Source of the DNA: a candidate division WOR-3 bacterium
GTDB lineage: Bacteria > SDB-A
Direction of reading: 5' to 3'
DNA length: 43,880 bases
Assembly (NCBI GenBank): GCA_016926475.1
Contig: JAFGON010000082.1
Coordinates: 1 to 43,880, forward strand
The translations under genes and the position numbers were made by a program. Positions 1 through 43,880 of this stretch are shown in pieces (the first letter of the stretch is position 1; the number at the start of each line of letters is the position of its first letter). The notes below the pieces were generated by a model. That model was not told where the DNA came from. It saw only the letters and a list, made by a program, of their open reading frames with translations, and ran no database searches.

Positions 1-4
1 CCAT
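1..4 (-). CDS. 5' end of an unidentified minus-strand gene (runs off left edge)
   Basis: On the minus strand an AGGAGG Shine-Dalgarno (positions 15-10) lies 5 bases before an ATG whose first base is position 4; another ATG at 9-7 abuts the Shine-Dalgarno and is too close. Only the first codon lies inside the window, so the product is unknown. If real, this gene diverges from the fragment that follows, and its promoter would lie in the AT-rich hairpin region at about 25-60. Confidence 0.35.
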
Positions 5-29
5 TTCATCCTCCTGTTCGTATTAAATA

Positions 30-59
30 AGGCAAAAAGTCATTTAACACTTTTTGCCT
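30..59. repeat. Perfect 11-bp inverted repeat / hairpin
   Basis: AGGCAAAAAGT (30-40) and its exact complement ACTTTTTGCCT (49-59) flank an 8-base loop. Neither side has a clean T-run, so this is a weak terminator at best. It lies between the minus-strand start at position 4 and the start-less fragment at 54. It could be a terminator remnant, an operator, or a mark of the rearrangement that removed the 5' part of the next gene. Confidence 0.5.
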
Positions 60-611
60 CATTTACACAGAAGAATTTACACTACCACTAGTGATAATGG
101 TTACGTTTACTATACTAATACTTTTGGCAACATAATAGACTCTTTTTGTCCATTTTCCAGTCTTTCAGCATCTGGACCACATAGTTTAGTTGCTATGTAT
201 CAAAATGTTAATAATCTTTATACAGCTGGTAATACTTGGGATAGTGGTTACAGTTATTACACAACTGCAAGAACAAATATTTTCTCATTAGGTTCTTTTT
301 CATCAGATAAAATGGAGTTATTAATTACTGACGAAAACACAGGATTAAATACTTTAAATGTATACGGAAAAAACGGAATTTACTATTTTGAATTAAATGG
401 ATTAATTGATCCAGTCACAACTGTCAATATTTATAATATATTAGGTCAAAAAACAAAAGAAATTTTCAACAATACATCAATAAATAACAGTTTTATGGTT
501 TATTGGGACAGAAAAGATGATTATGGAAATGTTGTCAGGGCTGGAGTTTATTTTGTAGAAATAATCACTGAGAATGATCGCTTCGTTAAAAGTTTTGCAA
601 TTATTGAATAA
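54..611 (+). pseudogene. C-terminal fragment of a secreted protein with a FlgD/T9SS-type sorting domain
   Basis: An open frame of about 185 codons follows an in-frame TAA at 45-47. It has no credible start: TTG at 54 and ATG at 195 both lack a Shine-Dalgarno. The last 70 or so residues have the short beta-sandwich signature of FlgD-Ig-like or type-A T9SS C-terminal domains: VNIYNILGQ, then WDRKDDYGN, then AGVYFVEI and a basic VKSFAI end. Such domains sit at the C-terminus of large exported proteins, so this is probably the tail of a gene whose front was lost or separated. It is visibly more AT-rich than the genes downstream, which suggests transfer or relaxed selection. A strong terminator follows at 628-659. 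The original protein cannot be identified from the remainder. Confidence 0.55.
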
Positions 612-627
612 ACAGAATCTTTTGCTC

Positions 628-659
628 AAAAAAGGGGAGATTTTATCTCCCCTTTTTTT
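628..659 (+). terminator. Strong intrinsic terminator
   Basis: A 14-bp perfect stem (628-641 with 645-658) has a GGGGAGAT core, a TTT loop and a T-run through 659. It ends transcription of the fragment upstream. Because the stem is A-rich on its 5' side and T-rich on its 3' side, it could also act on the opposite strand. The next gene starts only 17 bases later, so that gene needs its own promoter. Confidence 0.9.
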
Positions 660-663
660 GTTG

Positions 664-669
664 TATAAT
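664..669 (+). promoter_or_regulatory. -10 box giving a probable leaderless transcript
   Basis: A perfect TATAAT lies six bases before the GTG at 676. A transcript starting the usual 6-7 bases downstream would begin at the start codon itself. No Shine-Dalgarno is present. The -35 region falls inside the preceding terminator and is poor. This is inferred from sequence only. Confidence 0.45.
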
Positions 670-675
670 TATCCG

Positions 676-2349
676 GTGAAAAAAAAATTATTATTTTTAT
701 CCGTTTTGATTACGGTTCCGGCAATTCTTTATTATCAGACATTAAGGTTTGGGTATGTCAACTGGGATGACTCCCATCTTCTAGTAGATAACGCGCCTTT
801 CTTTGAAAAACCTTCAAATATAATCGCTTCATTTTCAAAAGATTTATCCCTTTCTGGAAATGATGACAATAAAATGTTCTACAGGCCTTTGATGCTCGTT
901 TCGTATGTCGTAGAATACCAGTGGGCGGGAGGAAATCCGCGGTTTTATCACTTTTCCAACGTCATTCTTCACATAATTTCAACTCTGTTGGTTTTTGTTT
1001 TTCTCAAGCATTTGAAATTACAGGAAAAGAACTGTTTTTTCCTTTCCCTGATGTTTTCTGTCCACCCCCTGACAGTCCAGTCCGTGGCGTGGATCCAGGG
1101 CAGAAATGACTCTCTTCTCTCGATATTTTTCCTTTTATCGCTGATTTCTTTGGAAAAGTTGGGACGAAAATTTTCGTGGCTTTCACTTACACTGCATTTT
1201 CTGGCTTTCTTGGCGTCACTTCTTACGAAAGAATCAGCCCTGGTCTTTCCGGTCGTGTATCTGGCGTATTTGATTTTTTTTGAAAAAGAACAATTTTCAT
1301 CTAAAAAAATCGCGGTTTTGTCTTCGGGTTGGTTGCTGATATCTGCGGCATGGTTTACTCTCAGAAGTATGGTCATAAATTTAGGGTGCAGGGGTTTTTA
1401 CTCGGGCAAAAATATTATCCTTGGTTTTTTGAGTTATTGGGGAAAGCTTGTGTTTCCGTTCGACCTTTCACCGTATCCGGTGCCTGAAAACGTGAATATT
1501 TTTTACGGAATTCTTGTGTTGTCCATTGTCGCTTTATTGGTGACGTTTAAAAGAGTAAAAAATATGAAAATGTTTCTGTTCGGCGCTTTATGGTTCTTTT
1601 CAATTATCGGTCCTACGTTCTTAAGAGGTTTCACGACGGCGAGTTTCATTGAGACGAGAGCGTATCCAGCGCTTCCGGGAGTTCTTCTGATGGTCGCTGA
1701 GATTGATACTGGGAAAGTGTTGACAAGATACAAGTATGTATTCTTGTTGTTTTTTTTCATCGTTTTTTCGTCGGTCACTTACGTCTATTCCAAGGTTTTC
1801 AGAGATCCCTTTTCACACCAAATATTCGCCGTGAGATCGTCTCCGAACTCTTGGGTTACAACTCACAACCTCGCGCTTGAATATTTGAGAATTGGAAGGA
1901 TAGACTTTGCATACAACCAGATCAAGAGAGCTTATTCACTCAACCCCAGTAATTCTACATTGACCACTAATTATGCTATTATTATGGAAAACATGGGCAT
2001 GACCGACAGCGCTCTATTGTATTATGGAAAAGCCCTTTATATAAACCCCGAAAACCTGACGGCTCTCAACAATACTGGACTGATATACTTCAACAGAAAA
2101 GATTACAGCACGGCTTTAAATTATTTTGTTGAAGGGATTGAGGTTGACAGTGCCGATCCCCAGATAAACTTGAATTTAGCAAACACATACTTCATGCTGA
2201 AGGATTTCAAAAAAGCGAAAACTTGTTATTACAGAATTTTGGAAAGAAAACCCAACGACGAACAAGCTATTAGATGCCTGAGAAATATTTACTGGGAAAC
2301 CGGCGGAACTGATTCAGCACTATACTTCGAAAATTTTCTGCAAAAATAG
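676..2349 (+). CDS. TMTC/PMT-like multi-pass membrane glycosyltransferase-type protein with C-terminal TPRs
   Basis: The 557-residue protein has an N-terminal membrane half and a soluble TPR half. The membrane part holds a WDD acidic motif at residues 30-32 after the first helix, YHFSNVILHI, HPLTVQSVAWIQGRND and KESALVFPVVY. These are typical of the bacterial O-mannosyltransferase-like/TMTC family that uses polyprenyl-linked sugars. From about residue 425 there are several TPR units (NTGLIYFNRKDYSTALNYF is one). I infer a role in glycosylating exported proteins or in envelope assembly; the sugar and acceptor are unknown. GTG at 676 was chosen because upstream codons read through the terminator at 628-659 and the peptide from 676 begins with Lys residues followed by a hydrophobic helix. 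No Shine-Dalgarno is present. A terminator follows at 2375-2399. Confidence 0.8.
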   Translation: MKKKLLFLSVLITVPAILYYQTLRFGYVNWDDSHLLVDNAPFFEKPSNIIASFSKDLSLSGNDDNKMFYRPLMLVSYVVEYQWAGGNPRFYHFSNVILHIISTLLVFVFLKHLKLQEKNCFFLSLMFSVHPLTVQSVAWIQGRNDSLLSIFFLLSLISLEKLGRKFSWLSLTLHFLAFLASLLTKESALVFPVVYLAYLIFFEKEQFSSKKIAVLSSGWLLISAAWFTLRSMVINLGCRGFYSGKNIILGFLSYWGKLVFPFDLSPYPVPENVNIFYGILVLSIVALLVTFKRVKNMKMFLFGALWFFSIIGPTFLRGFTTASFIETRAYPALPGVLLMVAEIDTGKVLTRYKYVFLLFFFIVFSSVTYVYSKVFRDPFSHQIFAVRSSPNSWVTTHNLALEYLRIGRIDFAYNQIKRAYSLNPSNSTLTTNYAIIMENMGMTDSALLYYGKALYINPENLTALNNTGLIYFNRKDYSTALNYFVEGIEVDSADPQINLNLANTYFMLKDFKKAKTCYYRILERKPNDEQAIRCLRNIYWETGGTDSALYFENFLQK

Positions 2350-2374
2350 ACTATTTTTCGCGATTTATTAGTTT

Positions 2375-2399
2375 TTTTGCATTATGCAAAACTTTTTTT
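2375..2399 (+). terminator. Intrinsic terminator
   Basis: TTTTGCA (2375-2381) pairs with TGCAAAA (2385-2391) around a TTA loop, followed by C and seven Ts. It closes the TMTC-like gene and isolates the pilin gene downstream. Confidence 0.75.
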
Positions 2400-2451
2400 C
2401 GGTGTCAATAATTTAACCTCCACTATATCGATATATACAGCAATGCTTTTT

Positions 2452-2468
2452 TTGGTATAAAAATTGCT
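2452..2468 (+). promoter_or_regulatory. Sigma-54 (RpoN) -24/-12 promoter of the pilin gene
   Basis: TTGGTATAAAAATTGCT has GG at 2454-2455 and GC at 2466-2467 separated by exactly ten bases, with YTGG and TTGCW contexts matching the sigma-54 consensus. Transcription would start near 2479, giving a leader of about 26 bases that includes the GGAGG ribosome-binding site. Type IV pilin genes are commonly under RpoN with a PilR-type activator, which supports the call. No activator-binding dyad was identified. Confidence 0.7.
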
Positions 2469-2504
2469 GAATCAAAAAGTGGGGATTATTCAATGGAGGT
2501 TAAA

Positions 2505-2912
2505 ATGAAAAATAAAGGTTTTTCTCTCATAGAACTGATGGTTGTTGTCGTGATCATAGGTATTCTTGCCGCTGTAGCTATACCGAATTTTGTAAGACTG
2601 CGCGACAGAGCCAAAGAAGCCGAAGTAAAGGCAAACGCCCACACATTACACCTTTCAGCGGAAGAATATTCAACTTCTTCTGACGGATTCTATATAGACG
2701 AAGCAAACATGGATTCTTTATCCATGTTACAAAGCCTTAAAAACCCTTTTAACCCCTCCGGCGCAGCATGGTCTCCGAACGCACCCTCAGAAGCTGGTTG
2801 TGTCAGCTACGATCACAATGGTTTTTCACCTTCGACTTACACTATAATCGGCGCTGGGAAAAATGGATCTTCTGATACAATAATATTGATAAATCCGGGT
2901 TTTGGAAGTTAA
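2505..2912 (+). CDS. Type IV pilin / pseudopilin
   Basis: The 135-residue protein has a short basic leader MKNKG, then the class III prepilin cleavage site before Phe (G|FSLIE). Glu sits at mature position 5, followed by a long hydrophobic helix (MVVVVIIGILAAVAIPNF) and the RLRDRAKEAEVKANAHT stretch of the type IVa pilin alpha-1 helix. The C-terminal globular domain is short. PilD-type peptidase would cleave and N-methylate it, and the product would polymerise into a pilus or type II-like pseudopilus. ATG at 2505 follows GGAGG at the proper distance; an ATG at 2493 lies before that site and is rejected. No other pilus gene is nearby, so the assembly machine is encoded elsewhere. The sigma-54-like promoter suggests tight regulation. 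Confidence 0.92.
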   Translation: MKNKGFSLIELMVVVVIIGILAAVAIPNFVRLRDRAKEAEVKANAHTLHLSAEEYSTSSDGFYIDEANMDSLSMLQSLKNPFNPSGAAWSPNAPSEAGCVSYDHNGFSPSTYTIIGAGKNGSSDTIILINPGFGS

Positions 2913-2915
2913 ATA

Positions 2916-2944
2916 TTGATTTTATGATATCAATCTGATATTTT
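2916..2944 (+). promoter_or_regulatory. Candidate sigma-70 promoter of the DUF401 gene
   Basis: TTGATT (2916-2921) and TATTTT (2939-2944) are separated by 17 bases. The expected transcription start at about 2951 leaves a leader of only two or three bases before ATG 2954, which has no Shine-Dalgarno. A small ATTGAT/ATCAAT dyad overlaps the -35 region. Confidence 0.35.
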
Positions 2945-2953
2945 CCAGCTTAT

Positions 2954-4201
2954 ATGTCCCTTTTAAAGATCTTTGCAGTTTTTCTGGCTATATTTGCCGT
3001 GTCGAAAATATTCAAGAAATGGATAGCTGTAGCCATATTTGCAGGAGCTTTGACCAGCGGAATATTTTTCGGAAAAGGTCTGCTGGGAACACTTGAGACT
3101 TTTCTTTTCGGTTCGGTATCACTCAACTCGGTTTTTCTGTCCCTTCTCGTCGCCCTGATAAGCGTCTTCAGCGGAATAATGGAAGAGACGGGAATCCTCG
3201 AGAAATGCAAAAAAGCTTCGGTCAGCGTTTTTTCATCGGGAAGAGCCGCAGGGGTTTTTATGGCTTCCCTCGTAGGTCTTTTACCCATGCCGGGGGGGGC
3301 TCTGTTCAGCGCTCCGCTTGTAAACTCGAGTATTGACGGCAAAAACCCACCCGGGCTTCTCACCGTTCTCAATTACTGGTTCAGACATGTATGGGAGTTT
3401 TGGTGGCCTCTTTATCCCGCAGTGATAACCCTATTGGCTGTAACCAAATTGAATATGTTCCAATGGATAGGCAAGACAATAGTTTTTTCCTTTCTGTCAT
3501 TTTTTGTAGGCTGGGTTTTCATATACAGAAAAGTCCAAACTTCAAAAAAGAAATCTTCCGGTTTCAAGATATCTAAAGACATGCTGACGGGTTTCGCCCC
3601 GCTGACCACGGTCATAGTTTTCGCTTTGGGCTACAAAACGGTTTTGTCTTTTTTCGGTATTGAATTACAGTCAGAAATTGTGATTATACCCGCGGTCCTC
3701 TGCGGCATTCTCGTATGTTTCAGGAGCTGGAAAAAAGGGTTGAGCTTGAAAAAATCGCTGAACCTTAGCAGAGTCATACCTCTGGCTATAATGATAATGA
3801 CCATAATGGGCTACAAGGAAGTTATAGAAAAGGCCGGCATCGCTCAATCCATTGCCCAGGATATCGGGAACATGAATTTTCCTGTGATGGTCGTGTTCAC
3901 TTTTTTGCCTTTTATATCCGGTCTTATAACTGGAATAGCGATAGGTTTTATAGGCGCGAGTTTCCCGCTGATAATTGACTTGCTCGAAGATTTCCCTCAG
4001 TATTCAAAGACAGCGATACTCGTGCTCGCTTTCGGTTTCGGATACGCCGGAATGATGCTGTCTCCTTTCCACGCCTGCATTCTGCTCTCCAAGGAATACT
4101 TCCGTTCGTCTTGGAAAGAAATCTACAAGTATCTCACCGGACCTGTTGTAGCCCTGACATCCGCTTTTGTTTTGTATTATTTTATATTTTCTCGATTTTG
4201 A
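2954..4201 (+). CDS. DUF401 family integral membrane protein
   Basis: This 415-residue, highly hydrophobic protein has roughly ten to twelve membrane segments. It carries the family's recognisable motifs: LLPMPGGALFSAPLV (about residues 109-123), NYWFRHVWEFWWPLYPAVI (about 139-157), and a late GFGYAGMMLSPFHACILLSKEYF. DUF401 proteins are distant relatives of the gluconate/citrate ion-transporter superfamily; the substrate is unknown. ATG 2954 starts directly at a hydrophobic helix and lacks a Shine-Dalgarno, in line with the near-leaderless promoter just upstream. It appears to be a single-gene unit: a small terminator-like hairpin and a new promoter follow. Function beyond transport is not claimed. 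Confidence 0.85.
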   Translation: MSLLKIFAVFLAIFAVSKIFKKWIAVAIFAGALTSGIFFGKGLLGTLETFLFGSVSLNSVFLSLLVALISVFSGIMEETGILEKCKKASVSVFSSGRAAGVFMASLVGLLPMPGGALFSAPLVNSSIDGKNPPGLLTVLNYWFRHVWEFWWPLYPAVITLLAVTKLNMFQWIGKTIVFSFLSFFVGWVFIYRKVQTSKKKSSGFKISKDMLTGFAPLTTVIVFALGYKTVLSFFGIELQSEIVIIPAVLCGILVCFRSWKKGLSLKKSLNLSRVIPLAIMIMTIMGYKEVIEKAGIAQSIAQDIGNMNFPVMVVFTFLPFISGLITGIAIGFIGASFPLIIDLLEDFPQYSKTAILVLAFGFGYAGMMLSPFHACILLSKEYFRSSWKEIYKYLTGPVVALTSAFVLYYFIFSRF

Positions 4202-4230
4202 CCAAACCAGAACTCTTTGGTTTTACTTTT
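4201..4230 (+). terminator. Weak intrinsic terminator
   Basis: ACCAAA (4201-4206) pairs with TTTGGT (4216-4221) around a nine-base loop, followed by TTTACTTTT. The stem is only 6 bp, so termination may be partial. Confidence 0.45.
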
Positions 4231-4256
4231 CTCCGAAAGACAATATAATGTCTTTC
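4222..4256 (+). promoter_or_regulatory. Promoter with an 8-bp dyad over the -10 box
   Basis: TTTACT (4222-4227) and TATAAT (4244-4249) are 16 bases apart. The -10 box is enclosed by a perfect inverted repeat, GAAAGACA (4235-4242) and TGTCTTTC (4249-4256), with a six-base centre. Such placement suits a repressor operator or a 5' hairpin. The promoter would drive the EnvC-like gene and possibly the whole downstream block. Confidence 0.5.
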
Positions 4257-4289
4257 ATAAGGCATCCAATAGTAAAAAGGAGAAGATTT

Positions 4290-5480
4290 ATGAAATACTT
4301 TTTAATAGCGGTTTTAATAGCGGTTTCACAGGTTCCAGACGAGGTTTTTTTGACTGCAATGAGACAGAAAATGGCGGAGATAGAGCAAACAACTCTTTCT
4401 ATGAGCGACCAGGCCAACGATTTGGTTGTCAAGCTCGATCTTTTGGTAGAGCATAGACAGTTGGCGAGGGCGTTAAGAGATTCATTCGAATCGAGATTGG
4501 AAATCATCAAAAGAGACTCACTGCGTATTTCAGGCGCTTTTGAAAGGGTGAATTCAAAAACACTGATCTACGACGAAATGCTCGCTCAGAAAATAAGAGA
4601 GCTCTACAAGAGGGGTGATCCTTCGGCTTTGGAAGTTTTCCTCTCAGAAGAGAGCTTTTCCGACTTTGTAGGCAGGATGGAATATTTGACCAGGACAGCC
4701 GAAGAGATGGCTCGTATAGTAAAATCGATGAGGCTGTCGAAAATGAGCCTTCAGCAGAAGGTCGATTCGATGAACGCGATGATAGAGAGGATGAGCTTTT
4801 TTCAACAGCAGATTGAAATAATAAACGGACAGATAGAGATTGATTCACTCGACATGACCGCGCTCGCGGTTCGGTTGGATTCTTCCATAGAAGCCCAACA
4901 GCTCCTGAAGGAAGAGTTGACGCAGGCGGCGAGTGAAATAGACAGGCAGGTCAGAGCCCAGGAAAGGTCAAGGAGCCTTACAGCTTCGATAGGTGGGGCG
5001 TCTTTCAACCCTCAGACGAACAGCAATTCCGGAAGCGTGGATTTCACAACGGTGAGACTTCCACAGAACAGCGAAATAGAGATAAATCCCGATAATTTTT
5101 TTGAAAAAAGCAAGGGATCGATAATTTGGCCGGTCGAGGGAGGAGGCTCTTTAACTCACAGCGTCGGTGAGAGTGGGACACTTGAAATTTTCGCGCCTGT
5201 TGGAACAGAAATCAAGTGCGTTGCGAATGGAACCGTTTACTTAAGCGAAAGATTTGGGCTGAAAAACAACGTGGTGATAATCCACCATGGAGACGGTTAC
5301 AGCACTTACTACGATAATCTGTCCTCTCCTCTCAACGTAGTCACAGGGCAGGTTGTCAGGGCGGGTCAAGTAATAGGAAGCGTCGCCGAAAACGTCCAAG
5401 GGGAATCCAGAACTCAGTTTCAAATAAGGATAGGAGGCGCTTTAGTTAATCCGCTGGACTATCTCTCCGGGGGGAAATGA
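4290..5480 (+). CDS. EnvC-like coiled-coil protein with degenerate LytM (M23) domain
   Basis: The 396-residue protein has an N-terminal signal peptide (MKYFLIAVLIAVSQ), a long coiled coil from about residue 20 to 260, and a C-terminal LytM/peptidase M23 fold at about 280-390 (APVGTEIKCVANGTV, GLKNNVVIIHHGDGYSTYY, GQVVRAGQVIGSV, VNPLDYL). The zinc ligands of active M23 enzymes are absent. The usual YxHL reads YYDNL and the HLHFE motif reads TQFQI, as in catalytically dead activators such as EnvC and NlpD. The expected role is periplasmic activation of cell-wall amidases at division. ATG 4290 follows AAGGAG; earlier in-frame ATGs precede the promoter. The stop overlaps the next gene (ATGA). Confidence 0.82.
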   Translation: MKYFLIAVLIAVSQVPDEVFLTAMRQKMAEIEQTTLSMSDQANDLVVKLDLLVEHRQLARALRDSFESRLEIIKRDSLRISGAFERVNSKTLIYDEMLAQKIRELYKRGDPSALEVFLSEESFSDFVGRMEYLTRTAEEMARIVKSMRLSKMSLQQKVDSMNAMIERMSFFQQQIEIINGQIEIDSLDMTALAVRLDSSIEAQQLLKEELTQAASEIDRQVRAQERSRSLTASIGGASFNPQTNSNSGSVDFTTVRLPQNSEIEINPDNFFEKSKGSIIWPVEGGGSLTHSVGESGTLEIFAPVGTEIKCVANGTVYLSERFGLKNNVVIIHHGDGYSTYYDNLSSPLNVVTGQVVRAGQVIGSVAENVQGESRTQFQIRIGGALVNPLDYLSGGK

Positions 5481-6478
5481 TTTCCGTTGTTGTCAAAGGG
5501 CAGGAGAGAGCTCTTGACTATCTCGAAAGGACAAAAAGAGAAAACAAGACTCCCTCTCTGATGATATTTCATGGTCCGAGAGGAGTCGGCAAAACGATTT
5601 CGGCTTTTCAATACGCGTTTTCTTTCAACCCAGGAGTGTTCAAATCCCTCGTTCATCCAGACTTGATTGTGGTGGCCCCAACAGACATGACGGACGGGGA
5701 TGAAATAGACGAAAATATTGACGAAAATTTAAAAGAAGGCAAATGGAGAGTTTCCGAATCCCCAAATTCTACTATAAAAATAGACCAGATAAGATCGGTC
5801 CAGAAAAAACTCCAATTCAGGCCTTTCTCGGCGAAAAAAAGGTTTGTCATAGTAGTAGATTCTCACAGGATGAGAACAGAGGCGGCAAACGCTTTTTTAA
5901 AAACCCTTGAAGAGCCGCCCATAGACACTTGCATAATCATGACTACATCGCACCTTTCTACGCTTTTGCCCACCGTTGTGTCCAGAGGATTTCTCCTGGG
6001 TTTCAGAGGGCTTGAAAAAGATATCATTTCAAAGATTTTAGCAGAAAGATATGGCGTCAGGGAAAACGAAGCCCGAGAAACTGCTTCTCTTTCGGACGGG
6101 AGCCTGAGCAAAGCGCTGGAAATTGTCTTCGACGAAGAAAAAAAAACGGCGAAAAAAATGTTTTTGTCGGCTTTTCTTTCAAAAGACAGGAAAAAACTCA
6201 TCGGCGTCTGGCCTTCGAGAATTACCGATAGGGAAATCGTCTTCGCTTTGATCGAAACGCTTCATTCACTGTGCGCGGATTTCGCTTTTGTCAGATACAG
6301 CTTGCGGAATAAATTGAGAAATCCTGAATTTGCTGATAAAATTCAACAGTTTGCTCGCGACAAAGACAGCAGGTATTTTTATAAATGTGAAGCGGCTTGC
6401 ATGAAAGCCGAAAAAGCCCTTGAATTGAACATCGATAACGGACTGATTAAGGATTACTTGATAGAAGAGGTTTTATGA
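5477..6478 (+). CDS. holB: DNA polymerase III subunit delta' (clamp-loader ATPase-like)
   Basis: This 333-residue AAA+ protein has a Walker A GPRGVGKT at residues 33-40 and the clamp-loader hallmark AANAFLKTLEEPP in the Walker B/switch region (VIVVDSHRM precedes it). The sensor segment is TTSHLSTLLPTVVSRG. It is the clamp-loader subunit that helps load the beta clamp at replication forks. Two departures from the family are visible: the four-Cys zinc module after Walker A is missing, and the SRC sensor motif reads SRG. Position supports the call: holB is directly followed by ricT/yaaT, as in Bacillus. It overlaps both neighbours by four bases (ATGA), so translation is probably coupled. Confidence 0.85.
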   Translation: MISVVVKGQERALDYLERTKRENKTPSLMIFHGPRGVGKTISAFQYAFSFNPGVFKSLVHPDLIVVAPTDMTDGDEIDENIDENLKEGKWRVSESPNSTIKIDQIRSVQKKLQFRPFSAKKRFVIVVDSHRMRTEAANAFLKTLEEPPIDTCIIMTTSHLSTLLPTVVSRGFLLGFRGLEKDIISKILAERYGVRENEARETASLSDGSLSKALEIVFDEEKKTAKKMFLSAFLSKDRKKLIGVWPSRITDREIVFALIETLHSLCADFAFVRYSLRNKLRNPEFADKIQQFARDKDSRYFYKCEAACMKAEKALELNIDNGLIKDYLIEEVL

Positions 6479-7278
6479 ACATAAAAGTTGATTTTGAAGG
6501 TCACCAGGCGTCTATATGTGAATGCGATCTTCTCGTCCCTCCTGAAGAAGGTGATTTTGTTGTCGCCATAAGAAGAATAGGTGAAGAGGTCGGCAGGATA
6601 ATAGAAATTGGTAAGCATTTAAACAGACTCGAACCAAAGGGTAAAGTAGTTAGATACGCTACGGTTCAGGACAAGATTAGATGGCAGGAAATCAGGGAAA
6701 GAGAAATCTTTTCTCTTCAGCTTGCAAAACAGAGGGTTGTTCACTTTGGCCTTCCGATGAAGGTAGTGGCCGTCGAATACGACAGCGAGGAATCTAAAAT
6801 AAGGTTGTTTTTTGTCTCTGAGGAGAGAATCGACTTCAGGGAACTCGTAAGGGACCTGGCTAAACATCTTCATTGCCGTGTAGATTTAAGGCAGATAGGA
6901 GTGAGGGACTACGCGACAAGATTGGGGGGAATAGGAGCTTGCGGCAGGGAGACTTGCTGTTCGACCTTTCTTCAAGATTTTAAACCTATAACCCTTCAAA
7001 TAGCGAGAGAACAGAACCTGAATTTAAACACCCAAAAATTGTCTGGTCTTTGCGGAAGACTTATGTGTTGTCTGATGTATGAATGGGAAATGTATAAAGA
7101 GGCTTCTCAATACTATCCGTCTATCGGATCTAAAGTGAAGACAACCGAAGGGGACGAAGTCGAAGTAGTCAGCACGCATATATATCAGAATTGCGTTACG
7201 GTGAAGACTGAAACAGGCGTCATGAAAACGTTGAATTTACAAGACATAAACATGAAAATTCCACCTTTCAACAAATAG
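6475..7278 (+). CDS. ricT: PSP1 domain protein, RicT/YaaT family
   Basis: The 267-residue PSP1-domain protein has the N-terminal GRIIEIG segment, FRELVRDLAKHLHCRVDLRQIGVRDYA in the centre, and two Cys-rich motifs, GACGRETCC and LCGRLMCCL. In Bacillus RicT (YaaT), conserved cysteines bind an iron-sulfur cluster in the RicA-RicF-RicT complex that modulates RNase Y and phosphorelay. Whether that complex exists here is unknown, since ricA and ricF are not in the window. The gene is coupled to holB by an ATGA overlap. A C-terminal beta-rich domain with EVEVVSTHIYQN completes the family architecture. Confidence 0.9.
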   Translation: MNIKVDFEGHQASICECDLLVPPEEGDFVVAIRRIGEEVGRIIEIGKHLNRLEPKGKVVRYATVQDKIRWQEIREREIFSLQLAKQRVVHFGLPMKVVAVEYDSEESKIRLFFVSEERIDFRELVRDLAKHLHCRVDLRQIGVRDYATRLGGIGACGRETCCSTFLQDFKPITLQIAREQNLNLNTQKLSGLCGRLMCCLMYEWEMYKEASQYYPSIGSKVKTTEGDEVEVVSTHIYQNCVTVKTETGVMKTLNLQDINMKIPPFNK

Positions 7279-7296
7279 CTCATCTGGAGAAGACCA

Positions 7297-9312
7297 ATGA
7301 AATATAAAAGAACTCTCGTCACAAGCGCTTTACCTTACGCGAACGGACCTCTTCACATCGGGCACCTCGCCGGATGTTACCTGCCTGCTGATGTGTTCGT
7401 CAGATATCTCAGGTCCAAGGGAGAAGAAGTGGTCTATATATGCGGCACCGATGAACATGGCGTTCAGATAACGTTGAAAGCCGAGCAGGAAAACACGACT
7501 CCGAAAAAACTCGTCGATCGGTACCATGAAATGATAAAAAAGGCGCTTAAAGACATCGGGATAGAATACGACAATTTTTCAAGGACTACGAAAAAAATAC
7601 ATTATGATTTGACGCAGAAATTTTTTCTGAAACTTCTCGACAACGGATTTCTTGAAGAAAAAGAGATCACCCAACTGTACTGCGAAAAATGCAGGCGGTT
7701 TCTTCCCGACAGGTTCGTTGAAGGGGAATGCCCTTACTGCCATTCAAAAAACGCGAGAGGTGATCAGTGCGAAGCTTGCGGAAGGTGGCTTGAACCGGCT
7801 CTTCTCATAAATCCCAAGTGCAAAATCTGTCAAACACAACCAGTCTTCAAGAAGACGACACATTGGTTTTTGAAACTCGACGCTCTGGCGCAGAACCTGA
7901 TGGACTGGCATGTCACCCATCCGGAATGGAAAGACAATGTCAGAAAGTTCTGCAAAACCTGGTTTGAGGAAGGTCTTAACCCGAGGGCGATAACAAGAGA
8001 CATCGACTGGGGTGTGCCCGTGCCTTTGGAAAATTCAAAGGGAAAAGTATTGTACGTCTGGTTTGACGCACCTATAGGGTATATTTCTTCAACCGTAGAG
8101 TGGGCGAGAGATGTAAAGAAAAAACCTGATCTCTGGGAGAAATACTGGCTTGAAAAGGACACGAGGGTAGTGCATTTCATTGGCAAGGACAACATTGTTT
8201 TCCACGCTATGGTTTGGCCGGGCATGCTTATGGCTCACGGTGATTTCGTCCTCCCTGACCAGATACCCGCGAATGAATTTTTGAACATCGAGGGTGAAAA
8301 AGTTTCAACGAGCAGAAATTGGGCTGTCTGGGTGGACCAGGCTATGGAAGCATTCCCTCCGGACACGTTGAGGTATGTTCTGATATCTACAGCTCCGGAA
8401 AATTCCGACGTAGATTTCACATGGTCCGAATTTCAAAGGCGCGTAAACGACGAACTCGCTGATGTACTGGGCAATTTCGTTAACAGGACGCTTACGTTTA
8501 TACTTAAATACTACGAAGGAAAGGTTCCGGCGCTTGATTTGTCTTTAATTGACGAAGAAGTTTTGGAGGAGATAAAAACGTATCCTGGTAAAATCGGGGG
8601 GTTTTTGGAAAAATTTGAAGCAAAAAAAGCGGCGTTTGAATTCATGAAATTAGCCAGAACCGGCAACAGACTTTTTCAGTCAAGCGAACCATGGGTCCTG
8701 GTAAAAAAAGACCCCAAAAAATGTGAATCGACGCTGGCTTTTTGTGTAGCTCTAATAGACACTCTCGCTGTATTGATAGAGCCTTTCATGCCTTTTACTT
8801 CCGAAAAAATATTGAAAATTCTCAGGCTCGATAAGAGAAACTGGAATCAAGCCTCTGAATTCAGGATAAAAAAGAACCATGAGATAGGAAAACCCGAAAT
8901 TCTTTTCACAAAAATTGAAGATAAAAAAATCGAGGCGCAGAGGAGTTTACTCGGCAAGGAGAGAAAAGACGTGAAAGAGACACTAACAGAGAATATCGGC
9001 ATAGCGGATCTGGAGAAAGCCGGTTTGAAAGTAGGGCTTGTAAAATCCATTCAAAGGGTTGAAAAATCGGATAAATTGTATAAAATAGTCGTCGATCTGG
9101 GCGATGAAGAACGGCAGATCGTCGCCGGATTGGTGCCTTATTATAATGAGGAAGAGATTTTGGGGAAAAAAGTGATCGTCGTTTCGAATCTTCAACCTGC
9201 TAAAATAAGAGGGGAAGATTCCAACGGTATGATACTCGCCGCTGATGACGGCAAAACTGTCTCTCTTCTCTGTCTTGACAGAGACATTCCGCAGGGGTCG
9301 AGGATAAGGTAA
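7297..9312 (+). CDS. metG: Methionyl-tRNA synthetase
   Basis: This 671-residue class I synthetase charges tRNA-Met. The Rossmann domain begins PYANGPLHIGHLAG with HIGH at residues 20-23. The connective peptide carries a four-knuckle zinc insert with CxxC pairs at about 129-180 (CEKC, CPYC, CEAC, CKIC). The KMSKS loop reads KVSTS at 335-339, a variant seen in some lineages. The anticodon-binding domain follows. The last hundred or so residues form an EMAPII-type tRNA-binding OB fold (VGLVKSIQRVEKSDKLYKIVVDLG, IVAGLVPYY), giving the long bacterial form. A GGAG lies nine bases before ATG 7297. It follows ricT after 18 bases and is in the same transcription block. Confidence 0.97.
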   Translation: MKYKRTLVTSALPYANGPLHIGHLAGCYLPADVFVRYLRSKGEEVVYICGTDEHGVQITLKAEQENTTPKKLVDRYHEMIKKALKDIGIEYDNFSRTTKKIHYDLTQKFFLKLLDNGFLEEKEITQLYCEKCRRFLPDRFVEGECPYCHSKNARGDQCEACGRWLEPALLINPKCKICQTQPVFKKTTHWFLKLDALAQNLMDWHVTHPEWKDNVRKFCKTWFEEGLNPRAITRDIDWGVPVPLENSKGKVLYVWFDAPIGYISSTVEWARDVKKKPDLWEKYWLEKDTRVVHFIGKDNIVFHAMVWPGMLMAHGDFVLPDQIPANEFLNIEGEKVSTSRNWAVWVDQAMEAFPPDTLRYVLISTAPENSDVDFTWSEFQRRVNDELADVLGNFVNRTLTFILKYYEGKVPALDLSLIDEEVLEEIKTYPGKIGGFLEKFEAKKAAFEFMKLARTGNRLFQSSEPWVLVKKDPKKCESTLAFCVALIDTLAVLIEPFMPFTSEKILKILRLDKRNWNQASEFRIKKNHEIGKPEILFTKIEDKKIEAQRSLLGKERKDVKETLTENIGIADLEKAGLKVGLVKSIQRVEKSDKLYKIVVDLGDEERQIVAGLVPYYNEEEILGKKVIVVSNLQPAKIRGEDSNGMILAADDGKTVSLLCLDRDIPQGSRIR

Positions 9313-9357
9313 AAAACCTGCAAATGCGATGCAATACTTATGAAGGTGTAGGAGGAT

Positions 9358-12300
9358 ATGAGGCTCAAGAGGATTGATATTTTTGGATTCAAATCTTTCG
9401 CCGACAGGGTTTCTATGGATTTCGACGATGGAATTACCGGAATAGTCGGACCGAACGGATGCGGCAAGTCAAACCTGATCGAGGCGATCAGGTGGGCTCT
9501 CGGAGAACAAAACAGCAGACTGATCAGAGCGGTGAAAATGGAAGAAGTGATTTTCAACGGTACCACTGAAAGACCGCCTCTCGGTTTCACGGAAATTGAC
9601 CTGACTTTCGAATCAAAGGGTGAGTCTTCTTCGCCTCTGGGTTTTCACGAGATAACTTTTCGAAGAAGGGTAAAAAGAGACGGTGTAAGTGAATACTTCA
9701 TAAACCAAACCCCTTGCTTGCTCAGAGATGTCATTGACACTCTGAGAAATATCGGCATAACGAGCAGGAGTTATTCGCTGTTTTCACTCGACGCGATTAA
9801 AAGAATTCTCGACGACGACAGCCAGGTCAGACGGGATATGTTCGCAGAAGTATCAGGCATAGCAAAATATCAAGCTCAAAAAAACGTCACCATTTCAAGG
9901 CTCAGGGATACCGAAGCCGACATTATGCGGCTTCAAGACAAGATAGAAGAGGTCAATACAAACCTGGATATGCTTAAAAAAGACCTCAGGAAGACCAACC
10001 AGTACAAAAATTTGAAAACCAAATATGAAGCCAGACTGCTGTGCTTTTCGAAGAAAAAACGTGACGAGATAATTGGGGTGGAATCTCGATTGACAGAGGA
10101 CATACAAAAGAACCAGATCAGAAGAACTCAAATGGAAGAGGAAGCCAAAAATTTTAGCGTTGAAATAGACTCTCTTTGGTCTCAAGAGCAGAATTTGGGT
10201 AAGGATTTGTCCGAAAAGCAAGAAAAGCTCGATGAACATCTTTCCGTGTTTTCAAAAATAAGCGCTGAAATAGCGGAAACGAGGCAGCGGATAAAATATT
10301 TAGATGAAAAAATTCTTGAGCATGAAGAGGAATTAAAAGGCATAGAAATTTCGATTCCTTCCCTGGAAAATGAGAGCGCTCAGATGGAGAGAGATTTTGG
10401 AGGTTTTTTAACCGATGAAAACCTGAAACAAAAAGAACGGTCGAACCTAATCGGTTCGCTTGAAAAGGAAAGAGCGGTCATCGATAGTTTGACCGACAAA
10501 ATTTCTATGGAATACAAAAACAGGGACGATAAAGACAGACAAGACATCAACCTACAAAACGAGATAACGGCTCTTTCCGAAAAGAGAACGCTCAAAACTG
10601 ATTTACTGAGAAGTTTAAAGGAAACTCAAGTGAACAGAAAGATCGAGAAAGACGAATACACAGAGAAACTCATGACAATCGAAGAATCGGTCAAAAAACT
10701 ATATTATGAGCAAAATGCCATCGAAGGAACCTTGTCTGACCTCAGAGAAAAAAGCTCCTTGTTGAATTCGAAAAGGGAATCCCTTCAAACCCTTATGTCT
10801 TCGCTTGAAAAAGATCTCGCTTCATGCGATTCAGAACTTTCTCTTCTCACCAACCAGCAGAGAGACCTTGAAGGGTATGACGAAGCGACAAAGTATCTTC
10901 TAAAAAAATACGGTTACAGAACTCTCGGCGATCTTGTAGAAGTTGAGAAAGGGCATGAATTGGCTGTTGAAATAGTTTTGGGTTCGGCGCTCGGCGCAGT
11001 CATTGTCCAGGAGAATCAACTCAAGAAAATGGCGGAAGAAATAAAAATCGAGGAAAAGGGGAAAGCCTGGTTTCTTGTTAAAGTCGAAAATGAACAAGAA
11101 GGAGAGATCGTCTTTCCTCAAGGTCTGGATCCGCTTTCGTCCCATGTGAAAGTCAGGGATGAATCGCTGAATCTCATTGTAAAGAGGATACTTGACGACT
11201 GGTTTGTGGTCCGGGACGGGGAAGATATGTTGGAAATTTCGAAAAAACATCCGTCTTTATGCGCGGTGGACAAAGATGGGCGTTTCACAATCAAGGGGGC
11301 TCTTTATTCCATGGGGGCACAGAGCCTCAAAATAATCGGAAGAAAAGAGAGAATAGAAGAATTGAAAGCGGTTAAAGAAACGCTCAAAGAAAAAATTGGT
11401 TCTGCAGAAGAAGAAAAATTGGTCAACGACAGGAACCTCGACGATGTCATTCAAGAATTGGGTGATAAAACTCAAACACTGAAAATGATAGTAGACAAAA
11501 AGGGTACCCTTCAGACGGAAATTCAAAACTTGAACTATAAAATCGGACTCGTTGAAGAAACCGACAGAGAAGAAACTGAAGAATTCAAAGAACTGGAGCG
11601 TGAACTCGGAGAAATCGAGGCCAGTCTAGGCGAAAAAAACAGGCAAAGCGCCAAAATCGCAATAGAGAGAGAAAACATTCTTTCTTCCATAGATTCTTTG
11701 AATTCCGAACTTCAGGAAGCCCGGAAGAAGATAGAACCGTCTCTTGCTCAAATTTCTGAAATTGAGAAACAGACGGCTGTTTTGTCGGAGAGAAAAAAAA
11801 CAATTTCAGAAAGACTATCTGAAAAAAAACTCCAGGTAGAAAAAGCTCTTGACAGAGCCGAACAACTCGGCAAAATGACCGCTCAGGAAAGGGAAATGGT
11901 AAAAAAACTTCAGTTCGAAACTGTTTCAATGGAAGAAAAGAAGAGCGAATACGCGGCTATATTGGAGAATTCCAAAAGAGAGATTGAGTTTATTCAATCC
12001 TCCATAGAAGAGATAAGGCAAAAAAACAGAAAAACCGAAGAAGAGAGCAGAATCCTTGAAAAAAGTAAAACCGAACTGATGGACGTCTCTCAGGAGTTAA
12101 GAGTCAAAATGGCTGATTTGAGAGGAGAATTGAACAACATTGCGAAAGAACTTGAAACAGCTTTCGGCTTCGGACTTGAAAAACTCGATGAAGTTGAACC
12201 CAATGATGAAGAGGTCACACAGGAAGACATTATCAGAATTAAATCCCGCCTTTTGGCAATGGGGTCGGTAAACGAAAACGCGGAACAAGAATACAGCGAA

Positions 12301-12906
12301 ATACTGGAAAGGTTTAATTTCCTCAGAACCCAGAGAGATGATTTGGAGAGCACCAAAAAAGGGCTTAAAGAGACCATAAACTCCATTGACAAAGTCGCGA
12401 GGGAAAAATTTCTCGAGACGTTTGAAGCGGTCAGAATAAATTTCAAGAACATATTTTCGATTCTTTTCAAATCCTCTTCTGAAGAAAACAACGATAATTT
12501 TCTGGCTGATCTTGAACTCGAAGAAGACAAGGATCCTCTTGAATCCGACATCAGGGTTATTGCTGTTCCACCTGGAAAAAAACTCAGCACTACCCGCCTT
12601 CTATCAACTGGAGAACAGTCATTTACCGCACTGAGCCTTCTCTACGCCCTCCATCAAATGAGGCTGTCTCCGCTTGTAGTCTTGGACGAAGTAGACGCGC
12701 CTCTTGACGATTCAAACGTTGAAATATTCATCAGATTCCTCAAAACTATAGCTCTGGAATCTCAAGTGATACTCGTAACCCACAACAGGAGAACTATGGA
12801 ATTTTGCCAAGCTCTTTACGGAATTACCATGGAAGAAAAGGGTGTTAGTTCCATTGTATCCGTGAACCTCGAGAAAATAGATGAATTTTTGGGAGAAGAT
12901 AACTAA
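9358..12906 (+). CDS. smc: Chromosome segregation protein SMC
   Basis: The 1182-residue protein is the full length expected for bacterial condensin ATPases. The head begins with Walker A GPNGCGKSN at residues 31-39 and has EQNSRLIRAVKMEEVIFNG. Long coiled coils flank a hinge at about 500-640. The C-terminal head carries the ABC signature LSTGEQ at 1082-1087 (usually LSGGE) and Walker B LVVLDEVDAPLDD near 1106-1118. It forms V-shaped dimers that, with ScpA/ScpB (not in the window), organise and segregate chromosomes. A strong GGAGG lies three bases before ATG 9358, closer than the usual spacing. The 3' end overlaps ftsY by 26 bases, a linkage common in Gram-positive bacteria and several candidate phyla. 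Confidence 0.97.
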   Translation: MRLKRIDIFGFKSFADRVSMDFDDGITGIVGPNGCGKSNLIEAIRWALGEQNSRLIRAVKMEEVIFNGTTERPPLGFTEIDLTFESKGESSSPLGFHEITFRRRVKRDGVSEYFINQTPCLLRDVIDTLRNIGITSRSYSLFSLDAIKRILDDDSQVRRDMFAEVSGIAKYQAQKNVTISRLRDTEADIMRLQDKIEEVNTNLDMLKKDLRKTNQYKNLKTKYEARLLCFSKKKRDEIIGVESRLTEDIQKNQIRRTQMEEEAKNFSVEIDSLWSQEQNLGKDLSEKQEKLDEHLSVFSKISAEIAETRQRIKYLDEKILEHEEELKGIEISIPSLENESAQMERDFGGFLTDENLKQKERSNLIGSLEKERAVIDSLTDKISMEYKNRDDKDRQDINLQNEITALSEKRTLKTDLLRSLKETQVNRKIEKDEYTEKLMTIEESVKKLYYEQNAIEGTLSDLREKSSLLNSKRESLQTLMSSLEKDLASCDSELSLLTNQQRDLEGYDEATKYLLKKYGYRTLGDLVEVEKGHELAVEIVLGSALGAVIVQENQLKKMAEEIKIEEKGKAWFLVKVENEQEGEIVFPQGLDPLSSHVKVRDESLNLIVKRILDDWFVVRDGEDMLEISKKHPSLCAVDKDGRFTIKGALYSMGAQSLKIIGRKERIEELKAVKETLKEKIGSAEEEKLVNDRNLDDVIQELGDKTQTLKMIVDKKGTLQTEIQNLNYKIGLVEETDREETEEFKELERELGEIEASLGEKNRQSAKIAIERENILSSIDSLNSELQEARKKIEPSLAQISEIEKQTAVLSERKKTISERLSEKKLQVEKALDRAEQLGKMTAQEREMVKKLQFETVSMEEKKSEYAAILENSKREIEFIQSSIEEIRQKNRKTEEESRILEKSKTELMDVSQELRVKMADLRGELNNIAKELETAFGFGLEKLDEVEPNDEEVTQEDIIRIKSRLLAMGSVNENAEQEYSEILERFNFLRTQRDDLESTKKGLKETINSIDKVAREKFLETFEAVRINFKNIFSILFKSSSEENNDNFLADLELEEDKDPLESDIRVIAVPPGKKLSTTRLLSTGEQSFTALSLLYALHQMRLSPLVVLDEVDAPLDDSNVEIFIRFLKTIALESQVILVTHNRRTMEFCQALYGITMEEKGVSSIVSVNLEKIDEFLGEDN

Positions 12907-13765
12907 GTCGGTTTCCCAAAAAAGCGCTTCTCTGACTTTGGGCTTGAAAAAACTCGTGGGCTCAGAGGGGAAAATTGACGGCAAGAAGTTAACCGAGCTT
13001 GAGGAATTGCTGATTCTTTCGGACATGGGACCCGAACTCGCCGAAAGGCTGATACAGATAGCAAGGTCTGCCCCTGAAGGAGAAATAGTAAACAGAGTTC
13101 GACGAGAACTTATCCAAATAATCGACATCCCGTATAAAAAGACAGACAGTTGCGGTTTGCAAGTGATTATGATGATCGGGGTCAATGGAACTGGGAAGAC
13201 TACGAGCGCCGCCAAACTCGGTAGACTTTACGCTATGGAAGGCAAGAAAGTCATTTTTGCAGCGGCGGACACTTACAGAGCTGCTGGAGTTCTTCAACTG
13301 CAGATCTGGGCGCAAAAACTCGGCATTGACTGTGTTGGAGGGCAGGAAGGGGGTGATTCTGCGGCGGTGGTTCACGACGCTTTGGAATCCGCTTTATCGA
13401 GAAAAAAAGATATCCTGATAATTGATACCGCCGGCAGGCTTCACACCAAAGTCAACCTAATGAACGAATTGTCGAAAATATTCAAAGTTTTAAAAAAAAT
13501 CGATCCTGCCTACCCCTGTGAAAACCTGATAGTGATGGACTCGACGACAGGTCAGAATTCCATTTCTCAGGCAAGAACATTTTCTGAGTTTGTGCCCCTT
13601 ACAGGCATAGTACTCACCAAATACGACGGCACGGCAAAAGGCGGGTGCGTCTTTCCTATAGTCGAAAAACTCAATATTCCGGTTAAGTATATAGGCGTCG
13701 GTGAAAATGAAGAGGATTTTACGAGGTTTGACGCCGAAAAATTCGTTGGGTCGATTTTGTCATGA
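12881..13765 (+). CDS. ftsY: Signal recognition particle receptor FtsY
   Basis: This 294-residue SRP-family GTPase contains a short N domain and a G domain with G1 GVNGTGKTT (100-108), DTYRAAG (131-137), DTAGRLHT (183-190), TKYDGTAKGG and a terminal GVGENEEDFTRFD. It docks ribosome-SRP complexes at the membrane for cotranslational insertion of membrane proteins. There is no acidic A domain, only about 20 residues before the N domain, so membrane contact is probably through the N-terminal helix. ATG 12881 lies inside smc; only a weak GAG precedes it, so coupling to smc translation is likely. It overlaps the next gene by ATGA. Confidence 0.95.
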   Translation: MNFWEKITKSVSQKSASLTLGLKKLVGSEGKIDGKKLTELEELLILSDMGPELAERLIQIARSAPEGEIVNRVRRELIQIIDIPYKKTDSCGLQVIMMIGVNGTGKTTSAAKLGRLYAMEGKKVIFAAADTYRAAGVLQLQIWAQKLGIDCVGGQEGGDSAAVVHDALESALSRKKDILIIDTAGRLHTKVNLMNELSKIFKVLKKIDPAYPCENLIVMDSTTGQNSISQARTFSEFVPLTGIVLTKYDGTAKGGCVFPIVEKLNIPVKYIGVGENEEDFTRFDAEKFVGSILS

Positions 13766-15651
13766 ATTTAAAAGCTCCATACCTGAGGTTCCTCAAAACT
13801 TCCCTTAAATACTGGCACAAAATAATTTTAGGACTCGTTTTCATGACGTTTTTTGTTTTTTTGTCAGGTGTTTCTATAGGCATGCTTTACCCTATCGCGC
13901 AGAAAATTTTGGTATCACAGCAGAACACGGAATATCCCGACAGACCGATGGCGTCTCAGGCAAAAGAAGCTTTAGGTGAATCTTTCCAATTTCTCGGGAA
14001 AAGGGATTTCGAGGGTTTTTTTTCTTCGTTTAAAACATCTCTCGATGAATTTTTAAGGGAAAATTCACCCATGAGGGTTTTAAAAGCGGTGATCTTGCTT
14101 TCATTTATAATTTTTTTGCTCAAGTCGGTGGTAGATTATCTGCACAGGTTGATATTTGCCGACGTAGAGCAGAGCGTCATCAAACACTATCAGGAAATGA
14201 TTTTCGACCATTATTCAAAAATGTCCATGGATTTTTTTCAAAAGTACAGGATAGGAGAGTTGACTTCGAGAATCACTTCGGACGTAAGCCTCGTAGGCTT
14301 CACGGCGATGGGTGCTTTGATTGAAATAATTAGAAATACTTCCCTGGTCTTCTTTTACTTGATCATCGCCCTTGTCATAAATCTTCCGCTCACACTTGTT
14401 GCCCTGGTTTTTATCCCCGTGATGACCCTTCTTTCAAGATGGATGACAAAAAAAATAAGAAAATACATAAACAGGACTCAGGACACTTGGGCGTTGGTCA
14501 ACTCGAAAATTCAGGAAATCGGGACGAACATAAAAGTCGTGCTGTCTTTTTCAACTTTTGACAGAGAAAAAAAACACTTCAGAGAACTAACTTCAAAGCT
14601 GAAAAAAAACAATTTTAAAAGAATCGCCGTGGACTCGCTGACCCGGCCCCTCAGCGATTTCGTGAATATGGGGATAGTCCTCTTTTTAATATGGGTTGGA
14701 GGTAAAATGATAATCGAAAATACCTCCGGTTTTTCTTCGGCCGCTTTTTTTGTTTACCTCGGGGCGATTCTATCTCTGATGCATCCGGTAAAGGTAATTG
14801 TTCAAAAATGGAATGAGCTTCAGGGAGCTCTCGTGGGCTTGGATAGAATATATTCCATACTTGATGTCAAAGCAAGTATTGGAGAATCTCCGGAAGCTTT
14901 AGAAAAGAATGATTTCAAGAGCGATATAGTTTTCGACAAAGTTTGTTTTTCTTACGTGAAAGGGAAGGAAGTCCTTAAAAACCTTTCTTTCAGAATCGCA
15001 AAAGGCGAAACCATCGCCATTGTCGGCAGGAGCGGTGTAGGAAAGACGACGATTCTCGAACTTCTCATGAGGTTTTATGATCCGTCGTCGGGCTCAATTT
15101 ACATAGACGGAACAGATGTCCGCAAGATAAAAATATCTTCACTGAGGAAATTGATAGGTTCAGTTAGTCAAGAGGTTCTTCTTTTCTACGACACGATTGA
15201 GAACAACATCGCTTACGCCAAAGAAGGTGCCATATCGGAAGAGATACAAAAAGCCGCTAAAATAGCCAACGCAGATGAATTCATCAAAGATCTACACCAG
15301 GGATACAAGACAATTGTAGGAGAGAGAGGGACTCACATATCCGGAGGACAAAGGCAGAGAATAGCAATAGCGAGAGCTGTACTTCAAAACCCCAAAATAC
15401 TGCTTTTCGATGAAGCGACGAGTTCTCTCGACAACGAATCCGAAAGAAAGGTGCAGGATTCAATAAACACTCTTCTGGAGGGCAGAACAGCCGTAATTGT
15501 AGCCCACAGACTGACAACAGTGAAAAATGTGGGTAAAATTCTCGTGATAGAAGACGGAAGGGTTGTTGAGAGCGGATCTCATGATGAGCTTTACATGGAA
15601 AACGGGCTCTATCGCAACCTTTATGACAGCCACGAACTCTTCAATTCGTGA
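13762..15651 (+). CDS. ABC exporter, MsbA-like (fused permease and ATPase)
   Basis: The 629-residue half-transporter has a type IV ABC exporter membrane domain with about six helices (residues 1-340). An unusual periplasmic/loop insertion lies between the first two helices at about 50-105. The nucleotide-binding domain has Walker A GRSGVGKTT near 421-429, a Q-loop SVSQEVLLF, signature ISGGQRQR near 526, Walker B ILLFDEATSSLD and H-loop AHRLTT. Homodimers of this type flip lipids such as lipid A core or export drugs or peptides; the position beside housekeeping genes favours an MsbA-like lipid flippase. The substrate is an inference. The start overlaps the ftsY stop (ATGA). Confidence 0.85.
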   Translation: MNLKAPYLRFLKTSLKYWHKIILGLVFMTFFVFLSGVSIGMLYPIAQKILVSQQNTEYPDRPMASQAKEALGESFQFLGKRDFEGFFSSFKTSLDEFLRENSPMRVLKAVILLSFIIFLLKSVVDYLHRLIFADVEQSVIKHYQEMIFDHYSKMSMDFFQKYRIGELTSRITSDVSLVGFTAMGALIEIIRNTSLVFFYLIIALVINLPLTLVALVFIPVMTLLSRWMTKKIRKYINRTQDTWALVNSKIQEIGTNIKVVLSFSTFDREKKHFRELTSKLKKNNFKRIAVDSLTRPLSDFVNMGIVLFLIWVGGKMIIENTSGFSSAAFFVYLGAILSLMHPVKVIVQKWNELQGALVGLDRIYSILDVKASIGESPEALEKNDFKSDIVFDKVCFSYVKGKEVLKNLSFRIAKGETIAIVGRSGVGKTTILELLMRFYDPSSGSIYIDGTDVRKIKISSLRKLIGSVSQEVLLFYDTIENNIAYAKEGAISEEIQKAAKIANADEFIKDLHQGYKTIVGERGTHISGGQRQRIAIARAVLQNPKILLFDEATSSLDNESERKVQDSINTLLEGRTAVIVAHRLTTVKNVGKILVIEDGRVVESGSHDELYMENGLYRNLYDSHELFNS

Positions 15652-15704
15652 ATTTGACCTGAATGGAAATTTAGAGTATTTTATTTAAAAAAGACGGGAG
15701 AAGC

Positions 15705-16232
15705 TTGAACAAAATCGGTGTATGGAAAAAGAAATTGGGTGGTTTCCCGAAAAATCATGAAGAGTTCCTGAAAGTTTACGCGGCTATGGGGACGACCCCT
15801 CAGGGAGCTTCCGCCTGTCTGATTGTCGCCCTGATGTTTTTTTCCAAAAACAAAGATGAAGGACTCAAAATGCTGGCTTCAGTAGTAGATCCTTCGAGGA
15901 CGGTAAAGAAACAAGGAGCGATTCCCGAACTATTTCAGTCAGATCTGAGGTTCATATCGATGCAGTCAACCGGCAAAGAGTACATGTTCAATTCATACGC
16001 GGTCGGAACCGACCCAAAAAACGGTTATAAAATTGAAAAAATGCCAATAGAATTCGAATTTTCAAGCAATAAATACAGTGAAGCGATGGGAGACTGCAGA
16101 TTTAAGCTGTTCGTAAAATGCTCCGGTGCATCCACCCCAAGGCCGATAACGCTTTCGAAACAAGACGACGGCTACTGGAAAGCCCTTGAATACAGCAGCC
16201 TTCTTCTCGACGTTCAAAAACCCCTTCAATAA
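15705..16232 (+). CDS. Conserved hypothetical protein, about 175 residues
   Basis: I do not recognise a function. The protein is soluble, without signal peptide or membrane helix. An N-terminal helical part contains TTPQGASACLIVALMFFSKN. The C-terminal half reads like a beta-rich domain (YMFNSYAVGTDPKNGYKIEK, FVKCSGASTPRPITLSKQDDGYWKALEY), similar to small DUF proteins found next to metabolic genes in Firmicutes. Start TTG 15705 is chosen because GGGAG lies six bases upstream. It ends the plus-strand block, with a terminator immediately at its stop codon. It may be cotranscribed with the ABC exporter 53 bases upstream. Confidence 0.7.
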   Translation: MNKIGVWKKKLGGFPKNHEEFLKVYAAMGTTPQGASACLIVALMFFSKNKDEGLKMLASVVDPSRTVKKQGAIPELFQSDLRFISMQSTGKEYMFNSYAVGTDPKNGYKIEKMPIEFEFSSNKYSEAMGDCRFKLFVKCSGASTPRPITLSKQDDGYWKALEYSSLLLDVQKPLQ

Positions 16233-16251
16233 ACAGCCAAAGGTTGTTTTT
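16231..16251 (+). terminator. Intrinsic terminator of the holB-smc-ftsY block
   Basis: AAACAGCC (16231-16238) pairs with GGTTGTTT (16242-16249) around an AAA loop, with one G-U pair, followed by further Ts. It overlaps the TAA stop of the preceding gene. Confidence 0.6.
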
Positions 16252-16285
16252 CAGGTATTAAACCCAAAGTTCCGGACATCCCGAG

Positions 16286-16306
16286 TTTTCGATATTATGT
16301 CGAAAA
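16286..16306. repeat. 7-bp inverted repeat in intergenic region
   Basis: TTTTCGA (16286-16292) and TCGAAAA (16300-16306) are separated by seven bases. No T-tail follows on either strand. The 237 bases between the terminator at 16251 and the next gene at 16489 hold this dyad, a TATAAT at 16385-16390 without a good -35, and separated GACGGT/ACCGTC arms near 16396 and 16450. The dyad could be an operator of the peptidase gene. Confidence 0.3.
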
Positions 16307-16488
16307 AAACAAAGTCAAAAAAGGAGCGTAAGGAAAACCTCATGAGTTGCTTTGATTTAATTATGTTTTCCCCGATTAAAATTATATAATCCTATGGACG
16401 GTATATATTTTTCGAATTGGTTAAATTGATGAGAACTTTATATTGAAAAAACCGTCTAATCAATAAAAAAACAATTATAGGAGGACGG

Positions 16489-18528
16489 ATGTTCGATACA
16501 GAAAAGTATTTCAAGGAAGAAAATTCTAAAACCGATAAAGTCTACAGAGAGAAGATAGCCGAATTAGAAAAGATCAAAAAAGCGTTGGAGAAACCCGACA
16601 GACTTGAAATCGAAGAATATGTTTATTCTTTGACAAAAAAAGTCTTGGAAATTGCGGAAATCGAATCTAGAGTGAAACCGGGTTATTTTGAAAAAAATAC
16701 TTTTCAGGTTCTCGAGGAAGACAATCGAAAGGTGTATTTTCACAGGCTGGCTTCAGAGTATCGCGGTGGGTTTGAAGACCTTGAGCACTGCGCCGAAAAG
16801 TTTGGAGAAGAAAAAGGCAAGCTTCTCTCATTTTTCTGCAACCAGGTCTACAAAAACCTCCGATTCTGTTTCAGCAACAGAAGATTCTTCATGGTCCGTT
16901 ATCTGGAAAAAATCATCAAAATTTGGGAAGCCGCGAGAACCGGAGAGGATTCAACCGAGAAATTAAGAGAAATCATTTTGTCTGATATGAAAAATCTACA
17001 GACAGATGAAGTCAGGCAAATTTTCAAAGAGCAATTCGATCCTGAATTTTCTTTATTTAAAGAGGTAATTGGAAATAGCGATCTGTCGGACCCTAAATAT
17101 ATATTTTCTTACGGGAGGTACGTTTCAGACAATGAAAAAAGAATGGCAAAATTCCTTTCAAGTTACCCAGATGACAAACTCAAAGAACTCGGAGATAAAA
17201 TTTATGACGCCTATATTAGGGGATTCAAGATTTCAGGCAAGACCTGGGAGGGCAAACCATACGTGTTGTTGCTGGGTTCAATAGGACAAGAAGCGATTCT
17301 GCGTTATCTTCAGAAGAGACTGATCGCTGAAAACTTCGAAGTCTTGTATATGGGCATGTCTTCGACGACGATCAACGAGCAGACAAACTACGATTTTAAA
17401 TTCAGCGACAGTCTTTATTTGGATGAAGAATACACCAATTCGATTATCGAATCTACGGGGATGATTATGGAAGAATTCAAGGACACACTGTCTAAAGTGT
17501 CCGGTCTCATAAACGTCGCTAAATTCGGAGAAGTTCCTTTTGTACCGGAAATCAAGTCGGTGAGGTACCAGCCCTCCGACACCCAAAAAAATCTCGACAA
17601 GAGGCTAAAATCAGAGACTATGCAGATCAGGGAAAAGTATTTGCCCATGTCTGCGATAAGCTTCACCATAATTGCTTTTCCATCGCCAGAAATCGGCGAC
17701 AATTTTGAAGGTATATTCTCAGACACAATCGAAATAAACCTTCTCGACAATGAAAAATACGGATTGATTCAGAAAAGAATAATAGATGTCCTCGACCGAG
17801 GAGATTACGTCCAAGTAAAGGGCAAGGGAGAAAACAGGACAGACATAAAAGTAGCCCTCAAAAGCATTGAGAATCCGGAGAAGCAGACAAAATTCGTCAA
17901 TTGCCTGGCTGATTTGAATATACCGCTTGGTGAAGTTTTCACCTCTCCGGTATTAAACGGAACCCAAGGAATTCTTCACGTAAAAGAAGTGTTTTTGAAC
18001 AGTTTAAAATTTGTGGATCTTGAACTGGTCTTTGAAAATGGATTCGTGGTCTCTTATAACTGCTCGAATTTTGAAGAGCCTGAAGAAAACAAAAAATACA
18101 TTAAAGAGAATCTACTGTTTCCTCACGAAACGCTGCCAATGGGGGAATTTGCCATTGGAACCAACACACTCGCTTATGTTTCGGCCAAAAAATGGGGGAT
18201 AACTCACCTGCTGCCAGTGCTGATTATCGAAAAAATGGGGCCTCATTTCGCAGTAGGAGACACGTGTTTTGCTTTTCAGGAAGACATGAAGATCTACAAC
18301 GACTTTGACGGCAAGGAGATGGTGGCCAGGGATAACGAGAGAACGCTTCTGAGAAATGAGGACGTGAATAAAGCCTATTTTTTCATTCATACCGACATAT
18401 CGTTGCCTTATGACGAAATTGCTTTCATAAAAGCTGTCAGCTCGAATTCGGAAGAGTATATAATAAAAGACGGAGAATTCACGGTAAAAGGTACCGAAGA
18501 ATTGAATTTGGTCTTCGACAAGAGTTAG
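16489..18528 (+). CDS. M29 family metallo-aminopeptidase with long N-terminal extension
   Basis: The 679-residue protein is far longer than ordinary M29 aminopeptidases (about 370-415). Its C-terminal 320 residues show the M29 (aminopeptidase T/AmpS) active site. The predicted two-metal ligands are Glu482 in LGEVFTSP, Glu553 in MGEFAIGTN, His586 in GPHFAVGD, and His634 and Asp636 in IHTDI. The order and spacing fit the family. The N-terminal 350 residues are mostly helical, with charged coiled-coil-like stretches, and match nothing I recognise. It should remove N-terminal amino acids from peptides in the cytoplasm; no signal peptide is seen. ATG 16489 has an ideal AGGAGG. It is monocistronic and converges with dus 16 bases downstream. 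Confidence 0.75.
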   Translation: MFDTEKYFKEENSKTDKVYREKIAELEKIKKALEKPDRLEIEEYVYSLTKKVLEIAEIESRVKPGYFEKNTFQVLEEDNRKVYFHRLASEYRGGFEDLEHCAEKFGEEKGKLLSFFCNQVYKNLRFCFSNRRFFMVRYLEKIIKIWEAARTGEDSTEKLREIILSDMKNLQTDEVRQIFKEQFDPEFSLFKEVIGNSDLSDPKYIFSYGRYVSDNEKRMAKFLSSYPDDKLKELGDKIYDAYIRGFKISGKTWEGKPYVLLLGSIGQEAILRYLQKRLIAENFEVLYMGMSSTTINEQTNYDFKFSDSLYLDEEYTNSIIESTGMIMEEFKDTLSKVSGLINVAKFGEVPFVPEIKSVRYQPSDTQKNLDKRLKSETMQIREKYLPMSAISFTIIAFPSPEIGDNFEGIFSDTIEINLLDNEKYGLIQKRIIDVLDRGDYVQVKGKGENRTDIKVALKSIENPEKQTKFVNCLADLNIPLGEVFTSPVLNGTQGILHVKEVFLNSLKFVDLELVFENGFVVSYNCSNFEEPEENKKYIKENLLFPHETLPMGEFAIGTNTLAYVSAKKWGITHLLPVLIIEKMGPHFAVGDTCFAFQEDMKIYNDFDGKEMVARDNERTLLRNEDVNKAYFFIHTDISLPYDEIAFIKAVSSNSEEYIIKDGEFTVKGTEELNLVFDKS

Positions 18529-18544
18529 GTGCAGTAACTGGTTT

Positions 18545-19465
18545 TCAGTTTTGTGCTTCGACCCAGGGATTGTCTGAACAATCTATTTTGCCTATAATTT
18601 TATATGATTCGGATAACGAATTGATTATTGAAGCCGAGATTTTCAAGTCTTTGGAGTTTTTAACGCCTTTTAAGTACCACAACAAATGTTTTCTCATTAT
18701 TCTCATTCCGTGGATTTCGCCGTAAAATTCGACAGCCATGCGGCAATGTTGTCCAATGATTTCTTTTTTTTCTTCGCAGGATGGTATTTTACCGGAAAAT
18801 ATCCAGGGATTTCCTCTCGACGCCCTTCCGATCATAACACCTAAAAAAACTTTATGGGAAAGCAGAGAAACCGCTTTTTCATAAGAATCAATGTCGCCGT
18901 TGCCTACAACGGGTGTCTTTGTCTTTTTCGCGGCGCTGATCAAAAGATCCCAGTCGGCTTTTACAGCGTAATTTTGCGAAGCTGTTCTCCCGTGAATTTT
19001 TATCGCTTCTACACCCATGGTTTCCAGAGAACATATTATCTCTAGAAGGTTTTCCCTGTCGAAGCCAGTTCGGATTTTGATAGTCACGGGTTTTTTTGAT
19101 TCTTCCAAAACCGCTTCCGCGCAGATTTTTAAACGGGACAAATCTTTCAAGAGAGCGGCGCCGTTTTCGGATTTAATTATTTTCCGCGCCGGGCATCCAG
19201 CATTCAACTCTATGAAATCTGGTTCCAAACCGTTCACCGAAGAGACCGCTTTTCTGATTTTGACAGGGTCGGACCCTACTATTTGTACAGTGATAGGTCT
19301 TTCTGCTTCGGTGAAATGCGCTTTTTTCAGGTATCTCTCGGGGTTTGATAAAATCCCTTGCACCGGTATCATCTCCGTAGTCAGATGGGAAGCACCGCAT
19401 TTTTTGCAGATGCACCTGAAAGGAAAATCAGTTATTCCGTCGAGAGGGGCGAGTTCTATTCTCAT
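18545..19465 (-). CDS. dus: tRNA-dihydrouridine synthase
   Basis: This 306-residue FMN-dependent TIM-barrel enzyme reduces uridines in the tRNA D-loop. It starts with the family pattern MRIELAPLDGITDFPFR. The catalytic cysteine is Cys91 in ELNAGCPARK, and later motifs KIRTGF, IKIHGRTASQNY, VVGNGDI and MIGRASRGNPWIF line the FMN and phosphate sites. It is the last gene of the long minus-strand block. Its start lies 38 bases inside the preceding COG2426 gene. The DusA/B/C subtype cannot be fixed by eye; the KIHGRT and NPW elements resemble DusB-type enzymes. Confidence 0.93.
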   Translation of the reverse strand: MRIELAPLDGITDFPFRCICKKCGASHLTTEMIPVQGILSNPERYLKKAHFTEAERPITVQIVGSDPVKIRKAVSSVNGLEPDFIELNAGCPARKIIKSENGAALLKDLSRLKICAEAVLEESKKPVTIKIRTGFDRENLLEIICSLETMGVEAIKIHGRTASQNYAVKADWDLLISAAKKTKTPVVGNGDIDSYEKAVSLLSHKVFLGVMIGRASRGNPWIFSGKIPSCEEKKEIIGQHCRMAVEFYGEIHGMRIMRKHLLWYLKGVKNSKDLKISASIINSLSESYKIIGKIDCSDNPWVEAQN

Positions 19466-20138
19466 TTTTTATTATTAGGCTGTAAAAAGAAGAACCCATG
19501 GCTGACAAAACTACCAGAGAGAGTATTACTGCGCCTATCCAGCCTATTCTTGATAAAAGAAGAGTGACCACGGTGACGATGATTCCGGCGGCCGCCACCC
19601 CGAAAAGAATGGCAAGAAAAGATTTTCGAACGTCCAACCCTGCGAGGTAAGCGGCAAAAGCACCTGTCCAGGCGCCTGTCACGGGGAGCGGAATAGCGAC
19701 GAAGAGCATCAACCCCAGAGACTTGTATTTTTCTACTGAATGTGATTTTTTCTTGGTTTTTGAAAACCACCAGCTGATAAGATTTTCCATTTTTTTGTTT
19801 TTGGAAAGAAACCTTGAGATAACTCCTGTGAAAATCAAAACAGGAAGAACAGGGATCATGTTTCCCAGTATAGCATCTAAGTAAACTCGCCAATAGGGCA
19901 AATCCAGAGTCAGCAATCCGACCGGTATTCCTCCTCTCAATTCGAATATCGGCAGCATTGAAATGAGGATGACTATCAAGTCGGGAGGTATTCCCCTGTT
20001 TTTCAGGTTCTCTGTGAATTTTTCTTTAAGAGACATTTCGCCCCCTACAAAACTCGAATCGGTTGAGGAGGGAAAAATTGACGCGTAGAAAATCATTACC
20101 GCAACGGAGACCAATGTGACAGTAAAGAAAAGTCTCAT
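19428..20138 (-). CDS. COG2426 / 'small multidrug export' family membrane protein
   Basis: The 236-residue integral membrane protein has an extra N-terminal hydrophobic segment (about residues 4-24). The COG2426 core follows: LPIFELRGGIPVG, LGNMIPVLPVLIF, and the re-entrant-loop-like PLPVTGAWTGAFAAYLAGL. Two or three C-terminal helices complete it. The family resembles DedA/SNARE-associated proteins in having two similar half-motifs; its name derives from a weak drug-export annotation, and the real substrate is unknown. The start ATG overlaps the ispDF stop (ATGA), showing operon membership. An internal Met about 35 residues in would give the more usual shorter protein. Confidence 0.8.
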   Translation of the reverse strand: MRLFFTVTLVSVAVMIFYASIFPSSTDSSFVGGEMSLKEKFTENLKNRGIPPDLIVILISMLPIFELRGGIPVGLLTLDLPYWRVYLDAILGNMIPVLPVLIFTGVISRFLSKNKKMENLISWWFSKTKKKSHSVEKYKSLGLMLFVAIPLPVTGAWTGAFAAYLAGLDVRKSFLAILFGVAAAGIIVTVVTLLLSRIGWIGAVILSLVVLSAMGSSFYSLIIKNENRTRPSRRNN

Positions 20139-21265
20139 ATTTTCAGCAAGTTGACTACAGCCCTCGCCGAGATGCCTTCTTTAGCGCCTTCAGGACCCAT
20201 TCCTTCGCTTGTCGTCGCTTTGACGGAGACAGACGACTCGTTGCAGCTTAAAATCCTCGATATGTTTTTTATCATCACTGGAATATACGGGCTGAGAGCA
20301 GGGGATTGTGCCACCACTACAGAGTCTACGTTGAGGATATGAGGAAAACCGGATTTTTCGTAGGCCTTTTCGAGAAGATATGAACTCGAGACACCCAGGT
20401 ATTTTTGGTCGTTGTCGGGAAAATAAAATCCTATATCCCTCATTCCGCAGGCTCCCAGAAGCGCGTCGGTAATCGCGTGCAAAAGTACGTCAGCATCGGA
20501 ATGTCCAAGCAGACCGAGTTCAAAGGGTATCTTCACGCCTCCGATTATGAGGTCTCTGTTCTCGGACAGTCTGTGAAAGTCCAGCCCGAAGCCAACCCTT
20601 GAATAGGAAGAGATGATAATTTTCGCCCTTTGAAAATCATCTGCAGTGGTTATTTTGAAATTGTTTTCATCCCCGGGAATTGTCATAACTTGCAAGTCGA
20701 GTTTTTCCGCGTATGATGAATCGTCGGTCAAAGTCTCCTGGCAGGATCCCAGAGCTTCGCCTATAAGGCTTTTAGGAAAAAATTGAGGGGTCTGCGCCCT
20801 GCGGAGGTACTTACGGTCAACTGTCTTTTTTACAAAACCGTGGTCGACTTCCTTTATGGTGTCAAAAATCTCGGCTACAGGGATAACGGGGACTCCTTTG
20901 CGGCATACCTGCCAGAGCCTTTCTATGAGGTCTTTGCCTATAAAAGGTCTTGCCGCGTCGTGTATTGCGACAAATTTAGATTTTGAAATTTCAACGCCGT
21001 TGAAGACTGAGTCGCGTCTTTCTTTTCCGCCCACAGTGAATATGACAGGATGTTTGAATCTTTGTCTGGTGTGAAACATGCCGTCCTTGGGATCAGCGTC
21101 TTTTGGGGTGACTACAATGATTTCTTCGCATTCATCCGCAGAATCGAAAGCTCTGACGCTCCATTCCCACATTTTAAGCCCGAAGAGCATTAGGGCTTGT
21201 TTCGGGATGGGACCCGAGAATCTGCGTCCCGAGCCTCCCGCCACTATTACTGCACTAAATCCCAT
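20135..21265 (-). CDS. ispDF: Bifunctional IspD/IspF enzyme (MEP isoprenoid pathway)
   Basis: The 376-residue fusion has an N-terminal CTP-dependent MEP cytidylyltransferase (VIVAGGSGRRFSGPIPKQ nucleotide loop, VAIHDAARPFI, DRKYLRRAQTPQFF). A C-terminal MECDP synthase follows from about residue 220 (GFGLDFHRL with metal-binding Asp/His, LGLLGHSDADVLLHAITDALLGA, VKATTSEGMGPEG). It carries out two non-consecutive steps of the pathway; IspE must be supplied elsewhere. ATG 21265 begins the canonical GFSAVIVAGG strand; a longer reading from 21349 would lie inside the upstream gene and adds no conserved sequence. It overlaps the upstream gene by 19 bases and the next by ATGA. Confidence 0.96.
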   Translation of the reverse strand: MGFSAVIVAGGSGRRFSGPIPKQALMLFGLKMWEWSVRAFDSADECEEIIVVTPKDADPKDGMFHTRQRFKHPVIFTVGGKERRDSVFNGVEISKSKFVAIHDAARPFIGKDLIERLWQVCRKGVPVIPVAEIFDTIKEVDHGFVKKTVDRKYLRRAQTPQFFPKSLIGEALGSCQETLTDDSSYAEKLDLQVMTIPGDENNFKITTADDFQRAKIIISSYSRVGFGLDFHRLSENRDLIIGGVKIPFELGLLGHSDADVLLHAITDALLGACGMRDIGFYFPDNDQKYLGVSSSYLLEKAYEKSGFPHILNVDSVVVAQSPALSPYIPVMIKNISRILSCNESSVSVKATTSEGMGPEGAKEGISARAVVNLLKI

Positions 21266-21894
21266 AGAAATTTTCTTTTGGATTGTTTTTCTCTTTTGAG
21301 AAAAAGTGTGGTACCTTCTGATGATTTGACGTAACTTGAAACCCGGCAAGTCACTTCTTTTTCCAGGATGTGATCTTCACTTTTGATAAAGTAAACAGTG
21401 CCGTCCGGCAATTTGCCTTTAAAGCCGGTTTCGCTTTTTTCAAGCGGTTTAACCCTTAGGAATTTTCCTACCCAGTATTTGTCCAGTAAAAAACTTTCGA
21501 ATTTGTCAAAATTCATATTTTTCAAAGAATAAAGCATCACAAGATGGTCAGCTTCGTTTTCAGAAGAAATTATGAAAGTCTTTGAATGGTCTTTGTTTTT
21601 CTTTAGAAGATCAGAATAGCTGCTGCACGAATCAACTTTTAAAAGTCTGATGTTTTCGATTTTTCCGATTTTTTCAATGTTGGAGACTGCAATTTTTCCG
21701 TCTTTTTTGTTGCTTGACGAAGAATTCGACAATTCATAGAAAAAATCAACCCATGAAGAAAGCATCAGGAGTTCGCAATCGAATGGAAAGTTTTCCAGAA
21801 AAGGCGTGAGTCTCATGTCGCAGAATGCGAGAGAAGTGGGTATCAACTTGGACTTACTCTCAAAAAACCGATTAATGTATTGTTTCAAATTCAT
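21247..21894 (-). CDS. Divergent PIN-TRAM protein at the YacL position (inactive PIN predicted)
   Basis: The 215-residue protein lies between radA and ispDF, where Bacillus carries (disA-)yacL. The last 55 residues match the TRAM RNA-binding fold of YacL: GFKGKLPDGTVYFIK, then a strand-turn SSYVKSSEGTTLFLKR. The first 150 residues can be aligned to a PIN nuclease domain: LAFCDMRLT for the first Asp strand, FFYEL for the Glu helix, and TFIISSENEADHL where active PIN domains have VVTNDxxL. Several acidic metal ligands appear substituted, and the four membrane helices of YacL are absent. I infer a degenerate, probably non-catalytic RNA-binding relative. The assignment rests on synteny plus weak similarity. 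It overlaps radA by ATGA. Confidence 0.5.
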   Translation of the reverse strand: MNLKQYINRFFESKSKLIPTSLAFCDMRLTPFLENFPFDCELLMLSSWVDFFYELSNSSSSNKKDGKIAVSNIEKIGKIENIRLLKVDSCSSYSDLLKKNKDHSKTFIISSENEADHLVMLYSLKNMNFDKFESFLLDKYWVGKFLRVKPLEKSETGFKGKLPDGTVYFIKSEDHILEKEVTCRVSSYVKSSEGTTLFLKREKQSKRKFLWDLVQ

Positions 21895-23237
21895 TGGTCT
21901 TTACGCTTGTTCGCGGACAGTTCCTTCAAAACTTTTACAGCTTCGGGTATGTTTTTGACCTGGAAACCTCCTGTTTTTTTTAAATGGGGAGAAATTACAG
22001 ATTCGTATCCGAGCCTTTTACATTCCTTCAGCCTCAATTCTTGTCTTTTTACCGGCCTGACATCGCCGGAAAGACTTATTTCGCCGAAAGCGATGGCTCT
22101 CGCGGGGACGCTTATTCCGGAATAACAGGATACGACGGCGAGAACGACCGAGAGGTCAAGGGCGGTGTCAGATACATGAAGACCTCCCGCGACGTTGCAA
22201 TAGATGTCATAACTCCAGGTGTCTGCGTTAAGCCACTTGTCGAGAACGGCAAGAAGCATGGAGAGCCTTTTTTGGTTGAATCCGTTGACGACCCTTGCCG
22301 GCACTCCAAATTTTGAAGGAACAGTGAGAGCTTCTACTTCAACGATAAATGAACGGTTTCCCTCGATAACCGACCCTCTGATTGTCCCCGGTGGTAAAAT
22401 GCTTTTTTCTTTGTCAAGCAGTATTTCGGTCGCGTCTTTTACCTCTTCAAAACCGCTTTCGGTCATCCTGAAAATTCCTATCTCCTCGGTTGATCCGTAG
22501 CGGTTTTTGTAAGACCTGAGAATGCGAAAATCCTGCCTGCGGTCTCCTTCTATCGAGAGGAAAACGTCGACCAGGTGTTCGAGCGATCTTGGGCCTGCTA
22601 AATCACCGGACTTTGTTACTTGCCCGATCAAAAAAACAATGGCTCCGGTTTTTCGGGCAAAGTTGCACATCAGTTCGGAGACACTGCGGACTTGATTCAC
22701 GCTGCCTGTAATGCTCTCTATGGCTGGATTGAAAACAGTCTGAACCGAATCGAGAATAACTACGTCGAATTTTCCGAGAGCAAGAGTTTTTAGAATTTCG
22801 TTCGAATCGTTCTCGGCTATAAACTTGAGTTTTTCGGAAGAAGCCCCGATTCTCCTTGCTCGCATTAAAAGCTGCTGCATGCTCTCTTCGGCTGTCATAT
22901 AGAGTATGTTTTTTGAATTTTCAGCAGTGCTGGTAGCCGTCTGCAGGACAAAGGTAGATTTTCCTATGCCAGGTTCTCCGCTTATTAGTATCACCGATCC
23001 CGGTATCAAACCGCCTCCGAGGACTCTGTCGAATTCACCCATCCCGGAGAGCATCTTTTCCGAGTTTTCATCGAAAGCAGTTATATCTTTTATCCCGGCG
23101 TTAACTTTCGTGGAAGAAGATTCCTGAATTTCGACGACAGTGTCCCAGGATCCGCAATGAGGGCAAGTTCCCTGCCATCTTGTCAGAGTCTCTCCGCAGT
23201 TTGAACAGACGAATTTAGCTCTTGTGTTTTTTTTCAT
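21891..23237 (-). CDS. radA: DNA repair protein RadA (Sms)
   Basis: The 448-residue protein has an N-terminal four-Cys zinc finger (Cys11, Cys14, Cys25, Cys28, with RWQGTCPHCGSW). A RecA-like ATPase follows with Walker A GEPGIGKST and the RadA-specific KNRYGSTEEIG motif. The C-terminal Lon-protease-like domain ends in YDIYCNVAGGLHVSDTALDL and FGEISLSGDVRPV. RadA is a helicase that promotes branch migration during recombination and repair. It is sandwiched between mlaD (two-base gap) and the PIN-TRAM gene (ATGA overlap), so it is cotranscribed with both. Confidence 0.97.
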   Translation of the reverse strand: MKKNTRAKFVCSNCGETLTRWQGTCPHCGSWDTVVEIQESSSTKVNAGIKDITAFDENSEKMLSGMGEFDRVLGGGLIPGSVILISGEPGIGKSTFVLQTATSTAENSKNILYMTAEESMQQLLMRARRIGASSEKLKFIAENDSNEILKTLALGKFDVVILDSVQTVFNPAIESITGSVNQVRSVSELMCNFARKTGAIVFLIGQVTKSGDLAGPRSLEHLVDVFLSIEGDRRQDFRILRSYKNRYGSTEEIGIFRMTESGFEEVKDATEILLDKEKSILPPGTIRGSVIEGNRSFIVEVEALTVPSKFGVPARVVNGFNQKRLSMLLAVLDKWLNADTWSYDIYCNVAGGLHVSDTALDLSVVLAVVSCYSGISVPARAIAFGEISLSGDVRPVKRQELRLKECKRLGYESVISPHLKKTGGFQVKNIPEAVKVLKELSANKRKDQ

Positions 23238-23239
23238 AC

Positions 23240-24112
23240 CTAAAAGACTTCGAGGTTTATGTACTTCCTCGGATTTGTTCTTATGTCATTAGCGAGGTAT
23301 TCGTATGAATTCACGGCTCTTCTCAAATCGTAGTAGAGAGAATCTTCTTTGATCAGCTTGCCCAAAGTTCCTTCTCCTCGGGCGATGGATCTTTCAATTT
23401 CAATCAGCAGGGTCAAGGCCGTGTCCATTTTTATAAGGGTTGTGTCCATAAGCTCGATTGTCTTGTCAATCTTTGCGCTTTTTTCCGACATCTCCGCTGA
23501 AATCGCTGATAAACTAGACTTTGCTTGAATTGTTGCCTGTCGAAGCTCCGCAAGGAGGTAAGTCAAATTGTGAACTGTCGTTTGCGCGTCAACAGCCAAA
23601 ACGGTCGTCTCCTTTATGAGTTCACCCGCCGAGGTGTCGAAATTGCTCCTAATGTCTGAAACGAGCACCTCAACGTCTTTTACGGCTTTTGAAAACTGTC
23701 CCATGTCAAATATCATAACAGGTTCGGTCGGCATGAACTTCGAAGTGTCAAAAGCTACGGCAAGGGTGCCGGGGGTTATGTTAATGTATTTAACGTTTGA
23801 TATCAGAGAAGTTTGGTATATCCCAGCCCTAGCATCTGCGTTTAGTTTTACATCGTTATCTATGAGCATTTCAACTTCAACGGCTTTATCATGGATGGTT
23901 ATGTTTGAAACCCTCCCTCTCGTGACGCCGTGAATTTGAACATCCGCCCCTTCAAAAAGGCCGCTGACATTGTTGAAAACAGCCCTGATTCTGTATCCTT
24001 TTTTCGAAAACGTAATGTTTGAAAGGAAAATATAGCCCGTTACAAGTATAACAATACTTATCACTGCGAGAACTGTCACCTTCCATGAATAGCTTTTCTC
24101 TATGTGTTTCAT
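23240..24112 (-). CDS. mlaD: MlaD/MCE-domain lipid-binding protein
   Basis: This 290-residue protein has a single N-terminal anchor helix (VTVLAVISIVILVTGYIFL, residues 12-30). One MCE domain follows at about 38-115 (GYRIRAVFNNVSGLFEGADVQ, GVTRGRV, AGIYQTSLISNVKYINITPG), then a long helical tail at about 140-270. In the Mla/Mce systems MCE proteins form hexameric rings that carry phospholipids across the periplasm, and the helical tail may form a tunnel or needle. The MlaE and MlaF partners are the two genes upstream, separated from it by 90 bases. ATG 24112 has no Shine-Dalgarno; a TATAAA lies seven bases upstream, so it may also have a leaderless transcript. Confidence 0.88.
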   Translation of the reverse strand: MKHIEKSYSWKVTVLAVISIVILVTGYIFLSNITFSKKGYRIRAVFNNVSGLFEGADVQIHGVTRGRVSNITIHDKAVEVEMLIDNDVKLNADARAGIYQTSLISNVKYINITPGTLAVAFDTSKFMPTEPVMIFDMGQFSKAVKDVEVLVSDIRSNFDTSAGELIKETTVLAVDAQTTVHNLTYLLAELRQATIQAKSSLSAISAEMSEKSAKIDKTIELMDTTLIKMDTALTLLIEIERSIARGEGTLGKLIKEDSLYYDLRRAVNSYEYLANDIRTNPRKYINLEVF

Positions 24113-24119
24113 AAGCGTA

Positions 24120-24125
24120 TTTATA
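24120..24125 (-). promoter_or_regulatory. -10-like box for a leaderless mlaD transcript
   Basis: On the minus strand TATAAA lies seven bases before the mlaD ATG, inside the 90-base mlaF-mlaD gap, the largest gap in this fifteen-gene run. No Shine-Dalgarno is present before the ATG. The -35 region is poor, so this is a candidate only. Confidence 0.35.
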
Positions 24126-24202
24126 CCATAAAAAAAACGTATTAATTACAGTTTTTAATTATATTTCAAACCGGAGTTCATGGCAAATTCACTGGGCTCC
24201 TG

Positions 24203-24949
24203 TCAGTTCAATTCGATGGGACCATCAATTTTCCCTAGAAGAAACTGCTCAAGGTACGGGTTTTTGGATTTTTTCGTCTCTTCTGTAGTCCCTGAGTGTA
24301 TTATTCTGCCTTTGTATAGCATCGCTATTCTCGAAGCAATTGAATATGCCGAAGCGATATCATGGGTTACCACTATACTCGTTATATTCAACCTTGAATT
24401 CAAATCTACTATCAGTTCATTTATGTGCTCAGCGAGAATTGGATCCAAGCCAGTTGTCGGTTCATCGTATAAAATATATTCGGGCTCCATAATAATCGCC
24501 CTGGCAATGGCGACTCTTTTTCTCATTCCACCTGAAAGTTCGGCTGTCTCCAAATCCTCTGTCCCTTTCAAGCCTACCATCTCAAGTTTTTCGGATACTC
24601 TGCTTTTGATTTCAGTTTGATTCATTTTCGAATGTTCAACAAGGGGAAGGGCAACGTTTTCAAAAACTGACATTGAGTCGAACAAAGCTCCTCCCTGAAA
24701 GACGAAACCGAATTTTTTCCGGATTCTGAATAATTCCTGTACTTTTACCTCTTCGAGGTTTTCTCCGTCGACTGAAATTTGTCCTGAATCCGGCTTTATC
24801 AATCCCACCATGTGCTTCAAAAGGACGCTTTTCCCGACGCCGGATTGCCCTATGATGACCAGTTTCTCACCTTCATCGATGTCGAGAGAGAGGTTTTCGT
24901 ATATGATTTTTGAGTCGAATTTTTTTTTAATGTTTTTTATGGAGATCAT
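24203..24949 (-). CDS. mlaF: MlaF-like ABC transporter ATPase
   Basis: The 248-residue nucleotide-binding subunit of the lipid-transport ABC complex has Walker A GQSGVGKSV, Q-loop FVFQGGALFDSM, signature LSGGMRKRVAIARAI, Walker B YILYDEPTTGLDP and H-loop VVTHD. The GGALFDS segment after the Q-loop and the GGMRKR signature are typical of the MlaF/TTG2A/MKL group. It would power phospholipid movement between inner membrane and the MCE protein. Its start overlaps the mlaE stop (ATGA). MlaA, MlaB and MlaC are not in the window. Confidence 0.93.
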   Translation of the reverse strand: MISIKNIKKKFDSKIIYENLSLDIDEGEKLVIIGQSGVGKSVLLKHMVGLIKPDSGQISVDGENLEEVKVQELFRIRKKFGFVFQGGALFDSMSVFENVALPLVEHSKMNQTEIKSRVSEKLEMVGLKGTEDLETAELSGGMRKRVAIARAIIMEPEYILYDEPTTGLDPILAEHINELIVDLNSRLNITSIVVTHDIASAYSIASRIAMLYKGRIIHSGTTEETKKSKNPYLEQFLLGKIDGPIELN

Positions 24950-25746
24950 CTGAAAAATATTCTCGCGACAAGGTAATCAGCTATTAATATGAGAACAGAC
25001 GCCGAAACAACCGCTTTCGTCGTCGCCTGACCAACTCCTTTTGCCCCTCCGTCGGCGTGAAAACCGGTGTAAGTCCCCGCTATGGAAATTATCATTCCGA
25101 AGATAAAAGCTTTGACAAGTCCGCCGAAAAGTTCGACCGGCATAAAGCTGAATTTCATCCCGGACATGAAAGTGTCGTGGAGTATTCCCATAGAAAGGGT
25201 TGCCAGAAGATAACCCGCTGTGACGGCGGATATTTCTGATATGATTGTCAGCACTGGAGTCATTAAAATTACCGCTAAAAATCTCGGCAAGACGAGGAAT
25301 CTGAATGGATTTATCGCCATCGCGGAAAGGGCGTCTATCTGTTCGGTCACTTTCATTGTTCCGAGTTCAGCTGCCATAGCCGCGCCGACTCTTCCTGAGA
25401 GCATCAAGCCTGTGAGGAGTGGACCCAGTTCTTCGAGTGTGGCTTTGACAAGAGCCGTAGATATGTATATGTCCGGTATAATACCCCTGCCTTGAAACTT
25501 GGCCTGGAAAGTGGTCACAAGACCAATAGCTGCAGAAGAAACTATGATTATCGGCAAAGACTTGTTGCCGGTGAAGTACATCTGTTCGACGGTCAATTTC
25601 AGTAGAATTCCCGGTTTTTCAAAGGATTTGAGCATTTCAACAATGAACAGAAAAATCGAATTGATAAGAACGAGAAGATTTTTAAGCCAGTCCCTGAAAA
25701 GGAAATACGCTCCGTCGATTGAATTTCTGATGATTTTAGTCTTCAT
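24946..25746 (-). CDS. mlaE: MlaE-like ABC transporter permease
   Basis: The 266-residue permease of the MlaE/YrbE family has an N-terminal amphipathic region, then five or so helices. Family motifs are present: YFTGNKSLPIIIVSSAAIG, the conserved LEELGPLLTGLMLSGRVGAAMAAELG segment (here about residues 110-135), VTEQIDALSAMAINP, and PRFLAVILMTPVLT. It forms the membrane dimer that receives or releases lipids under the MCE ring. The start ATG lies 11 bases inside the end of dnaB, so the lipid system is translationally tied to the replication helicase gene. Confidence 0.93.
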   Translation of the reverse strand: MKTKIIRNSIDGAYFLFRDWLKNLLVLINSIFLFIVEMLKSFEKPGILLKLTVEQMYFTGNKSLPIIIVSSAAIGLVTTFQAKFQGRGIIPDIYISTALVKATLEELGPLLTGLMLSGRVGAAMAAELGTMKVTEQIDALSAMAINPFRFLVLPRFLAVILMTPVLTIISEISAVTAGYLLATLSMGILHDTFMSGMKFSFMPVELFGGLVKAFIFGMIISIAGTYTGFHADGGAKGVGQATTKAVVSASVLILIADYLVARIFFR

Positions 25747-27103
25747 CCGAGATGTCTATTGAGTCGAATCTCAAATACTCCGGTGTCCAATACAATTTAA
25801 TGATATCTGTGGGGCCGTTTCGGTTTTTTGCTATTATCAGTTCTGCTTTATTTTTTTCCTCTTCATCTTTCGTGTAGTAGTAGTCCCTGTGTAAAAACAT
25901 CACGACGTCTGAGTCTTGTTCAATCGCTCCGGATTCACGAAGATCGGAAAGCTGGGGTTTTCTCTCGGTTCTCATTTCGGAAGCTCTGCTCAGTTGCGAA
26001 AGAGCGAGAACCGGAACGTCGATTTCTTTGGCTAGAGCCTTGAGGGCCATTGAAATATTGGCTACTTCCTGTTGTCTGTTTTCAACTCGAGTTTCCGTGT
26101 ATCTGATAAGCTGAAGGTAGTCAATTATTATCAGACCGAGCTTTTTGCCTCTTTTGCTCAAGTCTTCCGCTTTACGCCTTGCTTTTGCCTTGAGTTCCAA
26201 AATCGACATCGCCGAAGAATCGTCTATGTAAATGTCAGTGGTAGCGATTTTCGAAGCCGCGCTTGTCAACTGGTCGAAATCCGCGTGTGATATAAAGCCG
26301 GTGTTTATCCTCTGGCTGTCAACCCTCGCTAGACTCGCTATCATTCTGCTGACTATTCTCAGGCTGTTCATTTCAAGGCTGAAAATCAGAATTGGAACTT
26401 GATTTTTTATTGCTGTTTCAGTGGCAATATTGATCGCGAAAGCCGTCTTTCCCATCCCTGGTCTGGCTGCGAGAACTATGAATTCCTGTCTTTGAAGCCC
26501 TCTTGTGATCTGATCGAGTTTGAAGTAATGAGTCTCAATCCCTGATATTTTGCCTTTGTTTTGGTAGAGGTTGTCGACTTCTTTTATGGCTTCGTGAACG
26601 ATGTCCGATATCTCGTCGAAATCGGAGGATTTTCTTTCCTGTCTGATCCTGAAAATCAGGCTTTCTGCGTTGTCCAGCTGTTCTTCAGAATCCATGTCGG
26701 ATGTCGAGGCGATCGATATGATTCCCTGGCAAACGTCAATAAGCTTTCTCAGAATTGAAGAATCTTTTACGCGCTTAATGTACTCGGTTGTATTTGACGA
26801 AGCTGTTCCGAGCAAGCTGCCTTCGAGTTCTGCCAGATAAGAAATACCTCCAATTTCATCGATTTTCTTCATTCTTCGTATCTCGTCGCCTACAGTCACG
26901 AGATCCACGACAGGGTTTGAGATCTCGTTGAAAATCTTCATAATTGCCTGGAAGATTATTCTGTGAGCCGGAATGTAAAAATCTTCGGAAGTAAGCCTTT
27001 CAGCGGCGAGAGAACAGGCGTCGGCGCTCAACATGCAGGACGCCAAAACGGCAGCCTCGGCTTCGGGAGAAGAGGGGAGAGACCCCCTTTTTTCTGCGGC
27101 CAT
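25736..27103 (-). CDS. dnaB: Replicative DNA helicase DnaB
   Basis: The 455-residue hexameric helicase has the N-terminal primase-interaction domain (SPEAEAAVLASCMLS near residues 11-25, then FYIPAHRIIF). The RecA-like motor has Walker A ARPGMGKTAF, the switch FSLEMNS, Walker B LGLIIIDYLQLI, and LSQLSRASEMR, followed by LSDLRESGAIEQDSDVVMFLHRD. It unwinds DNA ahead of the replisome. ATG 27103 is preferred over ATG 27109: GGAG lies seven bases before it and one base before the other, and it forms a TGATG stop-start with udg. Its place in a block with mla, radA and udg is unusual but internally consistent. Confidence 0.97.
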   Translation of the reverse strand: MAAEKRGSLPSSPEAEAAVLASCMLSADACSLAAERLTSEDFYIPAHRIIFQAIMKIFNEISNPVVDLVTVGDEIRRMKKIDEIGGISYLAELEGSLLGTASSNTTEYIKRVKDSSILRKLIDVCQGIISIASTSDMDSEEQLDNAESLIFRIRQERKSSDFDEISDIVHEAIKEVDNLYQNKGKISGIETHYFKLDQITRGLQRQEFIVLAARPGMGKTAFAINIATETAIKNQVPILIFSLEMNSLRIVSRMIASLARVDSQRINTGFISHADFDQLTSAASKIATTDIYIDDSSAMSILELKAKARRKAEDLSKRGKKLGLIIIDYLQLIRYTETRVENRQQEVANISMALKALAKEIDVPVLALSQLSRASEMRTERKPQLSDLRESGAIEQDSDVVMFLHRDYYYTKDEEEKNKAELIIAKNRNGPTDIIKLYWTPEYLRFDSIDISDED

Positions 27104-27807
27104 CACCATGCTCCAATCTCGTCAGGGTCTTCGCCTTCGGCGATTCTGATGAGAATCTTGATGTCTTCCCAGGTAGGCTTTTTAAGGTTTGGATTTCTCA
27201 ACAATGCGCTGGGATGATAAGTCACTATGACAGGGTAAGATTCGAACCGGTGTGTCGTACCCCTGTAATCAGAGAGTTTTTGTCCTTTGTTCAAAAGAAC
27301 AGATGCGGCGTGCCTGCCAAGGGCGCATATAACTTTCGGATCTATGGTGTGAATCTGATCTATAAGATAGCCAATGCATTGCTCCACTTCTTCAGGTTTG
27401 GGGTCTCTGTTTCCGGGAGGGCGGCATTTGAGCACGTTGCAGATAAAAACATCTTTTCTGCTCATTTTCATACCTTTTTCAATTATGTCTGTCAGAAGCT
27501 TTCCAGCCCGGCCAACGAAAGGCTTGCCCGTGAGGTCTTCTTCTTGACCCGGCGCTTCTCCGACGAATACTATTTCAGAGTCGAAACTGCCTTCCCCGAA
27601 AACTGGATTCGTCCTTGTTTTTGAGAGAGGGCATTTATCGCAACATTTAATTTTTTCGTTTATCAGGCTCAGTTCAGTTTCTTTGTTAAACGAAACATTC
27701 AGGGTTGAGGTTTCTTGAAAATCCGGGATTGTTTCTACGCCCTCTTCTTGGAGTTCTTCGAGGAGCGCTATCAGTTTGTCTTTTTCAATTGGCGGCTTTT
27801 GAGGCAT
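27103..27807 (-). CDS. udg: Uracil-DNA glycosylase, family 4 (Fe-S)
   Basis: The 234-residue glycosylase removes uracil from DNA to start base-excision repair. It has the family-4 active-site motif GEAPGQEED and the late HPSALLRNP. Cysteines for a [4Fe-4S] cluster are in CDKCPLS, LKCRPPGNRDP and EEVEQC. The N-terminal 50 residues are a helical extension (LEELQEEGVETIP) of the sort seen in thermophile and candidate-phylum homologues. It starts 23 bases within the end of coaBC and ends in a TGATG overlap with dnaB. Confidence 0.95.
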   Translation of the reverse strand: MPQKPPIEKDKLIALLEELQEEGVETIPDFQETSTLNVSFNKETELSLINEKIKCCDKCPLSKTRTNPVFGEGSFDSEIVFVGEAPGQEEDLTGKPFVGRAGKLLTDIIEKGMKMSRKDVFICNVLKCRPPGNRDPKPEEVEQCIGYLIDQIHTIDPKVICALGRHAASVLLNKGQKLSDYRGTTHRFESYPVIVTYHPSALLRNPNLKKPTWEDIKILIRIAEGEDPDEIGAW

Positions 27808-28960
27808 ACAGTATAATTTTTTCAGCTAAATGTTCTTTTGAAATTTTTTCAAAAGACTCAATCACAGATCCATCCCTGTCAATAAAGGTCGCGTCCGAGA
27901 ACATTGATCCGATGGTATTCTCAGAGTTGGCGATGATCAAATCGATTTTTTTTGATTGAATTTTCTTTTGGGCATTTTGAATAATGTCACCGGTCTCAAG
28001 CGCGAATCCGACAGTGAAAACATTCTTCCGGAATTCAGCCGTTTTTAAGAGTATATCTTCGGTGGGTTCGAGTTGAAGGATAAGTTTTTCTTGTTTTCTC
28101 TTCAATTTGTCTTTCGAGTAATAAGAAGGCCTGTAGTCGCTAATAGCGGCTGACATGACCAAAATATCGCATTTAGGGAGTAGCTCCGATACTGATTCGA
28201 GAAAATCTTTTGAGGACAAAGAGGGGTGGTGCAGGCAACCATGGGGAGCCGCTATCTGTGGAGGGCTGACGAAATGGATGCATTCAGCTTTTTGCTTGAA
28301 GGCTTCTTGAGCAATTGCCGTGCCGGTTTTTCCGCTGGATAAGTTTGTTATAGCCCTGACAGGATCGATATTCTCGAACGTCGGTCCCGCCGTTACAAGA
28401 ATACTTTTTCCTTTCAAGATTCCTTTTGACATTATTCTCTCGCATTCTGCGATAATAGCCGATTCGTCAGCGAGTCTCCCTTTACCGGTGTCGTTGCAGG
28501 CGAGAGATCCAGAATCTGGGCCGATAAAATGAAATTCGCAATTTCTCAAGCTTTCAGCGTTTTTTTGGATTATCGCATTCGTCCACATGTTGACGTTCAT
28601 CGCCGGAGCTATAGCTGCAAGTTTGTTTCCTCGAGCCAAAACCGTCGCAGAAAGCAAGTCGTCTCCGAATCCTTGAGCGAGTTTGGATATGAAGTCGGCG
28701 CTGGCTGGGGATATCAAAATTACATCAGCCCACTTGCCCAGGTCAATGTGTGGGATCGTGAATCCGTCGTAAGACTCGAAAGTGTCTGTGTAGACACGAG
28801 ACCCTGTCACAGCAGCAAAAATGGATTCTCCCATCATCTTACGGGCAGATAAAGTCATAACGGCTTTTGTAGAGTGCCCGTTTTCCCTAAGTCTTCTGAT
28901 GACAGACGGCATTTTGTAAAGTGAAACACTGCCCGTCAACCCGATGAGAATTTTACCCAT
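27785..28960 (-). CDS. coaBC: Bifunctional CoaBC (phosphopantothenate-cysteine ligase / decarboxylase)
   Basis: The 391-residue enzyme covers two steps of coenzyme A synthesis. The flavoprotein decarboxylase half has LTGSVSLYKMPSVIRRL, ISPASADFISKLAQG, PAMNVNMW, and the lid cysteine in SLACNDTGKGRLAD. The ligase half follows from about residue 180, with VTAGPTFENIDPVRAITNLSSGKTG and a terminal region GFALETGD, KKIDLIIAN. ATG 28960 overlaps the rpoZ stop as TGATG; a TTG three bases earlier is less likely. The gmk-rpoZ-coaBC order is widely conserved in bacteria. Confidence 0.96.
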   Translation of the reverse strand: MGKILIGLTGSVSLYKMPSVIRRLRENGHSTKAVMTLSARKMMGESIFAAVTGSRVYTDTFESYDGFTIPHIDLGKWADVILISPASADFISKLAQGFGDDLLSATVLARGNKLAAIAPAMNVNMWTNAIIQKNAESLRNCEFHFIGPDSGSLACNDTGKGRLADESAIIAECERIMSKGILKGKSILVTAGPTFENIDPVRAITNLSSGKTGTAIAQEAFKQKAECIHFVSPPQIAAPHGCLHHPSLSSKDFLESVSELLPKCDILVMSAAISDYRPSYYSKDKLKRKQEKLILQLEPTEDILLKTAEFRKNVFTVGFALETGDIIQNAQKKIQSKKIDLIIANSENTIGSMFSDATFIDRDGSVIESFEKISKEHLAEKIILYASKAAN

Positions 28961-29211
28961 CAATTTTTCTTTTCGGTCTTTTCTTGTTTTTCCTCGGTTT
29001 CTTCTTCTTCAAGGTAGAAAAAGTTCAATTCGCCTTTTTTTAATTTTTTAAAAGCTGTCACTAGAGGCTTTTCCTCGAGCTGGACGGCTCTGTTTTTTGC
29101 TATTATGTTTATCCTCTTTGCCTCTCTCGCGGCTGCTATCGTGATTTCGTATAAATTTGATTCGTTTTCAAGAAGTTCATCTTTGGCTATTCTAAAATTT
29201 TTATTATCCAA
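28960..29211 (-). CDS. rpoZ: RNA polymerase omega subunit
   Basis: The 83-residue protein lies between gmk and coaBC, the classical rpoZ position. It has the omega-like helix NLYEITIAAAREAKRINIIAK and VTAFKKLKKGELNF, followed by a charged Glu/Lys tail. Omega promotes assembly of RNA polymerase by wrapping around beta'. The start is a TTG at 29211 inside the end of gmk, supported by GGAGG seven bases upstream; no better ATG exists in frame before the conserved part. Sequence similarity alone is modest and the call relies partly on context. Confidence 0.85.
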   Translation of the reverse strand: MDNKNFRIAKDELLENESNLYEITIAAAREAKRINIIAKNRAVQLEEKPLVTAFKKLKKGELNFFYLEEEETEEKQEKTEKKN

Positions 29212-29804
29212 CTTTCTACCTCCTTTATTAATTCAGCGTCTACAAGACATTTTTCCGCTGTTATGATACTTTGAATCTGGCGAAGAGCTTCTTCGATGTC
29301 ATCGTTCCTGACAGCGTATTTGTATAAACCTATATTTTTCAATTCATCCCCTGCGTTCTCGATTCTCTTTTCGTATTCTGCCGAAGATTCCGTTCCCCTC
29401 CTTTTGAGTCTTAACTCCAGTGATTCGGGAGAAGGCGGAAGGACAAAAATCGTAATGGCCAGCGGGTACTTAGCTAAAAGTTTTGCCGCTCCTTGTACGT
29501 CCAAATCGAGAAGGCATATATTATCATTTTTCAGAGTATTTTCAACCTGATCTAAAGGCGTGCCGTAATAAAAACCGTGAACTACAGCCCATTCAAGAAA
29601 TTCATCTTTCTTGATTTTATCTTTGAACTGATTTTCCGTCACGAAAAAATAGTCTTGGCCCTCGGTTTCACCGTCTCGTTTCGGCCGGGATGTCGCTGAA
29701 ACAATGTAATCAATACCAGAGGTTCTGTTTTTTAACTCTCTGCATATTGTGGTTTTACCTGCTCCAGAAGGGCCTGAAACTGTTATCATCAGTTTTTTTC
29801 TCAT
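29187..29804 (-). CDS. gmk: Guanylate kinase
   Basis: This 205-residue kinase converts GMP to GDP. It begins KKLMITVSGPSGAGKTT (P-loop at residues 9-17). It continues with the GMP-binding region (VSATSRPKRDGETEGQDYFFV), EFLEWAVVHGFYYGTPL, the LLDLDVQGAAKL strand and the lid IFVLPPSPESLELRLKRRGTE. The length is standard. It overlaps yicC upstream by ATGA and rpoZ downstream by 25 bases; its last codons double as the rpoZ ribosome-binding site. Confidence 0.97.
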   Translation of the reverse strand: MRKKLMITVSGPSGAGKTTICRELKNRTSGIDYIVSATSRPKRDGETEGQDYFFVTENQFKDKIKKDEFLEWAVVHGFYYGTPLDQVENTLKNDNICLLDLDVQGAAKLLAKYPLAITIFVLPPSPESLELRLKRRGTESSAEYEKRIENAGDELKNIGLYKYAVRNDDIEEALRQIQSIITAEKCLVDAELIKEVESWIIKILE

Positions 29805-30727
29805 TCTATATTTTGAACCTGTTCCCTGATGTTTTCAAGGTTTTCTTTTATACGTACAACTTCCATGGATATGTCGGCGCTTTGGGCTTTTGAAGATATT
29901 GTGTTGGCTTCTCTTTGCATTTCCTGGACTAAAAAATCCAAAGATTTCCCAACCGGCGACACTTTTTTAATTGTCTCTCTGAAATTGTCCAAATGTATGT
30001 TGAGTCTTTCCGTTTCTTCTTTGATTGTTATTCTGTCTGTGAAAATTGCAATTTCAGACAGTGTTCTCGCTTCTATTAAATTTCTGAACCATTTTTTGTC
30101 CTCTTCGGAGAGATACGTCTTGGATGCAAAGAAATCTTCCAATAGGTTTTCGAGTATCTCTTTGAGTTTTTTTTCCTTTTCCTCTTTTACTGTAGGGGCT
30201 TTATTTTCAATCCTCTTCAATGAATCTCTAATGCCGCCGAGGAAGTTCAGAATCGCAAGCGACAGTATTTCACCTTCTTGTCTCCTCTTCAAGGACAAGT
30301 CCTCGAGAGTTTTATCTAAAGTTTCCCTGACGGAATTCCATATGTCTTCGTTTAGGATTTGCTCTTCCCTAGGAGGAGCCAAGTTAAGCTTTAAAATGTG
30401 TTCTAGGTGAACGGGTTCTTGTATTTTGAGGATTTTTCGGAGTTCTTCAAGTTTCTCCATCGAAGATTTCGCGACTTCTTCATCGAAGGAGAAAGGTCCA
30501 TTTTGGTAAAATTGGCTTTTCAAACTTATTGAAACGTATATTTTCCCTCTTTTCATATACTTTTGCACGAGTTTGGTAATTTGAGGTTCCATGTTTGAGA
30601 TTTCTTGCATTGCGTTAAGGTTGACGTCGAGATACCTGTGGTTGAGAGATTTGATGGCAACGGAGATCGTAGAGCCATCTTTGAGTTCATTTTCCGTATG
30701 CGCAAAACCTGTCATGCTGTTTGGCAA
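29801..30727 (-). CDS. yicC: YicC family endoribonuclease-like protein
   Basis: The 308-residue protein has the defining N-terminus SMTGFA, KSLNHRYLDVN, the helical middle, and the C-terminal motif LDFLVQEMQREANTISSKAQ. YicC/YloC proteins are reported endoribonucleases involved in small-RNA turnover, and the gene is typically beside gmk, as here. The start is TTG 30727, with GGAGG five bases upstream, placed directly after the dtd stop; ATG 30715 would trim only four residues. It overlaps gmk by ATGA. Confidence 0.93.
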   Translation of the reverse strand: MPNSMTGFAHTENELKDGSTISVAIKSLNHRYLDVNLNAMQEISNMEPQITKLVQKYMKRGKIYVSISLKSQFYQNGPFSFDEEVAKSSMEKLEELRKILKIQEPVHLEHILKLNLAPPREEQILNEDIWNSVRETLDKTLEDLSLKRRQEGEILSLAILNFLGGIRDSLKRIENKAPTVKEEKEKKLKEILENLLEDFFASKTYLSEEDKKWFRNLIEARTLSEIAIFTDRITIKEETERLNIHLDNFRETIKKVSPVGKSLDFLVQEMQREANTISSKAQSADISMEVVRIKENLENIREQVQNIE

Positions 30728-31168
30728 TTAACCCTCCTCGTATATTAGGGAAACAGGACCGTCGTTGACGGAATCTACTTCCATGTGAGCCCCGAAATCG
30801 CCCTTTTGAGCGCGGGGTATTTTTTCCAGAATTTTTTTGAAAAAGAAATCAAAAATCTTTTCTGCGCTTTCTGCAGCCATAGCTTTCTCAAAATTTGGCC
30901 TTCTTCCCTTATCCGTACTGGCGCATAAAGTGAATTGAGAGATCAACATTATATTTAGGGCTGTCGCAGAAACGCTTTTTTCAAAAGGTTTGTCTTTGAA
31001 ATCGAAAAGCCTGGCATTCAACAATTTTGACGCAAGTGCGGAAGCTCTGTTCTCCGTATCCCCTTTTTGGATTCCCAAATAGACGAGAAGCCCCCTTTCG
31101 ATGGAAGATTTGTGGCCTCTTTCCGAGACAACACTCGCTTTTTTTACTCTTTGCACCAGAGCTATCAT
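30728..31168 (-). CDS. dtd: D-aminoacyl-tRNA deacylase
   Basis: The 146-residue editing enzyme hydrolyses D-amino acids wrongly attached to tRNA. Both cross-subunit motifs are present: MLISQFTLCASTDKGRRPNFEKAM (SQxxL motif, near residues 78-100) and the terminal NDGPVSLIYEEG, where Ser replaces the usual Thr of GPVT. It is the first gene of the fifteen-gene minus-strand run, with a TATAAT 25 bases upstream of its ATG. AGGA lies seven bases before the start. Confidence 0.95.
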   Translation of the reverse strand: MIALVQRVKKASVVSERGHKSSIERGLLVYLGIQKGDTENRASALASKLLNARLFDFKDKPFEKSVSATALNIMLISQFTLCASTDKGRRPNFEKAMAAESAEKIFDFFFKKILEKIPRAQKGDFGAHMEVDSVNDGPVSLIYEEG

Positions 31169-31193
31169 GGTCTTTTCCTGTGACGAATTTTCG

Positions 31194-31199
31194 ATTATA
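31194..31199 (-). promoter_or_regulatory. -10 box of the dtd-to-dus run
   Basis: A perfect TATAAT on the minus strand predicts a start near 31187 and a 19-base leader containing AGGA. The -35 hexamer (TTATGG at 17 bases) is weak. The 199-base divergent region 31169-31367 also holds a plus-strand candidate. Confidence 0.5.
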
Positions 31200-31259
31200 T
31201 GGTAGAAAATGTTTTTCCATAATCTTAATAAAAAAAAGCCGACATATCAAACTTTTTTA

Positions 31260-31289
31260 TTGTTTATTTGGAAGGATTTGGTTTATACT
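31260..31289 (+). promoter_or_regulatory. Candidate promoter of the parvulin gene
   Basis: TTGTTT (31260-31265) and TATACT (31284-31289) are 18 bases apart. The predicted leader of about 70 bases runs to AAAGGAG and ATG 31368. Confidence 0.35.
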
Positions 31290-31367
31290 CATAATCTTTG
31301 GAAATCAGACAATAATCGAATAAAAATAAGTTGTTTTCGTCATCAGGCGGAAAGGAGAAGTCAAAAT

Positions 31368-33173
31368 ATGGTGTTGGAGCGTTTTAGAAAACATATGGCG
31401 ATAATATTCTGGATTGTTGCGATCGCTTTTGTTGTAATGTTCGGATGGTCGCAGTTGTGGGACAGCCTTGCCAGCATAATCGGAAGGGAAAGAACTCAAA
31501 ATGTTGATGAAGTCCTTAAGGATACAGCTTTTGTTGTGAGGGGAAAAGAGACGCCCTATGTTTTTTACGAACTCGAAGTCGCCCGTGAAGCCGCGAGTAT
31601 TCAGAACAGGGGCCAATATATTGGCGAAAAAGAAAGAGACGCCATAGCCGAAAGAGTTTTTCTCTCTATGGCGCTTGACGAAGTGCTGCGAAACAGGGCG
31701 GCGACTGCGGGTTTTTCCTTGAGTGAAAACTACTTGCGTTTGATTTCGGATACACTCAGTTTTTACGACAGATTTCACGCTCAACAGAGAATGATATCCG
31801 AGAAAGATTTTCTGTCGATGATAGAGACAAGAGAGACCGCGAAACAGTTAAAAGCATTCATGGGGCTTTCGGCATGGATATCTCCTGTTCAGGCAATTTT
31901 AAGAATGAGGATTCAGACCGACAAATATACTTCCGAATACGCTTTCTTCAAGACACGGGATATTCAGCCCGACAGGACAATAGACGATTCAACTCTCTTG
32001 TCTTCTTTTGAATCCCTTAGAGCGAAGGGATATACAGTTCTTCCTTCAAGAGCTGTCGTAAAATACATAGAGATAGCCTATGGGCCTCAGGAAGACGACT
32101 GGCTGAGAACTGAAAGAAAGACCGTCAACCTGATGCAGAGGTTCCAGGGATTACAGGGTGACTCGCTGAAAACTGTTTTTTCTAATCTCGCCCAGCAGTA
32201 TTCCGAGGATTACAACACAGCTTCTTCCGGCGGATACCTGGGGTGGATTGGAAAAAACTCGAATATTGACAAAAGCTTCATTGACAGTGCTTTTGCTGTT
32301 GATTCAGGTAGTGTTGTGGGCCCTGTAAGAACTGTTTGGGGCTGGCACGTAATTCAAGTCTCTAACAGGACGGAAGATTCTGTCGAAGTCTCTCATATCC
32401 TCCTCCAGGTAAAAGGAGATCCTGAGAGAGATCAGAGATCTTTAGATTTGATGACAAGAATTATGGAGGACTCTAAGTTTTTAAGCCTCGATTCGATAGC
32501 TGTATTGTTCTCGCTGGAATTAAAAGAATCTAAACCTTTTGACAGGTGGGGGAAATACCCACCCGAATTCAGTTTTATCCAGAGCGCGGTGAACTTCGCC
32601 TTTTCTGCGGACTCTGGAGAAATCGGAGGTCCTTACATCGGATCCGACAACATTACCGTGATCCAAACCGTTAAAAAACTGCCGCCCAGTGAAATTCCTT
32701 TCGAGGAGTTAAGGGGCTGGCTTACAGATTCTCTTCTCAGAGAAACCGGCAATGAGATTTGTCTTCAGAACGCCCTTAGGTGCTCTGAGTTGATAAGAGA
32801 GGGCAAAGATTTATCTTCGTCTGTTTCATCTTCTGGTGGGGATTATTACTCTCCTTTGACCCATGTGTTTTACGATGACCTTGAAAATTCTCCAGCAGGA
32901 GGGGTAGTCCAAATGACGGGATTGACGGCTCAGGAACCCGGTTATTACGGTCCGATAAAAGGTTCCGGCGGTTATTATATAGTTCATCTCATCGAGAAAG
33001 AGACGCTCTCCGACTCTCTCATACAAAATGATCTTCCGGCGTATTGGTTCAACCTGAGCCTCGTCAGGGGCAGGGAATTCATGAGTCAGTGGAGCGCCTG
33101 CGTTCTCGAAAAGGCGTTTTCAACAGGTGAAATAAGAGATTTGAGGTACAAACTCAACGGGTCAGGTGAATGA
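31368..33173 (+). CDS. Membrane-anchored parvulin-type peptidyl-prolyl isomerase (PpiD/SurA-like)
   Basis: This 602-residue periplasmic folding factor has a short cytoplasmic N-terminus, one anchor helix (about residues 10-26, IIFWIVAIAFVVMFGWS), and an N-terminal SurA/PpiD-like chaperone region. A parvulin domain lies near 215-345 (VVKYIEIAYG, LAQQYSEDYNTASSGGYLGWIGK, VVGPVRTVWGWHVIQVSNR), with a further VEVSHILLQVKG segment that may begin a second, degenerate parvulin unit. It should assist folding of secreted and outer-membrane proteins. ATG 31368 follows AAAGGAG; longer readings extend into the promoter region. It is monocistronic, convergent with the lipoprotein gene. Confidence 0.87.
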   Translation: MVLERFRKHMAIIFWIVAIAFVVMFGWSQLWDSLASIIGRERTQNVDEVLKDTAFVVRGKETPYVFYELEVAREAASIQNRGQYIGEKERDAIAERVFLSMALDEVLRNRAATAGFSLSENYLRLISDTLSFYDRFHAQQRMISEKDFLSMIETRETAKQLKAFMGLSAWISPVQAILRMRIQTDKYTSEYAFFKTRDIQPDRTIDDSTLLSSFESLRAKGYTVLPSRAVVKYIEIAYGPQEDDWLRTERKTVNLMQRFQGLQGDSLKTVFSNLAQQYSEDYNTASSGGYLGWIGKNSNIDKSFIDSAFAVDSGSVVGPVRTVWGWHVIQVSNRTEDSVEVSHILLQVKGDPERDQRSLDLMTRIMEDSKFLSLDSIAVLFSLELKESKPFDRWGKYPPEFSFIQSAVNFAFSADSGEIGGPYIGSDNITVIQTVKKLPPSEIPFEELRGWLTDSLLRETGNEICLQNALRCSELIREGKDLSSSVSSSGGDYYSPLTHVFYDDLENSPAGGVVQMTGLTAQEPGYYGPIKGSGGYYIVHLIEKETLSDSLIQNDLPAYWFNLSLVRGREFMSQWSACVLEKAFSTGEIRDLRYKLNGSGE

Positions 33174-33267
33174 AAGGACATTTTCGTCGCAATAATTTTG
33201 AATTCTTCGAGTCAAATCCAGCCCTGTTCGGTCAATATCAAATTTTGTGGCTATAATGTACGCTTGA

Positions 33268-34290
33268 TCAAAGCTTTGCCCCTATACCTGAACCTACCAA
33301 CGAGTCGTTTTCAAACCGCCAGTACATCATGATATACCCCGGCAATAAAAGGGACCCTATAAATTGCTGGTCCAAATAAGTATAGAACATGTTGTTAACA
33401 TATTGGTGACTAAGCAAGTCTGACGTCGTTCCGGAAGCTGTGTTGCCGTTTTGATATTTAAAATAAAAATTGACCGGAGCGCTTGAGGATGGGACTTGAA
33501 AATTTCCAATGCCCTGTCCGTCGTCAATGTCGTGATCGACTGCTGTATATCGGCCGGCGATCTGAGAGAAAGAGGCGGGAGAGGAAGGATATTTTACTCC
33601 GATGATGTATTCATCATTTCCCTGAATAATCATGGTTTTCCCGGGGTTGACGGTTCCGTAACGAACAGTCGAGCCCTCCGTCAGCACAACACGGCTTGAG
33701 TCGGCGGAAGATACCTGCCATGTACCGGCTCCCGATCCTTGGAAATAGTTGAATGGAGATGTTATCAGAGAAGGCTCAGGGGCGATTCCATAGGTGTATG
33801 TTCCGTTTGAGTTGATTGTAAATCCGCCCCAGTCAGCGAATCCTTCCGCTGTGAATACAAGAAAAACATAGTTTCCTTCGAAAGAGTAATTGTTTAGGTT
33901 ATTTTTTGAAGTTATGCCGAAGGTAATTCCGAACTGTTTATTACCCAGAGGTACAGAAGTTATAAAAAATTCACCAGGGGCTTCGATAATGTAATGATTG
34001 TTTGAGGTTATGTATGCGCCGGTATAGTTAGGGTCGCTAGAAACCGTGAATGTCCCTTTTGTCGTGTCGTTTGTGGTGATGTTGAAGAATGTGTATTCTT
34101 TGGCGTCCAAGTCAATATTCAAGGTAACCATATCTCCGGAGGGAGTGACCCCGAAGTAGTTCTCTTCAGGGGTTGTCGTTCCACCTCCTCCCGAGGGACC
34201 TGTGCTGGAGGAACTTGAGCAGGAAAAGCCTGTGACTGCAAGAGATGCAATCATAAAAAACGCAGACTTTTGAAGAAGACTAGTCTTCAT
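33268..34290 (-). CDS. Secreted Ser/Gly-linker lipoprotein, function unknown
   Basis: The 340-residue protein begins with a lipoprotein-type signal peptide (MKTSLLQKSAFFMIASLAVT) and Cys near residue 24. A low-complexity linker rich in Ser, Gly and Thr follows. The rest is predicted beta-rich with repeated short Gly/Thr/Tyr segments (GTFTVSSDPNYTGAYI, GTWQVSSADSSRVVLTEG). I do not recognise a domain. It is likely a lipid-anchored periplasmic or surface protein. The lipobox (GFSC) is atypical. GGGAGG lies a few bases before the ATG. It may form a unit with the two genes upstream, but a 92-base gap separates them. Confidence 0.7.
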   Translation of the reverse strand: MKTSLLQKSAFFMIASLAVTGFSCSSSSSTGPSGGGGTTTPEENYFGVTPSGDMVTLNIDLDAKEYTFFNITTNDTTKGTFTVSSDPNYTGAYITSNNHYIIEAPGEFFITSVPLGNKQFGITFGITSKNNLNNYSFEGNYVFLVFTAEGFADWGGFTINSNGTYTYGIAPEPSLITSPFNYFQGSGAGTWQVSSADSSRVVLTEGSTVRYGTVNPGKTMIIQGNDEYIIGVKYPSSPASFSQIAGRYTAVDHDIDDGQGIGNFQVPSSSAPVNFYFKYQNGNTASGTTSDLLSHQYVNNMFYTYLDQQFIGSLLLPGYIMMYWRFENDSLVGSGIGAKL

Positions 34291-34382
34291 TTAGACCTCC
34301 CTTTTAAAAATCTGTCAAGAACTCATAAAGATTGTATAACTGAAAAGTTATAAAAAGTATTAAAAAAAGTCTGAAGGAAAAA

Positions 34383-35210
34383 CTATTTTCTGAGACACCA
34401 ATCGACGGCATGTTTCATCATGTCCCAGTCCGAACCTCTGTCGTCGAATTCCTTGAAGGCGTCTATACCGTCCCTGTCGCTGTCTTCCTCCCATTCTGGA
34501 TGAGGACCTGTCAGGAATACTCTTCCTTTTCCGTATTCACAGACGATAATAGCCGGTCTGTTTATCAGCGAATATTTTCCAGCAATAAAAGTATTTTGAC
34601 CGGACGAAGTGTCAGGTGCAAAGTATGGACCGTTGTAGAACATCATCCATGCAGTATCCTCACACGAAGAGGTTATCGGATGAGAAATGTCCATGTCTAT
34701 CCTGCACATCCCTATCTCGGGATAAGCGAATATTTCCGGGTTGGGCCCGTATCCAGTCCCCTTGAATAGTCCGAGCTGTCCTGTTTTAATTTCCCTGCCT
34801 TCCCAGACCTGTATTTCACATGCAAAAAGCGCTCCGGCGCATGTACCTATGTAGCCGCACCCTCCATAAACTGATTTTTTCAGAATTTCTTTCCCTTTAT
34901 TGTCAATATCCTTTAGATAAGGCGATGAGGAACCTCCGGGAAAATAAAAAAGGTCTATGTCGGACACCAACGATCTGTTAATGTCGTCTGCGTATATCCT
35001 TTTTGTTTCATAACCCATCCAGCGGAACATATTTTCGGCGGGTATAACACAACCCTGGGCTGCTCCATCTCCTGCGTATATCCCCACAATCGTCCTGGCG
35101 TCATTTTTCGAATTGACGGTTTCTCTTATGAAACAACCGAAGTTGCACAACGAGCAAATGAGTAAGGAGATGATCGAGACCAGATTTATCTTGATATCAC
35201 GATTGATCAT
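34383..35210 (-). CDS. Exported BPL_N-type (class I glutamine amidotransferase-like) protein
   Basis: The 275-residue protein has an N-terminal hydrophobic export signal (residues about 8-25) with Cys residues that could be a lipidation site. A class I amidotransferase-like fold resembling the biotin-protein-ligase N-terminal (BPL_N) family follows. Visible elements are TIVGIYAGDGAAQGC, DLFYFPGGSSSPY, the nucleophile elbow GYIGTCAGALFACE, and a late GPHPEWEED that supplies His and Glu. The Cys-His-Glu triad therefore looks intact. BPL_N proteins act on unknown substrates, and an exported form is unusual. The start overlaps the stop of the HEEGH gene (ATGA), so the two are probably translated together. 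Confidence 0.75.
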   Translation of the reverse strand: MINRDIKINLVSIISLLICSLCNFGCFIRETVNSKNDARTIVGIYAGDGAAQGCVIPAENMFRWMGYETKRIYADDINRSLVSDIDLFYFPGGSSSPYLKDIDNKGKEILKKSVYGGCGYIGTCAGALFACEIQVWEGREIKTGQLGLFKGTGYGPNPEIFAYPEIGMCRIDMDISHPITSSCEDTAWMMFYNGPYFAPDTSSGQNTFIAGKYSLINRPAIIVCEYGKGRVFLTGPHPEWEEDSDRDGIDAFKEFDDRGSDWDMMKHAVDWCLRK

Positions 35211-36628
35211 TTTACCGTGACCGAAAACCCTGCCCTTGTCTGAAGAGCAGGTTCCAGATAGACGTTTCCTGCAAGCCAGCCCTCAGTTTTTATATCGCAT
35301 TCAGTGAAAACCTCAAACCAGTCTCTGACATGGCAAACAACTCCGAGCATTACGGATCCGCCTGCCTGCGCACTTTCTGATAAAAACCTCTGATCAGTGG
35401 GTTGAAGCCATAAGGAAGCAGTTGATGAGAATGAAAAATTCATCCCTCTTAAAATAACAGGGTACCTGTACAGTTCCAAAGAAAAGCCCGGGCAGAATGT
35501 TCTCTTTGATGCGTAGCCCAACAATGAAAGGACAATGTCAAATTTTCCTTGCTGGTAGAAAAAATGCAGCCCTGTCGCGGTTCCGAATGACGTCAGGTGG
35601 TGGGTAACCGCTAAGTTCCAATAAAATTTATTTTTGTTGAAAGGGCTTGTTCCTGCAAATCTGTCTATGCCGAAGATCTGGGGTGAAATGAAATTCAGCA
35701 ATATCAACCGGTTTTGAAGTCTTAGATACCCCAGTTCTTCGTCTGAAAGCTCCGAAGGCATGATGTAACGGTCTATTCCTTTCCCGGAGGGGTGGGGTCT
35801 GCCTCTCAGGCCAGAAAGGTACGGTTCATCCGGACGAAAAAGATCATACACCCATGAAAGGTAATCACCACCGATGATGTCCCTTTTCATGATATCCGTG
35901 TCTTCTTTCAGCGTCTCTTCTTCGATTATTCTGTTTGCCATATCACTGCCGCACAACCAGACATACCATGCAAGGTTTCCAAGGTTGATCCAGATATCCG
36001 TAACATCGTAAATTGTTGACCTGCCACCAAAAAAATTTTGTTTTCTCATTTGCATTGACAATTCAATTTGAACTTCGCCCCCGGCTTCGGCGAGCCTGAC
36101 CATGTCCTCTGGAAATTCGTCCTTAAGCCGAATAAGGTCCTCGTCACGAACATGGCTGACACTGACCATTTCTGCGAAAGGATTGAGGTAAATATCGTTT
36201 TGGCTGGATATTCCCCTCATGGAAAGCACTGCTCTGTGACCTTCTTCATGAGTCCAGCCTTTGAAAGGTGAAAAGATGTCGAACAGGGTTATGGATATGC
36301 ATAACCCGGCAAACCTCCTGTTAGAAAAAAGAGAAACAAATTTTTTGTCTGAAAGGTCGGGAGACCACAGTAGTTTCAATGATTGATGAACACCCTGTGT
36401 TAATCCGCTTGTCAACGCAATTGACTGGTTCATGCTTGAGAATGAAAAGCCGTTCTCGGTGTTGAACGGAAAATCGCAAACGGGAAATCGCATTATGACG
36501 CTCGGTCGTTGATTGGAGTTGAATTCTGAAGCTGTTGAACCCTGATGGATCTGGCCGGAAAGGGACAGGCATTGAAGGAATGATGCCGCGGAAAAAAAAA
36601 GTTTTAAAAATTTCCCGGCAGGTTTTAT
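35207..36628 (-). CDS. Secreted HEEGH zincin-like protein with beta-rich C-terminus; probable AUA start
   Basis: From an ATA codon at 36628-36626 the frame encodes 473 residues. It starts with a convincing signal peptide (basic KPAGKFLK, hydrophobic core, LSLSG|Q) that is lost if the first in-frame ATG (36493) is used. GGAGG lies five bases before the ATA; no ATG, GTG or TTG occurs between. HEEGH at residues 127-131 fits the HExxH zinc-peptidase motif, and the Glu residues in AEAGGE (about 181-185) could supply a third ligand. The C-terminal 200 residues alternate polar and aromatic residues like an outer-membrane beta barrel. A periplasmic or outer-membrane metallopeptidase is inferred. It is coupled to the BPL_N gene by ATGA. 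Confidence 0.6.
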   Translation of the reverse strand: MKPAGKFLKLFFSAASFLQCLSLSGQIHQGSTASEFNSNQRPSVIMRFPVCDFPFNTENGFSFSSMNQSIALTSGLTQGVHQSLKLLWSPDLSDKKFVSLFSNRRFAGLCISITLFDIFSPFKGWTHEEGHRAVLSMRGISSQNDIYLNPFAEMVSVSHVRDEDLIRLKDEFPEDMVRLAEAGGEVQIELSMQMRKQNFFGGRSTIYDVTDIWINLGNLAWYVWLCGSDMANRIIEEETLKEDTDIMKRDIIGGDYLSWVYDLFRPDEPYLSGLRGRPHPSGKGIDRYIMPSELSDEELGYLRLQNRLILLNFISPQIFGIDRFAGTSPFNKNKFYWNLAVTHHLTSFGTATGLHFFYQQGKFDIVLSLLGYASKRTFCPGFSLELYRYPVILRGMNFSFSSTASLWLQPTDQRFLSESAQAGGSVMLGVVCHVRDWFEVFTECDIKTEGWLAGNVYLEPALQTRAGFSVTVK

Positions 36629-36673
36629 GTTTTCCTCCTTGCACTTGTTGCTGGTGAGAATATTTCGTTATGC

Positions 36674-36702
36674 AGTATACATTTTCGCGTATAATCTGAA
36701 AA
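36674..36702 (-). promoter_or_regulatory. Promoter of the HEEGH-BPL_N operon
   Basis: On the minus strand TTTTCA (36702-36697) and TATACT (36679-36674) are separated by exactly 17 bases. Transcription from about 36667 would give a leader of about 40 bases carrying AAGGAGG before the ATA start. Confidence 0.5.
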
Positions 36703-36809
36703 CAGTTATTGTCACTTATTTTATGAAATCGCCCGGCTTGAATTCATACACCAATAAATAAATACCTAAAACTGAAATGTTGACATCCATTGGCTATTTT
36801 CGGCTTGAA

Positions 36810-36870
36810 CTCCCTGGACAATTTCAACACAGGTTGTTTTGTCAGGGAGAAATTGGGGTTTCTCCCTTTT
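36810..36870 (+). ncRNA. Attenuator-like alternative hairpins, no downstream gene
   Basis: CTCCCTG plus ACA (36810-36820) can pair with TGT plus CAGGGAG (36840-36849). The same AGGGAG belongs to a 9-bp terminator-like stem, AGGGAGAAA (36844-36852) with TTTCTCCCT (36859-36867), followed by TTTT. The two structures exclude each other, as in riboswitches and attenuators. The T-tail exists only on the plus strand, but the next plus-strand gene begins 3.7 kb away. It may end a small RNA begun near the TATAAT at 36690, or be the remains of a lost gene's leader. Confidence 0.4.
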
Positions 36871-36979
36871 GTATGTTAAATTTATTTTATACTCTTAAAC
36901 GGAATTTCAAAACATAAAGCACTTATACTATTGTTGGAAAGATATCTCCGGACTGTTAAGCTGCAAAGCTAAAGCATCG

Positions 36980-37537
36980 TCATGCGCGGGTTGAAAAAAA
37001 TCTTAGTATCAACACGACAAAAAACATATCGCAGATAGCTCCGGCGGAAAAAAAAGACGCGGTTACTATCCGTGCCGCTTTGAGGTTTATTCTATTGCCT
37101 GAAAAATCGATGATTTGCTTGACGCCGTATGCCATACCGGCGGCGAGAATTCCGGGGGCGTGTCCAATCATAAAATCACCACTGAATTCATTTTCTAAGA
37201 GAAAGCGGCCATAGAAAAAAGTATATGACATGACCGCGAGAATAAATACCGAGCCTTGAATCGGAAGAAGGACATTCCGCGCTCCGTTTTTTAGAAATAG
37301 CCCCAATACTCCAGCGAAAAGCGGGATTCCGAGAATGATCTGAGTTGTCCAAATTCTGTCAAGCCCTTCTGAAATTACTGGGATTCTGATGAGTTTTAAC
37401 ATTATTCCCGAAACCACAAGTATAAATCCAATAAACGTGTTAATCCTGAAACAGGCTATTTTGTCGAGCTTTTCAGTCGAGAAAAGAAGGTTAAAAGTAA
37501 CGCCGTTTATGAATAATCTGCCGTTAAAAGGCTTCAA
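36980..37537 (-). CDS. Small multi-pass membrane protein, function unknown
   Basis: The 185-residue hydrophobic protein has about five predicted helices (INTFIGFILVVSGIMLKLI, TTQIILGIPLFAGVLGLFL, VLLPIQGSVFILAVMSYTFF, MIGHAPGILAAGMAYGV, IVTASFFSAGAICDMFFVVLIL). No family is recognised. The start is TTG 37537, overlapping the TGA of the deaminase gene (TTGA), with AGGTGG just upstream; a longer reading from 37576 lies in the deaminase gene and adds only non-hydrophobic residues. It is the last gene of the four-gene unit from 39405. Coupling to the deaminase suggests a membrane partner, but this is not shown. Confidence 0.6.
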   Translation of the reverse strand: MKPFNGRLFINGVTFNLLFSTEKLDKIACFRINTFIGFILVVSGIMLKLIRIPVISEGLDRIWTTQIILGIPLFAGVLGLFLKNGARNVLLPIQGSVFILAVMSYTFFYGRFLLENEFSGDFMIGHAPGILAAGMAYGVKQIIDFSGNRINLKAARIVTASFFSAGAICDMFFVVLILRFFSTRA

Positions 37538-37911
37538 ATCCACCTGTCCGGAAGAAGGTCTTCGAGAAAAACACATTTGTCTTTTGCGAGTAAAACCCTG
37601 GTCTTGAGGTTATTTTTGTCTATTTGAAAGATTAATTCTCGGCATCTTCCGCAAGGCGGAATAACTCCGTTTTTATTGACGGCGACTATCGTTTCTATTT
37701 GTGTCTCCCTTTTTTTCAGCATTTCGGCTATTGCCGAATGCTCCGCGCAAAAACCGATGCCGCATGACAGATCCAAGCAGATGCCTGTGTAGATGTTCCC
37801 GTTTTTGGTCTCCAAATCTGCGGCAACCGATCCAGCGGAGAGAAAATCCTCCGACAGCCTGAATTCACCCAAAGATTTTTGGGCTTCAACAATAAGTTCA
37901 TCCTCTTTCAT
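37534..37911 (-). CDS. cdd: Cytidine deaminase
   Basis: This 125-residue zinc-dependent deaminase has the catalytic FCAEHSAI motif (Cys ligand and proton-shuttling Glu, near residues 54-61) and PCGRCREL with the two other zinc cysteines (near 86-93). Its length is that of tetrameric homologues. It converts cytidine or deoxycytidine to uridine forms; the blasticidin-S deaminase branch has a similar motif and cannot be excluded by eye. It lies seven bases after the secreted 256-residue gene, with a weak ribosome site, and is coupled by TTGA to the membrane protein gene. Confidence 0.9.
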   Translation of the reverse strand: MKEDELIVEAQKSLGEFRLSEDFLSAGSVAADLETKNGNIYTGICLDLSCGIGFCAEHSAIAEMLKKRETQIETIVAVNKNGVIPPCGRCRELIFQIDKNNLKTRVLLAKDKCVFLEDLLPDRWI

Positions 37912-37918
37912 GTATCTT

Positions 37919-38689
37919 TCACCGTAAACTTTGTTCAGCCCTGAAAGACCATGGGGTAGAATTTCTCTCTTCGTATGAACTCATGTCCTTGGGGAGCGTA
38001 TGAAGACCGCTTATCGAATAAATTATTTCGGCCTCAAACGACGAAATCCTCTGTCCGCCGAAAACAGAACTTTCGAACAGAAATTCCACATAACCGATAA
38101 AGGGGATGTATCTTTCAAAGAAGTGCTCGTCAATGCTCAAAAGCCAGCGCACTGCCGCATCCTCGTCGCATCGCCACGCGACATCGAATTTCCCGTATTC
38201 GCTTATCAGAGCCGAATAGGTCTCTCTTTCCAAGTTTGGGACCCTGACAATCCCGCAGAAAAATCTGCCCGGATTCTCCCTCTCTGAAACCTGAAGAACC
38301 TGCCAGGAAGACCAGTTCAAAAGGTCAGGAGAATACCGGACATAGACATCGCCATAGTATGGTGTTGAAGTGTCTCCGCTGTTTAGGACAAAAGACTCGG
38401 GTTCAGGTTGAATGGTGACTTTTACTGATATGGAAGAAGGCGGACGCCATGAAAGACCGAGGGCGAGAGGTTCTGTAATTATCCTACAGTCCCTCGAAGA
38501 GGCGCTTTCGCCGTCCCATCCGAGCCCTTCTTCTGTTATGTTCAGGGTGCCCTGGGGGTACCACTGGGCTTTTTCAAGAACGTCGGTGCTGTCGGTAAAA
38601 TCTATTTCAATGGATTTGAATTCAATCATTGAAGAATTCAAAGAAAGAGCTGAAATAGCTGCTGTCGCCAGCGAAAATAAAACTTTCAT
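37919..38689 (-). CDS. Secreted protein of unknown function
   Basis: The 256-residue protein has an N-terminal signal peptide (MKVLFSLATAAISALSLNS). The predicted beta-sandwich body contains RYSPDLLNWSSWQVLQVSE, resembling the tryptophan-rich strands of carbohydrate-binding or F5/8-like modules. I do not recognise a family. ATG 38689 is preferred: a GGAGGGG lies about eight bases upstream, the codon overlaps the upstream stop (ATGA), and it begins the signal peptide. Periplasmic or surface location is inferred. The gene is second in a four-gene unit. Confidence 0.65.
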   Translation of the reverse strand: MKVLFSLATAAISALSLNSSMIEFKSIEIDFTDSTDVLEKAQWYPQGTLNITEEGLGWDGESASSRDCRIITEPLALGLSWRPPSSISVKVTIQPEPESFVLNSGDTSTPYYGDVYVRYSPDLLNWSSWQVLQVSERENPGRFFCGIVRVPNLERETYSALISEYGKFDVAWRCDEDAAVRWLLSIDEHFFERYIPFIGYVEFLFESSVFGGQRISSFEAEIIYSISGLHTLPKDMSSYEERNSTPWSFRAEQSLR

Positions 38690-39405
38690 ATTATTATCCC
38701 CTCCACGAATTCCCATTCAAACGGTCTGTTTAAATCACGAAGAGGCCGTATTTCTGGATAAGTTATATTTTTCCATTCAATTGTTTCAATGAAATCGTCC
38801 TCGGTAGGCGTGACCCTGGTGATGCTGTATTCTTCCTTGATGAAATCAATGCTGTAGAGAGTTGATTCAAGGGATGCCCTGTGGATATTCACGTATTCGC
38901 ACGCTAAGAAAAGGAAATGGCCGTCTTGATACTTGAAAGTGTATTCGGCTCTTGACATCCACCAGGACCCCATTGACCACATGGATATAAAATCAAGTGT
39001 CAAAGCTCCATTTTCGATTTCCATACCTTCGTATGGTTCGAGCATATTTTTGTGTGTGCTGCTGATTATAAATGAATTGCTTCTCTCGGCAAAAGAGTAG
39101 CTTTTGTCTGTGCTGTCCATGAAATAAATCGCCAGAATTCTCGGTCTGTAAAAAAAAGTGTCGGGGTGGTATTCGTCGTTTGATATGGACTGGACGCTGT
39201 CTTCGAACTCAAAGACCACTGCGATGTCGGCAAGGGTATCACCGTTAAGTTCGCCTTGAGTTGAATCGAGAACGACCCATCCATCAGGAACGAGATCTTC
39301 AACGCACCCCCCGCAGCTTTCAAGAACTGGATAAGTAAAAACACCGCCTGAAAAGCAATTTGCGGTGGCAAGAAAGAAAAAAAAGTTGAGCCATAAAAAT
39401 TTCAT
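38686..39405 (-). CDS. Secreted protein with FG-GAP-like 'GDLNxD' motif, function unknown
   Basis: The 239-residue protein has a signal peptide (MKFLWLNFFFFLATANCFSG). The first domain has GWVVLDSTQGELNGDTLADI, ILAIYF, SNSFII, LEPYEGMEIENGALTLDFISM and GSW, followed by YTFKYQDGHFLFLACEYVN. This pattern occurs in an uncharacterised family of periplasmic proteins common in Bacteroidota. Asp/Asn residues in GDTLAD could bind calcium. ATG 39405 follows AAAGGG; the longer reading from 39438 lacks a ribosome site. It is first in a unit with the next three genes. Confidence 0.65.
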   Translation of the reverse strand: MKFLWLNFFFFLATANCFSGGVFTYPVLESCGGCVEDLVPDGWVVLDSTQGELNGDTLADIAVVFEFEDSVQSISNDEYHPDTFFYRPRILAIYFMDSTDKSYSFAERSNSFIISSTHKNMLEPYEGMEIENGALTLDFISMWSMGSWWMSRAEYTFKYQDGHFLFLACEYVNIHRASLESTLYSIDFIKEEYSITRVTPTEDDFIETIEWKNITYPEIRPLRDLNRPFEWEFVEGIII

Positions 39406-39455
39406 TCTATATTCCCTTTCTTTTAAAATGAATTCCACCCTATGAGACCGCTTGA

Positions 39456-39490
39456 ATTTTCCCAGAATCCAAAGAAATTTTGGGGAAAAT
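39456..39490. repeat. 8-bp inverted repeat upstream of the secreted-protein operon
   Basis: ATTTTCCC (39456-39463) and GGGAAAAT (39483-39490) flank 19 bases that also contain CCAAAG, whose partner CTTTGG lies at 39494-39499. The repeats lie 50-95 bases before the minus-strand start at 39405 and could be a regulatory site. I saw nothing else in 39406-39613. Confidence 0.3.
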
Positions 39491-39613
39491 CAACTTTGGA
39501 AAGAAATCCTTGCATGGGAAACCGCAGCGTAAATTGTTGTTGATTTTCATCTTTATCATATACCCCCAAAGTTGAAAATATATTCCCCTGTCCTGTTTAC
39601 AGAAGCAGTTTTT

Positions 39614-40264
39614 TCAGATTTTACTCCCTTTTAACAACCTGATATAACCTGCGAAAAAATAATGAGATTCAAAACTTCCAAATCCATTTTGATACAAAAT
39701 GGATTTCCAGTTTTTTTCTATAAAATCGAAAGCGTATGGACATTCAATTTTCATGAAAGGTATTTTTAGAAAAAAAGGCATGTCTTTGAGGTTGAATTCG
39801 TTGAAGTCGAGAATGAAAAATTCGCCACCGGTTTTCAGAGAATTGTATGCGTTTTGTATGATTCGAATACGCGCATCTTGCGGGAAACCGTGCAATACAA
39901 AGGATATTAAAACTTTGTCGAATTCGTCTGAAAATCCCTGAGGTATGTCAATTCTCCGGTTGAAGATTTCTATGTTTTTAGAATCTACGAACTTCCTCTG
40001 GAATTGACTTATCATATCTTCGGAAATATCAAGTCCCGTGAAATGTCCTTTAGGGGATAAACGTTTGGATATCAGATGCGCATTTCTGCCGGTTCCGGCG
40101 CCCAGGTCGAGAATTCTGTCCGCGGGTTTAATTTTCATCAGGCTTATCGCTTTGCGTATCATGTAGAAATAGAATCCCAGGGAAGACAAGTTTAAAAGCA
40201 GGTCGTAGTGTCGAGCTGTAAAACCTTCGATTTCAACCTTTGAATCCGGATAATATAAAAACAT
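39614..40264 (-). CDS. Class I SAM-dependent methyltransferase (UbiE-like)
   Basis: The 216-residue enzyme has motif I DRILDLGAGTGRNA (near residues 49-62), the adenosine-binding HFTGLDIS with acidic end, and post-motif VLISFVLHGFPQD and GGEFFILDFNEF. The fold is that of UbiE/Coq5-type methyltransferases acting on quinones or lipids. The N-terminal YDLLLNLSSLGFYFYM helix and a C-terminal hydrophobic stretch are consistent with a membrane-associated lipid substrate; the actual substrate is unknown. ATG 40264 has only a weak GGGG upstream. It diverges from the polyol-phosphate pair at 40574. Confidence 0.85.
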   Translation of the reverse strand: MFLYYPDSKVEIEGFTARHYDLLLNLSSLGFYFYMIRKAISLMKIKPADRILDLGAGTGRNAHLISKRLSPKGHFTGLDISEDMISQFQRKFVDSKNIEIFNRRIDIPQGFSDEFDKVLISFVLHGFPQDARIRIIQNAYNSLKTGGEFFILDFNEFNLKDMPFFLKIPFMKIECPYAFDFIEKNWKSILYQNGFGSFESHYFFAGYIRLLKGSKI

Positions 40265-40573
40265 AGATCAACCCCGTAACATTTATTTTACGCTTGAATT
40301 CACCTCCCTTCATAGTGAAAAGTTATTTTCCAGGAAAATGGTCTTTCGAGAACATCGGCTCGTCTGAAGTTCTTTGAAAAGCCTCTAAAGGATTTGTCAA
40401 AAAAAACTTTAAAGATCCCAGTACGTCGGTTTTTTGTGTCAGAAAAGCAGAAAATATTTTTGCGGAAAGAAAATTTATGATAAAAAATTTTCAGTATGAA
40501 AATATTTTTAGCATTTTCGAATAATTTTTGATAATAATAGTTCATAAAGTTTTAACGGAATATTAACTGAAAA
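40265..40573. other. 309-base divergent intergenic region
   Basis: Very AT-rich. It carries candidate promoter elements on the plus strand: GATAAT at 40530-40535 with TTTAGC 17 bases upstream, and TATTAA at 40561-40566, seven bases before ATG 40574, which lacks a Shine-Dalgarno. On the minus strand GGGAGG at about 40302-40307 is not followed by a usable start. An 81-codon frame (40545-40300) is present but lacks gene-like composition. Confidence 0.4.
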
Positions 40574-41698
40574 ATGACAAAAATTCTTTTCAAGATTGGC
40601 TACGCCTATCACAAAGCGGCTTTTGATCCTGTCATAGACCTCATGGTGGATGACGACAAATATGATGTCTTTTTCACCCTCGACATGGAAAGAATCAGAA
40701 AGTTTTTTCTATTCGACGTGCCATATCAACAGCCGATAATCGATGAATGGGAAAAAAAGGGTTACAGGTTTACGAAGAACACCAGAGGTTTTGATGTAGT
40801 CATAACGGGGGACACTCTTAAAAACGCCGCTGATTACGGAAAGACAATGCTGTGCTTTTTAAATCACGGAACAGGCATAAAGAATATACTCTACAGGGAG
40901 CTGGCAAAAGTTCCCGATCATAGGTATCAGATTTTTGTCGAGGGACCTCACAGGGTTGAATCTCTTCAAAAATCCGGTAGGCTGGGGAAAAATGAAGTTC
41001 ACATCGTGGGGCTCCCTAAACTAGATTATTATTTCCAGGGAATGTTCAGCGATAGAACAGGGATTTTAAGCGATCTCGGTCTTGATCCGTCAAAGAAAAC
41101 CGTGGTCTACGCGCCGACGTATAAGCCAACATCATTATACGACCTAAAAGACGACATATTTGAACAGACGAAGGACTATAACCTGATAATCAAACTCCAT
41201 CCCTACAGCTGGATGGGGAAATACGCTCCTCACAATCAACACAGAATATATGAAAGAAAAATGAAAAAATATTCTCACGCGGTACTGTTGCCTTTCGAAT
41301 CATACAGCATAGTGCCCTATTACTCAGTAGCGGATACATTGATTGGCGAAGCTTCGAGCACGGTTTTCGACTTTCTCGCTCTCGGCAAATTCGGAATCGT
41401 CTACGATTTACCCTGCGATAAGCTGAACCATTCCGACGGAGAGCCACTTCTCGAGATTGACAACCGAGAATTTTTAAAAGGTGCTTTTGTCCACGTAAAA
41501 AGCGGAAAAGATTTAAGCATTGCTGTTGAAAGAGCTCTTAATCCGACACCGGATATGGTTCGGAAAGCTGATGAATACAGGCAAACCCTCTTTTATAAGC
41601 TCGACGGGAACGCTTCAAAAAGGTTCGTTCAGAAAATGGAAGAACTTTTAAAAGAGGGCGGTCACGAAAACAATCCGAATGAGGCTCTCGTAAATTGA
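40574..41698 (+). CDS. TagB/TagF-like CDP-glycerol (polyol-phosphate) glycerophosphotransferase homologue
   Basis: The 374-residue protein has the GT-B-like fold of the CDP-glycerol glycerophosphotransferase family. Motifs are CFLNHGTGIKN, the hinge VVYAPTYKPTSLYD, the donor-site LIIKLHPYSW and LIGEASSTVFDFLALGKFGIVYDLPCDKL. Family members transfer glycerol phosphate or ribitol phosphate from CDP-activated donors to build teichoic acids or capsules. There is no signal peptide, in line with a cytoplasmic enzyme at the inner membrane. The next gene, overlapping by four bases, makes a nucleotide-activated donor probably used here. ATG 40574 has no Shine-Dalgarno; a -10-like TATTAA seven bases upstream suggests a leaderless message. 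Confidence 0.82.
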   Translation: MTKILFKIGYAYHKAAFDPVIDLMVDDDKYDVFFTLDMERIRKFFLFDVPYQQPIIDEWEKKGYRFTKNTRGFDVVITGDTLKNAADYGKTMLCFLNHGTGIKNILYRELAKVPDHRYQIFVEGPHRVESLQKSGRLGKNEVHIVGLPKLDYYFQGMFSDRTGILSDLGLDPSKKTVVYAPTYKPTSLYDLKDDIFEQTKDYNLIIKLHPYSWMGKYAPHNQHRIYERKMKKYSHAVLLPFESYSIVPYYSVADTLIGEASSTVFDFLALGKFGIVYDLPCDKLNHSDGEPLLEIDNREFLKGAFVHVKSGKDLSIAVERALNPTPDMVRKADEYRQTLFYKLDGNASKRFVQKMEELLKEGGHENNPNEALVN

Positions 41699-42405
41699 AA
41701 GGCGTGATTATTGCCGCTGGAGACGGAAGCCGCCTGTGGCCCGAGACGAACAGAACTCCAAAATCCCTTTTGCCGTTTAAGCAAGACACAATTCTTTCGT
41801 GTGTGATTAAAAATCTTTCAAACGCTGGTGTAGATGATTTCATAATTGTTTTGGGTTTTAAATCCCAGATGATAATTGAGTATCTGAGAAAGAACGATTT
41901 GCTTGATTTTAAAATAAGTACAGTTCTGAACAGTGATTTTAAAAGAGGCAATGGAACTTCGGTTTTAAAGGCCTATGACCTGGTGGGGGATGATGATTTC
42001 ATACTCAGCATGTCTGATCACATTGTCAGCCCGTCGGCGATAAGGAGAGTTGTCGAAAAACAAGGAGAAAAGAATTATCTTCTGGTCGACAGAAGAGTTG
42101 ATGAAAATTTTGATATCGACGACGCGACTAAGGTACTGGCAGTTGAAAGAAAAATTGTAGATATCGGGAAGAGCATAACGAAATTCAACTGTATAGACTG
42201 TGGAATTTTCAAGCTTAAATCCAGTTTCATGAGAGCTATGAATGAGCAAATTAAAGTGGGGGAGGAATCAATAAGTTTAGGTGTAAAAAAGCTCATAGAA
42301 AAAAAGTTGATGGAAGCTGTCTTCATGGAAAACAAAGAAACCTGGATCGATATAGACACCCCCAAGGCATACAGGTTCGCTCTGGACAATTTCTGTAATC
42401 TTTAA
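41695..42405 (+). CDS. Nucleotidyltransferase resembling inositol-1-phosphate cytidylyltransferase
   Basis: The 236-residue GT-A-fold nucleotidyltransferase has the phosphate loop IIAAGDGSRLWPETNRTPKS. It carries a set of motifs I recognise from the IPCT half of archaeal and thermophile IPCT/DIPPS: KRGNGTSVLKAY, FILSMSDHIVSP, FDIDDATKVLAV, VDIGKSITKFNCIDCGIF and WIDIDTPKAY. IPCT makes CDP-inositol from CTP and inositol-1-phosphate. The phosphatidyltransferase-like DIPPS half is absent. A general sugar-phosphate nucleotidyltransferase is the alternative. The TTG start at 41695 overlaps the stop of the transferase gene (TTGA), so donor synthesis and transfer are coupled. Confidence 0.75.
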   Translation: MKGVIIAAGDGSRLWPETNRTPKSLLPFKQDTILSCVIKNLSNAGVDDFIIVLGFKSQMIIEYLRKNDLLDFKISTVLNSDFKRGNGTSVLKAYDLVGDDDFILSMSDHIVSPSAIRRVVEKQGEKNYLLVDRRVDENFDIDDATKVLAVERKIVDIGKSITKFNCIDCGIFKLKSSFMRAMNEQIKVGEESISLGVKKLIEKKLMEAVFMENKETWIDIDTPKAYRFALDNFCNL

Positions 42406-42490
42406 GTTATCAATCCTAATTTTTTTGACTTTGAATTTATGATACTTTCTGAGCTGTCAAACAGGATTCGGTGGCTTTGAAAGCAATCCC

Positions 42491-42856
42491 TTAAAACCTT
42501 CCCCTTCCTTTGCCTCTTCCTCTGCCTCTGCCGTCTCTGGGCCCCATTCCCATACCTTTTCCCATCCCCATTCCTTGACCTTTTCCCATTCCTCTGCCCG
42601 TTAATAAGCCAAAAGATTGTAATGCTCCGTATCCATCTAGAGGAGTATTATAAGATTTGTTCGCATTTTCTCCGATTTTGGTGTTTTCATCTTCAATTTC
42701 TATCGCTTTTTTCGGACAGGAAAGGGCTGCTTCCTTTAGACAAGTGGCGGTGACATTTTTTATTTTTGCCACATTGTTTTCCATCTCTATGCCTGCTGGG
42801 CAAATATTGGCGCAGATAGCGCATCCAATACATCTTTCTGCAATGATTCTGACCAT
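42491..42856 (-). CDS. Single-cluster [4Fe-4S] ferredoxin with Gly/Met/Arg-rich tail
   Basis: This 121-residue protein has two parts. Residues 1-55 are a Thermotoga/Desulfovibrio gigas-type ferredoxin. CIGCAICANICP supplies three ligands plus a Cys, and the distal TCLKEAALSCP supplies the fourth ligand and a probable disulfide partner, so only one cluster is expected. From about residue 86 a low-complexity tail of Gly-Met-Gly-Lys and Gly-Arg repeats follows, resembling DUF5320-like proteins found near Mrp/NifX cofactor genes. The tail might bind metal via methionines or bind nucleic acid; this is a guess. It starts immediately after the stop of the two-cluster ferredoxin gene. Confidence 0.85.
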   Translation of the reverse strand: MVRIIAERCIGCAICANICPAGIEMENNVAKIKNVTATCLKEAALSCPKKAIEIEDENTKIGENANKSYNTPLDGYGALQSFGLLTGRGMGKGQGMGMGKGMGMGPRDGRGRGRGKGRGRF

Positions 42857-43201
42857 TTACACCTCGATTTTTTTTATTTCATCCATTGTTTTTTCAGCGA
42901 CTGTCTTTTCTTTGTTAAAATGCTTGATAGTTCTTTCGAGAAAAGCCCTTTTTTCTTCAAGAGTTTTAAAATATTTCATCATATCTTTCGTTTTTTGAAT
43001 GTTTTCTTGAATCTCCATAGGTATTTTCTCACTGTCGTGTCTTACTGCGTCTTGGGGACAAAATTCGTGGCATTTACCGCATCTGATGCAATTCTGCATG
43101 TCAATAACTGCGTAAGCGTTTTTCATTTTCATCGCGTTAGTCGGACAAAGATTTACGCAGATAGCACACCCAATACATCTCTTTTCATCAACCCATGGCA
43201 T
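42857..43201 (-). CDS. Two-cluster [4Fe-4S] ferredoxin with helical C-terminus
   Basis: The 114-residue protein has two complete CxxCxxCxxxCP motifs, CIGCAICVNLCP (residues 9-20) and CIRCGKCHEFCP (about 38-49). A Lys/Glu-rich helical tail follows (KTKDMMKYFKTLEEKRAFLERTIKHF). It carries two low-potential clusters for electron transfer. GGAGG precedes the ATG closely. It is cotranscribed with the single-cluster ferredoxin and diverges from a metallo-beta-lactamase-fold gene. Such pairs often accompany MinD/Mrp-type iron-sulfur ATPases; none is visible in this window. Confidence 0.92.
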   Translation of the reverse strand: MPWVDEKRCIGCAICVNLCPTNAMKMKNAYAVIDMQNCIRCGKCHEFCPQDAVRHDSEKIPMEIQENIQKTKDMMKYFKTLEEKRAFLERTIKHFNKEKTVAEKTMDEIKKIEV

Positions 43202-43445
43202 TTATCCTCCAATTTCGATAATGTGTTTTTTCACCTTTGCAATAAAGAATTGTTTAAAATCTTTAATGTTTTGAGAATAAAGTTTTTTGAAAAAATACAA
43301 GTTGCGCGTTGTATTTTTAATATTGTGAACTGCTATCGATGATAAAGATTCAGACAACGAATTAATTCCTTGCAAAAAAATCCAAAAATGTTTAATTTTT
43401 TTAAAAAATATGTTATAATAATCTAACAAATTTGTCAATATAAAA
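43202..43445. other. Divergent promoter region, ferredoxins / MBL-fold gene
   Basis: This is a 244-base AT-rich gap. On the minus strand a perfect TTGACA (43438-43433) is followed 15 bases later by TATAAC, predicting a transcript with an unusually long leader of about 200 bases before the ferredoxin ATG. On the plus strand TATAAT at 43414-43419 predicts a start about 20 bases before the MBL gene. The two promoters overlap. A 78-codon frame across the leader begins with the TTG of the -35 box and is not considered a gene. Confidence 0.5.
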
Positions 43446-43880
43446 ATGGAAATTAAAATTCTTTACGACAACTATACAATCAGGGATGATCTAATATCAG
43501 ATCACGGTTTTTCTTGCCTTCTAAGGGCTCACGGGAAAACTATTCTTTTTGACACTGGAGCCGACGGTACCATTTTGCTTTCAAACATGAAAATATTGGG
43601 TGTCGACCCTCTCTCAGTAGATGAGGTTTTTATTTCACATCCTCACTTCGACCACATAGGAGGTCTGTCGGGATTTCTCAATGAAAACAATAATGTAGAT
43701 GTATGGGTTCCTTTTTCTTTCAGAGGGGTCAGAAGGGCAAAAAAAGTAGTTCATATAAAAGATCCAATGGTGTTGAGTGAAAATTTCTTTTCGACAGGTG
43801 AATTGGGAGGAATAGAACAGTCTCTGGCAGTAAAAACAGAAAAAGGAATTTCGCTTGTGGTTGGCTGTTCTCATCCTGAC
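43446..43880 (+). CDS. Metallo-beta-lactamase-fold hydrolase, partial (runs off right edge)
   Basis: The first 145 codons are present with no stop. The frame reads an N-terminal strand MEIKILYDN, TILFDTGADG, then the metal motif SHPHFDHIGG (His65, His67, Asp69, His70), and near the edge VVGCSHPD with the next His ligand. The short, two-layer form and GCSH motif match the subgroup annotated as dihydropterin-methyl-aminobenzene-phosphate synthase-like, often found near ferredoxins and Mrp/NifX-type genes. The substrate is not known. ATG 43446 lacks a Shine-Dalgarno; the promoter lies about 27-32 bases upstream. At least 100 residues are missing. Confidence 0.85.
   Translation, partial: MEIKILYDNYTIRDDLISDHGFSCLLRAHGKTILFDTGADGTILLSNMKILGVDPLSVDEVFISHPHFDHIGGLSGFLNENNNVDVWVPFSFRGVRRAKKVVHIKDPMVLSENFFSTGELGGIEQSLAVKTEKGISLVVGCSHPD

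Follow-up and report, generated by a model that had tools for sequence, protein, structure and literature searches.

Initiation at AUA has been described in Staphylococcus aureus, where infC, ccpN and citZ start at this codon and extended Shine-Dalgarno motifs are noted for infC and ccpN (PMC13009471). In reporter constructs, the AUA starts of ccpN and citZ gave about 10% of the activity obtained with AUG, a value that rose to as much as 30% when ccpN was assayed in rich medium (PMC13009471). Other non-canonical codons open infC, which starts at AUU in E. coli and at ATC in Streptomyces and is autoregulated by IF3; IF3 represses such starts in both organisms, and the GTC start of Streptomyces sigR, shared between species and confirmed to matter by mutation, is likewise repressed (PMC5472188). 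More generally, AUG starts are kept by selection, and GUG and UUG starts tend to be offset by a stronger Shine-Dalgarno sequence (PMC5622118). Here we analyze a gene for a putative exported protein with an HEEGH motif (HEEGH protein), which probably starts at AUA, in a 43,880-nt stretch (the window) of a candidate division WOR-3 bacterium (GCA_016926475.1, contig JAFGON010000082.1, forward-strand positions).

Results

Site and reading frame

The HEEGH gene lies on the minus strand, where AAGGAGG (36640–36634) is followed by a 5-nt spacer, AAACA, and by ATA (36628–36626), exactly the arrangement that the initial annotation had described. Features of the locus are as follows.

34383–35210, minus strand: BPL_N-like gene; its ATG overlaps the HEEGH stop codon as ATGA (35210–35207), an overlap kept in the same-genus genome G001
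35207–36628, minus strand: HEEGH gene read from ATA, 473 amino acids, with a predicted helical HExxH-type domain and a predicted C-terminal beta-barrel
36236–36250, minus strand: HEEGH motif (HExxH type), H-E-E-x-H being invariant in 16 homologues
36491–36493, minus strand: ATG at codon 46, the expected choice of gene callers; not conserved in relatives
36554–36628 (end approximate), minus strand: signal-peptide coding region; homologues carry signal peptides at the same place
36592–36600, minus strand: T9 run within the signal peptide, a possible slippage or indel site; the frame across it agrees with the ATA start
36626–36628, minus strand: probable start codon ATA, separated from AAGGAGG by 5 nt
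36634–36640, minus strand: Shine-Dalgarno sequence AAGGAGG at one of the commonest spacings (4–5 nt) in this genome
36668–36670, minus strand: in-frame TAA upstream of ATA, which closes the frame
36674–36702, minus strand: weak promoter-like TTTTCA-17-TATACT, not above chance

Read from ATA, the frame comprises 473 codons and stays open to the stop at 35209–35207. Between the upstream TAA (36670–36668) and ATG 36493, it contains no ATG, GTG or TTG, so that ATG 36493, 45 codons on, is the first canonical start, as had been claimed. The N-terminus encoded from ATA, IKPAGKFLKLFFSAASFLQCLSLSGQ, carries a charge of +3 and a hydrophobic core, which agrees with the proposed signal peptide. A promoter with 17-bp spacing had also been proposed; the site is present, but its quality is that of chance (2 found versus 1.3 ± 1.2 expected), and it counts as weak evidence. 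Part of the Shine-Dalgarno sequence falls within a predicted weak hairpin, which could lower HEEGH translation further, a point against the use of AUA.

Shine-Dalgarno context in this genome

Statistics were drawn from genome-wide pattern searches and from a sample of 40 stretches plus the window, 828 kb in all or about 39% of the genome. Ribosome binding in this genome makes use of AAGGAGG as a Shine-Dalgarno sequence: genome-wide, AAGGAGG-N4-9-ATG occurs at 123 sites compared with 37 for a reversed-pattern control, and spacings of 4–5 nt are commonest, making the 5 nt of the HEEGH gene usual. The corresponding pattern with ATA is not enriched genome-wide (41 sites versus 63 for the reversed-pattern control); the pair alone therefore means nothing, and its enrichment was dropped as a proof of AUA use. 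When 31 AAGGAGG–ATA sites were read individually (30 loci and that of the window), only the one in the window opened a long frame lacking a canonical start. From the density of AAGGAGG (9.4e-5 per base) and the proportion of near-cognate codons among triplets (7.3%), the chance of finding AAGGAGG within 30 nt of a signal peptide together with an in-phase near-cognate codon is ~2e-4 per given gene, a rough estimate obtained as a product. Within the 828 kb, 230 Shine-Dalgarno sites lead to a canonical start, and just two long and clearly genuine genes, lon and the HEEGH gene, have a near-cognate codon but lack a canonical start, placing non-canonical starts at about 1% of Shine-Dalgarno-led genes. 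In the HEEGH gene, the Shine-Dalgarno match is extended and usually spaced, and no in-frame ATG, GTG or TTG is available for the homologue-supported N-terminus.

Homologues and the N-terminus

The window protein was compared with 15 homologues from the same genus, another MAG and more distant bacteria. Closest are those of the same-genus genomes G001 (73% identity, L002) and G002 (76%, L003; its contig is also listed under L005, from a candidate division WOR-3 MAG), followed at about 60% by that of MAG Zod_Metabat.1270 (L006), from the same sampling series. Nearly all 15 have a canonical start (ATG, GTG or TTG) and a signal-like N-terminus at the position of the window's ATA frame; the N-terminus of L009 is ambiguous, and the exact start in L007 and L015 is a choice among several. 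Orthologues that clearly start downstream and lack a signal peptide, the result named beforehand as refuting, were not found in this set. In addition, the RP[SY]xI motif directly upstream of ATG 36493 is conserved in G001 and G002, both of which have no ATG at that codon. Judged from these homologues, the N-terminus upstream of ATG 36493 is real.

None of the relatives has ATA at the HEEGH start, and the codon is accordingly not conserved; G001, G002 and L006 begin with ATG. Canonical starts in all readable relatives suggest an AUG to AUA change in this lineage. The genus-level ancestral start is uncertain, since the start contexts of G001 and G002 are secondary, their HEEGH genes being fused to a truncated cytidine deaminase with the gene at 36980–37576 missing.

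The region upstream is rearranged in both genomes. G001 and G002 lack the gene at window 36980–37576, and their upstream cytidine deaminase gene is truncated at different points (window 36980–37911; L002 about 2900–3050; L003 about 1045–1340). The HEEGH start overlaps or abuts the stop of the deaminase remnant, to which the HEEGH genes are fused. The two genomes have thus been rearranged independently at one and the same site. The AAAAC-ATG of G001 was considered as a homologue of AAAAC-ATA in the window and dropped, because it aligns in part with the truncated deaminase.

Protein family and predicted fold

In an AlphaFold model (mean pLDDT 84), a helix at the N-terminus is followed by a helical domain that carries the invariant HEExH motif; the C-terminal part forms eight or nine strands, mostly long ones. 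Foldseek returned outer-membrane porin barrels as best matches, with weak E-values. H127-E128-E129-x-H131 is invariant in 16/16 homologues, as expected of an HExxH metallopeptidase; the protein matches no Pfam or NCBIfam model and was assigned to no peptidase family or fold. The model predicts a C-terminal outer-membrane-type beta-barrel that would need export, which makes a start at ATG 36493 unlikely. Members of this family, which has no Pfam or NCBIfam model, occur in MAGs labelled WOR-3, Gemmatimonadetes, Sorangium/Polyangiaceae, Bdellovibrionales, Gallionellaceae and Cytophagaceae.

Other non-AUG starts in the same genome

Two further genes of this genome (G000) probably use non-AUG starts. 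infC, located through PF00707, has no canonical start and follows the thrS stop as AAGGAGG-TCATT-ATC, with ATC/ATT as its start (C55:20063–20077; L049, L068). The same 5-nt spacing recurs in the relatives G002 (AAGGAGG-TAGCT-ATT, L053) and G003 (AAGGAGG-GAATA-ATT, L052); no infC match was found in G001. This infC is likely subject to IF3 autoregulation of the E. coli type. lon appears to begin with CTG, 6 nt behind AAGGAG(G), in four genomes of the family (G000:C10:28464, at 8464 in L106 and also in L109; G001, L110; G002, L111; G003, L112), and its next canonical start in G000 lies 23 codons on, within the conserved region. Although deduced from sequence, infC (ATC/ATT) and lon (CTG) are both strong cases, as the non-canonical codon is conserved in relatives.

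An AAGGAGG-ATY scan for more such starts singled out only infC and a gene for a C39-like exported peptidase (G000:C3:21037; L054, L083), read as AAAAAAAGGAGG-TCAATC-ATT with ATT 6 nt behind the motif and ATG in relatives. This may be a further non-AUG start, with a TTG three codons on as the alternative. Of the other sampled candidates for a frame lacking a canonical start, L099 and L103 contain an ATG further downstream that could plausibly serve, and L096 is ambiguous.

Discussion

We consider it probable that the HEEGH gene is intact and starts at AUA (36628–36626), and that weaker, IF3-disfavoured initiation keeps both the HEEGH and the BPL_N-like protein low. The full AAGGAGG at the genome's usual spacing would position the ribosome on AUA, where initiator fMet-tRNA would pair despite the third-base mismatch. 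Such initiation should be weaker than at AUG, and IF3 is expected to act against it, so that the level of the exported HExxH-type beta-barrel protein would be low. Translation of the BPL_N-like gene would be coupled to that of the HEEGH gene through the ATGA stop-start overlap, which is also present in G001. Site, frame, homologous N-termini and overlap are read directly from the sequence; use of AUA, lower yield, IF3 sensitivity and coupling are what we infer for the HEEGH gene. The original proposal that AUA is used and lowers operon expression thus gains support from the homologues' signal peptides, the Shine-Dalgarno context, the probable non-AUG starts of infC and lon, and the published AUA starts.

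Among the rival readings, a start at ATG 36493, giving an HEEGH protein without signal peptide, appears very improbable. It is the first canonical in-frame start and the one that gene callers would choose, but it would leave AAGGAGG unused and a barrel protein stranded in the cytoplasm; homologues carry signal peptides, and the first beta-strand of the model and the conserved RP[SY]xI lie across or before that codon. Nine-T runs are known slippage sites, and in the +1 frame a stretch of 107 codons that spans the T9 run begins at GTG 36644. Translation from this GTG with a shift at T9, or after correction of a wrong T9 length in the assembly, seems just as remote: the codon precedes the Shine-Dalgarno sequence and is not itself preceded by one, whereas the ATA frame crosses T9 uncorrected and yields a good signal peptide. 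That ATA itself reflects a mistake in the consensus or assembly, or a variant carried by a minority while most cells have a canonical start, is unlikely. The genome was assembled into 106 contigs and almost all homologues carry a canonical start; however, a chance single-base error at exactly that base would be rare, whereas in the sampled 828 kb non-canonical starts make up about 1% of Shine-Dalgarno-led genes (lon and the HEEGH gene beside 230 sites with a canonical start).

The initial annotation had also offered a recent mutation from ATG in a gene on its way to loss. No relative has ATA, and the region is unstable: in relatives the 5' ends are rearranged, and the neighbouring gene is either broken or missing. 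The coding sequence nevertheless gives decay no support, and we regard it as quite unlikely: 473 codons are free of stops, the HExxH motif and other invariant residues are kept, and the strong Shine-Dalgarno sequence is retained. dN/dS to G002 is 0.056 (omega about 0.06), indicating purifying selection, and amino-acid relative rates with L006 as outgroup are equal (Tajima counts against G001 of 25:24 on shared columns and 39:31 over the full length). Because dS is saturated for most pairs, these tests use dN, amino-acid relative rates and, for G002 only, omega; saturation of dS to G001 means that a very recent change, and hence a very recent loss, would escape them.

The AUA start described here is best regarded as probably real and as belonging to a class already described, not to a new one. 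If this reading is correct, an uncultured lineage gains a sequence-supported AUA start, and gene callers would be removing the signal peptide from the HEEGH family protein in this species. Together with the conserved lon CUG and infC AUU/AUC, it would argue for non-AUG starts behind a full Shine-Dalgarno sequence being systematically overlooked in such genomes. A broader, speculative and rather unlikely extension is an IF3-tuned group behind AAGGAGG, comprising infC (AUU/AUC), lon (CUG), the HEEGH gene (AUA) and perhaps the C39-like gene (AUU), in which the IF3 level would set proteolysis and envelope functions jointly.

Compared with the known systems, the HEEGH gene most resembles the S. aureus AUA genes, sharing with infC, ccpN and citZ the codon and, as we deduce for it here, a reduced output, and with infC and ccpN the extended Shine-Dalgarno sequence. 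Restriction of its AUA to one genome among relatives parallels citZ, whose AUA is limited to one strain lineage. The S. aureus starts were shown by ribosome profiling or reporters and that of ccpN is conserved, whereas the HEEGH AUA is deduced from sequence and unconserved. Like Streptomyces sigR, it stands first in a two-gene unit and has a rare non-canonical start that bears on dosage, although the sigR codon is GTC, conserved and mutation-tested. Likeness to infC AUU/AUC lies in the AUH codon and the expected IF3 sensitivity, and the infC of this genome itself belongs to that type; the HEEGH gene does not encode a translation factor, however, and so no feedback loop is implied. Finally, the full AAGGAGG before the HEEGH AUA fits the tendency of weaker starts to have stronger Shine-Dalgarno sequences (PMC5622118).
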